A stretch of DNA of 64,000 bases from an uncultured Chthonomonas sp. (GCA_903859705.1 CAIONQ010000103.1:62001-126000), one strand, 5' to 3'. Positions 1 to 64,000 are shown, counted from the stretch's first letter. Program-made: numbers and translations. Notes: generated by a model from the letters alone, not told the origin.

Positions 1-2
1 CG

Positions 3-758
3 CTTAAGTGGCTAAGCCGCTCTGGTGCAGCGGCAACGTCAGTAATCGGCACGATAATATTTTGGCTGGGTGGTGGGCCAGCTGCCATGGCGCTGGCTGC
101 ATTTTTTGTTTCTTCCTCGGTGTTATCCGCAGTGCGCAAAGTGGGACGTAAATCCTCGGTTGCGGTTACAAACAATGGTAGGGACATGTGGCAAGTGCTC
201 GCCAACGGAGGGGTTGGCGCTTTAATTGTGCTGGCTCACCGTCTCCTTGCATTCCGTGTGCCTCTAGACACTACCCATGTGCTAGGTCTGCTGTATGTAG
301 CATCGCTTGCTGCCGTAAACGCAGACACATGGGCCACAGAAATTGGCAGGTTGTCGGGAGTGCAGCCTCGCCTGCTTTCAACGTGGAGAAAGGCGCCTGC
401 AGGCATTTCTGGCGGCATTAGCTTGCCAGGAACCATTGCTTCTGCGCTGGGAGCGGCATTTATTCCGCTCACTGTGTACAGGTTGTTTGACCTCAGTACT
501 GCTGAATTCGTAGCCATTGCCTGGGCAGGGTTTCTTGGTAGCCTGTTGGATTCCATTCTAGGAGCGGGGGTACAGGGGCAGTTCCGCAGTACCGATACGG
601 GCGAGGTGGGGGATACGCCAGTGATCCATGGTAAGCCAGCACTCCTAATCCGTGGGCTGCCATGGTTTGACAACAACCTTGTTAATTTTTGCTGTAGCGC
701 GGGTGGTGCCATTTTTTGCTGGCTGCTTCTAACCTATGCACTTCGCGGTTACATGTAA
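3..758 (+). CDS. DUF92 family integral membrane protein (5' truncated)
   Basis: The reading frame is open from the left edge of the window, and the bases before the first ATG (87) already encode family-like sequence (a Gly-rich hydrophobic helix leading into AFFVSSSVLS), so the true start lies outside. Several hydrophobic helices are visible, and the motif GSLLDSILGAGVQ near the C terminus is typical of the DUF92/TIGR00297 family. In plants a DUF92 member (VTE6) is a phytyl-phosphate kinase; bacterial members are mostly uncharacterised, so I assign only membrane location. The gene is followed by 147 non-coding bases and then an oxidoreductase on the same strand. Confidence 0.9.
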   Translation, partial: LKWLSRSGAAATSVIGTIIFWLGGGPAAMALAAFFVSSSVLSAVRKVGRKSSVAVTNNGRDMWQVLANGGVGALIVLAHRLLAFRVPLDTTHVLGLLYVASLAAVNADTWATEIGRLSGVQPRLLSTWRKAPAGISGGISLPGTIASALGAAFIPLTVYRLFDLSTAEFVAIAWAGFLGSLLDSILGAGVQGQFRSTDTGEVGDTPVIHGKPALLIRGLPWFDNNLVNFCCSAGGAIFCWLLLTYALRGYM

Positions 759-905
759 GCAATTGGGCCGAATAAATTCTCATTTCGTTGCAAGTGATCG
801 AATTGCGCAGGAGGGGCGCGTTCTTTGGCCGAACAATAGCCTGAGGAAAGCCGCTTGCTCTGCCTGCGGCCTTCTAAACGCTACACAGGAGGTTATCAGC
901 CTGCT

Positions 906-1973
906 ATGGCAGATACAAACAATGGCGGTAAGGTACGCGTGGGCGTAATTGGTTGCGGTGGGATTTCTGGATCTCACCTTCCGAACCTGGACAGATTTGA
1001 AGATGTAGAGCTTGTTGCATTCTGCGATGTGGTAGTTGAGCGTGCGCAGAAGAAGGCCGATCAGTACGGCGGCGTAGTTTATGATGATGCAGCAAAGATG
1101 CTTGCCGGCACCCAGTGTGATGCCGCATACATCATGATCCCAACCTATGCTCATGGTACGCCGGAGCGAACTTGTATAGCTGCTGGAGTACCTTTTCTGG
1201 TAGAAAAGCCTATGGGCTTGCATCCAGATGACCTTCGCAAGCTTGCGGCAGAAGTAACGGCATCCGGGCTAATTACAGCTGCTGGCTTTATGAACCGATA
1301 TCGAACCTCGGTAAACCGCGTTCGTGAGCTCCTGGCCGGAGATCCCGCCATTCTTATGGATGGTGCATGGATCGGCGGGCCGCCACTTGATCGCGACGGG
1401 GATTACTTTGCTAAGAATCCTATTGGTCAATGGTGGCCAGTGAAAGAGAAGAGCGGCGGTCAATTTGTGGAGCAAGTTATCCACACTGTAGACCTCGCTC
1501 GTTATCTTGGTGGAGAGGTTGCTGAGGTTTTTGCTTACGCTGCAAATGGCTTTAACAAGAAGCTTCCAAACCTGGTAACGAATTACACGAATGATGATGC
1601 CATGGTAGTTTCGCTGCGGTTTGAATCTGGGGCGGTTGCCAATATCATGGCCGCTTGTTCTGCCGGAGTATCCGGCGGTGTGTTCCTGAATGTTTGGGCA
1701 GCACATCATACAGCGCGGTTTACTGATTGGGGACATCACCTCAAGTTGTATCGAGAAGGTGAGCAGGGATCCGAAGACATCAAGGGTGACCTTGGTATTT
1801 CGAGCCCAGATTCGATTTTTACGCTGGAAGATCGTGCTTTTATCGATGCCGTAAAGAGTGGCGACACATCCGGTCTGAAATCCTGTCACGCCGATGGTGT
1901 ACGCACCACACTGGTGTGCCTGGCCGCAAACGAGAGCCTGGAAACAGGTGCTCCGGTTAAAGTACAGTACTGA
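906..1973 (+). CDS. Gfo/Idh/MocA family oxidoreductase
   Basis: A 355-residue NAD(P)-dependent sugar or inositol dehydrogenase-like protein. The N-terminal Rossmann motif is VGVIGCGGISGSHLPN, the cofactor-site motif VEKPMG follows near residue 100, and the C-terminal half carries VEQVIHTVDLARYLGG, whose His matches the usual catalytic position. I chose ATG 906 because a full AGGAGGT lies at 887-893; an upstream in-frame ATG (855) would add 17 residues of non-conserved sequence. No signal peptide, so cytoplasmic, unlike the paralog at 57763-59094. The substrate cannot be deduced. A perfect hairpin terminator follows the stop. Confidence 0.93.
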   Translation: MADTNNGGKVRVGVIGCGGISGSHLPNLDRFEDVELVAFCDVVVERAQKKADQYGGVVYDDAAKMLAGTQCDAAYIMIPTYAHGTPERTCIAAGVPFLVEKPMGLHPDDLRKLAAEVTASGLITAAGFMNRYRTSVNRVRELLAGDPAILMDGAWIGGPPLDRDGDYFAKNPIGQWWPVKEKSGGQFVEQVIHTVDLARYLGGEVAEVFAYAANGFNKKLPNLVTNYTNDDAMVVSLRFESGAVANIMAACSAGVSGGVFLNVWAAHHTARFTDWGHHLKLYREGEQGSEDIKGDLGISSPDSIFTLEDRAFIDAVKSGDTSGLKSCHADGVRTTLVCLAANESLETGAPVKVQY

Positions 1974-2000
1974 GGCTTTAACACGCGCCAGAATGCAATT

Positions 2001-2040
2001 CGCCCGGTTTGCAACGCTGTTGCAAACCGGGCGAAATTTG
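2001..2040 (+). terminator. Rho-independent terminator, probably bidirectional
   Basis: Perfect 15-bp G+C-rich stem (2001-2015 with 2019-2033) around a 3-base loop, followed by AAATTTGTTTT. It lies between the convergent dehydrogenase gene and the TPR gene, and probably ends both transcripts. Confidence 0.85.
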
Positions 2041-2062
2041 TTTTAGAAACTCTTTAATATAT

Positions 2063-4030
2063 TTACTTAGTATCTACTGCGGCCTTAGCAGCCAGGAGGC
2101 GTTTGCCGGCATCGGCAATATCGTGCCTTGCACTGATCTTTTCATTTTTCAGTTTCTGATCAAACTGAGCGTCGCCACCCTTAATGTAAGATTTAAGAAA
2201 TGTTAGTGATGAAAGGATGGACGCACTGCCTTCCTGGTAGAGGGCATGCACTGCATCCTGCCCTGCGGCTGCTGGTAAGGCATCCAGGAAGTCTGAAATT
2301 CCAGTAGTTCGCTCAGTCATATCCACAATTAGTCTTACCGAGGCATTTGCATTGGTATTGCCCTTCAAATAGGCAACATAGACAGCATCCAGCTGATCCA
2401 TGACGTCTACAAGCCGAGACTCAACTATTCGCATGAGGCCAACATAATCGCCGAGATATGCCTTTGTTTCCGTTGCAGCCGTGAGAGATCGTGCCTTCTT
2501 AACTTCGTCCAGGCACACGGCATACTGTGTTGGATCTGAACTGGCTTTCTGAAGTGCGGCACGCGCAAGTTTTCGGTGTGGCGCGGGGCTATTGGGCGCA
2601 TCGGCAACGGCCTGGTTAAATTGTTTTATTGCCCCAGCAAAGTCCCCGGTGCTGGAGAGCATGTCTCCGAAAGCAAGGCGCACCTGTGCATCCCTGGGAT
2701 CCATTTCCAGAGCCCGCAAATACGCCGCCGCCGCTTCCTGAATGTGCCCTTCTGTATAAAGCGCATCGCCGTGCATCTTATACAGTGCACTGGATGGCAC
2801 CGCAATCTTCAGCGTGCGATCCAGTTCTGCTTCCGCCAGCGAGGGTTCGTTTGAATCCTGATATGCCTGGATTAACTGCTTTCGAACATCTACATCTCTT
2901 GGAGCATCATCAACCGCGCGTCTGAAGTAAAGGATTGCGCTGGGTAAATCTCCTGATTGCCGGTAGCGAATAGCTCGTGCAGCGTTTGTAAGGGATTCCT
3001 TAACTACAGTGCGCTGTGGATCCAGAGCAAACGCCTGGGCGCCATCTGGCACGGTATTGGAGCCAGGAGTGGGCAATGGGCTAATAAGTGGCTCCGGAGC
3101 TTTCCGGGGCGTCTTGGATGGAGCTTGTGTTGAACCTCCCGTGGCACCCGTAGCCTGGCCCGCCCCTCTTGTTGGCGATGGCACTGAATTCTTCGGCGGC
3201 TTTTGAGCAGCCTTCGTAATAACGGGCTTTGGCGTAACTACTTCGGGAGGCGGTGCCTGGCCCGTGCCGGGATCAACCGCAGCTACATTCCCTGCTTCGT
3301 TTGCAGCCACGCCTGTATCTCCAGACTTTTGATTGGCCGGGGGATTGGTGGCAGCGGAACGAGTGTTCTCTTTGCCAGGTTTTTTCTCTGGCGCTGCTGC
3401 AATGGCGGGAAGTGCAACCTCTAAATGCATATCTTCAAGCAGATGGCTGGGAACTTTCATTGCTTTCGCAATGGCATCTACATTAATTCCCACCATCTCA
3501 TCGAGCGTAAGTTTGCGATGGCCAACTGAGCCCGGTGTTTTGAATGAGTTATTCACAACACTGCGCCATGCATCCGGCGCCGAGGCCTCCTCAATAGAAA
3601 GGTCTGTTCGTATATCTGATTTTTCCTGTGTAGAGTGGAATAGCAGAATGGTACGTGCACCCAGAGCGTTGGCAATTTTACGTAATGAAGCTGGTTTTAG
3701 CGGTTCCTCAAGATCCGAGATCTGGATTTGATGGTTCAGCACTGCCTGTTTAAGAACGGGCATAAAGGGAGTAAATGTGTAAACAAGCTGATATTTGCCG
3801 GAGTTTGTGAACACATTGTTCAGCGTGCCGCGCATGCCTGAATTGAGTGGATCCTTCTTGCTGGCAGCACCCGATGTTCTTCTCTCAGCGATGAGGATAA
3901 TTGGTCCATCCGCGTCTGCTTCGGTGCCCGGTCGCTGTGCCATGGCTTCTGCTTGAGGCAAAACTATTGCCGGGGCTGCCAGAAAAGCCACGAGGACAGC
4001 CGAGAGACGGGCACACCTTAATTGCTGCAT
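2063..4030 (-). CDS. Secreted TPR-repeat protein
   Basis: A 655-residue exported protein. Residues 1-30 form a signal peptide ending near QAEAMA. An N-terminal globular part (about 35-210) is not recognised; a Pro/Thr/Gly-rich linker follows (about 210-330), then four to five tetratricopeptide repeats (about 340-500) and an alpha-helical C terminus. TPRs indicate a protein-binding scaffold, probably periplasmic. The start ATG overlaps the end of the upstream zinc-ribbon/TPR gene by 13 bases, so translation is probably coupled and the two form one operon driven by the promoter at 5485-5513. The exact partner is unknown. Confidence 0.85.
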   Translation of the reverse strand: MQQLRCARLSAVLVAFLAAPAIVLPQAEAMAQRPGTEADADGPIILIAERRTSGAASKKDPLNSGMRGTLNNVFTNSGKYQLVYTFTPFMPVLKQAVLNHQIQISDLEEPLKPASLRKIANALGARTILLFHSTQEKSDIRTDLSIEEASAPDAWRSVVNNSFKTPGSVGHRKLTLDEMVGINVDAIAKAMKVPSHLLEDMHLEVALPAIAAAPEKKPGKENTRSAATNPPANQKSGDTGVAANEAGNVAAVDPGTGQAPPPEVVTPKPVITKAAQKPPKNSVPSPTRGAGQATGATGGSTQAPSKTPRKAPEPLISPLPTPGSNTVPDGAQAFALDPQRTVVKESLTNAARAIRYRQSGDLPSAILYFRRAVDDAPRDVDVRKQLIQAYQDSNEPSLAEAELDRTLKIAVPSSALYKMHGDALYTEGHIQEAAAAYLRALEMDPRDAQVRLAFGDMLSSTGDFAGAIKQFNQAVADAPNSPAPHRKLARAALQKASSDPTQYAVCLDEVKKARSLTAATETKAYLGDYVGLMRIVESRLVDVMDQLDAVYVAYLKGNTNANASVRLIVDMTERTTGISDFLDALPAAAGQDAVHALYQEGSASILSSLTFLKSYIKGGDAQFDQKLKNEKISARHDIADAGKRLLAAKAAVDTK

Positions 4031-5442
4031 ACCTTAATCCCCGATTCGCAGGCCCTGATCAGGCTGCGAGCAGTTTCAACCTGCTTGCCAGCCCGCACCA
4101 GCTTTTGTGCTTCATCAATGCCGTGCTGGTAATAGTTAAGAGCTGTGGTTTTCTCACCAGCTTTTTCAAAGCACCATGCAGCGCGTCGATAGATGTATGC
4201 TGTGTCTTCTCCAGCGCCATCCAGTGCCTGAATATACGCGCCGCCTGCGATCTTATAGTTTCCCTGCATAGCAAGTAGATCAGCGCGTGCTGTATGTTTT
4301 CGAGACTCTGAGCTTGCTCCAGACCCGGCACCAGAGTCTGATGGTGACCCCTGAGATTGAATTTCTGTTCCACCGTTGTGGACAATCACAACATCTCGCC
4401 TGTTAGGCGGTGTATCGGCTGGCGATACCTTAAGATCTGGCTGCCCGCCTCTGCCTGAGGCATTGTTGGGCTCACCAAGAGATCCGCCGATGCCAGAAAT
4501 ATGCACTCCGGGGTTCTTAATGTCTGGCTCACCTGCGTCGTTTCGTTGGGTGCTACCGGCACCACGCGCCATATTCGGGAGGGAACCATCAGCGGGAGGC
4601 TGGGTGCCTGCCGGAATTTGTTGGTAGACAATCTGAGGAACACGGTCTCCTGCAGGGGCTTTTTGCTGAATGACAATCGGCTGTCCGCTAGCAATGCCTG
4701 TAAACGTACTATCAGGTGTGGCGGCAGGTGGCGGTTGTGTGCCAGCAACTGGCTGGCCGGTGTTGGGAGCTGGAGCGCCCTGTTGGGCTAACTGCGTAGC
4801 CGGGCCGCCCGGTACAAAAGTATCCGAGCCAACCTGGCGCGCGGTATTTCCGGTATTATTGGCGTTCTGATGCTGTATGAGCTGAAACGTGAAAATTCCA
4901 CCGAGAGCCACGAGGGCCACAGCGCCCATGGCAAAAGCAGGAAGCCGGAAATCCAAGGGCTGGCGAGGCTGTTCGGGCGCCTTGCTGCGATCTGCAACCA
5001 CAATATGTGGGGCCGTACGCGGTTCAAGAGGTACGCCAGATGCAGAGATCAGTGCTGGAACTTCGCCACGGAGTTCATCCAGTTTGACTCTGTCTGCAAT
5101 GCTGCCTGGATTAAGTATCAGAACCTGCTCGTATTCGGCAATTGCAAGTTCATGATCTCCCCCCTGCTCATGTAGCTGGCCGAGGAGTGAATGACAGGCA
5201 GTGCTATCCGGTCGCACGGCAAGTGCCTCGTAACAGATTGCAATCGCTTCTTCTCGCTTGCCTTCTTTCCGAGCGCGATATGCACGCTCCAACAGAGCGG
5301 TGATCTGCTGGTCTTCAGGCAGAGCACGCTCATAGGCTTTCTCTGAAACACGTGTACCAGCAGGCTTATCGAGCCTGATGCCACACTGCTTACAGAAGTT
5401 GCCGTCGTCAGAATTTCGGGTACCACACGATGTACAGAACAT
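4018..5442 (-). CDS. Zinc-ribbon, TPR and single-TM protein
   Basis: A 474-residue protein starting with a zinc ribbon (C3-x2-C6 and C17-x2-C20). TPR-like helices follow at about 45-115, one transmembrane helix at about 170-192, a Pro/Gln/Gly-rich extracytoplasmic linker, and a second TPR-like block at about 375-465. The expected topology places the zinc ribbon and first TPRs in the cytoplasm and the second TPR block outside. ATG 5442 follows an AGGTGAT ribosome site and a strong promoter about 45 bases upstream. It is first in an operon with the exported TPR protein. Family members are common in multi-domain planctomycete-like genomes, but the function is unknown. Confidence 0.85.
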   Translation of the reverse strand: MFCTSCGTRNSDDGNFCKQCGIRLDKPAGTRVSEKAYERALPEDQQITALLERAYRARKEGKREEAIAICYEALAVRPDSTACHSLLGQLHEQGGDHELAIAEYEQVLILNPGSIADRVKLDELRGEVPALISASGVPLEPRTAPHIVVADRSKAPEQPRQPLDFRLPAFAMGAVALVALGGIFTFQLIQHQNANNTGNTARQVGSDTFVPGGPATQLAQQGAPAPNTGQPVAGTQPPPAATPDSTFTGIASGQPIVIQQKAPAGDRVPQIVYQQIPAGTQPPADGSLPNMARGAGSTQRNDAGEPDIKNPGVHISGIGGSLGEPNNASGRGGQPDLKVSPADTPPNRRDVVIVHNGGTEIQSQGSPSDSGAGSGASSESRKHTARADLLAMQGNYKIAGGAYIQALDGAGEDTAYIYRRAAWCFEKAGEKTTALNYYQHGIDEAQKLVRAGKQVETARSLIRACESGIKVCSN

Positions 5443-5484
5443 GAATCATCACCTGGGGGTTGGGCCATTGAGACTAGTGGACCC

Positions 5485-5513
5485 ATTATAGTCGACCGTA
5501 CAACATTTGGCAA
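5485..5513 (-). promoter_or_regulatory. Sigma70-type promoter for the TPR operon
   Basis: Read on the minus strand: -35 TTGCCA (5508-5513), 17-base spacer, -10 TATAAT (5485-5490). It would start RNA near 5478, giving a leader of about 35 bases before ATG 5442. Confidence 0.75.
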
Positions 5514-5552
5514 GTATGCACCCGCGCAGCACGGGGGCTCGCGCGCGTACAA

Positions 5553-5582
5553 TTGACAAGTAGGGGCTGTTACGACTATAAT
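5553..5582 (+). promoter_or_regulatory. Perfect-consensus sigma70-type promoter
   Basis: TTGACA (5553-5558), 18-base spacer, TATAAT (5577-5582) on the plus strand. Predicted start near 5589 leaves a leader of about 265 bases before the ATG at 5855, long enough for regulatory structure or a small RNA. Confidence 0.75.
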
Positions 5583-5854
5583 GACGCGGTTTCCGCGGTT
5601 CGCATATGATACGCTTTTGCATGTCTGCAGGCGTGCAGCGGGTCCAACTCTTCCTCATACGTACTGTGATCACTGTATGTTTGCCAGGGGGAGCTGCGGT
5701 GAGTCCCCGCTGACTGTGCTCCAATTAATCCTGCACCATGCACTGAGGATAATTCTGCAGGCTTTACAAGTCCTGACGCCAATAGGCCGCGGTTTACGTA
5801 GTTCACGTTGAAGAATTCTGTGCTTTCAGGCACCACAAATCGAGATTAGAACGC

Positions 5855-7513
5855 ATGACATCACAAACGCCAGATGGTGAGAGAATTAAAGTCTCCCTAT
5901 CCGCTTCCGATATTACTATAGAAGCGGGGCAGGTGGCGCAGCTTGTGATCACTATGCATAACCTGCAAGCCGATCCCGATCGATTAACGATTGAAGTGGA
6001 AGGCATAGATGTAGAATGGTATATGATTCCCGTACCGGCAGTAAATGTGGGGCCAGGGGCACATACCAGTGAGAGGCTGCTGTTTAAAATTGCGCGCCAT
6101 AGTGCAAATCTTGCAGGCGCGTATCCGTTTCTTGTGCGCGTGCAGGCAATGGAAACCGGCGAAGTAGGTGTAGCGCAAGCCACACTAACACTTAAACAGT
6201 TTGTTGCCCTGCAGGTTGAGATTAATCCCAAACGTGCACTGGCGACCTTCTTTAATCCGCTCAACGATTTCGATGTTACGGTATCTAACCAGGGAAACGA
6301 ACACGTAAACCTGCAATTGTTTGCCACAGATCCGGACGATAAATGCGCTTTCGAGTTTGATGATGACAGGCTGACACTTCGAGCGGGGCAGACCGAAGTT
6401 GTACCTCTTGCTGTGCGACCAAAAGTTGCTACAATACTGGGTGGTTCACGCCTGCATCAGTTTTCAACAACAGCACGCAGTACCGACGACTCATATGTAG
6501 TGGCAACCGTTCAGGGGCAGATTGAGGAGCGAGCGCTGATTACACCGCTTGCTGCGATACTATCTGGCGTAATTGTGCTCGGCATATTCGCTTTCTTGCA
6601 CTTTCGTCCGTCTCCACCTAAACCAATCCGAATCAACTCGTTTACCGCAAGCGCAAAAAAGGTTGTATTTGGCTCAGATGTAACGCTTTCCTGGGATGTA
6701 TCGGGCACGAGTCCACAGGTAATCATAAAGCGGCATGTAGGGGAGGATGGCCAGGAAGTAAACGATCCTGGTGAGCAGTCAAAACCAATTGGTGTGGTAA
6801 CAGTAAAGCCAGAGCGGCCCACTACTTACTTCACACTTGTGGTTCGTGGCGCAAGTGGACAACAAGAAATAACCAAAGAGGTTGTTGTGCAGGTAGATGC
6901 TCCGCCTGCACCGCCACAGCCTCGGATTACAAAATTTGAGGCCGACTATCTGCGTGTACATCCGGGAGATCCAGTTAATTTCTCATTTGCAGCAGAGAAC
7001 TGCAAAGATATTATTCTGGATCCTGAAGCGGCTCATATCAGCCCGAACGATATGAACCATAAGGTTTCTCCGGTTGAAACTACCGTTTACACTTTGCGCG
7101 GTATTCCGTTGGTGGAACAGTACAAACAAGTTTCCAAAACGATTACGGTTACTGTGGTACCCCGGGATCAGTGCCTGGCGGATATCTCAGCATTTTCTCT
7201 TAAAGAGAAAGTTGCCTACATTGGCACGCCAATCCATCTTAGCTATTCTGTAAAGTATGCCCGATCTATTCACATATCCACAGACAACAACAGCTTTGAT
7301 CGAGATGTTGACCCACACGGTGGTAAGGGATCGGTGGAAGTTTCTATTGAGGCTCCCACTACCTTTATCTTAAAAGCTACCGACAGTGCTGGCCTTGTAG
7401 CAGTAAAACAGGTAACCGTGGTGCCCGTGGCCCGGCCGGCGGCAGCTCCAGCTAATCTGCCTGAACCGGGAGCTACCGTGCCAGGCAACACGCCGCAGGG
7501 TGGGGCGCAGTAA
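5855..7513 (+). CDS. Membrane protein with NEW/CARDB-like and Ig-like domains
   Basis: A 552-residue protein with no N-terminal signal peptide. Two beta-rich domains (about 5-110 and 115-220) resemble the COG1470-type domains that modulate membrane complexes. One transmembrane helix lies at about 229-250, followed by a Pro hinge and three Ig-like beta domains (about 258-350, 355-435, 440-530), each opening with a phrase such as IRINSFTASAKKVVFGSDVT or ITKFEADYLRVHPGDPVNF. Topology (inside or outside for the first part) is uncertain. It is divergent from the zinc-ribbon/TPR operon and followed by the small propeller-like ORF, so they may work together. No catalytic motif seen. Confidence 0.82.
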   Translation: MTSQTPDGERIKVSLSASDITIEAGQVAQLVITMHNLQADPDRLTIEVEGIDVEWYMIPVPAVNVGPGAHTSERLLFKIARHSANLAGAYPFLVRVQAMETGEVGVAQATLTLKQFVALQVEINPKRALATFFNPLNDFDVTVSNQGNEHVNLQLFATDPDDKCAFEFDDDRLTLRAGQTEVVPLAVRPKVATILGGSRLHQFSTTARSTDDSYVVATVQGQIEERALITPLAAILSGVIVLGIFAFLHFRPSPPKPIRINSFTASAKKVVFGSDVTLSWDVSGTSPQVIIKRHVGEDGQEVNDPGEQSKPIGVVTVKPERPTTYFTLVVRGASGQQEITKEVVVQVDAPPAPPQPRITKFEADYLRVHPGDPVNFSFAAENCKDIILDPEAAHISPNDMNHKVSPVETTVYTLRGIPLVEQYKQVSKTITVTVVPRDQCLADISAFSLKEKVAYIGTPIHLSYSVKYARSIHISTDNNSFDRDVDPHGGKGSVEVSIEAPTTFILKATDSAGLVAVKQVTVVPVARPAAAPANLPEPGATVPGNTPQGGAQ

Positions 7514-7566
7514 TAAGCAGTATGGCCATGATGGGCTGTACAAAATCGCCAGGAGAAAACAGAAGA

Positions 7567-7854
7567 ATGCCAGATCTAACCGCGATTACGCGGATAGCTT
7601 CCATTTTTGCACCCGATGAGATTACTTGCATCGTTGTAACTCACGATCAGAAATATCTATTGGTTGGTGCTGGTTCACGGCTCATTGTGTACAATGTTCC
7701 TTCAGACATGGCAGCTGGCGGTGGGGAAGGATTTACCCGTGCTGCAGCCATCGATCTTCCAGGGAGTGTTACCTCAATTGTCGTAGCTCCTGATGGCAGT
7801 ACGCTCTTTGCGGCCATCGGCGACAGGATCCATGTGCTAAGTATCCCCAGGTAG
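7567..7854 (+). CDS. Small WD40/beta-propeller-like protein
   Basis: A 95-residue protein. It contains two blade-like repeats, EITCIVVTHDQKYLLVGAGS and SVTSIVVAPDGSTLFAAIGD, each ending in a hydrophobic strand (LIVYNVP, IHVLSIP). Two blades cannot form a closed propeller, so it either oligomerises or is a remnant of a larger gene. I start at ATG 7567 because AGGAGAAAA stands 8 bases upstream; the longer ORF from 7522 lacks such a site. It follows the Ig-like membrane gene by 53 bases and precedes a strong terminator, so is probably cotranscribed. Confidence 0.7.
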   Translation: MPDLTAITRIASIFAPDEITCIVVTHDQKYLLVGAGSRLIVYNVPSDMAAGGGEGFTRAAAIDLPGSVTSIVVAPDGSTLFAAIGDRIHVLSIPR

Positions 7855-7886
7855 AGGTTCTCGATTAGTTATAGCCAATACAAATT

Positions 7887-7927
7887 GGGCCGACTGCCAA
7901 ACAGGCAGTCGGCCCATTATTTTAGTT
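7887..7927 (+). terminator. Terminator hairpin between convergent genes
   Basis: A perfect 12-bp stem (7887-7898 with 7904-7915), 5-base loop, then ATTATTTTAGTTTT. It serves the small propeller gene and, on the other strand, probably the hydrolase gene. Confidence 0.85.
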
Positions 7928-7945
7928 TTCTATTCTCAATTTTAT

Positions 7946-8815
7946 CTACTTGAGAGTTCTGCCAAAGAAGACGACGCAGGAATCAACGGTTTCAGAATCG
8001 AGCAGTTCGGTGCCGTGTTTTTCATTATCGAACTGATTGATAACCTTATCGTGAGAGGGGCTATTCTCGCGAATATTAAGCGGCCCGAGGCCCGCCACCG
8101 TATCGTTTCGGCCGTAAACAATCTGCAACGGTCCACGCCAGTTTCTGGCAGCCGCTACCGCATCAAGACCGGGATAGTCTGCACCTGGCGAAAAGAGTGA
8201 AAGCGCCTGAATATCCAGCATGTGTGCTGTAGATCCCGCGTAAATCAGGGCGTTATTTGCGCCATACGAGGCACCAACGATGCCTATATGACCACGGTAC
8301 CCATGATCCTTGAGATACTTTACTGCGGCTTCAATATCATCGGTAGTTAGCCACGGTGCTTTGTCGCCCGTTTCTGATTTTGCGCCAATGGACCTGCCGG
8401 CGCCGCGCTGATCTATTGCGAACGACGCGATTCCCGCTTTTCGCAAGCCTTCTGAAAGTAGCTTCCAATCTGCAGCCGATCCTCCGCGCTGGTGCAACAG
8501 TATTACTGCCCCAAGCGGGCGCTCTATTGGGCGAAGAATATCTCCGTAGATTGTCCAGCCATCTTTCGTGCTGAGGGAAACCTGGGCTTCTGGCTGCTCT
8601 TGCGGCACCGGTGTTTTTACTGGCGTGTTGGGATTATCTCGCGGGTCAACGCGGTCTTTACAGCCCGTAAACGCGAGCGTTGCCAGAAGTACACCTGCGG
8701 CAAAAGGCATTGTACGCCCTGATAAGGGACGATTGCCAATTTTGCCGGGCGTTTGCCCGGTTAATTTATTGCGGTTGATGGTGGGTAATCCTGCCATCCT
8801 TCCAAATGAGCGCAA
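7946..8815 (-). CDS. Alpha/beta hydrolase lipoprotein
   Basis: A 289-residue dienelactone-hydrolase-like protein. A lipobox LAFTGC puts the lipidated Cys at residue 52, after a long basic N-region. The nucleophile elbow is GASYGA, with acid Asp in GRNDTV and His in EKHGTE, giving a complete Ser-Asp-His triad. The start is TTG at 8815, supported by GGAGAG 8 bases upstream; the alternative ATG 8710 would give a signal peptide with no basic residues. Likely an envelope-anchored esterase or peptidase; the substrate is unknown. It has its own upstream region with a TATAAT-like box (8865-8870, minus strand). Confidence 0.88.
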   Translation of the reverse strand: MRSFGRMAGLPTINRNKLTGQTPGKIGNRPLSGRTMPFAAGVLLATLAFTGCKDRVDPRDNPNTPVKTPVPQEQPEAQVSLSTKDGWTIYGDILRPIERPLGAVILLHQRGGSAADWKLLSEGLRKAGIASFAIDQRGAGRSIGAKSETGDKAPWLTTDDIEAAVKYLKDHGYRGHIGIVGASYGANNALIYAGSTAHMLDIQALSLFSPGADYPGLDAVAAARNWRGPLQIVYGRNDTVAGLGPLNIRENSPSHDKVINQFDNEKHGTELLDSETVDSCVVFFGRTLK

Positions 8816-8922
8816 CTGCCTGTCTCTCCGATGCTAATGAGTACCAACTAAACCTGCTGAGCATATTATACTCCACGATGCCTGCTGCAGATTTAACGAT
8901 GTTTAGCTATGTGCCTTAGCAG

Positions 8923-11082
8923 CTAACCTCTCCGGCCAAACAACTGTGCCAGAAGGCTTTCAAGAAATAGAAGCGGCAGAAGTATCCACAGGAACGTTCG
9001 CCAAACTTCCACTCCATAACGGGCCCGATTGACTATTGTGTGTATCTGATCCGATGTTCTTGCAATGTTATACCGCGAGGCAGGCATACCAGTGTGTGCC
9101 AACTTATCTGCCGGATCTGCCATAGAAGTGTTGGATTCTGCGGTGTTCAGGCTAACGGCAAAGGCATCCGGGGCGCCCGCTGTACTGCTTACCGTGTAGA
9201 GGCCAGATCGAGAGGTTGCCGAATAGTTAAAGGTTACCCCACGTGCATCCAACACACTATTTTGAGTGGATGTTTTGCCATCAGGCGTAGTAACTTTAAC
9301 GGGTTTGTTAGCCTGATTTAGCGGTAACGTGAGGAAAAGCGGTTCATCCTGGTGCAGATTGCGATGCGCTACGGCACCCTGACCGAGGTAAGAAACCAGT
9401 TGATAGATAAATGGGACGTATGCTGGCTTGAGTGCAAGTTGATTCCATTCTGCACCTGCACTGCTGGCAGCCAGGATTACATGCCCCATTCCCACCTTGC
9501 GTTCCACCAACGCAGGGTCTCCATTGCTAAAGCGCGCAATAATGCGAGACGCGTCCGATTGGCTATCTTCTGCAGTAGGTTCTAACGGGTAGTATACGGT
9601 GAACCGTGCCGATGCGATATCAATGGCCGCAGTGTCTTTGAAGAGGGCCAGGGCGGGATGCAGCATCGCAGCTGGATTGAGGGTGATAGCTGCCTCATCG
9701 TTCAGGATCTTCTTCGGGCCGAGTTTTGCAGGCAAAAGCCCGGCAGTTGAAAAGTCTGCATTTAACCTGGCTGCATCTGTATCCGAACCGGGGAATATAA
9801 GCAGTCCACCGCCAGTTCGCACATAATCGCCAAGTGCCCGTGCATCGGCTGTGCTCATACTGGAAGCCCCTGCGATTACAACAGCATCATAGTCTCTTAA
9901 CGGCTGTGTGCCAAACCCAGGGCCTTCCCGCAGGTGCGGTGCAAGGCTTTCTTCAGATCCACCCGGTGCCATAGCATTCAGTAAGTAAAAGGACTCGCTC
10001 TTTGCTGGATCAGACTGGGGCCGAATGTCCTGCAGCAGTACCTTAATGCTCTCCCGGCATCTGACTACAAGCGGGGCGGAATTATCGCGAACCAGGTTAT
10101 CAACATGTTCTGGATCTGCAATTGAGATAACACCTGTGTGAGTGCCAGGCGTTCCCACAAATGGCAGAAATCGTGCTGTTGCAGATCCACCAGCGGGTAC
10201 TGCAATACGAACAGAAGCTGCCGGTTTCCCATCGAGTGTCAGGTTTACCAGCAAGTCATCTCGATTTCGAGAGCCGTAGTTGAAAATGCGCGATTCAATA
10301 CGGGCGGGCAATCTTGGTGTAACGAGTTCGCGGCCCAGGGTGGGGGGCTCAACAGCAAGATTATCGCGCTCGTTGGCTGGAGCCCCGCAACTTGTCCAGA
10401 TCAACATGGCTTGCTTGCTTAGATCTTGCCATGAAGATTGTGCAGTATCCTTGCCAGCAGTTTCCCAGGCACTCGCCTGGTCATCTGAGAGCCAGTAGAC
10501 CTCTTTTACAGGTGACTTGGATGCCTTGATAAGCCGGTTAACAGCCTGAAGAGATGCTAGTAGATCTGTGCCGCGATCGCCCGTTTTGAGAGAGGATACG
10601 CGCCTTGCCGCTGCTTTAAGATCGTAGGAGGGAACGCCAATCAGGGACTCCGGGTGCTCAGATGCCAGCACAACCGATACGGAATCACCATCCTTCAGTA
10701 CCTTTGTAAGCAGTGAATTGGCGGATTCTTTAGCGCGCTCAAAAGATGTCTTTCCATCTGGCCCACGCTGGTCCATGCTAAATGAGTTGTCCAGAACAAT
10801 GATCGCATAAACGCGGGCGTTCTGTGAGAACAAGGGAATGCCAGCACGCAGCACAGGCCGGGCAAATGCAAGCACGGCGAGAGCAACTATGAGCATTCTC
10901 AACGCAAGAAGGATTAGCTCTTCAATGCGGAGCCGCTTACGCTGCTTACGCTGACTCTGAAGCAGGAATTCCATGGCAGCCCACTGCACCACGCGCAGCT
11001 TTCGCCTGCGAATCAAGTGGATTAGCAGTGGCACGCCAACCAGGCTCAGAAATCCCAGAAATACCGGGTTAAGAAAGGCCAT
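8923..11082 (-). CDS. BatA-like membrane protein with VWA domain
   Basis: A 719-residue protein and the last gene of the eight-gene operon. It opens with the BatA N-terminal signature (FLNPVFLGFLSLVGVPLLIH) and a second transmembrane helix at about 55-78. A von Willebrand A domain follows with a complete MIDAS motif D98-x-S100-x-S102. A glutamine-amidotransferase-like fold lies at about 390-470 (DYDAVVIAGASSM, GGGLLIFPG), and a C-terminal transmembrane helix ends at residue 719. In the family, such proteins work with MoxR ATPases and DUF58 proteins on metal-dependent assembly or chaperone tasks in the envelope. The exact client is unknown. Confidence 0.9.
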   Translation of the reverse strand: MAFLNPVFLGFLSLVGVPLLIHLIRRRKLRVVQWAAMEFLLQSQRKQRKRLRIEELILLALRMLIVALAVLAFARPVLRAGIPLFSQNARVYAIIVLDNSFSMDQRGPDGKTSFERAKESANSLLTKVLKDGDSVSVVLASEHPESLIGVPSYDLKAAARRVSSLKTGDRGTDLLASLQAVNRLIKASKSPVKEVYWLSDDQASAWETAGKDTAQSSWQDLSKQAMLIWTSCGAPANERDNLAVEPPTLGRELVTPRLPARIESRIFNYGSRNRDDLLVNLTLDGKPAASVRIAVPAGGSATARFLPFVGTPGTHTGVISIADPEHVDNLVRDNSAPLVVRCRESIKVLLQDIRPQSDPAKSESFYLLNAMAPGGSEESLAPHLREGPGFGTQPLRDYDAVVIAGASSMSTADARALGDYVRTGGGLLIFPGSDTDAARLNADFSTAGLLPAKLGPKKILNDEAAITLNPAAMLHPALALFKDTAAIDIASARFTVYYPLEPTAEDSQSDASRIIARFSNGDPALVERKVGMGHVILAASSAGAEWNQLALKPAYVPFIYQLVSYLGQGAVAHRNLHQDEPLFLTLPLNQANKPVKVTTPDGKTSTQNSVLDARGVTFNYSATSRSGLYTVSSTAGAPDAFAVSLNTAESNTSMADPADKLAHTGMPASRYNIARTSDQIHTIVNRARYGVEVWRTFLWILLPLLFLESLLAQLFGRRG

Positions 11083-11151
11083 ACGGGTTCATTCTTCCGT
11101 CAGCGATGAAGTATGTGGGCCAGATACGAAATCTGTAGAACTGCTGTATCG

Positions 11152-12054
11152 TCAGCGTTGTCCCTGGCGCTGTGATAGGTAACGGGATATAGCAACATCG
11201 ATAGGCTGATCTGTTACGAGTTGCTGATAATCCATATTCAGTTCTCTGCAGCCCTTCTTGAGCCGGGATACATACTCGCTAAAGGCAGAAATGTATTCCT
11301 GGCGCAACGCGTTGGGCTCGGCAGTGATCGGCGCTTCTCCCTCCATTCCTTCAAAGATTGTTGTTTCTTTGAAAGGAAAGGTGAGCTCATCTCGATCCAG
11401 AACATGAAATATGATTACTTCATGCTTCCGGTGTCGGAAGTGTTGAAGGCCCTTGAGAATGGTATCGGGGTCATTAAAAAGGTCGCTAAGGATTATCAAC
11501 AATCCGCGCCTCTTCATGCGTTCTGCCAGATCATGAAACGTATCTGCCAGGTCGGTTTTTGGTTCAGAGTTTGTTTTTTTGAGCAGTTCCAGCAGTAAGC
11601 GCATATGCGGGCTGGTGCTGCCAGGCTGAACAAACTGCCGAACACCATTATCAAACGTGGTAACACCAACCGCATCACGCTGCCTCATTAGTAGGCTGGC
11701 GATGGCTGCTGCTACGATGGAAGCATATTGACGTTTGGATAACGCCGATTCGGCACCTTTGTACGCCATGCTTGTACTGGTATCGAGTACAAGCATGCAC
11801 TTGAGGTTCGTCTCTTCTTCGTACTGTTTGATGTGATAGCGATCGGTTCTGGCGTACACCTTCCAGTCGATATGTCGAATCTCATCACCAGGCACATAAT
11901 CGCGGTGTTGAGCGAATTCAACGCTGCTTCCACGATGTGGGCTCTTATGCATTCCCGAGATAACGCCTTCCACCACAGCGCGCGCCCGTAGTTCAAGGCG
12001 GCTTATGCGAGCAAGGGTTTGCGGATCTGCCAGTTGTTTTGGTTGATTATCCAT
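11152..12054 (-). CDS. DUF58 family protein (MoxR partner)
   Basis: A 300-residue protein with the hallmark DUF58 stretch RDYVPGDEIRHIDWKVYART (51-70) leading into a VWA-like fold. MIDAS-type DTSTS lies at residues 91-95. No transmembrane segment is seen, so it is probably cytoplasmic or membrane-peripheral. It sits between moxR (39 bases upstream) and the BatA-like gene (69 bases downstream), the standard MoxR-DUF58-BatA order. In this family the DUF58 protein is thought to be an adaptor for the AAA ATPase. Confidence 0.93.
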   Translation of the reverse strand: MDNQPKQLADPQTLARISRLELRARAVVEGVISGMHKSPHRGSSVEFAQHRDYVPGDEIRHIDWKVYARTDRYHIKQYEEETNLKCMLVLDTSTSMAYKGAESALSKRQYASIVAAAIASLLMRQRDAVGVTTFDNGVRQFVQPGSTSPHMRLLLELLKKTNSEPKTDLADTFHDLAERMKRRGLLIILSDLFNDPDTILKGLQHFRHRKHEVIIFHVLDRDELTFPFKETTIFEGMEGEAPITAEPNALRQEYISAFSEYVSRLKKGCRELNMDYQQLVTDQPIDVAISRYLSQRQGQR

Positions 12055-12093
12055 ATTTGGCGAATTGAGAATTGCCTAAGACACGGGAAAGTG

Positions 12094-13143
12094 CTATCGC
12101 TTTGTGGGTTCCGTTGGGCGCGGCACCGTTTGGAGTAGCCGCTGTACGATGGTATCCGGTGTAATTCCCTCTGCCTCAGCGTTGAAGTTGGTCATTATTC
12201 TGTGCCGTAACACCGGCGATGCCACCGCCGCCACATCTTCCGTGGTGGCATAGTTGCGACCATGAAGCGCAGCGCGTGCTTTCGCGCCAAGAATAAGGTA
12301 CTGCGATGCACGTGGGCCAGCACCCCAGCTAACGCATTCCTTTACAAACTCGGGTGCTTCGGCTTCTTTGGGGCGTGTTGCCCGGCTAAGGGCCGCCGCA
12401 TACTCAAATACATGATCGCCAACGGGCACACGCCGCACAATATCTTGAAGCTGAATAATGTCTGCACCAGAAAGCGTAGACTTCAGATCCACGTGGGAGC
12501 CGCCTGTTGTAGCCTTCATAATGGCAAGCTCTTCTGCTGCAGTTGGGTATCCAACGGTAACCATGAACATGAAGCGATCGAGCTGTGCTTCGGGAAGTGG
12601 GTAAGTACCTTCCTGTTCAATTGGGTTCTGTGTTGCCAATACGAAAAAGGGCTCTGACAGCCTGTGTGATTGCCCACCAACAGTTACACGATGTTCCTGC
12701 ATGGCTTCCAGCAGTGCTGCCTGGGTTTTAGGTGGCGTTCGGTTAATTTCATCGGCAAGGATCATGTTGGCAAAGAGTGGGCCCTGAAGAAAGACAAATT
12801 TACGTTCTCTCGTGAGGGGATCCTCTTGAATGATTTCGGTGCCTGTGATGTCTGCGGGCATCAGGTCTGGGGTGAACTGAATGCGTTTAAATGAGAGATC
12901 CAAAATGCGTGAGAGGGTGCTTACCAGCAGGGTTTTTGCAAGGCCAGGCACACCGACGAGGATAACATGCCCACGAGAGAAAATTGCGACGAGTAGCTCT
13001 TCAACCACAGCTTCCTGACCGATAACTACTCGGCCAATTTCGGCGCGCATGGCGTCATAAGAATCGCGCAGCAGTTTCAGCTTTGCAAGGTCGTCGTTGT
13101 CTGTTTTCGCACTTGTGGAAGCTGGTGCAGGAGAAGCGGTCAT
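12094..13143 (-). CDS. MoxR-family AAA+ ATPase
   Basis: A 349-residue ATPase. Walker A is GVPGLAKT (64-71), Walker B ILADEIN (128-134), sensor 1 in FVLATQNP, and the arginine-finger region contains EAQLDRF. The MoxR family remodels proteins such as dehydrogenases or envelope complexes in cooperation with VWA proteins. I start at ATG 13143 (MTASPAP), preceded by AGGA at short spacing; the longer frame starting at 13224 would overlap the preceding gene and adds a low-complexity leader. It sits in the operon between a squalene-cyclase-like gene and DUF58. Confidence 0.94.
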
Positions 13144-13195
13144 GTATCCTGATCTCTCTTTCTGAGTTCTTGTGCTATCCGAGGCAGCTAATCTG

Positions 13196-14332
13196 CTACT
13201 TCTTGCGGCAGTAGGCAAGCGCAATCAGACTGTAGCTTGTTACCAGGCCGGGCTGGTTTTCCCAGTACTTCGAGTTTGTGCTGTACCAGGAGCCATCGGG
13301 ATGCTGACGGCGAATTATCTCTGCAGAGAGATCCTGCGCCCAGTTGTGAGCTTTACCGGTGGTATCTTTCAGCACGGAGGCCCCGTATACATCCAGAGTT
13401 TTGGACATTGTGTGAAAGTAGTAGTATAGGGAGGTATCGCCCATGCCTGGATGCTCTTTGACATTGTAATGACCGCGGATCCAGTTATACGCAGCCTTTG
13501 CGCGAGGATCATTTTTATCTACACCTGCATAAATGTAGCTCTCGAGGCCGGCATATGTCATTGTGCCCATTGAAGTATGGGTGGCACCCCCAGTGGCGTT
13601 AGTAATCTTGCTTTCGCCAGTGCTATCGTAAACAAATCCACCATCGCCGGAGCCAGTTTTCGCCCATGCCTGATCATTTGTCTCTTTACGATTCTGAACA
13701 CGCTGAATAAAGACTATAGCCTTCTTGAATACTGCGGCATTCGCTGGCACTCCGGATTCGTGGAGAGCTTGAAGCGCTGTCGAGAGGTTGCCAAGATCCG
13801 GGTGATCGTCCGGATCTGCGCCGTATCCAATACCCCCATACGTGGCATCGGATGGCTTAATATTCTCGCCATCGTCAAACTGGGAAGTTTCTAGAAACGC
13901 CTGTGCTTTTCGGATTATTGGCCTGTAATTGGGGTTGCGTGTGGCGGTGAGGGCCATGAGGCAAAGGCATGTGTTGTAGTTAGGCAACTCCATGGCCGGG
14001 TTGCCAGCAGTATATATGGCGCCACTCGGCTTTGCGGCCCTGAGTATGAACTGAACGCCCTTTGCAACTGCCGGTTCTGTAACTTCGGTTTTGCCGTTGC
14101 GAAGAAATGCCGCTAAAGCGAGTGCCGTAATTGCAGGGTAGTGGCTCCAGGAGCCATCCTTTTCCTGAGTAGCACGGAGATACGCAAAGCCCTTGCTTAC
14201 AGATGTTTCTATAGATGGAGCAGATGCAGGTGGCGCAGCATAGGCTGCGGGTGAAACGGATGCGAGCAGGCCAGGACACAACACCACCCAACCAGCCAGT
14301 GAAGCCGAGAGTTTACATCTAATTGCGTGCAT
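13196..14332 (-). CDS. Exported prenyltransferase/squalene-cyclase-repeat protein B
   Basis: A 378-residue protein with a signal peptide (cut near AYAAP, about residue 32). It folds as an alpha/alpha toroid of the squalene oxidase/prenyltransferase repeat class, seen in phrases such as [20 protein letters not shown] and [11 protein letters not shown]. The DXDD motif of true squalene-hopene cyclases is not seen, so it is more likely a structural or binding toroid than a cyclase. ATG 14332 shares its A with the TGA of the upstream gene (TGATG) and has AAGGTGGA just upstream; a GTG at 14341 is also possible. Second of two such genes in the operon. Confidence 0.88.
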
Positions 14333-15201
14333 CAATTCCACCTTTCTGTGCCGGAATTCTTCCGTGTGTAGTACTCGATGAAGATTCCGCTAATCACAAC
14401 TGCTACGGCTGCAAGTAGAAAGCAGCTGCCCAGGGCAGGGTACTGAAACGGATAATCGTGAGCTTTCACTATTGTGTATATGCGCCGCTCTCGCAGCACA
14501 TCATAGTGAAGCTGATACGCGGCGCAGGCCACAGGATTAACGATGAGAGCCATGTTGATCACCCACGATTGGAGCGTAGCCGGCATCACCGCAGGGTTAA
14601 TGAAGGCGATAGCAACAATGTTTATTACTCCTGAGTAGATGCCTCCGAAAATGGCAGCGGGCCGTGAATACAAACCCTGAATAATGCTGCCAAACGTATA
14701 GGTTGCTACCGCGGTAGTGATTGCACATGGCAAGATCGCCAAATGGGCAAGCAGCATGCTAGTGATATCTGGCGACTTCAGGGAGGGTGCAAAAGCACCC
14801 GTGAAGTTCAGTGAGCAGAACGCCACAGCCGAGCCAGCTAGCGCCGCGGCAGCTGGCAGTGCACCCGCAAGTGACCGGGCCGCGGCTACAGAGTATGGCC
14901 GAATACCTGCCATACGTATGCCTTCTTCTTCATGCTTGCTGGCCGGGCCAGGGAGCGCAGCGGTGGCAGACACCGTAGCCAGCAGACCGACTATTACACT
15001 GAGCAAGGCTACTGCAATCAGCATGTCTTGCCGAAAGACAGCGGCCGGCCGCGGCAGTAAAGGGCCTGTTGTTGCTGCCCAGGTACCGAAGGCAAGCATG
15101 AATCCGCACACAGAAATCAGGCTAAAAATGGCCGATACTTGCAGCGATTTACGGCGCAGTTCCTTCTTGAGAACCGTTGTAAAGCCCCATCCGATCTGCA
15201 A
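14332..15201 (-). CDS. Polytopic membrane protein, ABC-2 permease-like
   Basis: A 289-residue protein with about six hydrophobic segments (near 22-45, 62-85, 105-130, 150-175, 180-215, 255-275). The N-terminal amphipathic start VLKKELRRKS resembles ABC-2 type permeases, and the context could support export, but no ATPase partner is in the window, so this is tentative. The start is TTG 15201 with AGGA 8 bases upstream. Its stop overlaps the start of the next gene by one base, and 13 bases separate it from the YdjY-like gene. Confidence 0.75.
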   Translation of the reverse strand: MQIGWGFTTVLKKELRRKSLQVSAIFSLISVCGFMLAFGTWAATTGPLLPRPAAVFRQDMLIAVALLSVIVGLLATVSATAALPGPASKHEEEGIRMAGIRPYSVAAARSLAGALPAAAALAGSAVAFCSLNFTGAFAPSLKSPDITSMLLAHLAILPCAITTAVATYTFGSIIQGLYSRPAAIFGGIYSGVINIVAIAFINPAVMPATLQSWVINMALIVNPVACAAYQLHYDVLRERRIYTIVKAHDYPFQYPALGSCFLLAAVAVVISGIFIEYYTRKNSGTERWN

Positions 15202-15214
15202 ATCAGTATCCTTG

Positions 15215-15925
15215 CTATTTATTCGGTAGAATAATCAGCTCTATCGGTGTTCCTACTGGCGGGCAGTTATGAGAAACCTCGTGGGTATTCTCTCCGCCAT
15301 GTTTCTCAGCGTTGTCTATAATAGCAGCTGGGTCGTGCCATACCGCAACTATCGATTTCTCACTGTCTGCCAGAAAGCCAGATTGCCGAGTAATTTGCGA
15401 ACCCGTGAAGCTCCAGCTGGCATGCTTATCAGCGCTTATGGCTACGCGCCACGGTTTGCCTTTTACAAGTATCAGCTCTTCGGCAGGTTTACGATGTTCG
15501 GCTCCCGTAATATCGTGCCATCTCACCTCAATCCGCAGAAGCGGGCCCCCGGTATCAGCAGCATCGCCTTGAAATTTCAGCCCGTTGTGCGGATCCAGAT
15601 CTAACAGTATTAAGCCCAGCTGAACATAGAGTGGGCGAACATCCACTCTAAGAACGCTTTCGTGGAGCTTTCCTCCTGGTGCTACAGCAAGATACTCTAC
15701 TGGCCCATGAGACATGTTCACCACACCGGGGCAGGTAACCGTTCTGGCTTTCGTATCAACCATCACGCGGCCAATCCGATACAGGCTATCTGTTATGCGT
15801 TCCACGGGTGGGGGAGCAGGCTTACGCTTTGTGGATTCCTGTGTGAGGGTACGCTGAGCGAGTGCACCCGGCGCAACCGAAGTGGATAGCGCAAACAGTA
15901 GAAGCGAAAACCGGTAGCATCGCAT
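15215..15925 (-). CDS. YdjY-like secreted protein
   Basis: A 236-residue exported protein with a signal peptide ending near PGALAQ. The core contains VDTKARTVTCPGVVNMSHGP followed by EYLAVAPGGKLHESVLRVDV, the pattern I associate with proteins annotated as YdjY-domain in planctomycete-like genomes. No enzymatic motif is known. The true start is ATG 15925, which shares its A with the upstream TGA (TGATG); the longer frame (from 16030) overlaps the preceding gene and is not credible. It sits in the MoxR operon among exported toroid proteins. Confidence 0.78.
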   Translation of the reverse strand: MRCYRFSLLLFALSTSVAPGALAQRTLTQESTKRKPAPPPVERITDSLYRIGRVMVDTKARTVTCPGVVNMSHGPVEYLAVAPGGKLHESVLRVDVRPLYVQLGLILLDLDPHNGLKFQGDAADTGGPLLRIEVRWHDITGAEHRKPAEELILVKGKPWRVAISADKHASWSFTGSQITRQSGFLADSEKSIVAVWHDPAAIIDNAEKHGGENTHEVSHNCPPVGTPIELIILPNK

Positions 15926-17058
15926 CACTTTTGGTAGATAGGCAACAGGCCGGCAGGCACCTGTAGCACAAGTACCGACATAGCAGTGGCATACGGAACC
16001 CCTGCTTCCGAGTACCCATCCCATCCCCATTCGCCATTTGCGCCCTGTGTACGCACCAGGTGATCTCTTATCTGGGTGTACCAGGTATGCCAGTAATCAC
16101 CACCCGCCTGATACATTGCCTGCGTAACATAGTAAAGTGCGTAGTAGAAGTGTTCTCGGTATGGCCATTCATTGGCGCGATCCAGCGGATGGTTCTTCAG
16201 GTATTTAAGCCCGCCCTGGCACTCCGGAGAATCGCGTAGACCTGCCATCATCAGGCTGAGGACTCCTGCTCCCGTTCGAGCTGGCCCAGAACCCCCCTGC
16301 CGCACCTGGTACAGAAATCCACCATCGTTTGGGTTACTGCAACGGCGCATGTAGGCGATAGCACGGTCGATTGTGCTCTGCGGAACGTTCAACCCGGCGT
16401 TACGTGCCGAACGTAAAGCAAGAACCTGTACAACTGTAACCGATATATCGGCTTCGCCCTGAACTGGGCGGTAGCGCCATCCTCCGTCACGGCCCGGTAT
16501 ACCGTCCTGGTTCTGGCAATCCTCAATAAGCTTTATCGCGGCCTCAATCTTCGGTTTAAGATCTTTGCGATGCGACATACCATAGACTTCCGCTAACGCA
16601 AGGACAGCAAATCCGTGCCCGTACATAGCCGGGCCACTCTGGCCCGCGCTATTGTAAACAAGGCCCGGGGTGCCGACCTGCCCACTCATCTGAACTTGAT
16701 TCGCAAGGAAATCCACTGCCTCGTTTAGCACCAACCCGTATTTGCCGCGGCCCGGTTGATGACCGCTTGCAAGGTAGGCAAGTAGAGCAAAAGCTGTAAT
16801 GCTAACATCGCCCCGATATCCGCCGCTAGCCCAATGGCCATCGGCCTCCTGATGGGTAGCAAGGTATGCAAGACCTCGATTTACGGCAGCCTCAGATTCT
16901 GGAGTTCCCAGGTACTCTCTTGCTTCGATATCCCACGCGGAAGCTGCGCGCCGAGGCGGTGCTTTGGGTGACGCAGGACTTGCGTATGTGCCGATTGGAA
17001 GCAGTGTGGCAACTGCGAGCAGGGTGGCCGAAATCCATTTTGCAGGGTTGGTGCGCAT
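15925..17058 (-). CDS. Exported prenyltransferase/squalene-cyclase-repeat protein A
   Basis: A 377-residue protein with a signal peptide (cut near TYASP, about residue 27). Toroid repeats are visible as NRGLAYLATHQEADGHWASG, DGGWRYRP and ANGEWGWDGY, each with the QW-like Gly-x-W motif. No DXDD catalytic motif seen. Its ATG overlaps the stop of the preceding giant gene by one base (TAATG) and its stop overlaps the YdjY-like gene start (TGATG), so the three are tightly coupled. It is a divergent paralog of the gene at 13196-14332. Confidence 0.9.
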   Translation of the reverse strand: MRTNPAKWISATLLAVATLLPIGTYASPASPKAPPRRAASAWDIEAREYLGTPESEAAVNRGLAYLATHQEADGHWASGGYRGDVSITAFALLAYLASGHQPGRGKYGLVLNEAVDFLANQVQMSGQVGTPGLVYNSAGQSGPAMYGHGFAVLALAEVYGMSHRKDLKPKIEAAIKLIEDCQNQDGIPGRDGGWRYRPVQGEADISVTVVQVLALRSARNAGLNVPQSTIDRAIAYMRRCSNPNDGGFLYQVRQGGSGPARTGAGVLSLMMAGLRDSPECQGGLKYLKNHPLDRANEWPYREHFYYALYYVTQAMYQAGGDYWHTWYTQIRDHLVRTQGANGEWGWDGYSEAGVPYATAMSVLVLQVPAGLLPIYQK

Positions 17059-20000
17059 TATCGCTTCTTCTCCGCAAGGGATTTGTAATACCTGTTAACC
17101 AGATCCTGGAACTCTGCCGGCACGCGTTCCTGCTGGCCCTCACGCATAGTTCGCTGGGCACGCTGCGATAGTGCCCCGAACTTACCATTGCTTCGCTCTG
17201 GAGCAGATCTTGCTCCATCACCACCCGGGCCTTCAAGCCGCGTAAATGCATTCTTATCTGGCTGCTGCCCGGGCTTTCGAGTGGGCTGCGGTGCGCCCTG
17301 TTTCGCCTGCTGTTGGGCTTGCTGCTGCTGTTGTTGCTGCTGCATCGCCTGTTGGGCTCGCTGCTGAGCCTGAGCCAAATTCTGCAGCGCATTCTCCTGA
17401 TGGCCCTGGGTTGGGGCGCCGGTTTGCTGCTGCTTCAGGTTTTGCTGAGAACGATCCATGTTCTGGCGTGCGGTATTCAGCGACTCTGGAACACCAGGCA
17501 GGTTACTAAGAGCTTCCTGAGCACGCTGAGTGATGTTCTGGGTTTCCTGCTGATCCTGTGCCAGTTGCCGGGCTTGCTGTTGCTGCTGCTGGGATAGCGG
17601 TTGACCTTTGCGATCCTGTTCCAGTTGATTTGTACCCTGGCGAACCTGCTGCTGTAGGCCTTGAGCCAATGCCAATTCGCCAAGCGCAGCGGCCTCCTGC
17701 GCCTGCTGTGCGGAAGATTGCTGCTGTTGAGCATCCTGCTGTTGCTGGTTCTGTTGTTGATCTTTAGAAGCTTGCGCCTGTGTCTTAAGGGCTTGCGCAA
17801 CTGCTCCCAGAGTGCCAGCAGCTCTTGCCTGTGCCGCCTGCGTTTCTTTGCCTGTATCCGGCTGATTTCCAGCTTCGGGGTTCAGGTTCTTTGTTGCCGG
17901 GTGTGCCTGCTTTGCTGCGTTGCGCAGTGCATTTTGAAACGATGGAGAGGGGAACCGCTCTGCAATGGCTTTGGCTTCCTCTTCAAGGTTTTGCTGCCGT
18001 GCCGCAACCTGGCCAAGTTCGCCGCGCTCATTGGGTGTTAGCGGGCGTTGTTGGCGTGTGTTCTGCAATCGCTCAGTCTGGTTTTTCAGGGCCGACTGAA
18101 CCTGCGCAAGGCGCTCCACGCGATCTGCGAGCTCATTTGCCGCCTGAGTTTGCCTTATTTGCTGAGCGGCATTCTCTGCCTGCTGGGCTGCTTGCTGCAG
18201 GTTCTGTGCCGCCTGTTTTGCCGGAGCCTGAGCCTGCTGCGCCTGGTTTTGGCTAAGCTGTTTGCCAGCCTGATTTAAGTTTTGCTGAGCTTGTTGGAGG
18301 CTCTGCTGTGCCTGCTGCGATCCATTCAAGTTCTGTTGCTGCTGTTGAGCCTGCTGTTGAATACTGCGTTCCTGATCTGCCAACGCCTGTGCCTGTGCCG
18401 CAGATGGATTCTGGGCTGCCTTTTGAGCGGCCTCCTGCTGTTGGCGAGCAAGGTCTCGTAACTGGGCTGCAGCCTTTTCAAGCTGTTCTGCAGTGTTGGC
18501 GGCATTTTGCTCTGGTGCCGCAGCCTGTTGAGCCTGCTGCGCTGCCTTCTCCAGGCCAGCCGCTGCACGATCCTGTTGAGGTGCCGCCTTCTCAGGCTTT
18601 CCGCCAGCAAGGTTTTGTTCGGCCTGTGCCTGCTGAGCCTGCACACCCGCCTGCTTGAGTGCATTGGCGGCAGTGCGAAGGGCTTCAGCCTGCTTGGTTT
18701 GCCCGCGCTCTTCGGCCGCAGTGGCGGCTGCATTTAGCTGCTTCTCCAGGCGCCTGGTTTCTGCACTTGCCTGCTGCTGCTGCTGGCGCTCGGTTTCAAG
18801 ACCGATTTTTAGTTCCGGAGAAAGCTCATTTTTACCAGTTTGCTGGCGCTGTTCCTTTATACCCTCCGAAATGGACCGGGCTGTATCCGCAAGGCGCGCC
18901 TGTTCGGCCGCGAGTCGTTTTGCCTCTGCTGCCAACTGATCGGCCGGTGGAGTGCGCGTTAGGAGATCCTGCGCGTGATCGATGTCTTTACGAATTTCAG
19001 CCTGTTCCCGAGCTGCTTTGGTAAGCTGTTGGCTCTGTTCAGCCTGGGCAGTTTTTGGTGCCTGAGCATGCTGTACTGCATCGGCTGCCGCGGGAGCCTT
19101 TTGTTGAGCTATATCTTGAAGAGTTTGCTGAGCATCCGCTCTACGCTGGATCTCAGACTTTGTGGCCAGATTGTTATTTTCAAGCTGTGCAGAAACATCG
19201 CCTACACGCTGGGTAATGGCTCTGGCTTCATCAGCAACTGCTCTCTGAGCCTCTTGAGCCTTTGCCAACGCTGCGGGATCGTGCTTTGCCCGGGCTTGTT
19301 GAAGCTGCTTCTGAGCATCCATCTGCGTGTTGCGCAACTGCTCCAGCGCTCGGGATTCTTCATCGAGGCTATCTTTAAGTTTCCGTTGCATCTCAACAAG
19401 AGAAACGATGTGAATGTTCAGGCTACCACTGCGGCCAATATGTGGGCCATCCAGTGTATCGTTGTCGATTGCATCCACTTCAAACCTGATTACATCTCCC
19501 GGTTTGCCATGTAGCGAACCAATGTGCCAGCGTTGGGCAAGTTGAACCTGCGGCCCGGCGGCGGGTATTGGCAATGGCAGGGTTCCTGCGGCAATAGTTT
19601 TCATGGATGCAGCACCGGTTCTGCTCATTGCATCGGCCTGTTGCCGCGCGTATGCCAGGCGCATGCTTGCCACACCATAGTCATCGGTTGCGTGTGCAAC
19701 CAGTGGGATGGAGCCATCGGGCACGAGGTCGATATCCGCAGATGGTTTGGAAACCAGGACAGTTGGTGCCAGATCCGGAATGCTGTGAATGTCGTATCGA
19801 ACCGGGGGCATCGCATTCGCAAAACCGTGGGTGTCGGTAAGGCTGAACTGGTAGGTTCCATCCTTGCGAACGTCGATCTTGCCAGATGCTTTATCTTGAT
19901 CGATTGGCCATGGGCCAACCGGAGTGCCGTTGCGGTTAAAAAGGGCGCTCTTAAGCGGTTTGTTGGCCTCACCAGTGATATCTACTACAGTGCCGTAAGG

Positions 20001-20993
20001 TGCGGCAATGTTGCCAGTTGATGATGGTATTGTCTGCGGTTCTCGATGCATGTATGCCGGGAAATGCATCGTCATCTTAACATTAATGAGGGTGGGGCGA
20101 GGCTCTACTACGATGGTTTTGTCGTTGGAGCGCCCATCGTTAGCTCTGGCGTAAATCTCTACGGATGCAGGGAGAGAATTTAGCTTAAACTTAAACTCTT
20201 GTGCATCGCCAGCTGGAGCATTGGAGGTAGCGGACACAGGGTTTGATTCCCCGGTTCCAAGGCTCTTCCAGGCATGAGAATTATCGCCAGCCTGCCGATA
20301 AAAGAGCGTACATGTAGCTGAATGAACACCGCGGGTTGTTACAGTTACTCCAGCATTTTCTCCAACCGGCAGCAGCTCTTTTTCTGGTGTAATCCACACT
20401 CGGGTGTTGGCCCAAACGGGAATATCTGAGTGTGGTGAGTTCATGCGGCGCAGCCAGTTATCAAACGCATCAGGTGCTGCAAATCGCTGCAATAGTAGTA
20501 GGCCAAAACAGCAGGCTGCAGTTACGGAGCTGCGGCGAAGAACACGAGTATCAATTGCACGCTTGAAATCCATCTCTGCTGCAGCGCGTGACGTTTCATC
20601 AGCGAGAGAGAGAGTCATGGATCGCGAAAAACCTGCGGATTCGCCACCTGCAGCCAGGGTTGGAATGAGTTCTATAGTAGATAGAAGGCGTTCTTTAAGC
20701 GAAGGATAACATCGCTCAACCTCCGCGGCAATCGCTCTATCAGAAAGTCGCTTAAGTGCTGCAAACGCGGCACCGGCAGCTGCTGTTCCAAGAGCGGTGA
20801 AAACAATAATGTACTTCCACGTAACCCGAGCGGAGGGGGAAAGAACAAACTTGAGATCTGCCCGGAAACATATCAGGATCAACAAACATGCGGCGGCGCT
20901 GCCAGCTGCAAGCCCGGCAAGCCCACGGGATAAGCGCCACCACTTCTTCGCGGCGGCAATCTTTGCATCCAGTTGATTTCGGTCCTGGTACAT
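17058..20993 (-). CDS. Gln/Ala-rich DUF4175-like membrane protein
   Basis: A protein of 1311 residues heading the MoxR operon. Two transmembrane helices lie near 30-75. A beta-rich extracytoplasmic region follows (about 150-540), and then about 600 residues of Gln/Ala/Glu-rich coiled-coil in heptad-like arrays (for example QQAQQAAAPEQNAANTAEQL), ending in a basic, charged tail. Such proteins accompany MoxR-BatA operons and may act as long periplasmic spacers or scaffolds. I start at ATG 20993, with GGAG 9 bases upstream; GTG 21008 would place the start within that site. The CAG/GCC-rich coding makes long spurious ORFs on the other strand. Confidence 0.88.
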   Translation of the reverse strand: MYQDRNQLDAKIAAAKKWWRLSRGLAGLAAGSAAACLLILICFRADLKFVLSPSARVTWKYIIVFTALGTAAAGAAFAALKRLSDRAIAAEVERCYPSLKERLLSTIELIPTLAAGGESAGFSRSMTLSLADETSRAAAEMDFKRAIDTRVLRRSSVTAACCFGLLLLQRFAAPDAFDNWLRRMNSPHSDIPVWANTRVWITPEKELLPVGENAGVTVTTRGVHSATCTLFYRQAGDNSHAWKSLGTGESNPVSATSNAPAGDAQEFKFKLNSLPASVEIYARANDGRSNDKTIVVEPRPTLINVKMTMHFPAYMHREPQTIPSSTGNIAAPYGTVVDITGEANKPLKSALFNRNGTPVGPWPIDQDKASGKIDVRKDGTYQFSLTDTHGFANAMPPVRYDIHSIPDLAPTVLVSKPSADIDLVPDGSIPLVAHATDDYGVASMRLAYARQQADAMSRTGAASMKTIAAGTLPLPIPAAGPQVQLAQRWHIGSLHGKPGDVIRFEVDAIDNDTLDGPHIGRSGSLNIHIVSLVEMQRKLKDSLDEESRALEQLRNTQMDAQKQLQQARAKHDPAALAKAQEAQRAVADEARAITQRVGDVSAQLENNNLATKSEIQRRADAQQTLQDIAQQKAPAAADAVQHAQAPKTAQAEQSQQLTKAAREQAEIRKDIDHAQDLLTRTPPADQLAAEAKRLAAEQARLADTARSISEGIKEQRQQTGKNELSPELKIGLETERQQQQQASAETRRLEKQLNAAATAAEERGQTKQAEALRTAANALKQAGVQAQQAQAEQNLAGGKPEKAAPQQDRAAAGLEKAAQQAQQAAAPEQNAANTAEQLEKAAAQLRDLARQQQEAAQKAAQNPSAAQAQALADQERSIQQQAQQQQQNLNGSQQAQQSLQQAQQNLNQAGKQLSQNQAQQAQAPAKQAAQNLQQAAQQAENAAQQIRQTQAANELADRVERLAQVQSALKNQTERLQNTRQQRPLTPNERGELGQVAARQQNLEEEAKAIAERFPSPSFQNALRNAAKQAHPATKNLNPEAGNQPDTGKETQAAQARAAGTLGAVAQALKTQAQASKDQQQNQQQQDAQQQQSSAQQAQEAAALGELALAQGLQQQVRQGTNQLEQDRKGQPLSQQQQQQARQLAQDQQETQNITQRAQEALSNLPGVPESLNTARQNMDRSQQNLKQQQTGAPTQGHQENALQNLAQAQQRAQQAMQQQQQQQQAQQQAKQGAPQPTRKPGQQPDKNAFTRLEGPGGDGARSAPERSNGKFGALSQRAQRTMREGQQERVPAEFQDLVNRYYKSLAEKKR

Positions 20994-21189
20994 ATGTCCG
21001 TACTCCACACTGTCTGCAGGAGGCCGCCGCTCCCAGTACTAACCAGGAGGCGCCGGCCACAGGGGTGAACAAACGATTTCGGCTACGATATGGCATGCCG
21101 GAGAAGCTTGATGGCTGCACAAGTTGCTGGCTGCAGCATGTATGGTTTAGACGAGGGCCGGCAAGAATTGTTACGCGGCCCAATAACCA

Positions 21190-21227
21190 GTTAAGTGTTG
21201 GTTTAGTTCACCGGCCAGCCACTTAAC
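21190..21227 (-). repeat. Inverted repeat downstream of the sulfite-oxidase-like gene
   Basis: GTTAAGTG (21190-21197) and CACTTAAC (21220-21227) are perfect inverted arms around 22 bases. It lies 42 bases past the sulfite-oxidase-like stop and about 200 bases upstream of the MoxR operon, in a 275-base gap. It could be a weak terminator or operator; no T tract is clear. Confidence 0.35.
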
Positions 21228-21268
21228 ACCTGCAACTGCACTCCTGCTGTGGAATACACAGGAAACCT

Positions 21269-22450
21269 CTAGCTCCGGATATTCACTTTAATCGGAATAA
21301 CATGGTTTATCATGTAATTTTCCCGGTCTGGCTGCCTTTGCATGGGCTGTACACTTCCCCTTGCGTCTGTCGCCCGTGCGAGTAGGGTACTGGTTTGCGC
21401 GGTAGAAGGTGTTATCCAGTCAAACTGCCACAGGCGCCATGTATGCCTTACCGGTTTGCCGATTAATTTAGCCAATTTCCAGGTAGTGCCGCCATCGTCG
21501 CTAATCTCGACTTTTTGAATCTGCGAATCCCCGGTCCAGGCCGCTCCCGTAATGCGATAGGGTTTGTCTGCAGCCAGAACTTCTCCCGGGGCCGGCCGCG
21601 ATATCTCCGCCTTCGTCTGCATCTCGGATACAGGAATACGGTTAGGTAGGCCGTTTCTGCGTTCCCAATACGCATAATCGACGGTTTGAAAATGGCCGGT
21701 AAACGGGCGATCTGTAACTACAATGCGTGCCAGCCATTTTACCGAAGCAACAGCATACCAGCCAGGTACCAGAACTCTCATTGGGCCGCCATGGCTCTTC
21801 GGCAGCGGTTCGCCATTCATCGAAAGGGCGAGTATCACATCTTCCTGATGTGCACGGGATATGGGCATGCTACGGGCAAAGTGAATGGTACCAGTTGGTC
21901 TGGGAGGGTCTTTGATTTCGCCTGTATCTGCGCCTTCGAACACCACCTCTAAAGCACCCCGCTTCACCCCGGCAAGCTTTAGTACATCGGAAAGCCGCAC
22001 ACCACTCCATGCGGCATTGCCTACTGCACCCAGGTTCCATTGAACACCCTTGACTGCGGGTGAAAGGTAGCCGCGCGTATTACCCGCGCATTCCAGGGTT
22101 GCCTGATGTGATACCTGTGGCAGTGACTTTAGTTGTTCCAGGCTCAGCTCAACGGCCTGGTTTACGTGGCCTTCAATTCTTAAGCGCCAGGTTGCCGAGT
22201 CTATTTCAGGTACTGCAAAGTGCGAACGCACAAAAAAGTGACCGTTTTGTGTGATCTCCGATAATCCATCTGCAAATGGACCTTCGAGATTATCCGGGTT
22301 AGCCTGCCTTACAATCAAACCGTTGGGAGTGGCTTCCCCTACGGGAGGCAATTCTGCTGCTGCGTGTGTGTGTTCCGTTGAAACTGCAGCAAAAACTGGC
22401 ATACCCATGGCGGCCATACGGATAACATCGCGGCGGCTGACTCGTGGCAT
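21269..22450 (-). CDS. Sulfite-oxidase-family molybdoenzyme
   Basis: A 393-residue protein with a twin-arginine signal (SRRDVIRMAAMG) and a cut site near residue 31, so it is exported folded via Tat. The molybdopterin-binding Cys is C121 in LECAGNTRG, with a typical GNAAWSGVRLSDVL stretch and the GGPMRVLVPGWY segment. A C-terminal dimerisation (Mo-co_dimer) domain (about 290-393) includes ISDDGGTTW. There is no heme domain and no cytochrome partner beside it, so the electron acceptor is unclear. ATG 22450 has AGGA upstream. It lies 85 bases behind hisC. Confidence 0.92.
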   Translation of the reverse strand: MPRVSRRDVIRMAAMGMPVFAAVSTEHTHAAAELPPVGEATPNGLIVRQANPDNLEGPFADGLSEITQNGHFFVRSHFAVPEIDSATWRLRIEGHVNQAVELSLEQLKSLPQVSHQATLECAGNTRGYLSPAVKGVQWNLGAVGNAAWSGVRLSDVLKLAGVKRGALEVVFEGADTGEIKDPPRPTGTIHFARSMPISRAHQEDVILALSMNGEPLPKSHGGPMRVLVPGWYAVASVKWLARIVVTDRPFTGHFQTVDYAYWERRNGLPNRIPVSEMQTKAEISRPAPGEVLAADKPYRITGAAWTGDSQIQKVEISDDGGTTWKLAKLIGKPVRHTWRLWQFDWITPSTAQTSTLLARATDARGSVQPMQRQPDRENYMINHVIPIKVNIRS

Positions 22451-22479
22451 AAGGGTCCTTTCAATTCAGGAGCGAGGAT

Positions 22480-22512
22480 GGGCGCCGCAGCTATGATATG
22501 GCAGCGGCGCCC
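22480..22512 (-). terminator. G+C-rich hairpin after hisC
   Basis: Nine-base perfect arms GGGCGCCGC and GCGGCGCCC (22480-22488 and 22504-22512), 24 bases past the hisC stop and before the sulfite-oxidase-like start. No T tract follows on the minus strand, so it may stabilise or partly terminate the transcript rather than act as a classical terminator. Confidence 0.4.
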
Positions 22513-22535
22513 TCAATTGGTGAAGGGGCAAACAA

Positions 22536-23678
22536 CTATTCTGCAGTTGGAATAGCTGCCAAAACCTCTGGAAGTGCGTTCAGAAACTTTGCATTTTCGG
22601 CTTCGGTACCGATGGTTACGCGCAGGTAGGTAGGTGCACCGAAGATATCGCCGGTTCTTGTTATAACGCCTGCGTAAAGCAGTTTGCTGTACACCTGCTT
22701 GCTGTCTCTGCCGGTATCGAACCATATGAAGTTGCCATAGGTAGGGGCATAGCTTAATCCGAAGGAGGCCAGCGCGTGGTAGAACTGTTGCTTGCCAGCT
22801 TCATTAACTGCCACAGTGCGCTCCACATGGGCCGTGTCTGCCGCGGCTGCAATAGCTGCTGCCTGCGCCATGAGGTTAACGTTAAACGGCTCGCGTGTTC
22901 TATTCAACCAGCTGGCTATCTCTGGGCGTGTAATACCGTAACCGATACGTAGGCCAGCAAGGCCAAATGCTTTAGAGAATGTTCGCAACAGAACCACATT
23001 CTTGCCTTCTCGTACATAAGGTAGGCAATCTGGATAATCCGGATCAGGCGCTGCATACTCATGGTAAGCTTCATCGATTACAGCGATAACTCGTTCGGGC
23101 AATGCATCAAGAAATGCATCCAGAGCCTGTTTGCCTACAATGGTGCCTGTTGGATTATTGGGATTGGTGATGAATACTATGCGGGTTTTTTCGTTAACCG
23201 CCGCCAGCATAGCATCCAGATCATGAATCCAGTCTGAAGTGAGCGGTACGAGGTGGCAGGCGCAATTGTTGAGAGTTGCTGCTGCTTCGTATCGCACAAA
23301 AGACGGGTGAGCCTGCACCACTTCATCACCTTCGTTTAGAAACGTAATTCCTACAAGGTGAATGACATCGTCCGAACCATTGCCAAAAACGAGCCCTTCA
23401 GGATCTACGTTTAGCTTTGCGGCCAGAAATTGCTGTAGATCATAGGTGCCTGCGTCCGGATAGAGATGCATCTTGCCCGAGTACGCTTGCATAGCCTCAA
23501 TGGCAAGGGGGGAGGGCCCAAGTGAATTCTCGTTTGATGCAAGCTTAATCATACCAGTAATGCCGAGTTCACGCTCGACTTCCTGTATAGATTTGCCGTG
23601 CCGATACGGAGTGAGGCGCGTTATATTAGGTGTAACATTTGGGGCGGGGTATCCCACCTGTGAATTCTCTTCAGACAC
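22536..23678 (-). CDS. hisC: Histidinol-phosphate aminotransferase
   Basis: A 380-residue fold-type I PLP enzyme, the usual HisC size. The Schiff-base lysine is K236 in TFSKAFGLAGLRIGY, with Asp202 in VIDEAYHEY and the TNPNNPTGT motif. It converts imidazole-acetol phosphate and glutamate to histidinol phosphate; other aromatic aminotransferases of the family are possible. The start is GTG 23678, supported by AGGAG 8 bases upstream. It is alone rather than in a his operon, which is common in these phyla. The 55-base gap to the amidase has a short hairpin (23705-23720). Confidence 0.92.
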   Translation of the reverse strand: MSEENSQVGYPAPNVTPNITRLTPYRHGKSIQEVERELGITGMIKLASNENSLGPSPLAIEAMQAYSGKMHLYPDAGTYDLQQFLAAKLNVDPEGLVFGNGSDDVIHLVGITFLNEGDEVVQAHPSFVRYEAAATLNNCACHLVPLTSDWIHDLDAMLAAVNEKTRIVFITNPNNPTGTIVGKQALDAFLDALPERVIAVIDEAYHEYAAPDPDYPDCLPYVREGKNVVLLRTFSKAFGLAGLRIGYGITRPEIASWLNRTREPFNVNLMAQAAAIAAAADTAHVERTVAVNEAGKQQFYHALASFGLSYAPTYGNFIWFDTGRDSKQVYSKLLYAGVITRTGDIFGAPTYLRVTIGTEAENAKFLNALPEVLAAIPTAE

Positions 23679-23733
23679 GAAAACTACTCCTGACGTAGGT
23701 GCGTGCCCGCGTAGACGGGCTAACCCGGTGAGT

Positions 23734-24474
23734 CTACCTCAAGGTGGTGGCGCTAAGCGAGGCAGTGGCCTTCAATCGGTAAACTGCTATGCCTGCTGCT
23801 ATAGCCTGTGCAAGCAGCGATTGGCCGGCATCCGTTTTTGCAAACGCAGCATCCTTCGGGTTTGAAAGCACTACCATTTCCATAGTTACCACCGGGACCT
23901 GTGAAAAGATTGATCCTGTTAGAGCGCCTTGTTTGCTACCTATGAGGGTTTTGGTCTCTCCGCGGATGCCTCCACATACAAGGTGCCTCTGGAGGATAGG
24001 CTTGATGCCTTCTAACAAGTACCCAGCTGCCGCTTCGCTGGCGTTGATAATCTGCGGCGACGGCCCAGTTTTACCTTGAGCAGTGCCCTGCCTATCTGGA
24101 TAGTAGAGTGCATAGCCAGTGGAGGCACCCGCATCACAGTGCAGGCGAATCATCAGGCTGGCATGTGCGCCGTTTGCAATAAGTGCGCGATCCTTGTTGC
24201 GTGTAACCTCATGCTCAATTTCCCTGGTGAGCACAACCCGAATTCCCTGCGCATCAAGAAGTTTCTTGAGGCGCATCGCAACTTCCCAGTCCACATGCGT
24301 TTCGGTTGTTCCGTTTTGCACGGTATACCCGGAGTTAACCTCAGAAGGGTGGCCGGGATCGATACACACGACGAAGTGGGACTTTGTTTGCTGCACCTGA
24401 CACAATGCTGCTGTGGGCGGAAAAACACAGCCAGCAAACACAAGAATAGATTTGAATTGATTTGTTATCTTCAC
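23734..24474 (-). CDS. N-acetylmuramoyl-L-alanine amidase (Amidase_3)
   Basis: A 246-residue secreted cell-wall hydrolase that cuts the amide bond between muramic acid and the peptide. A signal-like hydrophobic N terminus (about 8-25) is followed by the amidase core. Zinc ligands fit H42 in IDPGHP, E64 in HVDWEVAM and H112 in MIRLHCDA, and the catalytic Glu lies in VVTMEMVVLSN. Its ATG overlaps the stop of the beta-helix gene by four bases (ATGA), so the two are translated in a coupled manner. No SPOR or binding repeat is visible. Confidence 0.92.
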   Translation of the reverse strand: MKITNQFKSILVFAGCVFPPTAALCQVQQTKSHFVVCIDPGHPSEVNSGYTVQNGTTETHVDWEVAMRLKKLLDAQGIRVVLTREIEHEVTRNKDRALIANGAHASLMIRLHCDAGASTGYALYYPDRQGTAQGKTGPSPQIINASEAAAGYLLEGIKPILQRHLVCGGIRGETKTLIGSKQGALTGSIFSQVPVVTMEMVVLSNPKDAAFAKTDAGQSLLAQAIAAGIAVYRLKATASLSATTLR

Positions 24475-27152
24475 TGGTGGAGCTTGATATCGTCGATGTA
24501 AAACACGGACGGACCATCGGTATCAGAAACAAATCCGTACCAGGTGATCTTCTTGAAATCTGGGCTGCAGCCCATATCCTGGTAGTGCTTGAAGCGGCCG
24601 TTTGGAAGTGTAACAGTCATCGACCAAACACCTTTAGCGGCTGCACCAATGGCACAATCGATATCAAACTTAATCCAGCCATCTGCTGGGAGTATATCGA
24701 GAAGGCGAGGCCCATTGTACAGTTTGCCGTTTTCATCAATGTGAATTGATGGGCCAACATGATATGGGTTAGAGTTATCACGCCATTCATGTGAGAACAT
24801 TGCGCCAGGCTTGAACTTTATAGCAAAGCTGCCATGTAACGTGCCCGTTTCAAACTTAGGCTGAAAGAAGATATGCGGATCGAAGCCATTTTTCTGTCCG
24901 GCTTTGTCTTCAAACTTCAGGCTGTGCTTGCCACTTAGGGCCGTTTCATCTGTTACTCGAACCGTTCCACCGCCAGGCTCTTCGCTGGTAACTGCCTCGG
25001 GAGCTGCTGAGCCCGGTGCAATATCGTCAAAATTTTGATCGATCGGTTCTGGAGCCGGCGGAGGGGGAGGCGGTGGATACGCTCTCGCCATTGGGGCTGA
25101 TCGGAAATGGACGCCCGCTACTGGATGCGGACCCACCTGGCTTTCGTCGATAGGTTTGAACCCGAGCTTAATAGCAGGTGAACTCTCCTTAAGGTGGAAG
25201 ATGCCATCAGCAGGTGCAGTGAAGAGGGGGTCGGCAATCACTGAGTGTGTGTCCTGTGCGTGGCGCTGCCAATCGTCCAGCGATTGACCAGCGAATGTGA
25301 TTGGCCGGCCACTTTCATCCCAATACACACTGTTGTCGAGCCTGAACTGATCGCCACTCCAGTTAGATCCAAGGAGTGTTCCCTCTTTGAACAGTACGAT
25401 ATTGTGATCAAACGTAAACGATAGGTGATCTTCGGCGCGAGTGCGTATTATCTGACCTTCGTGCGAGTAGGCAAACACATTGTTGCTTACCTGGTTTGCC
25501 TGGCCATAGTGCTGGTGGAAGCCACCGGTTTTTGTACGATATACGATATTGTTCGTGATCTGAAGGTTTGATGTGCCTTCATCCGGGTAGATTCCCCAGC
25601 CACCATAATCAAACGATTGAACATCGTGAATTATGTTATGATCCAACACAGAGCCGTTGGATATACCGAGTGTGTAGATGCCGCCCATGTCGCTAAGGAC
25701 ACCCTGGCCAATATCATATATTTTGTTGTATGTAATCTTGTTGTCGTGTGCATTGCTGGTGCCGTAGCCCCATGTCCATCCTACCGATACTCCCGTGTAA
25801 TATAGGTCATGAATATCGTTGTGGGATATCTGATTGCCGTAGCTCTGGCCAATCCAAACACCTGTTGCGGCAGGGTGAATACGCCCGCCGTGTTCAATGC
25901 TGCAGTTGCGTACAATATTGTTTGCTGCGGGCAACTCGGCATCGGCGCTGACATCCATGGTGCCGATCTTTATGCCACCAGCGCCAAGATCCGATAGTTC
26001 GCAGCTTTCAATGGTATTGTCTCGGCAACCGGCCCCAAGTTCCAGAGCCCAGTTACCGGTGTGGCGTATGCTGCAACCAGAGAAACCACAATGTCGCGCA
26101 CCTTCTGCGCTAATCGCTGCGTTCAGGTTGGCTTCTGCCTGGGCAAATGCATTGCCTTCTGGTGGAGAATTCCAGTTTGTGTGGGCAAAAATGATGCCCT
26201 GAAAACCGATATTCTCTACCCATTTGTGAGCTTTCAAATCGCCCTGTAGTTTTAACAGCTGTGGCAAACGTGGGGCAATTAGAGCTGTCTTCTCGATATC
26301 TTCATTGGGTTGTGGAATGTAGCTCAACAAGCCTGTTTTGCGATCGAGATACCACTCACCTGGATCCTGCAAGGCTTCTCGCACGTTCTCCAGAATGTAC
26401 CGGTTTCCCTTTGGAAATCCGGCGTAAGCTGCAGTTCCATTGGTGTGGCCAGTAAAGGTGACTATGTGTGCTGCATCATCCACGGAGGCAATGCGCATTC
26501 GGGCCATAGTCCAGATCTGAAAACAGAGTACTTCCACAGAATTGGGATCGTACCAGCTTGCATTGATATCGCCCGCTTTGTATCCCAGCCGATCAAAGCC
26601 TTTGTCAGCCGATGCAGGGGTGGGGGCAACTGCTGCGTTTACGCGGTAATAGTCGTACTTTGGAAGGCGTGGACGATTTCGGCGCTGCCCATCTGCGAAC
26701 AGCTGAGAAAATGCCCACTTGCCAGAGGCTACGTCGTTTAAAGAAACTTCCCAGTATCGGTTAACGTTCATCCGGGGTGTTGGCAGGCGATAGCCTCCAC
26801 TGATTACGGGCTGTTCGCCGGGGTAAGCAGTATACAGTGTTGGCTGGGAGGTAGAAATTCCCGAGTCTTCAGGTTCAAACACAATTGGGCTGCTCAGGAA
26901 GTACGTGCCTCCACGCACGCTTACCACTATCGGCCCAGAGTGCGGCTGTTGCTTAAGCATGCGTACCGCGGCGCGTGCGCGTTCCAATGTGGCAAATGGC
27001 CCATCGGTTCTGGCTGCGTTTGGCTTATCAAGTTTGCCAGACCATGCATCGCTGCCAACTGTAGACACAAATACATCCGGTTTCACGGGGGCGGCATGCG
27101 CTACGTTCAAACTTGTTGCTGCGAGCGCTGCAGCTGCCAGATACCTATTCAT
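24471..27152 (-). CDS. Exported right-handed beta-helix glycoside hydrolase-like protein
   Basis: An 893-residue protein with a signal peptide (cut near AHAAP, residue 21). The N-terminal part carries STVGSDAWSGKLDKPNAA and WEVSLNDVASGKWAFSQLFA, as in the GH141-like group of beta-helix polysaccharide-active proteins. Residues about 330-640 contain parallel beta-helix rungs (NNIVRNCSIEHGG, NNIVYRTKTGGF). After a Pro linker near 695 comes a C-terminal jelly-roll domain. It probably cleaves a plant-type or algal polysaccharide, but substrate and family number are inferred. Start ATG has GAGGTGA 5 bases upstream. Confidence 0.82.
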   Translation of the reverse strand: MNRYLAAAALAATSLNVAHAAPVKPDVFVSTVGSDAWSGKLDKPNAARTDGPFATLERARAAVRMLKQQPHSGPIVVSVRGGTYFLSSPIVFEPEDSGISTSQPTLYTAYPGEQPVISGGYRLPTPRMNVNRYWEVSLNDVASGKWAFSQLFADGQRRNRPRLPKYDYYRVNAAVAPTPASADKGFDRLGYKAGDINASWYDPNSVEVLCFQIWTMARMRIASVDDAAHIVTFTGHTNGTAAYAGFPKGNRYILENVREALQDPGEWYLDRKTGLLSYIPQPNEDIEKTALIAPRLPQLLKLQGDLKAHKWVENIGFQGIIFAHTNWNSPPEGNAFAQAEANLNAAISAEGARHCGFSGCSIRHTGNWALELGAGCRDNTIESCELSDLGAGGIKIGTMDVSADAELPAANNIVRNCSIEHGGRIHPAATGVWIGQSYGNQISHNDIHDLYYTGVSVGWTWGYGTSNAHDNKITYNKIYDIGQGVLSDMGGIYTLGISNGSVLDHNIIHDVQSFDYGGWGIYPDEGTSNLQITNNIVYRTKTGGFHQHYGQANQVSNNVFAYSHEGQIIRTRAEDHLSFTFDHNIVLFKEGTLLGSNWSGDQFRLDNSVYWDESGRPITFAGQSLDDWQRHAQDTHSVIADPLFTAPADGIFHLKESSPAIKLGFKPIDESQVGPHPVAGVHFRSAPMARAYPPPPPPPAPEPIDQNFDDIAPGSAAPEAVTSEEPGGGTVRVTDETALSGKHSLKFEDKAGQKNGFDPHIFFQPKFETGTLHGSFAIKFKPGAMFSHEWRDNSNPYHVGPSIHIDENGKLYNGPRLLDILPADGWIKFDIDCAIGAAAKGVWSMTVTLPNGRFKHYQDMGCSPDFKKITWYGFVSDTDGPSVFYIDDIKLHQ

Positions 27153-27246
27153 AACTCACCTCGGCGATTCACATCCAGCGCAACGGCCGGTGTTTGATAC
27201 CCAGAGTTTCACCGAAACTACAGGCATTCCTGCTCTGGGAGCTTAG

Positions 27247-28287
27247 CTATCGTGCGCATACTGTCTTAATTGCTTCTGCGGCACGAATTGTATCCTGGCT
27301 GCTGACATCCAGATGCAGCACAAAACGCATACGGTGTAGTGCTGTTGTATTACTCAGCACCCCAAACTCCTGCTCAAGTTCTGAGTACACCTGTTCTGCC
27401 GGGCGGGACGTAGTAACGTAGATCATATTGGTGGCCGGTGTTACGGAATCTGGCTGAATACCTGGCTGATCGGCTAACAATTGCGCAAGGGTAGCGGTAT
27501 TTCTATGGTCGTCGGCGAGCCTCTGAATGTGATTATCCAGCGCGTAAATTCCTGCTGCTGCAAGTACTCCGGCCTGGCGCAAGCCACCCCCGAGCATTTT
27601 GCGTACGCGCCTTGCCTTATCGATGAACTCTAACGATCCAACCAGAACAGATCCCACCGGGCAACCGAGGCCTTTAGAAAGGCAGAAAGTGAGTGTATCG
27701 GCCTCGGCTGCATAGGCAGCAGGATTCGTGCCGGTTGCCACCGCGGCATTAAGGATGCGTGCGCCATCAATGTGTACCTTAACACCATGCTCCAGCGCTA
27801 TTCGCCTCACTTCACGGTGAACTTCCAGAGGAACAACAGCGCCGCCGGCCCGGTTGTGAGTGTTTTCAAGCACTATCAGGCGGGTGCCGGGGTTGTGTAG
27901 TGATTCTGTGTGTATGCAATCAGGTATGGATTCAGCATCAGGCACACCACGTTCACTTCGAAATGAGCGCGTGAGCACTCCGCAGATGGCACCGGGCAAG
28001 CCAAGCTCATAAACCATAGAGTGAGCTTCGGCATCCAGCAGTATCTCATCGCCGTGTACTGTTTGAGCTTTAATTGCTATGGCATTTCCCATGGTTCCGG
28101 AGGGAACAAACAGCGCAGCTTCTTTACCAAATAGTGCTGCAGCTTTTTCCTGTAGTAAGTTTACAGTGGGGTCGTCTCCGTAAACATCATCGCCGACTTC
28201 AGCACTTGCCATGGCGGCGCGCATTTGTGGAGTTGGGCGAGTAACGGTATCACTTCTCATGTCGATAACGGGAAGCGGTTTAGTCAT
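27247..28287 (-). CDS. ltaE: Low-specificity L-threonine aldolase
   Basis: A 346-residue PLP enzyme that cleaves L-threonine or L-allo-threonine to glycine and acetaldehyde. The Schiff-base lysine is K205 in [13 protein letters not shown]; the N terminus has the conserved [15 protein letters not shown] and GDDVYGDDP motifs, and HIDGARI supplies the cofactor Asp. Length matches the family. ATG 28287 is preceded by AGGA about 10 bases upstream. It lies 94 bases upstream of the beta-helix gene on the same strand and could share its transcript, although no functional link is apparent. Confidence 0.93.
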
Positions 28288-28351
28288 TTCGATGAATTCC
28301 TGTTCGGTGTAGCGTATTGGTGTAGCTGCGGGCGCTTAACCTTAAATTCTC

Positions 28352-29197
28352 TCAAAGTATTCCGGCAGTTTCAAGCCAGCCAGCAATCATGTGTGGATCG
28401 ATCAATATAATTTCCTCATTGCGGGCGGCTAACGCTACACACTCGGTGCTGAAACCCGATAACGAAACCAGATGTGCACGCTGAAGGGCCTGGCCATGTA
28501 TCCATTCTTGAAGGAATGCAATATCAACAGGCTCAGCCATCCTGCCCGCCGGCAGGCATCTTGATGCAATGCGAGTATACAGATCCTTACGTGTTAGTAG
28601 CATGTCAAATTCTGCGTCTGGAACGGCAGCGTCTACGGTGTAACCCTGCGCTTCATAGGCAAGCTTTAGAATTTCCGCAAGAGAATGATCGCTTTCGATG
28701 TCTTCGAGCATCGTAACTATGGCCCGGATTCGTGCAGCTTTTGCACTCAATTCTGCTGCAGCAGACTTCGCATGCTCGGCATGTTCTGCTCTGGCTGACT
28801 TCGCCATCTGAGCTGCATGGTCTCTGGCTGTCTTAAGTTGGTTGGATGCAGTAAGTTGACGCTTCTTAGAAGCCTGTTTCCTAACGGTCCTTTCGGCCCG
28901 CAGTAATTCATTATCTACTTCCTGGAGAGCCTCATGTAGAGCCTGGGAGCGATCTTGCGCCTCCAGTACAACATAAACGGCGATACCGGCGACTCCAAAA
29001 GTCCCGACAAAAGCCGTAAGTTCTACTGGCGCATGTGCGCTGCCTGTAGAAGCGGCCACAGTAATCAGCAGCACAACTATTGAAACTGCAAGTAGTCGTA
29101 ATCTGGAATGTCTATCGCCATTTGCCAAATTGGCGGCCTTGCCTTTCAGCAGGAGGAGGTGACTGGAGTGGCTGCTTCGGTTTCTGCTGTTTAGCAT
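28352..29197 (-). CDS. Membrane-anchored Mrr-like (restriction endonuclease-fold) protein
   Basis: A 281-residue protein with a basic N terminus, two transmembrane helices (about 34-52 and 58-80), a charged Ala-rich coiled coil (about 85-160) and a C-terminal domain resembling Mrr_cat. That domain shows LAYEAQGYTV, an EFDMLLTRKD strand pair and HLVSLSGFSTECVALAARN, matching the order of the Mrr fold. The expected QxK motif after the Asp is replaced by YTRIASR, so catalysis is doubtful. Membrane anchoring is unlike classical Mrr. Start ATG has a poor ribosome site. The function is unknown; defence or DNA-binding roles are both open. Confidence 0.7.
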   Translation of the reverse strand: MLNSRNRSSHSSHLLLLKGKAANLANGDRHSRLRLLAVSIVVLLITVAASTGSAHAPVELTAFVGTFGVAGIAVYVVLEAQDRSQALHEALQEVDNELLRAERTVRKQASKKRQLTASNQLKTARDHAAQMAKSARAEHAEHAKSAAAELSAKAARIRAIVTMLEDIESDHSLAEILKLAYEAQGYTVDAAVPDAEFDMLLTRKDLYTRIASRCLPAGRMAEPVDIAFLQEWIHGQALQRAHLVSLSGFSTECVALAARNEEIILIDPHMIAGWLETAGIL

Positions 29198-29248
29198 GGT
29201 GTTTTAGCGATGTAATGTGATCAAAAAATGTCACACCACGTTGATTTG

Positions 29249-29279
29249 TTGACATGAAAGGCTGATGACGCGGTAGAAT
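29249..29279 (+). promoter_or_regulatory. Candidate sigma70-type promoter for the phosphodiester glycosidase gene
   Basis: TTGACA (29249-29254), 19-base spacer and TAGAAT (29274-29279). RNA would start near 29286, giving a leader of about 125 bases to ATG 29410. The spacer is longer than ideal. Confidence 0.5.
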
Positions 29280-29409
29280 TTAACCAACTGAATTATATAC
29301 CACCAATTCTATTCCATGACTCGCATGTTAATCAGTACTTTCACCCGAGATGCTTTGATAGCGTGTTCTGGATACTCCGCTCGATGAGCGATTCCAGGAG
29401 CCCAGTAAC

Positions 29410-30405
29410 ATGGGGTGCGTTCGCAGCTTATTTTTAGGATGTACACTGGGAATTGCAGCCGCAGCCTGCGTTACGATGGCGCTTCACCAGTCATCTAAGG
29501 AAGCGGGGTTTGCCTGGCAAAGATCGACTTCTTTGCCAGCCGATGGCATTTCCTACCATTATTATGCCGAAGGATCGGAGATATTGCGATTCTGCGGTTC
29601 TGATGCCCTTGTAATAGATGTTGACCTTACAAAGAGCCGTTACATACCTTACGTTGCTGCCGATCACCCTGATCGTAAGCATGGAGGGCAGCTCGCTGGA
29701 AAGGCGCATACGGTATTGGAATGGTGCAAACTTACAGGATCACCTGCCGGGATAAACGGCGGGTACTTTGGCGAGACAATAGGTGGCTATCGTCAGATTG
29801 AAGGAATGCTTATTTCTGGTGGAAAGTCATATGGCAGCAGTCACTGGATTAAGGCAAGGGCAGGTAAGGGGCCGGCGTTTACTCGATGTGCCTTCGCTAT
29901 GTTGCCAGATAATAGACCGGTTATTGGCTGGGCAGTATCCGGCACGCCAGGAAAAATATTGTTGTATCCGAGCCCGGTAAACACGGGAGGCGGGCTTCAA
30001 CTTAAGGCATCCTCGGCGATATCTTGTGGCCCAAGATTAATAGCAGATGGTGAAATTGATATCACCGATAAGGCCGAGAGGCTGGTTAGTAGTGCACCGT
30101 TACCACGTACGTTTCTTGCCTATGACGTTTCTGGCGGCAAACCGTTGCATTTCGTAATGGGCATTTCGATGACAATGACCTACAAGGACGTTGCCCTGTT
30201 TCTACAGAGCTACTTTCGGAAAGAACATCATTCTCATTGTGCAGAAGCAATGTGCCTCGATGGCGGCGGGTCTTCACAGCTTGTATATCGTAATCCAAAA
30301 AATAACGGAAAAAGCGGCGAGGACCGGACACAATATGTGGACTCGAGACCGAGCCTTGTGCCAGTACCCACCGCTATATTATTAAAGACTTCAAATCCCA
30401 GATAG
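29410..30405 (+). CDS. Phosphodiester glycosidase (NAGPA-like) family protein
   Basis: A 331-residue exported protein. Residues 1-24 are hydrophobic, and the following Ala-rich stretch looks like a signal peptide or membrane anchor. The NAGPA (DUF2233) core shows AGINGGYFG, the RQIEGMLISGG segment and the hallmark CLDGGGSSQLVY near the C terminus. Animal NAGPA removes GlcNAc from phosphodiesters; in bacteria the substrate (teichoic-acid-like or exopolymer phosphodiesters) is not settled. ATG 29410 has AGGAG 9 bases upstream. It ends 5 bases from a convergent gene. Confidence 0.9.
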   Translation: MGCVRSLFLGCTLGIAAAACVTMALHQSSKEAGFAWQRSTSLPADGISYHYYAEGSEILRFCGSDALVIDVDLTKSRYIPYVAADHPDRKHGGQLAGKAHTVLEWCKLTGSPAGINGGYFGETIGGYRQIEGMLISGGKSYGSSHWIKARAGKGPAFTRCAFAMLPDNRPVIGWAVSGTPGKILLYPSPVNTGGGLQLKASSAISCGPRLIADGEIDITDKAERLVSSAPLPRTFLAYDVSGGKPLHFVMGISMTMTYKDVALFLQSYFRKEHHSHCAEAMCLDGGGSSQLVYRNPKNNGKSGEDRTQYVDSRPSLVPVPTAILLKTSNPR

Positions 30406-30410
30406 GTTTG

Positions 30411-32174
30411 TTAGTCCGGCCAGGTTTTGCCAACTATAGGTGCCATATACTTGCCTTCGCTGCTCATCACTTCGTGCAACTCCTGATGAAGTTGGCTTTC
30501 TTCTCTACTGGTTTTGAACAAACACACCGCGTAAGCAATGATAATTACCGATAGTACTATTGAGGTGTAGCGGACAAATTCTATCCGAAGTGTATCCACA
30601 AACACAATATCGGAATCTTTGCTGCGCTTATATATAAGCAACATCACGATTCCAGTTCCGAGCAGGCCAAGCAATACCGCCATGCCATGGATGTTAGAAG
30701 AATCGAAAAGGCGTTCAGTGATACCTGCCCCTGGTGCAACTGGATTTTCTCTGCTGTGCAATATCCAATCCGTAAATTGGCTTCGCAGTGCCGTAAGTGC
30801 CATTCCTCCTTGAGACTGGAAAGTAAGTGCCAGCAGCAGCGCATAAGCAACCATTAGTGTTACGCTGAGTGTTGAAGTCTTGAAGTTCTTCTTCATGCAG
30901 ATTATTGCTGCCGGAACAGCGACTGCCGTTAGAATGACAATATTTAGCAGTATAGAATAATCATATAGCCACCAGGCAGCCACTTTCATACCGTGTTTGC
31001 CATATGGCGAAAGACTTGCGATTGCTGCTTCCTTCTGAATATCTTTTACATTTGCAATCTGTTCCAGTTCATTTCGCATCCAGGCAACTTCGCTGGCCTG
31101 ACCGTGCGCTGAAAGGTACTTGAAGTAGGCATTAACTCGCTGCTGTTCACGTTCCTGAGTAGATAGGTTAACATCGTCCACCATTACCGCAGAGCCACCC
31201 GGCCGGACGATCTGTTCGTGTGTCATCCCACAGCCTACAATTGCCCCACGCAAGGTGTGTGCCTGTATACGTATCAGGCGCCCGCAGTGAGCCATAGCCG
31301 TGCGCAACTGAATAGCCTGATCGTACTTGTGATCAAGTTCCAGCTTTATTGCCACGGCAGCTGCTGTATGCCCAAGTGCTTCCATTTGCGCAAGATGTGG
31401 AGACCCGACTCCGCCCTGAATAATTGCCCTCAAAGCGGCGCTGTTGTCTCCAAATGCTTCGCTGCTGAGGCGCCAATCCGCCTGCATTTCGTCGGTGACG
31501 TAATCTTCGAACCGAGTCTTCCTGGATGCGACTATTATTGATTCTATCGCATCTGCATCGCGCTGAGTGGCGAACTGGCCAACGGCGCGCATGAGGCTAA
31601 AGTATGCGTTTGTGGGCTCTAGCTTTTCGCCTGCCACGGCATACCTTTCAAACTCCTCAAGATGCTTTTTCAGATCTTCTGGTGGTCGCAATTCATCCGC
31701 ATCCACCTTAACTTCGTCACGATCCATCTGTTTAACAGTAATCTGGTACTCAGTATCTCTCCGAACCCTAACTTCGCGCTCTGTTTCGTATCTAAGCATG
31801 TGTGCATACACTGTTGCACGTGCAGGAAACAATCCGGCGAGGGCATCGAGACGTTTCACCCGGTCGTCCGGGGTATTAAGCGCGTGAGACCATTCTGCCA
31901 GCAACGAATAGGCAAGCTGAATTTGATAATCATCTGGCTTGGCTGCAGACAGCGCTCTAACAGCCTTCTGCTCTTCGCCCGGGTCGCTATCTGGCAGGGA
32001 GGATGCTTTAACCCCTTGCTCTCGAAGAGCCCACGCATAGCCATTGGGTGCAAGGGCAACCAGTTTATATTGGCTGGCGGTTAATCGTCGTAGCGGGGCC
32101 ACAGCAAGCATCGCCGCGAGCAGAAGCAGCGGCAGCAGCACAAACCAGGGTCGACTTTGTGGAGTCGTCTCCAT
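30411..32174 (-). CDS. Large multi-pass membrane protein, unknown function
   Basis: A 587-residue protein with one N-terminal transmembrane helix (about 8-28), a large alpha-helical, repeat-like extracytoplasmic region (about 30-395, possibly TPR-like) and four C-terminal helices (about 401-424, 435-453, 495-515, 535-555). No catalytic motif recognised. I start at ATG 32174; GGAGA of its ribosome site is formed by the last codons of the preceding gene, so translation is likely coupled. It is the last gene of the polyphosphate island and may be its membrane component. Confidence 0.8.
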   Translation of the reverse strand: METTPQSRPWFVLLPLLLLAAMLAVAPLRRLTASQYKLVALAPNGYAWALREQGVKASSLPDSDPGEEQKAVRALSAAKPDDYQIQLAYSLLAEWSHALNTPDDRVKRLDALAGLFPARATVYAHMLRYETEREVRVRRDTEYQITVKQMDRDEVKVDADELRPPEDLKKHLEEFERYAVAGEKLEPTNAYFSLMRAVGQFATQRDADAIESIIVASRKTRFEDYVTDEMQADWRLSSEAFGDNSAALRAIIQGGVGSPHLAQMEALGHTAAAVAIKLELDHKYDQAIQLRTAMAHCGRLIRIQAHTLRGAIVGCGMTHEQIVRPGGSAVMVDDVNLSTQEREQQRVNAYFKYLSAHGQASEVAWMRNELEQIANVKDIQKEAAIASLSPYGKHGMKVAAWWLYDYSILLNIVILTAVAVPAAIICMKKNFKTSTLSVTLMVAYALLLALTFQSQGGMALTALRSQFTDWILHSRENPVAPGAGITERLFDSSNIHGMAVLLGLLGTGIVMLLIYKRSKDSDIVFVDTLRIEFVRYTSIVLSVIIIAYAVCLFKTSREESQLHQELHEVMSSEGKYMAPIVGKTWPD

Positions 32175-32181
32175 ACGTAAA

Positions 32182-33819
32182 CTATTCTCCCATTGTAAAC
32201 GTTTGTGGTGGCGCTGCGCCATCCGTTTGCGGAGGCGTAACAATCAGTGGTGCGCCAAATACAAATTCGAACAGGTCTCTACTGTTCTGCAATCCCCATA
32301 TCTCGAGCTGGCACTCAGAATCCGATACTAGATTGAGTACATACTGCGAAGGCATGCGGGTTTTTGTAAGCTTTACGTCCTTCACGAGGCCCAGGTGACT
32401 TCGATCCAAACCTTCAGCTGCCCTCAGCATGGAGGCGAGCACACTTACACGCTTCCTACCTTCTCTATCGAGCTCGGTTAGATTAGCGTGGCGCTTTTTT
32501 GGAATACCTTTCCGGTGGTACAGCGCAACATTGGCAATCAGATCAATTTCGGTATCTGTAAACCCCAAAAGATCTGAATTTCGGATCAGATAATAAGCAT
32601 GTTTCTGATGGTTAGAGTGGGATAGAAACATACCAATATCGTGCGTCAGGGCAGCATATTCAAGCAGCTCGCGCTCTTCATCACCATACTGGTGGGCACC
32701 AATAGTGCGCAATTCGTCAAATAGTCGAAGTGCTAGGAACGCACAGTGAGCCGAGTGCTCTGCTTCATAGTTGCAAGCACTCGCCAATTGTAGAATACTT
32801 CGTCGGCGAACAGATTGGTTGTTGAACCTATCTCTGGCACCCTGTTCTCTGAGCTGGTAGTCAAGTAGTATACCGTCTCTTAGCCCACGGTCACTCACCT
32901 GGAGCCTATCCGCGCCGAACTCCTCCATCAGAGTCAGCACAATCGCGGATCCTGCAACAATGATTTCTGCGCGTCCAGCATCAATACCGGGTACTTTGCG
33001 CCTCTCGGCAAGGGTTAGGCGGCTGAGCATAGCTGCTGTATCGCGCAGTTCTGCAAGAGTAAAGGCGTGGCTCCGTTGGTTGCCGGACGATGTTGTGCCG
33101 GAACGTTTCGCAATGATATCCCCAAGCGTTGTTATGGTTCCTGCACTGCCCAGCATCAGATCGAACCCATGATCGCGCACCCGTCGCACAGGTTGAGATG
33201 CCACGCCCCGAATGTAGTTCTTGATTTTGTTATAAGCTTCAGGTGTAACTGGCCCTCCGGTAGGAGTGAACTGGCTGGATAACCTTACCGCTCCAAGCTT
33301 CATGCTATCCAGTAGACTATAACCATCACCGGAGCCAACAATCACCTCGGTGCTGCCACCACCAATGTCAATTAATACAGCGTTTCGCTCGCCAAGATCC
33401 ATACCGCTGGAAACGCCAAGGAATATGAGGCGTGCTTCTTCCATACCGGAAATAACGCTTACTTCCAGATTGGCGCGTTCTCTAACCCTCTCAATAAATT
33501 CATCCCTATTTTCGGCTTCACGTACTGCACTTGTTGCCAACGCAACAATTTCACGTGCGCCAAAACCGCGCGCTACGTCTGCAAAGCGTGAACAAACCAG
33601 TGAGCCTCTTTCAATGGCAGCAGGAGTGAGCCGGTTGGTTTCAAATTCGCCTTCTCCCAACCGTACAACCTCACGGTGGACAGCGAGCGTGGTTGATACT
33701 CCGTTTTCCAGGCGCACAACAGCAAGCCTAACGGAGTTTGTGCCAATATCTATCGCGGCGAATACATGCCCCTGTCCGGATTCGGGAGTGGAGCCAGGAG
33801 AGCTTGAGGATCGTGGCAT
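32182..33819 (-). CDS. Ppx/GppA phosphatase with C-terminal HD domain
   Basis: A 545-residue cytoplasmic exopolyphosphatase or pppGpp phosphatase. The actin-like N-terminal part has the phosphate loops AAIDIGTNSVRLAV and LIDIGGGSTEVIV and the catalytic Glu in SGMEEARLIFLG. A long C-terminal HD-like domain (about 320-500) shows LTHDIGMFLSHSNHQKHA and ALYHRKG. The length and fold match full Ppx. Its start is 3 bases behind the stop of the separate HD gene. It is a paralog of the split Ppx gene pair upstream. Confidence 0.94.
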   Translation of the reverse strand: MPRSSSSPGSTPESGQGHVFAAIDIGTNSVRLAVVRLENGVSTTLAVHREVVRLGEGEFETNRLTPAAIERGSLVCSRFADVARGFGAREIVALATSAVREAENRDEFIERVRERANLEVSVISGMEEARLIFLGVSSGMDLGERNAVLIDIGGGSTEVIVGSGDGYSLLDSMKLGAVRLSSQFTPTGGPVTPEAYNKIKNYIRGVASQPVRRVRDHGFDLMLGSAGTITTLGDIIAKRSGTTSSGNQRSHAFTLAELRDTAAMLSRLTLAERRKVPGIDAGRAEIIVAGSAIVLTLMEEFGADRLQVSDRGLRDGILLDYQLREQGARDRFNNQSVRRRSILQLASACNYEAEHSAHCAFLALRLFDELRTIGAHQYGDEERELLEYAALTHDIGMFLSHSNHQKHAYYLIRNSDLLGFTDTEIDLIANVALYHRKGIPKKRHANLTELDREGRKRVSVLASMLRAAEGLDRSHLGLVKDVKLTKTRMPSQYVLNLVSDSECQLEIWGLQNSRDLFEFVFGAPLIVTPPQTDGAAPPQTFTMGE

Positions 33820-33822
33820 GGG

Positions 33823-34443
33823 TTAAACCGCTGCCTCCTGCAGCTCATTTGTGGAGCCAATCACATTAGTTTGAACATCCAATCCATATACAATCCGGAA
33901 CATCTCAGAGCGGATGTTTACTGCCTCAATTTCCTGCGCAGGGTTTTTAGAAGCCGCAATATGTATGGTAACTTCGGAGTTGGTGATTGAGCAGGAGAGC
34001 TCTTTAACCACACTACGATGTGTTCGATCAAGGCCATCTGCAATGCGAAGCAGCGGAGCCAGTAGCTCTACACGGCGTTGTTCAGATTCTGATAATACAG
34101 CATACACTGCATGGTTAGAAGAGGGGAACGATTTGCGATGATAGCGTGCCAGGTTGGCTATGATTAGCTTTTCTGACCGCGTAAACTCTGGCAATGCTTC
34201 CAACAGAAATAGATTCATACTGTGTTTATGGTGGCCCGCCGATGACAAGAAATAGCCAATGTCATGAATGATGGCTGCATACTCCAACAGCTTGCGATCA
34301 TCTCGCCTCAGCTGATGGAGCGGCTCCAACTCCATAAAGAGCGTTCCAGCCAGGCATTCCACCTGGTGAGCATGTGCTCTGTCGTAGTCATAGCGCTCAG
34401 CAACAGCGACAATGGCCTCGAGCTTTGGGTTTGTTTGTATCAA
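33823..34443 (-). CDS. Stand-alone HD domain of Ppx C-terminal type
   Basis: A 206-residue protein equivalent to the C-terminal half of the fused Ppx next door, with YAAIIHDIGYFLSSAGHHKH, ARYHRKSF and IADGLDRTHRSVVKE. HD domains bind a metal and phosphoesters; in Ppx this half shapes substrate access and dimerisation. TTG at 34443 overlaps the TGA of the upstream Ppx ORF (TTGA), giving tight coupling. It lacks the actin-like half, which is encoded by the gene upstream. The separation suggests fission of one ancestral gene, or a trans-acting HD subunit. Confidence 0.88.
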   Translation of the reverse strand: MIQTNPKLEAIVAVAERYDYDRAHAHQVECLAGTLFMELEPLHQLRRDDRKLLEYAAIIHDIGYFLSSAGHHKHSMNLFLLEALPEFTRSEKLIIANLARYHRKSFPSSNHAVYAVLSESEQRRVELLAPLLRIADGLDRTHRSVVKELSCSITNSEVTIHIAASKNPAQEIEAVNIRSEMFRIVYGLDVQTNVIGSTNELQEAAV

Positions 34444-35444
34444 TGCGTATCTCCGCCGGTGCGGGGCAGTCGCATGAACCTATCGTACAGCACGCCCCAC
34501 CTCAATCCTCGTGTGCTAACGCGAATTCCGGTGCATTCTATTGCTTCCAATGCTGCGGATAGAGCCACAGCGCCGCCAAGAATGATATCAGCTCTGCGCG
34601 GGTCCAGCCCGGGAATGGTTTGCCGCTCTGGTACAGTTCGGCCCGCAAGCCGGGTAATGGCTTCCTCAATGGCAGCAGTGCTCAGCTCATACCCATGGAC
34701 CACGGCTGGGTCCCTAATTCCACCATTGCAGATCGCAGCAAGTGTAGTAAGTGTTCCGCCAACACCGGCCGCAGTTCCTCCATGGTGTGCGCTAAGGATG
34801 GCACGGCTATCCATTCTTTCTGCTTCAGCAAATAGTCCTCGTGCCTCGGCTCGCACCGCAGCCAGTTGATCTGGCGAAATCGCTTGATCCAGGCCAAATC
34901 GTTCGGTAAGTGCAACAGCACCAACCGATACACTAAGCCCGGACGTTTCGCCTGATCCGCTACGGCCAACCGGAACAATTATCTCCGTGCTACCGCCACC
35001 AACGTCTATCACTTTCAAATTTGGCAGGTTTCGCCAAACAGGGTCGAGAGCAACGGCAAGGTAGGATAGTCTGGCTTCTTCTGAGCCCGGAATTATTTCA
35101 ATTTCCAATCCACAGCGTTCGTGCGCGGCAGCAACGAAATCTGGCGCATTTGTGGCTATTCGAAGCGCTGCAGTGCCAACACACCGAACATATTCTGGAT
35201 TGTTACGGCCCAGTTCCACACTCATCTGCTCCAGAGCGTTGAGTGTGCGTTGCATTGGGGCATCACCCAGGATACCGCCGTTCGCGGTTAGCGCCTCGCC
35301 CAGCCTGGTAACCACAGAATTCTCATACACGCGTTGCGCACGCTCGGGTGTTACGTCTGCAATCAGCATCTTAATTGAATTCGTGCCGATATCAATGCAG
35401 GCACATCGCCGCGGCCACTCTGCGCCAAAGCGCGTATCAATCAT
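34440..35444 (-). CDS. Stand-alone Ppx/GppA N-terminal catalytic domain
   Basis: A 334-residue actin-like phosphatase. Phosphate loops CIDIGTNSIKMLIAD and VIDVGGGSTEIIV and the catalytic Glu in PGSEEARLSYLA are intact. It ends with RVSTRGLRWGVLYDRF, where the full-length Ppx runs on into the HD domain, so this gene encodes only the N-terminal half. The HD half follows as a separate ORF with a TTGA overlap. Acts on polyphosphate ends or pppGpp by family knowledge. Its ATG overlaps the stop of the helix-hairpin-helix gene (TAATG). Confidence 0.9.
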   Translation of the reverse strand: MIDTRFGAEWPRRCACIDIGTNSIKMLIADVTPERAQRVYENSVVTRLGEALTANGGILGDAPMQRTLNALEQMSVELGRNNPEYVRCVGTAALRIATNAPDFVAAAHERCGLEIEIIPGSEEARLSYLAVALDPVWRNLPNLKVIDVGGGSTEIIVPVGRSGSGETSGLSVSVGAVALTERFGLDQAISPDQLAAVRAEARGLFAEAERMDSRAILSAHHGGTAAGVGGTLTTLAAICNGGIRDPAVVHGYELSTAAIEEAITRLAGRTVPERQTIPGLDPRRADIILGGAVALSAALEAIECTGIRVSTRGLRWGVLYDRFMRLPRTGGDTH

Positions 35445-36148
35445 TAGCTGGAGCCTCTCCTTCGCGCCGTGAGGCGATCCGCAAATGCATTTCGAAAGCC
35501 TTGAATCAGTTCGGCGGTATCGATGAGTTCATCGGCGAGCCGTCCCTGTTCTTTACGATCGGCTTCCATCGTAACCGCCGTATTGAGCGTGTCAGCCGTT
35601 CTGCGCAGGCGTCGGAGTATTTTCTCTTGATCCGTATCAGGAACAGCGCCTTCTGAGATGGCTGCCTGGCACTCTGCCGCAAGGCGTTGTGAAGCCGTAA
35701 GCAGTTTCTGCCGTAAATCGGTGGCATGGTTGGCGGCAAGAAATATAACAGCAGAACCAAGTACACGGGCGGCTTCAAGCGCAAAAGGTGAAACAGGAAC
35801 CTCTAGCCAGTCTGCATTTGTGGCTCGAGACGAGCGGGCAGCATCTGCAACTGTGGCTGCCTGTGCACGCTCAGCCTGAGCACTGGCTTCTACTATATCT
35901 GTTTGCTCAAATGCATGGACGTAGTCGTGAATGTATCTGGCTTTGTTAGGTGTTATGCCAGGAATTAGTTCCAGGGATTCGATACTTAATTCCCACATCT
36001 GCAATGCTGAATTTATGCCAGCTTTTTGGAATGCACGAACGCGAATCGGGCCAAGCCCCGGAATGTCAGCAACCGTTACAGGGACTACCGGTGCGGTTTC
36101 AGGCATAGGTTTAGAAGACTGCTTTTCAATCTTGCGTTCTGTGGCCAT
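35444..36148 (-). CDS. Helix-hairpin-helix protein of the polyphosphate island
   Basis: A 234-residue protein. Two helix-hairpin-helix-like motifs occur near the N terminus: IPGLGPIRVRAFQKAGI and IPGITPNKARYIHDY. These usually bind nucleic acid or proteins. The rest is alpha-helical, with an Ala-rich, charged middle and a basic C terminus (RLTARRRG). ATG 36148 has GGAGA 7 bases upstream; the frame extends to 36163 without support. It sits between the CHAD-C and Ppx genes and overlaps the latter's ATG, so it is most likely part of the same process. No enzymatic motif seen. Confidence 0.8.
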   Translation of the reverse strand: MATERKIEKQSSKPMPETAPVVPVTVADIPGLGPIRVRAFQKAGINSALQMWELSIESLELIPGITPNKARYIHDYVHAFEQTDIVEASAQAERAQAATVADAARSSRATNADWLEVPVSPFALEAARVLGSAVIFLAANHATDLRQKLLTASQRLAAECQAAISEGAVPDTDQEKILRRLRRTADTLNTAVTMEADRKEQGRLADELIDTAELIQGFRNAFADRLTARRRGSS

Positions 36149-36244
36149 ATTGGTTCTCCACAATCTTCGTGTAAGTGCCAGTTGCTAGATTAGAAACGAG
36201 AGTTGCTTCTGCATTTCCAGCATGGAATGTGAAACAGCTTTCGG

Positions 36245-36844
36245 CTATTCAGCTTGCTCGTGCAGCACCTGCGCCACTGTTTGTTCGGTAATTGCTGCCC
36301 GGAGCAGCTTACGCAGGCCATCGGAATAACATTCTGCCTTCAGGCGGTCCCATTCCATTTGCAGCTTAGAAAACGCTTCATCACGAGCCGACCTGGCATC
36401 TTCGCAAACCGACAGGATGCCCCTACAGGAATCGAGATCCACCAGGTGCACCCCCACAGGATCAGGAGCCGGTTTTTTGCCACGAGACTTTGGCCGGATT
36501 CCATCCATGGCGGCGGTAAGTTCTGTAAGCAGTTGAGGTACCAACACATCAGCATCGTGGATATCACCAAGGTACTGTTGCAACAGCTTCACTACAGAAG
36601 TAGCCGCTTTAAACTGCTCTGATAACGAAGTGTATTGCTCAAACGCCGGTGCAAATACATCCATAGTGTAGCGCAAACGCTTGGCAGCGATCCGCATCTC
36701 ATGTAGATCTGTTACCAGATCCGCATCCGCAACGGCATAATCGTAGGAATACAGTTCATCAAGGCGAGTGCCAATTGCCACGGCCGCATGAGCGGTTATG
36801 GAAGCGGTTGGATCTACTGTTGGTATAGACTTTGCTCTTGCCAT
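36245..36844 (-). CDS. CHAD domain, second half (split)
   Basis: A 199-residue protein matching the C-terminal half of a CHAD domain: LHEMRIAAKRLRYTMDVF is the signature helix, followed by YLGDIHDADVLVPQL. CHAD helical bundles bind inorganic polyphosphate through basic surfaces. Full CHAD proteins join two such halves; here the first half is the gene 6 bases upstream. Start ATG has AGGAG 9 bases upstream. The two products probably form a heteromer. Cytoplasmic. Confidence 0.88.
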   Translation of the reverse strand: MARAKSIPTVDPTASITAHAAVAIGTRLDELYSYDYAVADADLVTDLHEMRIAAKRLRYTMDVFAPAFEQYTSLSEQFKAATSVVKLLQQYLGDIHDADVLVPQLLTELTAAMDGIRPKSRGKKPAPDPVGVHLVDLDSCRGILSVCEDARSARDEAFSKLQMEWDRLKAECYSDGLRKLLRAAITEQTVAQVLHEQAE

Positions 36845-36850
36845 CTCAGT

Positions 36851-37357
36851 TCACTCCTGCTTTGTTAAACCTTCCATTGCATTTGGCGGGGTAAGGGAAG
36901 TTCGCCAGACATCCAGAAGTTGAGTGGTTTCTTCCGATTTAAGGCGCTCCACTGAAATCATCAGGTGAGGAAGATGTGCCTCTCGTGTGGCGCTGAGCCT
37001 CGCCACAATGGCCTCAATTCCGCAACGTTCAGCTTCAGTAAGGCCCGCGGAAACTGACCTCAGCTTTTCACACATTACATCAATATCTCGTACGGTACCA
37101 AGTGCGTCTGCACACTCTTTAAGCACCGTAGAGAGACGAGCCAGTTCTGGAACGGAGAACTGGCTCATCACTATATCCAATGCGGCACGTGTTCTACGTG
37201 CCCAAACTCGCATCTGATGTACTGCCTGTGCTGCTTGCTCTGGTTTTTCCGGATCCATTCGCCCGGCGTTCTCCAATAATCTCTGTAACCTCACAGACGT
37301 CATATCTGCCATGTACAGTGCAAAGGATGGGGGCAGGATGGTTCCGGAGTCTGGCAA
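36851..37357 (-). CDS. CHAD domain, first half (split)
   Basis: A 168-residue protein that matches the N-terminal half of a CHAD domain: VHQMRVWARRTRAALDIV is the signature helix, and ADALGTVRDIDVMCEKL follows. It would bind polyphosphate together with the next ORF. The start is TTG 37357, with AGGA 9 bases upstream, 2 bases after the TrkA stop; a downstream ATG (37312) has no ribosome site. Nothing suggests a frameshift, since the two halves have their own starts and a 6-base gap. Confidence 0.86.
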   Translation of the reverse strand: MPDSGTILPPSFALYMADMTSVRLQRLLENAGRMDPEKPEQAAQAVHQMRVWARRTRAALDIVMSQFSVPELARLSTVLKECADALGTVRDIDVMCEKLRSVSAGLTEAERCGIEAIVARLSATREAHLPHLMISVERLKSEETTQLLDVWRTSLTPPNAMEGLTKQE

Positions 37358-37359
37358 GA

Positions 37360-38022
37360 TTACAGTCCTTCCGCAAATACGCGTCTTAAATCGGGCTCAT
37401 GCGTGGCGTTTACCAGAGCCACAACACTATCGCCGATAGTGAGTACAGTGTCTCCAGTAGGAAGCAGCGCATGGTCGTCGCGGATTACAGAAATTATAAG
37501 TGTCTCTGCGGGTAGTGGCAAGGACTTAATATTGCGGCCAGCTACGGGCGAAGTTTTGCTTATTTCAATTTCAACTATTTCGATGTTGCCTCGGTTCAGT
37601 GCTGCAAGCGGGATTATTTCCCCACCGCCAACTTCCTGCTCAATGAGGTTGTAGATGATTTTAGTTGAACTTACGGTAGCATCAATTCCCAGCTTATGAA
37701 ACAGCTTTTCGTTACGTGGATCGTTTACCCGAGAAATGGTACGTGGAACATTGAATTCCATTTTAGCCATCTGGCAAACAACCATATTGTCATCATCACT
37801 GCCTGTGGCAGCAACTACAGCATCTGCCCGGCTAAAGCCTGCTTCAAGCTGCTGATCTGCCTGGCAGCCATCCCCCTGCATAACGATCTCTCCAAGTTCC
37901 TCGGAGATAGTTCGATAGCGTGCCCTATCTTTTTCAAGCAGCAGCACTTCGTGGTTCGCTTCGCTCAGCGTTTTGGCAAGGTAATATCCAACATTACCTC
38001 CGCCAACAATAATGATATACAT
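37360..38022 (-). CDS. TrkA-type potassium-channel regulatory protein (RCK_N + RCK_C)
   Basis: A 220-residue cytoplasmic regulator of Trk-type potassium uptake. The Rossmann fold binds NAD(H) or ATP through IIIVGGGNVGYYLA, and the C-terminal RCK_C part (about 135-215) includes NIEIVEIEISKTSP. Two-domain TrkA proteins gate a TrkH/KtrB membrane channel; none is in the window. It is 135 bases behind the RCK_N-only gene and 2 bases ahead of the CHAD-N ORF, so it is probably cotranscribed with the CHAD/Ppx genes. Confidence 0.92.
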   Translation of the reverse strand: MYIIIVGGGNVGYYLAKTLSEANHEVLLLEKDRARYRTISEELGEIVMQGDGCQADQQLEAGFSRADAVVAATGSDDDNMVVCQMAKMEFNVPRTISRVNDPRNEKLFHKLGIDATVSSTKIIYNLIEQEVGGGEIIPLAALNRGNIEIVEIEISKTSPVAGRNIKSLPLPAETLIISVIRDDHALLPTGDTVLTIGDSVVALVNATHEPDLRRVFAEGL

Positions 38023-38157
38023 ATGCGTTCTGTTCCCTGAATCTGGATACTGCCCGGCACTTAACGCTAAGAGTTACACCGGCAGAAACGATAATTGGAT
38101 GTGGCTGTAGGGCGCCTGGGCCGGCCTCAATGCGGAGCCAGCTGCACCTGCAGAACA

Positions 38158-38610
38158 TTAAACGTTAGCGGCGAGATACTCTGCCGAATAGTCCTTTGCG
38201 AGACCCCATTCGCCCTTAACTACAAAATCGTGTAGCAATCCAGAAGCGATTGTTGTAGTGCACAGGGTTACCAGGCCAAGCTGTCGGTAGCGGTCGGCAC
38301 GGATTGGATCATAAATCCTTGCAATTACCTGCGGCACATTAAAAACGTGCTTGGCAATCTGAGAAGCCATGATATTGCGGTTGTCGCCTTGAGTGACTGC
38401 CACAAAGACATCTGCATTTTCGACCCCAGATCTACGCAGGATGTCCTCATCGATGCCATTACCTACGATGCGACCACCTTTATATTTCTGACCCAGGCGG
38501 CGGAAAGCTTCGCTCTGCAGGTCTATAATCGTGACGTGGTGACCTTCTTTGTGCATGAGCCGCGCGAAGGTAGAACCTACGCGTCCGCAGCCCAGAATTA
38601 CGACATTCAT
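38158..38610 (-). CDS. TrkA-like RCK_N-only protein
   Basis: A 150-residue Rossmann-fold protein with MNVVILGCGRVGSTFARL and VGNGIDEDILRRSG, as in the TrkA N-terminal domain. The RCK_C domain is absent and it ends soon after the Rossmann core. I start at ATG 38610 (GGGAGG 11 bases upstream); the longer frame from 38697 adds a Cys/His-rich leader not seen in the family. Probably pairs with the two-domain TrkA downstream. Confidence 0.9.
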   Translation of the reverse strand: MNVVILGCGRVGSTFARLMHKEGHHVTIIDLQSEAFRRLGQKYKGGRIVGNGIDEDILRRSGVENADVFVAVTQGDNRNIMASQIAKHVFNVPQVIARIYDPIRADRYRQLGLVTLCTTTIASGLLHDFVVKGEWGLAKDYSAEYLAANV

Positions 38611-38862
38611 TACGAACCTGTCCTCCCGAATTCCGGCTCTCAAACAGTGGTGCCGGTGCAACTTGTTTGAGTATACCTGCTGGTAGCGCCTAAACATGAG
38701 AACGAACGAACATCCCAGTACGTATCGCGTACAGAGAAGTTGAAATTAGCTAGCGAGATGGCGGAGCCAGCGAGGGCTCCTTATGCCATAATTTCCGATG
38801 CGGCATGCGCAAATCTGTGCACTCGGCCGCGAATTCACAACTGGTTAGGCATGGAGGGATAG

Positions 38863-39498
38863 ATGGCCGCAGTGAAGGAAGTATTTCTGATTCTTCATGG
38901 CTGGGGTGGCAATAAGCCAGCGCATTGGCAGGAGCATCTTGCTGCAAAACTTGAAGCTGCCGGTAACACTGTGGTGTATCCAAAGATGCCAGAGCCAACC
39001 GCTCCTAACCTTGAAGCATGGCAGGCTTGCCTTTCCGAGACATTACATACCATAGCGGCTAATTATGCAGGTGCAGCGGTAACTGTGTTGGCGCATAGCC
39101 TAGGCTGCATAAATTGGCTGGTTTACACTGCAGCGCACCCGGTAACAGAGCCGCTGGCAGAGCGGGTGTTGCTTGTAGCGCCGCCGTACGTAGTGCCGGA
39201 GATACCACCGATTGATGTGCCACCCGGTGTGACCCGGTTTTTTCCGCCGCCAGTTGCTCCCGCTGCATTGAAGGCGGCGTGTGAAGACACCGTAATTGTT
39301 GCTTCAGACAATGACGATTACTCTACCGTAGACCAAACTGCTGGCCTGGCTCAGATGCTCGGGGTTACCATGCACGTTCTTAAGCACGCCGGGCATATAA
39401 GCCCATATTATGGTTACGGTGAGTGGCCATGGGTGCTAGCGTGGTGCTTGCGAGAGGCTGATTTTCCGCCGCAACCACGGCCAGAGGATAAGAAATAA
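38863..39498 (+). CDS. RBBP9/YdeN-type serine hydrolase
   Basis: A 211-residue cytoplasmic alpha/beta hydrolase. The nucleophile is S79 in VLAHSLGCI, with the oxyanion segment LHGWGGNKPAHWQ, an acid Asp in VASDNDDYS and His in HAGHISPYYG. The size and motifs match the RBBP9 family. Natural substrates are unclear. ATG 38863 has GGAGGGATAG directly before it. It is the first of four closely spaced plus-strand genes (hydrolase, rhodanese, Rieske, AI-2E exporter). Confidence 0.92.
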   Translation: MAAVKEVFLILHGWGGNKPAHWQEHLAAKLEAAGNTVVYPKMPEPTAPNLEAWQACLSETLHTIAANYAGAAVTVLAHSLGCINWLVYTAAHPVTEPLAERVLLVAPPYVVPEIPPIDVPPGVTRFFPPPVAPAALKAACEDTVIVASDNDDYSTVDQTAGLAQMLGVTMHVLKHAGHISPYYGYGEWPWVLAWCLREADFPPQPRPEDKK

Positions 39499-39534
39499 TA
39501 GCGGGGACATTGTTCAGGTTACAGGAGAAACTTC

Positions 39535-39864
39535 ATGGCTGAAGCCGGAGTGATTGAGATGCTTACGCCAGCGCAGGTGCTGGAGAAGCGAGAACAGGGC
39601 TCTGATGCCCTGATACTAGATGTGCGCACCGAAACCGAATGGGAAGAGGCGCATATACCGGGGGCAACACTCATGCCAGTGCACACCATTGCATATGGAC
39701 ATCAGGAGCTCGACAAACACCGAGAAACCATTGTTGTGTGCCAGCATGGAATGCGCAGTCTTAACGCTGCACGTTTTCTTGCAGGCACTGCAGGATTCAC
39801 CAATATCAGCAACATGATTGGCGGAATGGCAGAGTGGACTGGCCCCGTTGAGACTGGCGTTTAG
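39535..39864 (+). CDS. Rhodanese-domain sulfurtransferase
   Basis: A 109-residue single-domain rhodanese. The active-site Cys is C69 in VVCQHGMRS, and LILDVRTETEWEEAHIPGA is the typical CH2A motif. Moves sulfane sulfur to cyanide, thiols or protein partners. An AGGAGAAAC site stands 6 bases before the ATG. It lies between a serine hydrolase and a Rieske protein. Confidence 0.94.
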   Translation: MAEAGVIEMLTPAQVLEKREQGSDALILDVRTETEWEEAHIPGATLMPVHTIAYGHQELDKHRETIVVCQHGMRSLNAARFLAGTAGFTNISNMIGGMAEWTGPVETGV

Positions 39865-39898
39865 TACACGGTAAGCGGGTAGATAAGGGTGATCAGGA

Positions 39899-40201
39899 AT
39901 GGCTATGGTACGTGTTGCGAGTGATGCCGATCTTGCAGAGGGCGGCACTCTCGCTGTTACTGTGAGTGGCAAAGAGTATGCGCTGTTCCGCCAGGGAGGC
40001 AACATCTACTGCCTGGATAACGACTGCCCGCATGCAGGTGGGCCACTAGCAGAAGGGCAGGTAGACTCCATGGCGGTTAGTTGCCCGTGGCACTGCTGGT
40101 GGTTTGATATCAGAACCGGCGATGGTTTGTATGGGCTTGGCATTGGGGTTGCGTGCCATGCCTGCATGATTGTAGATGGGGAAATTCTCATCGATGTATA
40201 G
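39899..40201 (+). CDS. Rieske [2Fe-2S] ferredoxin-like protein
   Basis: A 100-residue Rieske protein with both ligand pairs, C43-x-H45 (CPH) and C62-x2-H65 (CPWH). Similar to small NirD/ferredoxin components that carry one electron in the cytoplasm. No oxygenase partner is adjacent, so its donor and acceptor are not known. ATG 39899 is preceded by AAGGGTGAT; ATG 39905 is an alternative two codons downstream. Confidence 0.94.
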   Translation: MAMVRVASDADLAEGGTLAVTVSGKEYALFRQGGNIYCLDNDCPHAGGPLAEGQVDSMAVSCPWHCWWFDIRTGDGLYGLGIGVACHACMIVDGEILIDV

Positions 40202-40221
40202 GTGATTGCACGGAGAAGTGT

Positions 40222-41409
40222 ATGGATAACAAACAGACTGTGAATGCGGATAACAACACCAGGATTCCATCTGAACACTGGGCCAGGTTGGCACTCATGC
40301 TTGCCTGCGCATTAATGTTTGGGTTAATAGTCGCCGGTGCCATCCGGGTTCTCTCACACATTAGCCATACACTTCTAATATTCGCTCTTGGTGGATTGGG
40401 TGCCTATGCCATCGAGCCAGCAGCATCCGCTATTCACCGTGTTTTTGAGCAGAGGCGGCCAGGCAAGAAAGTGCCGAAAATAGCATCCGTTGGGGCAGTG
40501 TACGGTTTTGCAGCCGTTGCCTTTGCCGGGTGTGCTCTTGCACTAAGCATTCCACTTCGGCATCAGGCAGCCATACTAACTGCCGATCATGCTGCCTACG
40601 AGCGCCATGCACGGGTACGATTGCTTTCCGCAGATGTGTTTTTGCACGATCATGGTTACAACGTAAGCCTTACCGACTACTTGAACCACCCGCCAGCAAA
40701 TGTTAAGAGTTGGGGGGAGGCCGTTTCTGGCAAAGTTGTGGAGACATTAGAGCACGCTGGGAAGGCAGTGGTAGAGTCGTTTATAGTTGCCTTAATATCG
40801 CTCTATTTTCTTGTTTATTCGTCCGAAATGCGCCACGAGGTACTCTCGGCACTGCCTGCAGATCTTCGCAAAAGGGCAGTTGGTTGGATGCAGGATGTTA
40901 ATAGGATACTTGGTGGGTTTGTACGGGGACAGTTGCTTTTAGCCTTATGTATTGGCGCTCTGGCTGGTGTTCTGTGCCTTTTGATGGGTATCCGATTGTG
41001 GCTGCTGATAGGCGCCTTTGTGGTGGTGGCGGCATTAATACCGGTTGTGGGCCCATTCATAGGTGCTATACCTGCTGTGCTCGCCGCGCTGTTTTCACCC
41101 GAAGCCCACTTCTCGCCTGTGGTACGCGTTGTGGTGCTCATAGCCGTTTTTGGCATAATCAATGAGCTTGGTAGCAAAATTTTGTACCCGCGCCTGGTTG
41201 GTAAAGCCCTGGGATTGCACGAAGTTTTGGTGCTATTTGTGCTGTTTGCTGGCGCAGAGGCTGGGGGACTGACCGGGGTTCTCTTCGCGGCACCACTAAC
41301 CGCCCTTGGTTCTGTAACGGCTGTGCACCTGTGGCGGTTGTGGCGGGAAACCGATCTGAGTAAAGAGAGTAGCTCGGTTGGAGAGCCAGAAGTTACTTCG
41401 GCAACGTAA
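40222..41409 (+). CDS. AI-2E/PerM-family membrane exporter
   Basis: A 395-residue protein with six to eight hydrophobic segments, the family architecture: a pair near the N terminus (about 20-60), a middle block and the C-terminal pair with HEVLVLFVLFAGAEAGGL and VLFAAPLTALG. Members were named after autoinducer-2 export, but many are sodium/proton-coupled transporters of unknown substrate. ATG 40222 follows GGAGA at 6 bases. It ends only 3 bases from the convergent CBM9 gene, so no terminator lies between them. Confidence 0.9.
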   Translation: MDNKQTVNADNNTRIPSEHWARLALMLACALMFGLIVAGAIRVLSHISHTLLIFALGGLGAYAIEPAASAIHRVFEQRRPGKKVPKIASVGAVYGFAAVAFAGCALALSIPLRHQAAILTADHAAYERHARVRLLSADVFLHDHGYNVSLTDYLNHPPANVKSWGEAVSGKVVETLEHAGKAVVESFIVALISLYFLVYSSEMRHEVLSALPADLRKRAVGWMQDVNRILGGFVRGQLLLALCIGALAGVLCLLMGIRLWLLIGAFVVVAALIPVVGPFIGAIPAVLAALFSPEAHFSPVVRVVVLIAVFGIINELGSKILYPRLVGKALGLHEVLVLFVLFAGAEAGGLTGVLFAAPLTALGSVTAVHLWRLWRETDLSKESSSVGEPEVTSAT

Positions 41410-41412
41410 ACA

Positions 41413-42408
41413 TTACGTCATCTGGAGCAGTCTCGAATCTTCTCGGACTTCGTATCGGAGGGTTCTTGTTCCCAATGTTATTGCGGCTGTTGCTACAAAT
41501 CCACCAGGCATTGTGTGAATTTGCAGACGATGTTCACTAACAGCTCTTTCTGGTATTCCCAGCCTGGGTGCAGACTCGGTATACGTGCCGGCTACGGCGT
41601 AATATGCACGCTGAGCATGATAAACCTGCATCAATAGTTGACGTATCTCTTCCCCGGGATTTATGGCGGCTGGATGATGCTTGCCATCGGCAATGTGATT
41701 TGAGAAAACCAGTCGGCCCCAGGTTTCTGGCCTATGCATATCTACTGCAGCCTGTGGAGACCACACCCAGTTCTCCTCGGGCTTTCCCGGTACTTTGGTA
41801 TATTTGCCGTTTTCAATAGTAGTGTGCCACTCAACCCTGGAGAAGTTAATGCGCCACTCATCGCCATCGCCAGGTGGGCAAGTTTTGTGTGCACATTCGG
41901 ATAAGCCAGCCCATGGCAGGGCCATCTCAACGCTCCAGCCCTGATCATGATCTGAGGCATCATTAAGTGAACCACTTACATGAACAGCAGTTTTTAAGCC
42001 TTTGAGGTCCCAGCCGTTAACTGCCGGGCCACCGTTGCGGTAAGGCTTGATCAACAACAAGTCCCACACCGTGTTTAGTGCATTGATCTCAATTTCGTAA
42101 TATTGATGGCAATCACCATCTGGATCTATAAACACTTCGAAATCATTGTCGTGAAAAATAACTGAATCACGCTCGGTAAGGGTCGCCCATACATGCGGCT
42201 CCTCAAGGGATGCAGCGATGTAGAGATACTCCTCGTCCCAAAGCATTTTTACTCTGGTACGATACCACGGCCGAGGTGCGGTTGGGCCCAGAATGTCATC
42301 AAAATCAGCTGTCCATTCAGCAAGCTGCCAGCACTCCTTGTTAATGTTCCCATCAATGGTTACGTGCCGATTTCCTGGAACCCTGCAGCAAACGTAGCTC
42401 CTGAGCAC
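41413..42408 (-). CDS. CBM9-like carbohydrate-binding protein
   Basis: A 331-residue protein without a signal peptide. The CBM9-like fold spans about 10-240, with VKMLWDEEYLYIAASLEEPH and NDFEVFIDPDGDCHQYYEIEI. The C-terminal 80 residues contain QLLMQVYHAQRAYYAVAGTY, a pattern reminiscent of type IV pilin-like or other alpha/beta tails, and do not belong to CBM9. Family members are found beside glycosidases; here none is adjacent. Start is GTG 42408 with AGGA 8 bases upstream. Last of a three-gene minus-strand set. Confidence 0.85.
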   Translation of the reverse strand: MLRSYVCCRVPGNRHVTIDGNINKECWQLAEWTADFDDILGPTAPRPWYRTRVKMLWDEEYLYIAASLEEPHVWATLTERDSVIFHDNDFEVFIDPDGDCHQYYEIEINALNTVWDLLLIKPYRNGGPAVNGWDLKGLKTAVHVSGSLNDASDHDQGWSVEMALPWAGLSECAHKTCPPGDGDEWRINFSRVEWHTTIENGKYTKVPGKPEENWVWSPQAAVDMHRPETWGRLVFSNHIADGKHHPAAINPGEEIRQLLMQVYHAQRAYYAVAGTYTESAPRLGIPERAVSEHRLQIHTMPGGFVATAAITLGTRTLRYEVREDSRLLQMT

Positions 42409-42420
42409 CGTATAGATCCT

Positions 42421-42801
42421 TTACTTTTTAGCCTGTCTTAGTTTAGAAAAGTCAATCTTTTCAAACCTATCTTTCCCACGGATCAATAGGCCTTCCAATT
42501 CGCTAAACAGGCTCTGGTTAACCGTCTTGAAGTTGAAGCATGCCTTACCCTGCATTCTCGCTCTAAGCTCATCTGAACATGAGGTCATGAGATCTGGGCA
42601 GCAGTATACGGGCATCAAGTGGAAGCTAACATAGTTCCGGTTAATCTCCACGCCGCCAAACCAAATTGGCTTTGGCGACGTGGAAGTACTTATAGCAACA
42701 TAGTATTTGCCAGGAGTATCAGTCGTGATCTGATATCCGATGGTGTGCCGCTCAAAAAGTACTTTCAGCTCTCCAAACACAGCCTCAAAATCGGAAACCA
42801 T
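42421..42801 (-). CDS. Small conserved protein (DUF1801-like)
   Basis: A 126-residue cytoplasmic protein. The stretch NYVSFHLMPVYCCPDL and ELRARMQGKACFNFKTV are typical of a widespread hypothetical family distantly related to the DUF1801 fold. No catalytic motif is known. ATG 42801 has AGGAG at 7 bases. It lies 25 bases behind the lipoprotein gene and 12 bases ahead of the CBM9-like gene. I do not assign a function. Confidence 0.82.
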   Translation of the reverse strand: MVSDFEAVFGELKVLFERHTIGYQITTDTPGKYYVAISTSTSPKPIWFGGVEINRNYVSFHLMPVYCCPDLMTSCSDELRARMQGKACFNFKTVNQSLFSELEGLLIRGKDRFEKIDFSKLRQAKK

Positions 42802-42826
42802 AGGGTGCTCCTGATTGCAACGCGTG

Positions 42827-43285
42827 CTATTTTTTGCCAGGTTCTACAACTGTGCCAGCGTTGCCTGTTTTTTCAGGATCTTTGGTAAGCTCAAGCGGTA
42901 TTGAAAGAGAGGCCTGGCTCCACTGGCCAGTAATCTTGGAGTAGTTAGCATCGATTTTGCCGGCGAAAGTAGCATGAGCGGGGCCGATGTTAAGCGCCAT
43001 GTTTACGTCGCTATCCTTAACAGTAACGCTATCCAGTTTAATACCGGCGGCTTTCTGTTCAGCAACATCCAGGGTTGCGTTGTAGTTGCCGTTGTCTTCC
43101 TGCGCAATGTGAAATACCAGGTGCAATGTTGCCTTAGAGCTGGTCATGGGATTTAGTACTTCAAGAGGTCCAGACCAATCTCCAGCGATCGTCTTTTTGG
43201 GTGCACACCCGGCAAAAGCGAGCACAGCAAGCAGGCCGCCAAGGAGCGCAGCGCCGGTAATTCGTGACTTCCGAGCAGTTAACAT
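42827..43285 (-). CDS. Small lipoprotein, unknown function
   Basis: A 152-residue lipoprotein. Signal peptide MLTARKSRITGAALLGGLLAVL ends in lipobox LAFAGC. The mature part is a beta-rich domain opening with IAGDWSGPLEV, of the type found in outer-surface lipid-binding or sensor proteins. The start is ATG 43285 because AGGAGAG lies 5 bases upstream and a good promoter is at 43336-43365; the longer ORF (to 43438) covers the promoter and cannot be right. Confidence 0.85.
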   Translation of the reverse strand: MLTARKSRITGAALLGGLLAVLAFAGCAPKKTIAGDWSGPLEVLNPMTSSKATLHLVFHIAQEDNGNYNATLDVAEQKAAGIKLDSVTVKDSDVNMALNIGPAHATFAGKIDANYSKITGQWSQASLSIPLELTKDPEKTGNAGTVVEPGKK

Positions 43286-43335
43286 TGGAACTCTCCTGTA
43301 TAAGGTAACACCATGCAGTGAAACTGAGATGCCGA

Positions 43336-43365
43336 AGTATAGCCGACAGATGTGCATTGTGTCAA
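43336..43365 (-). promoter_or_regulatory. Sigma70-type promoter for the lipoprotein gene
   Basis: Minus strand: TTGACA (43360-43365), 18-base spacer, TATACT (43336-43341). Start near 43329 gives a leader of about 44 bases to ATG 43285. Confidence 0.7.
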
Positions 43366-43535
43366 AAGAATGGCTGACCATATTGGCAACATCTGCTGTG
43401 TTGCATATGTTGTGGCACTTGCACAATCTGTGGTTCATTACTGGCGTAGAAGTATAATGGAATTATAGTTTGGGGCTGACAATGCAAAAGTGTGCTGGCA
43501 TTCCGAACAACTACCAGTTAAGAATGGAGCTTGAT

Positions 43536-43757
43536 ATGGCTGCAACACTGATTTCACACTGCAAAGATATAGAATGTGGCAATTGTGCTGCAGCTATCGT
43601 ACGGGCACTTGGCCGGGCCGATGGAGTAGCAGACGTACAGGTGAATGTTGACGAGAAGCAGGTAACCATACTGTACGACGAAGCACGCCTTACGCCAGCG
43701 ATGCTATACGGGCGATTGGAACTTGCTGGATTTAAGGCAGATGAAGCATCGGAATGA
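43536..43757 (+). CDS. HMA-domain copper-chaperone-like protein
   Basis: A 73-residue protein with the heavy-metal motif IECGNC (C-x2-C) near the N terminus. Like CopZ-type chaperones, it probably carries Cu(I) or a similar ion in the cytoplasm. ATG 43536 has GGAG 6 bases upstream. A TATAAT box at 43453-43458 is its probable -10. Its stop overlaps the next ATG (ATGA), so it is cotranscribed with the DUF3592 gene. Confidence 0.9.
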   Translation: MAATLISHCKDIECGNCAAAIVRALGRADGVADVQVNVDEKQVTILYDEARLTPAMLYGRLELAGFKADEASE

Positions 43758-44221
43758 AAATGAAACAGAGAACGCTTTTTACCTTTGCAAAGGTGCTACT
43801 TTGGCCTGCCATGATCGGCTGGATAGGTTTCGGCCTTTGGAACGGGTGTCGTGGTACATTTGAGCTTATAACGCTGAAGACAGCCGGGAAAGTTGCTCAG
43901 GCCCAGGTAACCGGTTATGAGCCACTTCCCAAGAGCTCGGGCGTGGGGTATGTTCACTATGCAATTCACATTGCTGGTGGCTCTATCGACAATCGTTTTC
44001 CATTGCCAGTGGCCCGATATACCGAGTATCCGATTGGAGCCGGGATAACGGTTACTTATCTGCCAGAGCAACCGCATGTAATGCGCATGGGGAAAGTGGA
44101 TGCCGGGCGCGTGTCTACTACAGCACTCTTCGCAGTGGTTTTTGTTGCCCTTGGTTTTGCCGGTTTTGGTGTGCCGTTGTATGCCATTAATGCGGCTACG
44201 AAGAAACAGACTAACGCGTAA
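43754..44221 (+). CDS. DUF3592-like membrane protein
   Basis: A 155-residue protein with two transmembrane helices (about 10-30 and 120-145) that flank a small beta domain, including VHYAIHIAGGSIDNRF and VTYLPEQPHVMRMG. This is the DUF3592 arrangement. Its partner is unknown. It overlaps the HMA gene by four bases, and a second DUF3592 gene lies at 50532-51281. Confidence 0.85.
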   Translation: MKMKQRTLFTFAKVLLWPAMIGWIGFGLWNGCRGTFELITLKTAGKVAQAQVTGYEPLPKSSGVGYVHYAIHIAGGSIDNRFPLPVARYTEYPIGAGITVTYLPEQPHVMRMGKVDAGRVSTTALFAVVFVALGFAGFGVPLYAINAATKKQTNA

Positions 44222-44253
44222 CTGATATGCAGATGGAGAGGCAGGAATCTGGC

Positions 44254-45000
44254 ATGACGACTGAACTACTAAGCGGCAAAGTTGCGGCGATAACGGGTGG
44301 CTCCCGCGGGATTGGCGCGGCTATCTGCAGAAGATATGCCCGCGAAGGAGCCGCCGTTGCAATCTGCTACAGTTCCAACACGGGTGCAGCGCATAATATG
44401 GCGGCTGAAATTGTTGCCACAGGTGGAGTTGCCAGAGTTTTTCAGGCAGACTTAACTGATTCTGGGGCTGTTGAAAGCATGTTTGCAAGTATCCGCGAGG
44501 CATTCGGCAAGTTGGATATACTGGTGAACAATGCCGGGGTAGCTGAATTTTTACCGCTAGCCGCGGGTGGCCCAGAGCACTTTGACAGAATATTTAGTGT
44601 AAACGTGCGTGGTTTGTATCTATGTACCAGAGCAGCGGTACCAATGATGGCGGCTGGCGGGCACGTGATTAACATCAGCAGTGGTGCGGCAAGGGCGGGC
44701 GGTGCTAACGCAAGTGTGTATGCCGCCTCGAAGGCTGCGGTTGAGGCTATGACTGCCTGCCTTGCAACAGAACTTGGGCATTCTGGCATAACTGTGAATT
44801 GCATTTCGCCGGGAATTACCCGCACAGATATGCTTGCACAGGCTGTTCCTGCAGAAATTCAGGCAATGCTTGAAAAACAGACTCCCCTTGGAAGAGTGGG
44901 GGAGCCTGAAGACATTGCTGACGTGGCAGCATTTTTAGCATCCAGCGATGCTCGTTGGATAACAGGGCAAACTATTGCGGCTTCTGGCGGACTAAAATAG
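44254..45000 (+). CDS. SDR-family oxidoreductase (FabG-like)
   Basis: A 248-residue NAD(P)(H)-dependent short-chain dehydrogenase. The cofactor loop is TGGSRGIG, followed by NNAG; the catalytic Ser-Tyr-Lys set is in NISSGAAR and YAASK, and PG motifs follow. Similar to FabG, but substrate is not known. I start at ATG 44254 with AGGA 7 bases upstream; the frame extends upstream to ATG 44227 and 44233 without better support. Ends 11 bases from the convergent cyclase gene. Confidence 0.93.
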   Translation: MTTELLSGKVAAITGGSRGIGAAICRRYAREGAAVAICYSSNTGAAHNMAAEIVATGGVARVFQADLTDSGAVESMFASIREAFGKLDILVNNAGVAEFLPLAAGGPEHFDRIFSVNVRGLYLCTRAAVPMMAAGGHVINISSGAARAGGANASVYAASKAAVEAMTACLATELGHSGITVNCISPGITRTDMLAQAVPAEIQAMLEKQTPLGRVGEPEDIADVAAFLASSDARWITGQTIAASGGLK

Positions 45001-45011
45001 GGCGGAGCCGG

Positions 45012-46694
45012 TTAGACGGTGAGATGTTTTCGCAAGTAATTCTCATACAATTTGCACCGAATGATTGCTGCCGAGGCCCCCTCACCAGAAACAATTCCTG
45101 TGCTTCGAAGTCTGTAAAACTCATCCGCACTTTGAATAGGTTTCCCATCAAGCACCTGCCTCACGGCAAGGCTCAGCGCATGATCCTGAGACATCGTAAT
45201 CAGAATACGCCGTAAGTGATCAGAATAGATGCCTTCATCTCGATCAGACATCTCCACAAAGTTTTGCATTGGCATCGGATGGAGACTCAGTTCGTCTAAC
45301 CCTCTTCTAACCAGATAGGGGTGGCCACTGAGCAACGAATGAAACAGTGCAATATCTGGAGTCGACTTTATTGGGGATCCATAACGCCCATTGAGGTCTG
45401 CAGTTTGTTGTAGTGTGAAATCATGCAGAGAAAGCCTGGTACCCACGTTAAATGGAGACTGGTTTAGATCTCGAATAAATAGATGTGCCTCCGTTGCGTA
45501 GGCAATCACCAGGGTTAGGCGCGACCAGGGGCCGGTGGGATCTAATGCTCGCTTGTTATGCCATGATCGAAACAAGCCAAATACTTCACTGCCGTAATCG
45601 CATGTGAAAAGCCTGTCTACTTCGTCTAAGCCCCATACAATAGGTTCCTCAATTTGAGAGAATACAGCTTTACGCAGGTAGCGCTCCAGGTTCATGTTGG
45701 GGCCGCGTTCCGGGTTCCAGAGGTCTCCGGGCGCTGTATCCAGATCCAGCTGATCGCACAGTATTTCGGCAAGCGTAAAGAATAGCGCATTTGCGCTGGC
45801 CAGGTGGCTTGCGTTCAAAGTTTGGAAATCCGTTAGAACTACTCTGGAGCCAAGTTGCCTCGCCTGCTGAAGGCCACGTGCCAGCAAAGACGTCTTTCCC
45901 ATCTGCCTGGCACCTTTAACCAACACAATGCTATCCTTGCGAGCGATTGCCGTACGGAACTCTATATCTGTGGTGCGCTCAACATAAAATACAGAGTTTA
46001 GAGGTACTGCCCCACCAACCGGTTCAAGTTGATCTCGTGAGATACTTGGCGAGCCCAAATCGTAGTCAGAGGATGTTCGTACCTCTGTCCCAAAATTTGG
46101 TACTTGAGAGTTCAAACTTTGCGTACCAGGAGCAGTAAGTGGCATTTTGCTTCCTGTATTTAAGTTGCTAAACCTGTAGATGTGTAGCCGAGTTCCGTGT
46201 TTAACAGTACACTCGCCCAAATCCTTAAGGTGGGGTGCCCAGGAATCAAACTGAGCAAGGTCTTCTGCATAGCGGGCACTTAGCAATATATGCCCCGCAT
46301 TTCCACAATCCATCACGCGCTGTGCAATGTTAATGCCGCTTCCGCTAACATTGTCTTTGCCATTGATATCAGGCGTTCTGGAAACAGGGCCACTGTGAAT
46401 TCCCATGCGAATATGAACGCTGGCATCCAGAGCGAGGGCCTCTGTAATTTCAACTGCACATTGAATAGGCGCAATGGGGTCTCTAAAGAACACCAGTGCC
46501 ATGCCATCGCCTGTATCCAGGCGAATTAAGTCTCCACGGGCCTCTCCACGCTCAAACTCCGCAGTGTGCCGTACAATTTCACGCAAAGTTCGTGCTTCAC
46601 GTGCCTGCTCTTCCATTGAGAGCAATGAATAGCCGACGATGTCTAGAAACAGTACATGGGCTATCTCTGCCGCAATTCTGGTTTGCTGATCCAT
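45012..46694 (-). CDS. Class III nucleotide cyclase fused to AAA-like P-loop NTPase
   Basis: A 560-residue protein. The N-terminal class III cyclase domain (about 10-185) has metal-binding D18 in [10 protein letters not shown]63 in DTGDG, and transition-state N122 and R126 in GINIAQRV, so it should be active; the purine-specificity residues are not canonical, so cAMP or cGMP is open. After a linker, an AAA-like (AAA_35/STAND-type) domain has Walker [10 protein letters not shown] (about 260-268) and Walker [11 protein letters not shown] (about 352-361). No transmembrane helix. ATG 46694 is one base behind the stop of the WD40 protein, with GGGAG upstream, so they form one unit. Confidence 0.92.
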
Positions 46695-46695
46695 A

Positions 46696-49600
46696 TCAAT
46701 TCGCTCCCGGAATTCTTGTGGCAGGGCGTACAGATCTGCGGTCTGGCTGGCGTGCCCATACTTTAACGGTGTCATCTGCACTGCACGTAACAATCTTATT
46801 ACCGTCTGCGGAAAACAGGCATTTAAGAACCACGTTATCGTGGCCCTTCAGTGTGAGTACTTCTCGCCCGGTTTGCGTGTCCCATACTCGGGCTGTTTTA
46901 TCGGCGCTTCCGGTAACCAACCTGCGGCCATCCGGAGAGAACGCAATAGAGTAAAGAGAGTTAGCATGCCCACGCAGCTCTCTAATAATCTTTCCTGTAT
47001 GCGCATCCCATATGCGGGCGGTGTTGTCTCCGCTGCCAGTTTGATCGGCCTCTGTGCCAGCCAATCGGCCGCCATCTGGAGACCAACAGATGCCCGTTAC
47101 AAACGAGGCAGCAGCATCCTCTCCCGATTCTCGGGGGCAGGCACGCCACATCTTTTGAAGTGCCCCCGTAGCGGAATCAAACACTCTCACCTGGTTATCC
47201 GCTCCGCCGCATGCAATCCATTTGCCATCTGGTGAATACGCAGCATCCATAATGATGGCAGAGTTCTTAAGCAGCGTGTGGCGCAATGTGCCGTTTTCTG
47301 TGTTTAGCACAATCAGCCCGGTGGTTTGCGGTGCACCCATAGAGCCAACGCCGGCGCAAATACGGGCACCGTCTGGTGAGAAGGATAAGCAAGAAATAGG
47401 AGCGGGGCCGGTATGTACCACCAGCCTCTCATGCCTTGTGCGAGTATCCATAATGTGTACCGCACCGGCAGCATCACCGGCAGCAAGGGTTGTGCCGTCC
47501 TTTGCAAGTGCTATGGCTGTTATGAATGACTTCTGGGCCAGCAGTGTTGCAGTTTGCAGGCCGGTGAGCGTGCTCCACTGGCGAACAGTGCCATCATTGC
47601 CACCACTGTAAACAGTTACGCCGTCATTAGCTATTGCCATATCTGTAACTGTACCAAGGTGCCCGGCCAGAGTAACCGTATCCCTGCGCTTTGAGGCATC
47701 CCAAATTCGGGCGGTATTATCGAAACTACCGGTAACCAGCCTTCTGCCATCTGGAGTAAAACAGACTGCCGAAACCGGATCTGTGTGCCCTTTAAGCGTG
47801 AGGATGTGCTGGCCAGTGGCGGCGTTGGCAATGCGCACTGTGTTATCGTAACCAGCCGTTGCAAGGCGGGCCCCATCAGGAGAAAATGCCACACCGCCAA
47901 CAGCCTGCGTATGCCCGGTAATGGTGTACATTGTCTGGTCGCTCTCAATGTCCCACACACGGGCTGTATTATCGTAAGAACCAGATGCAAGCTGCCGGCT
48001 ATCCGGTGAAAAAGCCACGCTGATAACGGGTTGTTTGTGCCCTTGAAGGATGTGCGCTTCTCGGCCCGAATCCGCATCCCAGATACGAATTCTGCCATCG
48101 GATCCTCCTGCAGCGATCGAGTGGCCGTCGGCAGAGTAAGCTACGCCGCTAAATGTGGACATCGAAACAAAGCGGGAATAAACCGGCGTGCCGGTGCGCA
48201 CATTCCACATTGAAACCGCAGCAGATTTGCGCTGATCGCCGCCACCCGAAACTAGTCGGCTTCCATCAGGGCTAAACGCAATAGATAGAATTGCATTTCC
48301 TGGTGTATGGATGTTGGCAACTATTTTAACAGGATTGTGCAAATCGATTACCTGGATAGATTGTGCTACTGAGCCTACTGCAACGAGGTTTCCATCTGTG
48401 CTGATTGCCAGGCTGGTAATAGGGCCACCAACCTGAACAGGAACGCGTTCGATTTCTCTGCCAAGTAGAATGTCCCAGATGCGAACTGTTCTATCGAAGC
48501 CAGCGGTAGCAATTCGCCTGCCATCCCGGAAACTTGCCACGGATGTTACATGGTTTGTGTGGCCACGTAAAGTCAAGAGATCCAGGCTGCAGCCGCGAAG
48601 CCAATACCCCCATTCAAATCCATGAACTGCTCCGCTGTCTGATTCCCTCAAAAGGTCTAGCACGCGGGAAATATTGTTATTTTCATAGGCTTGCTGAGCC
48701 AGGTTCATATTTGCAATGTAGAGCAGGCGGTTTGAATTGGCCGCCTCTTCCGCGGCATTTTTGCGGGCAGACAGCGCTCCATTCAGTGCAGATTGCCGTT
48801 CATCCAGCGCAATCTTGCGCTGTGTTGCAAGTTCCAGCACTTTCTTGTTGGCAGCCAGAACCTCCTTCTCGTTGCGATCTGCACGGCTGGCTTCATCAAA
48901 TGCAGCTATGGCGCTGTCTCGCGCTTTCTGCTCGCTGTCCCAGGCTTCAATCTGAGCATGCTTCGCCAGCGAAGCTTCTTTCTCGGCCTGTTTCTGGTTG
49001 AGCGCAGATTCCTTACTTGCGGCTTGCGCAATCTGGCGCAGATGGTTTTCCCTGTCAAAATTACGTTGGGCATTAAATGCGAGAAATGCAGCGGCGAGTA
49101 CAACACCGGCAGAAACGAGTGCTGATCTCAGCAAACCGGTCCGGTAGGCGCGTTGCTGCCGTCTGAGCTCGGCGTGCGGCATGTGAGTAAGGATCCACTC
49201 CGCATTAAATACGGTGCTGTAGATACGGTTGCGTACTTTGAGCAAGCCATCTTCAACCCGCACAACTCCGGAGAGGCGCAGTACGGGCACTACAGGGTTA
49301 GTTTCATCATCGGCCACGCGCTTGCCAATAAGGACATCTCGGTAGAGCTCGAGCATCGCCGCAATATCCACCTCGGATTTCAACAGCCGATTATGAACAA
49401 ACGCAAGGTTGTCATCGCTTTCGCGGGCTGTTTTCGTGAGAAACAACTCTTCACAAAAGCGATCAATATCTGAATTACCCAGAACCAGATTTTCATCGGC
49501 TCTGTCTGACAGGGCTTTGCATAGGCGCTGTGTCAGGTAAGGATGCCCGCCGGTCCAGTACAGAACTCTATCCAGTACGGCATTGCCGCCAGGTAAGCCA

Positions 49601-50301
49601 GAGGCAAGCGGGCCTGCTTCTGCCACTGAGAAATCTGTAACAACAATGCGCCGCCCAATATTGAAAGGGCTGATGCGGCTTTCCATGATCAAATCTGCCG
49701 GGTTAGCAACGCCCAGTAAACAAAATGTAATTCGATTAAACAGCGGATCCTGAGTGCGGCGGTTGTAGCACTCCCTGATTCCCGCAAAGAACTCATCAGC
49801 AGAAAAGGGTAGGCTTCTAACCGCGTCGATTTCATCAACAAAAATAACGAGGCGTCCATCACGCTCGTTGAGGCGGCTTAAAACCACTCGCCTCAAAACT
49901 TCCATCCACCGTTGCATTGGCCCGAGCCGCGCAGTGCTTCGCCAACAATCCTCAAGCTCATCTTCAAGATCTAACTGCTCGCCAAGCAGTGTCAGCATGC
50001 CAAGATACCATTGCTCAGGCGAGAGGTTCTGGCCAACTGCAGTAAGGTCGATGATCGCTATCCGTACGCCCTCTGCTATAAGGCGATTTGCGGTGCGGAT
50101 CATCAACGATGACTTGCCCATCTGCCGTGTATTCAGTACATAGCAGAACTCGGAGCTACTGAGACTTTCATAGAGATCGGTATCTGCCCTACGTACCACG
50201 TACGATGGGGCGCCAGAAGGCAAAGTGCCTCCCGTAACATAAAACTGATCGGGCACAATTGAGGGATTCCCATTATTGTCTGCTGTAGGTGTAGTAGCCA
50301 T
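46696..50301 (-). CDS. STAND-like AAA, transmembrane, 14x WD40 protein
   Basis: A 1201-residue protein. The N-terminal AAA-like NTPase has Walker A-type [10 protein letters not shown] (57-66) and Walker B IFVDEID (153-159) and a winged-helix-like region to about 375. One transmembrane helix lies at about 392-412; a coiled coil (about 415-540, Ala/Lys/Glu-rich) leads into fourteen WD40 blades (about 575-1195), enough for two seven-bladed propellers, with RIWD/VWD ends. The WD40s probably sit outside and sense a ligand, passing the signal to the NTPase. Its NTPase is a clear paralog of the one in the next gene. No strong ribosome site precedes the ATG. Confidence 0.92.
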
Positions 50302-50531
50302 ACTATATAGAGGGACGCGCGGTTCAGTAGTTCGTTACGGCTCTGTTATCGTCTCTGGTGTGCTCCACGAGGCGACTGAGATGAAATTCACAAGCCGGTA
50401 ATCGTAGAAAGTGATTTAGATTCTATCTTGCATGCATTCTATACCGGATGGCTGAACGCGTTCGGGGTAGAATTGACGGGCTCGCTGCGAAAATTGGCAC
50501 GGCGGGCAGTTACTCACCGAGCACTGAAAGT

Positions 50532-51281
50532 ATGAAGATGTCAGAGAAACCATCCACCGTAACGTCTGTAGAAGCCGAGCCAGATGCGCTACGGGCCGAC
50601 CCGGTAAAAAGCCGTCGCGTTGGAATAACCGTATCCGTGTTCCTGATGCTGATATCGGTTGCAATTACTTCGACGTTTATTGCAATCGGAGGTTCGCTTG
50701 CCGTACGTAATCTGATGGCAACGGGCTGGAATCAAACCAGAGGGTTGTTGATTACGGCGAAAGCCGAGCATGCTGGCGGCAAGAAAGAAAACCCACTTGT
50801 GCCTTTGGTTCGGTATCAGTTTACAGTAAACGGTAAAACGTACACAAGTGATCACTGGTCGCCGGCAGGCGATGGTCCAGATCTCCTGGGACAGATTGAG
50901 CGTTTGAAAGCCGCATCCCCACTGATTGTGCACTACAACCCGCGTAATCCGGCTGATTCTGCCCTAGTAATGCCATCTATGCACCTCGGCTATCTGCCGC
51001 TTACCCTTGGAATTGGCCTGTTCTTCATACTTGTAATAGCCGTAAGTGGGGGAACGCTGTTTGCTGCCATTTACCCAGAGGTGGCAGCTTTAGAGGACAC
51101 ACCTGCACGCAGAGCCATAAAGCTAAGTTTGCGGATAGGGTTTGTTCTAACATTAACAAGCCTTACTGGCCTGGTTACCCTGCTAACGGGTTTGCAGGGA
51201 GGATGGTGGCAATGGATAATTTCTGTGGTAGGTGTGCTTGTTGTTGTGAACCGAAGCCGTAAATCGGACTTAAAACGATAG
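50532..51281 (+). CDS. DUF3592-like membrane protein
   Basis: A 249-residue protein. A Pro/Ser-rich N-terminal tail, then transmembrane helices at about 30-55, 150-175 and near the C terminus, with a beta domain containing VPLVRYQFTVNGKTYTSD and IVHYNPRNP. This is the DUF3592 fold. The start is uncertain: ATG 50532, ATG 50538 and the upstream ATG 50448 all lack a good ribosome site. Divergent from the WD40 gene, and upstream of the macroglobulin. Confidence 0.78.
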   Translation: MKMSEKPSTVTSVEAEPDALRADPVKSRRVGITVSVFLMLISVAITSTFIAIGGSLAVRNLMATGWNQTRGLLITAKAEHAGGKKENPLVPLVRYQFTVNGKTYTSDHWSPAGDGPDLLGQIERLKAASPLIVHYNPRNPADSALVMPSMHLGYLPLTLGIGLFFILVIAVSGGTLFAAIYPEVAALEDTPARRAIKLSLRIGFVLTLTSLTGLVTLLTGLQGGWWQWIISVVGVLVVVNRSRKSDLKR

Positions 51282-51357
51282 GTACGCCAGTAACCTGATT
51301 ATTACTGCCTCCGTCCTATCTCTGAACCTGGGGCCACTGACGTGATAGCTGGTTAGA

Positions 51358-51375
51358 GGCTTGTATGATCAAGCC
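51358..51375. promoter_or_regulatory. Inverted repeat around a -10-like box upstream of the macroglobulin
   Basis: GGCTTG (51358-51363) and CAAGCC (51370-51375) flank TATGAT (51364-51369), 44 bases before ATG 51419. The symmetry around a -10-like hexamer would fit a repressor operator, but no good -35 is seen. Confidence 0.35.
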
Positions 51376-51418
51376 GTTTACACGCCCCTAATTTCTTTTG
51401 GCCAACGGAGGTAATGTG

Positions 51419-54400
51419 ATGCAGGCTTGGAATCTGAGACACTTGGCGTTGCGCTTTCTCATCTATGCAGAGGCGGCAGCATTCTGTTTGATAACGGCCG
51501 GAATGGCATTGGGACAGGATGCCGCCAGAAGCTCGAAGGCTGGCGATGGATTTGATGTTTCACCGTTGGAAGTACGAGTGCTTGGACAGCGATCCTGGTT
51601 TTCTGGCGGCCCTGCAAGTTTGCGTGTTGTGGTAACTAACCACAATTCGGGGCAGCCCTTGCTGGCGCGGGTAAATTTACGCCTGGAGCAGGTGACTGGC
51701 ACACAAGTTAAGGGTAATGCCATACCGCTTTATGCGGGCACAACAAATTCTGCCGGTACGCTCGATGCAACTTTTAAAGTGCCTGGAGTTCCGGTAGGAT
51801 CTTATCGGCTTACTGTTGCAACAAAAAGTCCGGCTGGTTCAGATACCATTGAAGAAAATCTACAGATACAGCGCAGTGCCGAGGTTTTGTTCACGTGTGA
51901 TAAGCCTATCTATCAGCCGTCTCAAACGATTCATATGCGGGCTCTTGGCCTTGATATGGCTGCCAGAATTGCGCTTTCAAATCAGCCAGTAACATTTGAG
52001 GCTGAGGATGCACGCGGCAATAAAGTGTTTAAGAAGCATGCGGTACTTTCGCAACATGGCGTGGCTTCGGCAGATTTTGAGTTGGCAGATGAAGTTAATA
52101 TGGGCGTATACACGCTCCGAGCTATCCTGCCAACCAATACCGTTGAGAAGAAAATTAACGTTAGCAGATACGTGCTGCCGCGATACAAAGCGACCCTAAC
52201 TTTTGGAAAGCCCTACTACTTGCCCGGTGAAACGGTGCATGCAACCTTAACTGCAAACTACTTTTTCGGCAAGCCAGTGAGCGGGGGAAAGGCAAAAGTC
52301 GTTGCCAGTACACCGGTAATTGGACTGGAACAGATCGCTACTCTTGAGGGCGTTACCGATGCTGCCGGAAAATACGCTTTTCAATTTAAGTTACCGGATT
52401 CGTTTGTAGGCCAGCCGTTTGAGCAGGGCAAAGGTGCCGTGCTGCTCGCCGCCACACTTAAGGATGCCGCGGACCATACACAAGAGGTATCTGCATCTGC
52501 CCCGGTAGTAAAAGACCCGATTTCTGTGTTGGCGGTTCCTGAACACAAAGGCATCGTTAAAGGCATACCGAATCGGATATATGTTGCTGTGGCATCACCA
52601 GACGGCGCGCCAACAGTAAATGCCACCGTTGATGTGCGGGTACAACCTCTTCCTGCCCCGGGCACGCTCAAGCCGGTTCCTTACCGAGGCGTCAAAACCG
52701 ATGCTCTGGGGCTGGCTGCAGTTGATTTTACACCTACCTCGGATAGTGCCAGGGTTATGATCGACGTTACGGATGTTTCGGGACACCATGCTTATCGTGA
52801 GATCGATATTGCCGGGGCCAATGTGGATCAGAATTTGATTTTGCGTGCCGATAAATCTCTCGCGAAAGTGGGAGAGATTTTGAGCCTAACTGCAATGAGT
52901 CCCTCGGCATCAGGCACTCTGTTTCTGGATGTCATTCGAAATAAACAAACAATCCTAACAGTTGCGAAGCCATTTTCACAGGGCAAGGCAGATGCACGGA
53001 TAACAATTACGCCCGATATGGCGGGCACGCTTGAACTAAACGCATACCGTATTCTTCCTAACGAGCAGATAGTTCGGGATACACGCACAGTGTTGGTAAC
53101 GAACGCAACCGACCTTGTTATCGATGCCGCTCTGGATCACAAAGAGTATAAGCCAGGTGGCGAAGCTACCATACAATTTACTGTAACCGATGGCGCTAAA
53201 CACCCGGTTCTGGCAGCACTAGGTATAGCTATTGTAGATGAAAGTGTGTTTGGCCTTTCTGAGATGCACCCGGGACTTGAGAAGGTGTACTTCAATCTCG
53301 AAAAAGAGTTGATGACTCCGAAATATGAGATTCACGGGCTGAGGCCAACGTTCTTAATGGAGCCGCAATCCGGGCCTATCACAATCAAGAATCGTGAGAT
53401 GGCAGCAGCTGTCCTCCTTGCTAGCGCACCCGTTTCCGATGCTTACCAGGTAAATGCAAATAGCTTCCAAACACGGTGGATGCACGTGCAAGAGAAGCTA
53501 GTTGCACGCATGGTAAATGCCTGCCAGAGCATTTCAAGCGCGGCAGATAAGTACCGCCGGGATACTGGCTCGATCCTTGCAGAAGGGGATGGCCTGCATG
53601 TGCTTGTGGAACGTGGCTACCTTACCGAGAGCCAGCTATTGGACCCATGGAGCACCCCTTATAAGATTTCAAACGTGCAGAGCGGATTTCAGTACTTCAC
53701 AATCGCGAGTGCTGGCCCGGATCGAAAGTGGGGCACAGCAGACGACACTGCAAACGTGAATCGTTACGGCACTATGGGGCGTTTTGGAGGCCAGGGTTTT
53801 GGTGGCAGAATGCGTGGTGGTGGATTTGCTGGCGGTGGTGCTGCTGCTGAATTTGGGGCTGTAAGGGCTCTCGGCGGCAAAGCAATGATGTTAGAGGATA
53901 GGTTTGCGGAACCAATGGCAGCGGCAAGGGCAATGGATTTTAACCGTGCTACAGCATTGAAAAAAGACGTGAAACTTGATGCAGCCGGAGGTTCCAGTGG
54001 TGCCGCAGAACCGCGAGTTCGGCAATATTTCCCTGAAACCATGATGTGGCGACCAGAGCTAATAACAGATGAGCAGGGCAAGGCCCGCCTTACTGTTCCG
54101 CTGGCAGATTCAATAACAACCTGGCGCGTTAGTGTGCTGGGGAATACAATTGGCAGCATGGTTGGCAGCGCATCATTGCCGATAAAAGTGTTCCAGGATT
54201 TCTTCGTTGAGCTGGATATGCCGCTGACGCTAACTCAGAACGATCATGTTGAAGTGCCAGTGGCGATATACAACTATCTTAACAGCTCGCAAGATGTAAC
54301 TGTTAAGCTTGAGCCAGAAGCCTGGTATCAGCTTGATGGAAGCCCGCTTCGGACTGTGCATCTTGCCGCTGGCGAAGTTACATCCGTTCACTTCCCGCTA

Positions 54401-56116
54401 AAGGTATCGGCAATCGGCAGACACACACTAACTGCCACGGCGCGTGGTACTCGCCTTTCTGATGCGGTGCGCCGACCCATTGAGGTTACTCCTGATGGTA
54501 AAGAGCAACTGCAAACAATAAACGACGTATTAAGCGGAACTTCAGACCGGCAGATTACCGTTCCTGCAAATGCTATCGCAGGTGCATCGACTCTCTGGCT
54601 CAAGGTATATCCTGGCAGCTTTAGTCAGTTGATTGAGGGACTGGATGGCATTTTACGCATGCCGAATGGATGCTTTGAGCAGACAAGCTCCACTACTTAT
54701 CCCAACATCCTCGTACTCGACTATCTCAAGACCACAAAGAAGGTAAATCCTGAGATACAGATGAAGGCCGAACAGTACATCAATATCGGATACCAACGGC
54801 TGGTTACTTTTGAATGCAAGAATGGTGGGTTCAGCTGGTTCGGTAACGAGCCCGCGCATCAAGTGCTCACGGCTTATGGTCTGCTGGAGTTCAGTGACAT
54901 GGCAAAGGTTCACGATGTGGACCCCGGCGTAATTTCACGCACGAGCAACTGGCTAGCTGGTAGGCAAAGTAAAGATGGAAGCTGGAATGAAACCGGGCAG
55001 GGGATTGCTGAAGGAATTATCAACCGGCAAACGGGCAGCTTGCGGACTACCGCTTACACTGCGTGGGCACTGGCAGAAAGTGGTTTCGCTGGCCCCCAGC
55101 TTGCGAATGGTGTGCGCTACGTTATAGATCACCTGGACGGGGCCAAAGATCCGTACACACTGGCTGTAATCCTAAATCTGCTCGCCAAAACAGACCGTAA
55201 CGGCTCGGTTACATCTACGGTGGCTCAAAAGCTTATTGCACTTGCGCACACTACGGATAAGACAGCGTTCTGGCAAACAGATACCGCAACGTTTACCGGT
55301 GCGCGTTCGATTGGAGCTGATCTTGAAACCACAGGGTTGGCAGCTTATGCCCTGGTAAAATGGGGTAAGAACTCTACCTTTACAAACAAGGTGCTTTCTT
55401 ACCTCGTTCAGAGCAAGGATGCTTTTGGTACGTGGCAATCTACGCAGGGTACGGTGTGGGCACTTAAGGCACTCATCTACGCCAGCCATGGAGGTTCCGG
55501 CGGCGGTAAAGGTACCCTTACGGTTACTGCAAATGGGAAACCGGCTGCTCAGGTTAATATTACTGAAGATGACAGTGAATTGATGAGGCAGATCGATCTG
55601 CGCGAGCTGATTAAGCCAGGTGCGAACACCATCCATCTGGATTTCAAGGGCGACGGATCGCCTCAATATCAGATTGTGGCTAGAAGCTATGTTCCGTGGG
55701 CCAATAATCCAGGTGGAGCGCCGCCATTCCAGCCACTTTCAATTGCAGTGAATTACGATCAACGTACCCTTGCTCAAAACGACCTCGCAGGCGTTACCGT
55801 AACAGTTCACAACAATACAGAGAGAATTGCAGAGATGCCTCTGATTGACATCGGGATTCCACCAGGATTTACTGTGGAGCCCGAGCTGTTGGATGACCTT
55901 GTGAAGGAGAAGAAGATTAGCAAGTACACAATTTCTGGCAGGCAGCTTATTGTGTATCTCGAAAAGATTGGTCCTACCGAGACCATAGATGTGCGATACA
56001 AGATCCGTGCAAAGTACCCAATTAGGGCAAAGACCCCGCTAAGCAAGGTATATCCGTACTACAATCCTGAAAAGGCCTCTGTATCGGCGCCGCAGCTGCT
56101 TACCGTAACCCGGTAA
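51419..56116 (+). CDS. Secreted bacterial alpha-2-macroglobulin with pseudopilin-like insert
   Basis: A 1565-residue secreted protein with a signal peptide (cut near MALGQ). Macroglobulin-like beta domains (about 35-640) are followed by a bait-like region (about 680-860), a macroglobulin domain (about 875-960), the thioester domain with intact C1085-F-E-Q (GCFEQTSS) and a C-terminal receptor-like domain. The bait-like region contains about 85 residues with DPWSTPYK and SAGPDRKWGTADD, as in GspG-type pseudopilins, then Gly-rich sequence. The thioester should trap attacking proteases. ATG 51419 is 6 bases behind GGAGGT. Unlike ECAM, there is no lipobox and no PBP1C neighbour. Confidence 0.93.
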   Translation: MQAWNLRHLALRFLIYAEAAAFCLITAGMALGQDAARSSKAGDGFDVSPLEVRVLGQRSWFSGGPASLRVVVTNHNSGQPLLARVNLRLEQVTGTQVKGNAIPLYAGTTNSAGTLDATFKVPGVPVGSYRLTVATKSPAGSDTIEENLQIQRSAEVLFTCDKPIYQPSQTIHMRALGLDMAARIALSNQPVTFEAEDARGNKVFKKHAVLSQHGVASADFELADEVNMGVYTLRAILPTNTVEKKINVSRYVLPRYKATLTFGKPYYLPGETVHATLTANYFFGKPVSGGKAKVVASTPVIGLEQIATLEGVTDAAGKYAFQFKLPDSFVGQPFEQGKGAVLLAATLKDAADHTQEVSASAPVVKDPISVLAVPEHKGIVKGIPNRIYVAVASPDGAPTVNATVDVRVQPLPAPGTLKPVPYRGVKTDALGLAAVDFTPTSDSARVMIDVTDVSGHHAYREIDIAGANVDQNLILRADKSLAKVGEILSLTAMSPSASGTLFLDVIRNKQTILTVAKPFSQGKADARITITPDMAGTLELNAYRILPNEQIVRDTRTVLVTNATDLVIDAALDHKEYKPGGEATIQFTVTDGAKHPVLAALGIAIVDESVFGLSEMHPGLEKVYFNLEKELMTPKYEIHGLRPTFLMEPQSGPITIKNREMAAAVLLASAPVSDAYQVNANSFQTRWMHVQEKLVARMVNACQSISSAADKYRRDTGSILAEGDGLHVLVERGYLTESQLLDPWSTPYKISNVQSGFQYFTIASAGPDRKWGTADDTANVNRYGTMGRFGGQGFGGRMRGGGFAGGGAAAEFGAVRALGGKAMMLEDRFAEPMAAARAMDFNRATALKKDVKLDAAGGSSGAAEPRVRQYFPETMMWRPELITDEQGKARLTVPLADSITTWRVSVLGNTIGSMVGSASLPIKVFQDFFVELDMPLTLTQNDHVEVPVAIYNYLNSSQDVTVKLEPEAWYQLDGSPLRTVHLAAGEVTSVHFPLKVSAIGRHTLTATARGTRLSDAVRRPIEVTPDGKEQLQTINDVLSGTSDRQITVPANAIAGASTLWLKVYPGSFSQLIEGLDGILRMPNGCFEQTSSTTYPNILVLDYLKTTKKVNPEIQMKAEQYINIGYQRLVTFECKNGGFSWFGNEPAHQVLTAYGLLEFSDMAKVHDVDPGVISRTSNWLAGRQSKDGSWNETGQGIAEGIINRQTGSLRTTAYTAWALAESGFAGPQLANGVRYVIDHLDGAKDPYTLAVILNLLAKTDRNGSVTSTVAQKLIALAHTTDKTAFWQTDTATFTGARSIGADLETTGLAAYALVKWGKNSTFTNKVLSYLVQSKDAFGTWQSTQGTVWALKALIYASHGGSGGGKGTLTVTANGKPAAQVNITEDDSELMRQIDLRELIKPGANTIHLDFKGDGSPQYQIVARSYVPWANNPGGAPPFQPLSIAVNYDQRTLAQNDLAGVTVTVHNNTERIAEMPLIDIGIPPGFTVEPELLDDLVKEKKISKYTISGRQLIVYLEKIGPTETIDVRYKIRAKYPIRAKTPLSKVYPYYNPEKASVSAPQLLTVTR

Positions 56117-56127
56117 CTGCTGGCAGG

Positions 56128-56180
56128 CACAAACACAAAGCCCGGTCCCTATGCAACAGGGACCGGGCTTTGTGTTTGTG
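56128..56180. terminator. Very long bidirectional terminator hairpin
   Basis: A perfect 23-bp stem (56128-56150 with 56158-56180), 7-base loop. A/T-rich outer arms supply T tracts in both directions. It sits between the convergent macroglobulin and cytochrome genes. Confidence 0.92.
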
Positions 56181-56200
56181 TTGAGGAACAATATCATCCC

Positions 56201-57646
56201 TTATTTTAGTTTCTTACGTTTAAGGGCCTTATTAACCAGCTTCTGTTGCTGCTTAATCAGCTTGCGTTCCTGGCGAAGCATTGCAGCATTTCGTTTTCGA
56301 TTAGCCGCTGTAGACCTACTCGCGGAGGTGCCCGGTTTAGCGGTGCCTCCGGACGCACTTGCTGTACGGCGCGAGGCGTTATCCATCTCCGTAAGCTGCA
56401 GTCCAATGATCTTATACCTGGCTCCCCCATCCAGGGAGAACGTACCAGGAACGTCCGTGCCAGCAGGCTGCATCAGCAGTTTTACAGATCGTTGACCATT
56501 GGGCAGCGAACCGGAAGCTACGGATAAGCTCACCGTGTATAACCCTGCGTTTACTGTATATGGGCCAGTGAGAGATGCCGTTCCGGTGCGGGCAAATTGC
56601 CAATCTGCTTTCGCAGTTTGATCCGTGTAAAGCGTTATGGAGAAGTGCTCATCATCGGTAGCCAGATGGCCAGCATAAGTTTCCATAGGCTTCGACGTTC
56701 CCGATGGCGCACCTCCATTAGTTGGTGATGCGATACCTGAAACCGAATTTATGCCGCCGGGAGCTTTTCGTACTCTAGCACTTGAATCGTTTTCTGCACC
56801 CTGATCTATCCACTGTTTCAGCAAAGCAATCTGGGGGGCAGTTAAGGGCGCGCTGCCTTTGGGCATCTGGTCCTTTACACCAGTGAGGTAGTCAAATAGC
56901 GTGCTTCTATCTGCTGAGCCCTTTTCGATGATTGAACCATGTGTACCGCCAGCAAGGAGTCCGCGGTATGTTGCTGTGCTCAGGTTACCCGAACCACTCT
57001 CTTCACTATGGCAATTGTTGCAGCGTTCGCGAAGCAGTGGGGCTATCTGCCTGGTATATGAAACCTGCCGAATAGCAGAAGCAGTGAAGCCGCTATTTGG
57101 AGATGGAGGTGGAGTTGCGGCACCGGATGCAGTTAGGCTCTGAAAAATTGAGGAGAGACCGATGGTCTGTGATGATTGGCCTGCCCGCTCTGGTATCAGA
57201 GAGAAAGTGCGTGTGCCTATGAAGCCAACCCACACATCGATAGTCTTACCGTCTCCTGACTTGAAACGGAATGACGCCCCCTGGCCATGGTCCATCGAAA
57301 TTGAGATAACGCGTTCCGGTGCTCCAACAGCGCCAAGTGCGGCTGCTGTATCCTGTGCGTACCGCTTAGCTGAGCTATCACTCAGGGGGGTTGCCGCAGT
57401 AGCGCCTCGAATACAATCTCTATCGAGAATGTAGACAGATCCGTCCGGGGCAGAAATTCGGGCTGATCCGCCAACTTCCTCAGCACTCCACCTTTGAGGC
57501 AGGCCGAAGCTAAAAGCGCCTGCTTTGGATGAAAACTTTTGAGCGTGTGCAGATACTGCTGGCGCAGTTACCAAAAGCACCGAAGCAGTGGCTCCGGCAA
57601 TGGCTGGCGCAACGCCTCGTAGGCAATGAGAGATGAGAAATCGCAT
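56201..57646 (-). CDS. Exported PSCyt1 cytochrome c-domain protein
   Basis: A 481-residue secreted protein with a signal peptide (cut near SAHAQ). A small beta domain (about 36-165) is followed by a planctomycete-type cytochrome c domain with heme motif CNNCH and candidate axial Met in DQMPKGS. A beta-rich domain (about 310-430) follows, and the C terminus is very Lys/Arg/Gln-rich (about 440-481). ATG 57646 has AGGA just upstream. No DUF1549/1587 partner domains, which usually accompany PSCyt1. The redox partner is unknown. Confidence 0.9.
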   Translation of the reverse strand: MRFLISHCLRGVAPAIAGATASVLLVTAPAVSAHAQKFSSKAGAFSFGLPQRWSAEEVGGSARISAPDGSVYILDRDCIRGATAATPLSDSSAKRYAQDTAAALGAVGAPERVISISMDHGQGASFRFKSGDGKTIDVWVGFIGTRTFSLIPERAGQSSQTIGLSSIFQSLTASGAATPPPSPNSGFTASAIRQVSYTRQIAPLLRERCNNCHSEESGSGNLSTATYRGLLAGGTHGSIIEKGSADRSTLFDYLTGVKDQMPKGSAPLTAPQIALLKQWIDQGAENDSSARVRKAPGGINSVSGIASPTNGGAPSGTSKPMETYAGHLATDDEHFSITLYTDQTAKADWQFARTGTASLTGPYTVNAGLYTVSLSVASGSLPNGQRSVKLLMQPAGTDVPGTFSLDGGARYKIIGLQLTEMDNASRRTASASGGTAKPGTSASRSTAANRKRNAAMLRQERKLIKQQQKLVNKALKRKKLK

Positions 57647-57683
57647 AATTCCTGCCCCGCTGAAGGTTACAGCAATGCAACGA

Positions 57684-57705
57684 GCCAACCATGGCTATGG
57701 TTGGC
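57684..57705 (-). terminator. Hairpin downstream of the Gfo/Idh/MocA gene
   Basis: A perfect 9-bp stem, GCCAACCAT (57684-57692) with ATGGTTGGC (57697-57705), 4-base loop, 58 bases beyond the stop of the minus-strand gene. Following sequence is only moderately T-rich, so termination is possible but not certain. Confidence 0.4.
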
Positions 57706-57762
57706 CGGTTACATGTGTATGAGTACACAGACGATAAACTCATCGCCGTGTTCAGACTATTT

Positions 57763-59094
57763 TCAGGCCGGATGCACCCATGGCTTTCGATAGGGCCGTT
57801 TCAGCAGTTGGTTAGCTTCGGCATCCCCTTTGATCCTGTGAGTGGTGGGGTCCCAAACGAGACTTCTGCCCAGTTTCATTGAGACATTTGCGAGAATACA
57901 GCTTGCGGTAGATATGTGTCCCTGCTCGATGTCTGCAACCGGTCGGGTTTTGTTGGCCCTGGCTTCAAGGAAGTTTGTCATGTGATGCCGAATTGCAGGA
58001 GCGCAGTGGCGTTCCAGGTCTTTCTCTGTTTTGTCTTCTGGGAACTGCTCAAGTTCATAGGTTACATCTTTGCGAACCGCCTGTCCGCCAAAAGGTTTAA
58101 AGTCATAACCCATAACACTTGCTTTAAGAGTGCCTTTGTCTCCGTAAAAGGCCGCCGCCCACGGGTACGCAGGGTCCGGTGCCTCACCCCAACTGCGGTG
58201 TTCCCATACGATTTTAGTTGTTCCAAAGTCAAATACAGCACTCTGTGTGTCAGATATGTTTGCCCGGCTTGTTTTGTCAACAAGAATGCCACCACTAGAG
58301 AATACGGATTTCGGCCAGCCCAAATCCATCATCCATCGCGCCATATCCAGCATATGTACGCACATATCTCCCACTATGCCATTGCCATATTCCATATAGG
58401 CACGCCAGCTTCGCGGGTGAATCCAGGCGTTGTATGGCATCAGTGGTGCCGGGCCAGCCCACATTTCATAGTCCAGATATTCTGGTGGAGTAGCGTTTGG
58501 TGGATTGCCGGATGCTCGCATATGGTAATAGCAGCAGATATCAACATGGGCAATATTTCCGAGCTTGCCACTCTGAATAATGTCTCTCGCTTCAACGAGG
58601 TGAGGGGTGCTGCGCCTTTGAGTTCCTATCTGCACCGTTCTGCCATGTTTGCGGGCTGCAGCCAGCATGGCCTCGCCCTCCGCGATATCTACGCTAATAG
58701 GCTTCTGGCAGTAAACATCGGCACCAGCTTCAATGGCAGCAATTGTTTGGAGAGCATGCCAGTGATCTGGAGTGCCGATCAGCACTACATCCAGGTCTTT
58801 CTCTTTCAACATCTGGCGAAAATCACCATAAGTGCGCGGTTTTTTGTGAGATGCCTGGCGCTGTGCCACCATATCTGCAGCTTCTGCCAGCATGCGCTTA
58901 TCAACATCACACAGCGAAACCACTTCGACAGGTGCAACCTGAATCAGGCGAAACAGATCACATTTCCCATACCAACCACAGCCAATGAGGCCAACCCGAA
59001 GCGGTTTGTCCTGCAAACCAAAGGATTCCGGAAATTTACCCGATGCCGTTAATGGCAGGCCGGCGGCACCGGCAACAAATTCTCGACGATTCAC
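57763..59094 (-). CDS. Exported Gfo/Idh/MocA family oxidoreductase
   Basis: A 443-residue protein with a Tat-like N terminus (NRREFVAGAAGLPL). The Rossmann motif is VGLIGCGWYGKCDL; the usual EKP is QKP in DVYCQKPISVD, and GDMCVHMLDMARWMMDLGWP is the conserved C-terminal helix. Similar exported oxidoreductases are abundant in planctomycete-type genomes, where they may act on sugars or inositols outside the cytoplasm with tightly bound cofactor. The start is GTG 59094 with AGGGGG 7 bases upstream. A 378-codon antisense ORF (57916-59052) is a shadow. Confidence 0.92.
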   Translation of the reverse strand: MNRREFVAGAAGLPLTASGKFPESFGLQDKPLRVGLIGCGWYGKCDLFRLIQVAPVEVVSLCDVDKRMLAEAADMVAQRQASHKKPRTYGDFRQMLKEKDLDVVLIGTPDHWHALQTIAAIEAGADVYCQKPISVDIAEGEAMLAAARKHGRTVQIGTQRRSTPHLVEARDIIQSGKLGNIAHVDICCYYHMRASGNPPNATPPEYLDYEMWAGPAPLMPYNAWIHPRSWRAYMEYGNGIVGDMCVHMLDMARWMMDLGWPKSVFSSGGILVDKTSRANISDTQSAVFDFGTTKIVWEHRSWGEAPDPAYPWAAAFYGDKGTLKASVMGYDFKPFGGQAVRKDVTYELEQFPEDKTEKDLERHCAPAIRHHMTNFLEARANKTRPVADIEQGHISTASCILANVSMKLGRSLVWDPTTHRIKGDAEANQLLKRPYRKPWVHPA

Positions 59095-59267
59095 GGATAG
59101 CCCCCTTTGAAAATCTATAATCTAATCGGTGACGCTACAATATAGCATTCATCGTATCATGCAATGTGCAGTACGACGAAAGCCGGGTAATTCCTCCGGC
59201 TTGCCTGATCTGATAGTATATGCGCGGTGCAACGCAGGATCAATGCTGCACCAGGGGAGGAAATAGT

Positions 59268-59450
59268 ATGCGAAGAGTCACTTCATTCTGGTTTAAGATT
59301 GGCCCTACTGAGGACCCGGATAGTCTTACAGAAGATATGGATAGTGAGATTAACAGCTGGGCCAAGCGGGAGAATGCCGTAATCGTAAGCACCAGCATGT
59401 GTGTGGACCCGGCCAGGCAGCTCTTGCTTGTAATTGTTACCTCGGAATAA
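59268..59450 (+). CDS. Small protein, unknown function
   Basis: A 60-residue protein, starting MRRVTSFWFKIGPTEDPDSL and ending in hydrophobic RQLLLVIVTSE. GGGAGGAAATAGT directly before ATG 59268 is one of the best ribosome sites in the window, so the gene is probably real. No family recognised. Confidence 0.65.
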   Translation: MRRVTSFWFKIGPTEDPDSLTEDMDSEINSWAKRENAVIVSTSMCVDPARQLLLVIVTSE

Positions 59451-59561
59451 CGGGTGCATCCGAATTAAGCAACAGGAATCTTTCCAGTGTGCATGGAATG
59501 TACGCACCACTATGCACAGTTTGCGCTTCATTCTGCCAGAAGCCAGATTTCGGAGAGATAT

Positions 59562-60827
59562 GTGATACGTATGGGACTTGTTGCGACTATGCCAACCCGA
59601 TGGTTACGTGCCTTGCGCGCTACGTTTGCCGTGGGTTTACTAGCATTCAGTTTGAATGCCTCTTTTGCACAGGTTACAGCCCTTACTCCCAAAATACTGG
59701 AGAAAGAGCTTGCTCGCCAACCCACAGGGCAGGATGCCGAAATGTTGGCAGGCAGCGTACGTGCCTTGTTCGGAAAGAGCATCACCACGGGTGCTATGCG
59801 CAAGCAGGATGGCCTCACTCTTGCGTTTGCGATTGAGGCTGCGCGTGTTACTTCGTCAGATAGAATTCGCGTTAGCTTCAGCGATGGTCATCCTGATTTG
59901 CCATTGAACCGAATTGGTGGAAGCGGTATCTATGCCGCGGTAGTAACCATGCCAGATTTTGCCGCAGGCCGATGGAGCATTATGCTTGGCAACGAGATTG
60001 CGGCAGGTGGTGACTACGAACTGTACAAAGTAGACCCGGCGAGCCTCCCCAGAACAGATGTTCCTCACGGTAAGCTTGCTCAGCAATCTAAATTCCGCAG
60101 TTCTGTATTTCCATTTACTGAGCGAGACTGGTGGATATACGTGCCCGCCCAGTACAAGGCGGATCAGCCAGCATGCGTGATGGTGTTTCAGGATGGCGGA
60201 GCCTACATTGGATCGGTACCCACGGTAGTAGATAACCTGATAGCGGCCGGGGAGATGCCTGTAACGGTGTGCATATTCATTCAGCCAGGCAATCTCCTGC
60301 CAGGGGGAACTCCTCAGGGCAATAATCAGCGAAGCTTTGAGTACGATACTGTTTCAGATCAGTATGCTCGTTTCTTGTTAGAAGAGATACTGCCTGAGGT
60401 TGAAAAGACGGTAAAGCTTAAACATGATGCGGCCAGCCGTGCCATTGCTGGGCTTTCCAGTGGTGCATCCTGCGCGTTTACTGTTGCATGGTATAAGCCT
60501 GATCAATTTAGCAAAGTGTTGAGCTGGATAGGCTCCTATACGGATCTTGCTGCTGGTAAAACAGGAATTGAGGGTGCTCACAACTACCCATTCTTAATTC
60601 GAAGAGCCGATAAGAAGCCAATCCGTGTGTTTCTGCAGGATGGAGATCATGATCTTGATAACCCTTATGGTAACTGGCCCCTGGCAAACCAGCAAATGGC
60701 GGCAGCTCTTAAGTTCAAGGGTTACGATTATGAATTTGTTTATGGCCATGGCGGGCACAGCGGAGTAATGGGAACGGCCTACCTTCCGGTATCTCTCAGG
60801 TGGCTATGGCGCGATTACAAGCCCTAA
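59562..60827 (+). CDS. Exported esterase (Fes/IroE-like, D-like family)
   Basis: A 421-residue secreted protein with a signal peptide (cut near ASFAQ). An N-terminal beta domain (about 40-160) is followed by an esterase alpha/beta-hydrolase with nucleophile elbow GLSSGASC, acid region QDGDHDLDN and His in GHGGHSG. Similar to carbohydrate esterases and enterobactin esterases. Start: GTG 59562 with GGAGAG 4 bases upstream; ATG 59571 is possible. It does not have a clear operon partner. Confidence 0.85.
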   Translation: MIRMGLVATMPTRWLRALRATFAVGLLAFSLNASFAQVTALTPKILEKELARQPTGQDAEMLAGSVRALFGKSITTGAMRKQDGLTLAFAIEAARVTSSDRIRVSFSDGHPDLPLNRIGGSGIYAAVVTMPDFAAGRWSIMLGNEIAAGGDYELYKVDPASLPRTDVPHGKLAQQSKFRSSVFPFTERDWWIYVPAQYKADQPACVMVFQDGGAYIGSVPTVVDNLIAAGEMPVTVCIFIQPGNLLPGGTPQGNNQRSFEYDTVSDQYARFLLEEILPEVEKTVKLKHDAASRAIAGLSSGASCAFTVAWYKPDQFSKVLSWIGSYTDLAAGKTGIEGAHNYPFLIRRADKKPIRVFLQDGDHDLDNPYGNWPLANQQMAAALKFKGYDYEFVYGHGGHSGVMGTAYLPVSLRWLWRDYKP

Positions 60828-60910
60828 TCTATATGCCTCGCTTAACGATTCCGCAACGCTAAACCTACCTCTCGGCCACTGAATGCGGCCAATGCAAGCA
60901 GGAGACACCG

Positions 60911-62131
60911 GTGAGAACTGACGACAACATCATAGCGGGCGGCATTACCCGTAGGCAGATCTTGTGTGCACTGGGGGCAGTGGGTGCAGGCGTCGTATCC
61001 ATTGCTTCTAACAATTCCGGGGCAGCACCGATAGTTGCAGAAAACCAGGTTCCTCGCGTTAAGCTTGGCAAAACTGGAATGTCTGTTTCCCGACTGGCGC
61101 TTGGCGGATCCTGGGATATCGATCAAGAGGTTCTCGCACTGGCGTTCTCTCGCGGTATTAACTATATCGACACAGCAGAAGATTACCGCTCCGGCAACAG
61201 CGAGCGTGGATGCGGGCAGTTTCTAAAGAGCATTGGTGCCGTGGGCCACTCGCCAATAAGAAAGAAAGTGTGGCTTGTAACAAAATCCTACTTCCATCAT
61301 GATCTGGACAAGCATCTGCCTGGCAGCCTGGAGCGTTTGGGGCAGGAGTATGTAGATTGTTTGTACATGCATCGTATTCAAGATGCGAAGTTGCCGCTTG
61401 ATCCACGAGTGAAAGAGACGGCCACCGCGCTAAAGGCTGCAGGCAAAATCCGATATTTTGGCTTCTCTGTACATGATCAACCGGTGGTAGAATGCCTGAA
61501 TGCGGCTGCAGACAGTGATTTCATAGATGTAATCATGTTCCGCTACGATTGCCATTACTACCCTCGTGAGGATCTGATGAAGGCTATTGATCGATGCTCA
61601 AAGAAGGGCATTGGTTTGATTGCAATGAAGACGCAGGTGGGTGCTATTACAATGCCAGACCGCATAGACCCATTTAAGGCGAGGGGGCTGAACCAACGGC
61701 AGGCAGCAATTCGGGCGGTTGCAATTGACTCCCGTGTACATAGCATCTGCTCAGAGATGACCACCACTGAGATGATAACTCAGAACAGTGATGCTTTTGC
61801 AGCCAGGGTAACTGTGGCGGAACTGGATGCTATAAGAGAGCATGCCCGCATGGTTAGCCACCTCTGGTGCCGGGGCTGTGATAGCATTTGCAGAACCGCT
61901 GCCGGCGGGCCAGCAAAGAACCTTGCGGTGGCAGATATCCTACGCTTCTTGATGTACCACGAGCACTATGGCAAAGAAGAGCATGCGCGCGAACTATTTG
62001 CTGCACTTCCGCCCTCAGCCAGAGATATGAAACTGGCAGACATCGCCGATTGGCGGGCAGCAGAAAAAGCATGTCCGCACCGTGTGCCAATTGCCCTGCT
62101 TTTGGACCGCGCTAAGGAGCGCCTGGCCTGA
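60911..62131 (+). CDS. Aldo/keto reductase with Tat-like signal
   Basis: A 406-residue NADPH-dependent reductase. The N terminus TRRQILCALGAVGAG is Tat-like. The catalytic set is complete: Asp and Tyr in IDTAEDYRSG, Lys in LVTKSYF and His in LYMHRIQ. The C-terminal third includes WCRGCDSIC, cysteines that recall ferredoxin-fused AKRs although the cluster is incomplete. The start is GTG 60911 with AGGAG 7 bases upstream. The next gene (lactate permease) starts two bases after its stop, so they are cotranscribed. Confidence 0.9.
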   Translation: MRTDDNIIAGGITRRQILCALGAVGAGVVSIASNNSGAAPIVAENQVPRVKLGKTGMSVSRLALGGSWDIDQEVLALAFSRGINYIDTAEDYRSGNSERGCGQFLKSIGAVGHSPIRKKVWLVTKSYFHHDLDKHLPGSLERLGQEYVDCLYMHRIQDAKLPLDPRVKETATALKAAGKIRYFGFSVHDQPVVECLNAAADSDFIDVIMFRYDCHYYPREDLMKAIDRCSKKGIGLIAMKTQVGAITMPDRIDPFKARGLNQRQAAIRAVAIDSRVHSICSEMTTTEMITQNSDAFAARVTVAELDAIREHARMVSHLWCRGCDSICRTAAGGPAKNLAVADILRFLMYHEHYGKEEHARELFAALPPSARDMKLADIADWRAAEKACPHRVPIALLLDRAKERLA

Positions 62132-62133
62132 CG

Positions 62134-63828
62134 ATGCCCTATATTCAGCACTATCTGCCACTGGCATCGACGCCTCTTAGCACTCTGGTCGCTGCCCTCC
62201 CCATTCTCGTTCTATTTGCACTGCTCGTAGTCAAACGCTCTCCGGTTCCGGTAGCAGCGGCGGGCGGCGCATTCGTTGCCTTTGTAATCGCCATAGCGGT
62301 GTATCAGATGCCAGCAAAGATGGCGGGACTGGCATTCCTTAGCGGAATGCTGTTTGCCCTGCTACCCATTAGCTATGTGCTAATTGGCGCAATGCTGCTG
62401 TATAACATCACGGTTGAAACGGGATATTTCGAAAAGATAAAAGCCTCAGTAGCGGGGCTTAGCCCGGATCACCGTTTGCAGGCGGTGCTAATTGCCTTCT
62501 GTTTTGGTGCCTTCCTGGAAGGTGCTGCAGGGGCAGGCACTCCAGTGGCCATTTGTGCTGCAATGATGGTGGGGCTGGGTTTTAAACCGATGCAGGCAGC
62601 AATCCTATGCCTGATTGCTAACACATCGCCGGTAGCGTACGGTGGTTTTGGTACGCCATTGCTAACGTTGCAGGATGTAACGCGGATTGATGCGCGCGTA
62701 CTGAGCCACATGGCTGGCAACCAGCTACCGCTTTTATCATGCATTGTTCCGCTGTGGCTGGTGAAGTGCATGTGTGGTTGGAAAGAGACATTCCATGTTT
62801 TTCCGGCGATTGCTGTTGCCGGAGGCTCGTTTGCAATCTGTCAGTACTTTTTTGCGCACTCAGCTGCGTTTCCGCTTACAGATCTGGCGGGCGGGCTCAT
62901 TGCATTGCTGATCACAGGAGTATTCCTGCGGTACTGGCAGCCGCTCCATTTGTGGAGGTGTGAAACCAGCCACCTCAACCCGGTAACAGACCGCGAGGAA
63001 ATACAGGCGGCCATCCTACTGCACATGGCACCACGCAAGAGTTTAAAGGAAACACTGCAGGCGTGGGCTCCATTTGTGCTACTTTGTATCATTATGGTAA
63101 CTGTAGGAGCGCAGAAGAAACAGCTGGACTCCCTGCATTTTGGACCAATAAAGGGCGTTTACGAAATACATATCGCAGGTATCGATAAGCAGGTACAGCG
63201 CATGCCACCTGTTGTCTCTGCACCAACGCTTGAACCTGTTGTATTCAAACTAAACTGGATTACTACACCAGGTACCTCTGTGTTTGTAGCTTTGTTAATC
63301 GCCATACCGATGCTCAAGGTAACGAAGAAACAACTTCGTACCGTGATAAAGCGAACGGCCGATCAAATGAGGATACCCATACCGACGATAGTGATGATGC
63401 TGGGACTGGGTTCTATAACTCGCCTGGGTGGCCTTGATGCTACGCTCGGGATGGCATTTGCGAACACCGGAGTACTATATCCATTTTTTGCCGCTATACT
63501 CGGTTGGATGGGAGTATTTCTTACAGGAACGGATTCTGGCAGCAATGCGCTGTTTGGCAGCTTGCAACGGATCACAGCATTGCAATTGGGGCTCAGCCCG
63601 GTTCTAATATGTACTGCAAACAGTACGGGTGGCGTTATGGGCAAAATGATTGATGCGCAATCGATTTGTGTTGCTACTGCGGCGACAGATCAAGTAGGTG
63701 CAGAAGCGGATATTTTCAAGTTTGTAATTCGCCACAGTATTCTGCTTGCGGCTATCGTAGGAGTGATTGTGCTGCTGCAAGCTTACGTGCCACCATTCAC
63801 CCACATGGTACCGGTTATCGGGAAGTAG
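62134..63828 (+). CDS. lctP: L-lactate permease (LctP family)
   Basis: A 564-residue transporter with about 12-13 transmembrane helices. The LctP-type motif FGAFLEGAAGAGTPVAI and the C-terminal TGTDSGSNALFGSLQ are highly conserved in the family. It imports L- or D-lactate or glycolate with protons. A hydrophilic loop (about 300-390) is typical. The gene follows the AKR by two bases. No lactate dehydrogenase or lutABC is seen in the window. Confidence 0.94.
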   Translation: MPYIQHYLPLASTPLSTLVAALPILVLFALLVVKRSPVPVAAAGGAFVAFVIAIAVYQMPAKMAGLAFLSGMLFALLPISYVLIGAMLLYNITVETGYFEKIKASVAGLSPDHRLQAVLIAFCFGAFLEGAAGAGTPVAICAAMMVGLGFKPMQAAILCLIANTSPVAYGGFGTPLLTLQDVTRIDARVLSHMAGNQLPLLSCIVPLWLVKCMCGWKETFHVFPAIAVAGGSFAICQYFFAHSAAFPLTDLAGGLIALLITGVFLRYWQPLHLWRCETSHLNPVTDREEIQAAILLHMAPRKSLKETLQAWAPFVLLCIIMVTVGAQKKQLDSLHFGPIKGVYEIHIAGIDKQVQRMPPVVSAPTLEPVVFKLNWITTPGTSVFVALLIAIPMLKVTKKQLRTVIKRTADQMRIPIPTIVMMLGLGSITRLGGLDATLGMAFANTGVLYPFFAAILGWMGVFLTGTDSGSNALFGSLQRITALQLGLSPVLICTANSTGGVMGKMIDAQSICVATAATDQVGAEADIFKFVIRHSILLAAIVGVIVLLQAYVPPFTHMVPVIGK

Positions 63829-63839
63829 CTGGCCTCAAA

Positions 63840-64000
63840 ATGGATGACGATACGCTGGATAGGATTTGTGCCACGGCAGCGCGATTGCATGCCGAGGATG
63901 TTACCTGGGATGAGCTTGAAACGCTGCTTAGCCCGTTTCCGGGTTGGATGGGCTTACTGCACGAAATGAGGTATCCGCGCCTGAGTGTTGACAATCGAAT
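63840..64000 (+). CDS. Truncated ORF at the right edge, unknown
   Basis: An ORF from ATG 63840, open for 53 codons to the window end, beginning MDDDTLDRICATAARLHA. It is 12 bases downstream of the lctP stop, so may be in the same operon, but I do not recognise it from the visible part. The 3' end lies beyond the window. Confidence 0.5.
   Translation, partial: MDDDTLDRICATAARLHAEDVTWDELETLLSPFPGWMGLLHEMRYPRLSVDNR

Follow-up and report, generated by a model that had tools for sequence, protein, structure and literature searches.

In proteins of the STAND/NLR-like type, a single cytosolic chain holds both effector and sensor. Avs, bNACHT, CED-4/APAF-1 and plant NLRs share the logic of an effector, an NTPase and a repeat sensor, the last being formed by WD40 repeats in APAF-1. 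AfsR- and MalT-type regulators place a SARP or LuxR-type DNA-binding domain beside a STAND NTPase, on a single chain with its own sensor and without a membrane partner. In Planctomycetes, transmembrane Ser/Thr kinases with extracytoplasmic WD40 repeats join a cytosolic signalling domain through one transmembrane helix (TM) to a variable ectodomain. Pycsar is a two-gene unit in which the class III-type cyclase PycC is accompanied by PycTIR or PycTM, without an NTPase or a receptor. In the excerpts of Kaur et al. 2020 consulted, conflict systems including the MoxR-vWA ternary systems and EACC1 are built on an NTPase core with swappable cNMP cyclase, TIR, kinase and protease outputs, some of them membrane-associated (PMC7159879), and in excerpts of three conflict-system surveys such output domains are attached to other cores (PMC7159879, PMC8195603, PMC10907252).

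Here we analyse two adjacent genes, B and S, from the window, a 64,000-nucleotide stretch of DNA from an uncultured Chthonomonas sp. The pair shares with Avs, bNACHT, CED-4/APAF-1 and plant NLRs the effector-NTPase-repeat sensor arrangement, the predicted fold, the P-loop and the GxP motif, and with APAF-1 the WD40 repeats, but it is divided between two chains, each with a paralogous NTPase, and the sensor chain usually spans the membrane. DNA-binding domains sit beside the NTPase, as in AfsR and MalT, in S from Chloroflexota and in five or more of the S proteins that this genome encodes. B shares cytosolic domain, single TM and variable ectodomain with the planctomycete kinases, except that an NTPase replaces the kinase and the output sits on the partner S. 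With Pycsar the pair has in common the two-gene form, a class III-type cyclase and a non-canonical base pocket, but not an adjacent cNMP-receptor effector. Excerpts of Kaur et al. 2020 describe MoxR-vWA with VMAP/iSTAND, GTPases or caspases, whereas the pair comprises two paralogous STAND-like NTPases; the name AAA_35 does not occur in those excerpts (PMC7159879), and no description of the S/B pair was found in the excerpts of the three surveys (PMC7159879, PMC8195603, PMC10907252). In the open-access literature searched, no paper names PF14516 (AAA_35), and combining AAA_35 or PF14516 with WD40 or TIR returned nothing relevant. The pair joins the STAND/NLR-like proteins, and no published description of it was found in open literature, in line with the sequence-only reading, which knew of no such system. 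We consider it probable, at roughly 0.6, that B and S form a split transmembrane STAND-type receptor switched by assembly, with B as sensor-relay and S as output partner.

Gene layout and domain architecture

The two genes and their features, numbered from the first letter of the window, are as follows.

46696..50301, minus strand: gene B, AAA_35 - TM - coiled coil - WD40, 1201 aa, stop included
49201..50244, minus strand: AAA_35 / STAND-like NTPase of B, residues ~20-367, with RQMGKSS, IFVDEID, [ST]PFN and GGHP
49078..49134, minus strand: single transmembrane helix of B, residues 390-408, K/R-rich on the NTPase side
48607..49077, minus strand: coiled coil of B between membrane and propeller, residues 409-565
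46732..48579, minus strand: WD40 repeats of B, residues ~575-1190, predicted extracytoplasmic
46704..46708, minus strand: GGGAG, putative ribosome-binding site of S, found by eye
46695..46695, minus strand: one-base gap between the stop of B and the start of S
45012..46694, minus strand: gene S, class III cyclase - AAA_35, 560 aa, stop included
46161..46673, minus strand: class III nucleotide cyclase domain of S, residues 8-178, with D18, D63, N122 and R126, and L59 and N115
46029..46154, minus strand: disordered linker of S, residues 181-222, at the position of a TIR domain in the sister species
45024..46019, minus strand: AAA_35 / STAND-like NTPase of S, residues 226-557

Both genes start with ATG and run from 50301 to 46696 (B) and from 46694 to 45012 (S). 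An upstream TTG, the start of the mechanical open reading frame, was set aside for S because the ATG at 46694 is the best start. The TGA of B occupies 46698-46696 and is followed, after the single base 46695, by the ATG of S, exactly as the sequence-only reading had placed the second gene; the junction reads ...GGGAGCGAATTGATATG. This one-base gap makes translational coupling likely, and GGGAG, seen by eye within the end of B 9 nt upstream of the S ATG, is a possible ribosome-binding site. The genes flanking the pair encode an SDR protein and a DUF3592 protein.

The pair is conserved in synteny in a sister species at 70% / 56% identity. Together with the E-values and the many homologues, this synteny excludes chance, and the B/S observation is confirmed. 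The whole neighbourhood is syntenic as well, and the suggestion that the pair might lie in a variable island was rejected for this locus.

Two subfamilies of STAND-like NTPase

Both proteins match AAA_35 well above the Pfam cut-off of 27 bits: S at residues 228-555 with 264 bits (E 1.7e-78), B with 80 bits. The paralogy proposed for their AAA-like NTPases is borne out, in that both belong to PF14516 and fall into two distinct subfamilies, the S subfamily with a C-terminal AAA_35 behind a variable N-terminal output and the B subfamily with an N-terminal AAA_35 before a variable C-terminal part. P-loops are intact in both, and each has Walker A and Walker B (RQMGKSS and IFVDEID in B). The GxP motif reads GHPYL in S and GGHPYL in B, and is kept in 76/78 S and 51/51 B relatives; Walker A, Walker B, [ST]PFN and GxP are conserved in most or all members of both subfamilies.

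A sequence search of solved structures with AAA_35 returned chance KaiC matches only, and the relationship emerged from a fold search. The predicted NTPase models of S and B match the archaeal STAND structures 2qen/2fna over their full length (Z 18.8-21.7), followed by ORC/CDC6, CED-4, plant NLRs and Avs, and they show the ORC/CDC6-like AAA+ core, lid and winged helix of a STAND protein. The models thus support classing both AAA_35 domains as STAND-like NTPases.

Distribution and matched divergence of the pairs

Relatives were drawn from genome collections and sorted by local profiles into S and B. The genome of the window encodes 14 AAA_35 domains, which form seven pairs, 7/7 adjacent. The sequence-only reading had proposed looking for the pair in other genomes; S/B pairs are spread over at least eight phyla, with a B within 1.5 kb in 55/65 S that have adequate flanks. 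Within the phylum the family is patchy (57-62 of 291 genomes). S precedes B in most pairs and B precedes S in about ten, the window pair among them, and, going by the listed coordinates, one family of the phylum has the two genes on opposite strands, tail-to-tail within about 4 kb (for example G156, G148, G125 and G097). Plasmids carry pairs in Abditibacteriota (TIR-AAA_35 with AAA_35-PAS-GAF), Chloroflexota (kinase-AAA_35-LuxR with AAA_35-WD40) and Cyanobacteriota (CHAT-AAA_35 with AAA_35-GUN4), with gaps of 4-12 bp or an 8-bp overlap in pairs from these three phyla. Since adjacency persists through changes of orientation, function rather than mere co-transcription appears to hold the genes together.

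Distances among S and among B are closely correlated over 51 adjacent pairs (Mantel r=0.928; best of 2000 permutations 0.391). The same holds for the seven paralogous pairs of the window genome (r=0.858, rank 3 of 5040 matchings), a correlation that organism phylogeny cannot explain, since all seven reside in a single genome. This matched divergence shows that the pairs are inherited as units, which does not by itself prove contact; we infer contact between S and B with moderate confidence.

It is unlikely that the two proteins work independently, with each NTPase homo-oligomeric, and are neighbours only through joint copying. STAND proteins usually do homo-oligomerise, and 10 S with good flanks (about 15%), many of them from Verrucomicrobiota, have no B nearby, as such independence would allow; against it stand the adjacency maintained over several orientations and phyla, the one-base gap and the matched divergence within one genome.

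Interchangeable output domains

The N-terminal outputs of S are diverse. Among 79 S, a sample whose proportions are biased because it was seeded with the window S protein, we counted TIR (25), kinase-TIR (15), cyclase-TIR (12), kinase (6), SARP-type DNA-binding (6), TIR-TIR (5), cyclase alone (2, the window S and L120), cyclase-kinase-TIR (2), kinase-cyclase-TIR (1) and wHTH (1), the others being unassigned or truncated. The SARP-type count denotes a SARP-like N-terminal region, with Pfam BTAD itself found in L116 and L058, and Pfam checks on example S proteins also revealed CHAT-TIR. On a quick tree of the S NTPase, in which many forks are weak, outputs changed at least 9 times for cyclase, 11 for kinase and 5 for TIR.

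Such exchange reaches down to the genus. At the syntenic locus of the sister species (G001), S is a cyclase-TIR-AAA_35 protein, and because a short disordered linker takes the place of TIR in the window S, the domain was either lost there or gained in the sister. TIR domains of S keep a Glu at the catalytic position; the window genome contains no TIR_2 domain, and at least five of its seven pairs have SARP-type outputs. The sequences support a pair of AAA_35 NTPases as the invariant core, with the cyclase as one of several interchangeable outputs.

A class III cyclase with a non-canonical base pocket

The cyclase match of S is weak by Pfam (21 bits, just below the cut-off, E 2e-4). Its identity is nevertheless confirmed by the predicted structure (mean pLDDT 90.9), which aligns with solved class III cyclases at Z about 20 and rmsd 2.0-2.4 over 154-168 residues, and by an alignment of a 12-member family. 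The class III fold and the metal and transition-state residues attributed to S from sequence alone were both recovered, D18 and D63 (metal) and N122 and R126 (transition state) being invariant in 12/12 well-preserved members, the window S included.

The base-selecting positions differ from the canonical ones. Placed by sequence spacing relative to Ma1120 (N115 as R126 minus 11), they appear to hold Leu/Ile across the family where Lys is canonical (L59 in S) and Asn where Asp is canonical (N115). On this placement S has neither the Lys and Asp of canonical adenylate cyclases nor, with Leu59 at that position, the Glu that replaces Lys in guanylate cyclases. By sequence the domain falls outside both canonical types, adenylate and guanylate cyclase, and its product is not predictable from the base pocket. 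In Pycsar cyclases, too, the pocket is not the canonical one, but the residues are others (PMC11224242).

These replacements, and the degenerate cyclase domains of several relatives (L028, L031 and L061), would suit a nucleotide-binding regulatory domain with no enzyme activity. We regard that reading as improbable, given the invariance of the metal Asp pair and of the transition-state Asn and Arg in all 12 well-preserved members; the conservation of Leu/Ile and Asn in the pocket points to a defined substrate. The genome encodes one CRP-like cNMP-binding protein, a possible receiver of the cyclic nucleotide.

Topology and ectodomain of B

The description of B as a membrane-anchored AAA/coiled-coil/WD40 protein holds, with one hydrophobic TM at residues 390-408 between NTPase and coiled coil. 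Its proposed 14 blades agree with the length of the WD40 region (about 615 aa, fitting about 14), although Pfam called 11 repeats. A hydrophobic helix, nearly always a single one, soon follows AAA_35 in 48/53 B, and Lys/Arg are richer on the NTPase side of the TM in 39 B and poorer in 4. Because of this positive-inside pattern and the cytosolic NTPase, the sensor part should lie outside, and the sequences argue strongly for a topology in which the WD40 region of B is predicted to lie beyond the membrane.

The C-terminal parts exchanged among B include WD40, TPR, PEGA, CarboxypepD_reg, FGE-sulfatase and DUF2092; of these, PEGA and CarboxypepD_reg often occur in extracytoplasmic proteins. Some B have no clear TM, and some carry PAS/GAF or GUN4, which are usually cytosolic, so a transmembrane-receptor topology is not universal in the subfamily. 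In favour of a WD40 region outside, another WD40 protein of the genome, with the same pre-propeller module, has by eye a signal peptide-like start ending AKA-Q.

The initial view of a WD40-STAND sensor coupled to a cyclase thus stands as regards the STAND-like NTPases and changes in two respects: the cyclase is interchangeable around an invariant AAA_35 pair, and the WD40 region, predicted outside, makes B a candidate receptor spanning the membrane, not a cytosolic sensor.

Defence or regulation

The pair had been taken for a signalling or defence unit. Signalling is supported; a defence role is not borne out at this locus. In a defence system of the abortive-infection or cell-death kind, B would sense invasion and the cyclic nucleotide made by S would, in the manner of Pycsar, trigger a separate toxic effector. 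Several properties of the family fit: other S carry TIR or CHAT, which are typical suicide effectors, the distribution among close genomes is patchy, plasmids carry some pairs, and the STAND fold resembles that of Avs and NLRs. No PADLOC 2.0 model matched the pair, however, which gave only weak P-loop matches with none to PycC or the Pycsar family; other S proteins gave single-domain matches only. When all genes lying within 6 kb of S/B pairs were clustered, no dedicated third component and no recurrent effector emerged, although effector genes had been suggested as neighbours to look for, and beside the window pair, in the positions of the SDR and DUF3592 genes, no PycTIR or PycTM effector was found. 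The synteny with the sister species, the absence of TIR_2 from the window genome and its mostly SARP-type DNA-binding outputs also speak against defence, as does the occurrence of a relative in only 1 of 2.9 million viral contigs, on which count a viral origin was rejected.

We therefore think defence an unlikely role for the window locus and possible for the TIR and CHAT versions. More weight falls on regulation or general external sensing, regulation being indicated by the mostly SARP-type DNA-binding outputs of the other S of the genome.

A probable split receptor switched by assembly

In the split transmembrane receptor that we favour, B would span the membrane once, a variable ectodomain, here WD40, sensing something outside, with its cytosolic AAA_35 NTPase as the relay. 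S would be its cognate partner in the cytosol, joining an output domain to a second AAA_35 NTPase. On a signal, NTP would be bound or exchanged, and the two NTPases would then assemble as hetero- or co-oligomers and gather the output domains of S, turning on a cyclase dimer that makes a cyclic nucleotide. Related S proteins, with their TIR, kinase, CHAT or DNA-binding outputs, could be switched through proximity in the same way. A class III cyclase needs two catalytic domains to form its active sites, which lie between them, and self-association is a common switch for TIRs, kinases, CHAT proteases and DNA-binding domains, so that NTPase assembly could be the switch common to all outputs. We infer this assembly-driven activation, as well as ligand and product.

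More tentatively, and at slightly less than even odds, the pairs may constitute a 'STAND two-component' family, in which a TM sensor NTPase and a soluble output NTPase form specific cognate pairs that pass the signal through the membrane by hetero-oligomerising, with ectodomains and outputs swapped repeatedly, as in histidine kinases and response regulators; the cyclase form may make an unusual cyclic nucleotide.

In the open literature searched, PF14516 is a large family to which no function has been assigned. If the split-receptor reading is true, a transmembrane two-protein branch would be added to STAND/NLR signalling, known mainly from single cytosolic proteins. One NTPase pair would then connect external sensing with outputs of the TIR, kinase, cyclase, protease and transcription kinds, and the natural cognate pairs would offer a ready set for testing the specificity of paired NTPases.

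Genomic context and related cyclases

Synteny with the sister species is kept for the SDR and alpha-2-macroglobulin-like genes of the window and for both membrane-type genes that flank the S/B unit:
43754-44221, small membrane-type protein, on one side of the unit
44227-45000, SDR gene
50448-51281, small membrane-type protein (DUF3592), on the other side
51398-56116, alpha-2-macroglobulin-like protein, 1572 aa

The window's genome (G000) encodes two more class III cyclases, in 907- and 615-aa frames, with architectures differing from that of S:
G000:C103:46952-47497
G000:C77:120387-120863

At loci of relatives (L154, L155 (L161)), the unit's cyclase subfamily occurs without AAA_35 in a single-chain cyclase-TM-ectodomain protein, whose gene adjoins an isocitrate/isopropylmalate dehydrogenase-like gene.

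Variation among S/B pairs

Another WD40 protein of the window's genome (L146, G000:C99:30637-30834) has a signal peptide-like start and shares the pre-propeller module with B, which together suggest that B's propeller type is exported. In Methylococcaceae, a B (L077:7626-9779) has an FGE-sulfatase (C-lectin-like) ectodomain; diversity-generating retroelements elsewhere often target folds of this kind. Broken S and B copies with frame changes, at G006:C145 (L127) and L083 in relatives, are signs that some pairs decay.

One relative's locus, L122, has S genes on both sides of B: one is of SARP type and divergent with respect to B, and the other, downstream of B, is a cyclase-TIR S:
L122:6648-14983, S-B-S arrangement
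L122:8263-12873, B receptor

Here a single B receptor may serve two outputs.
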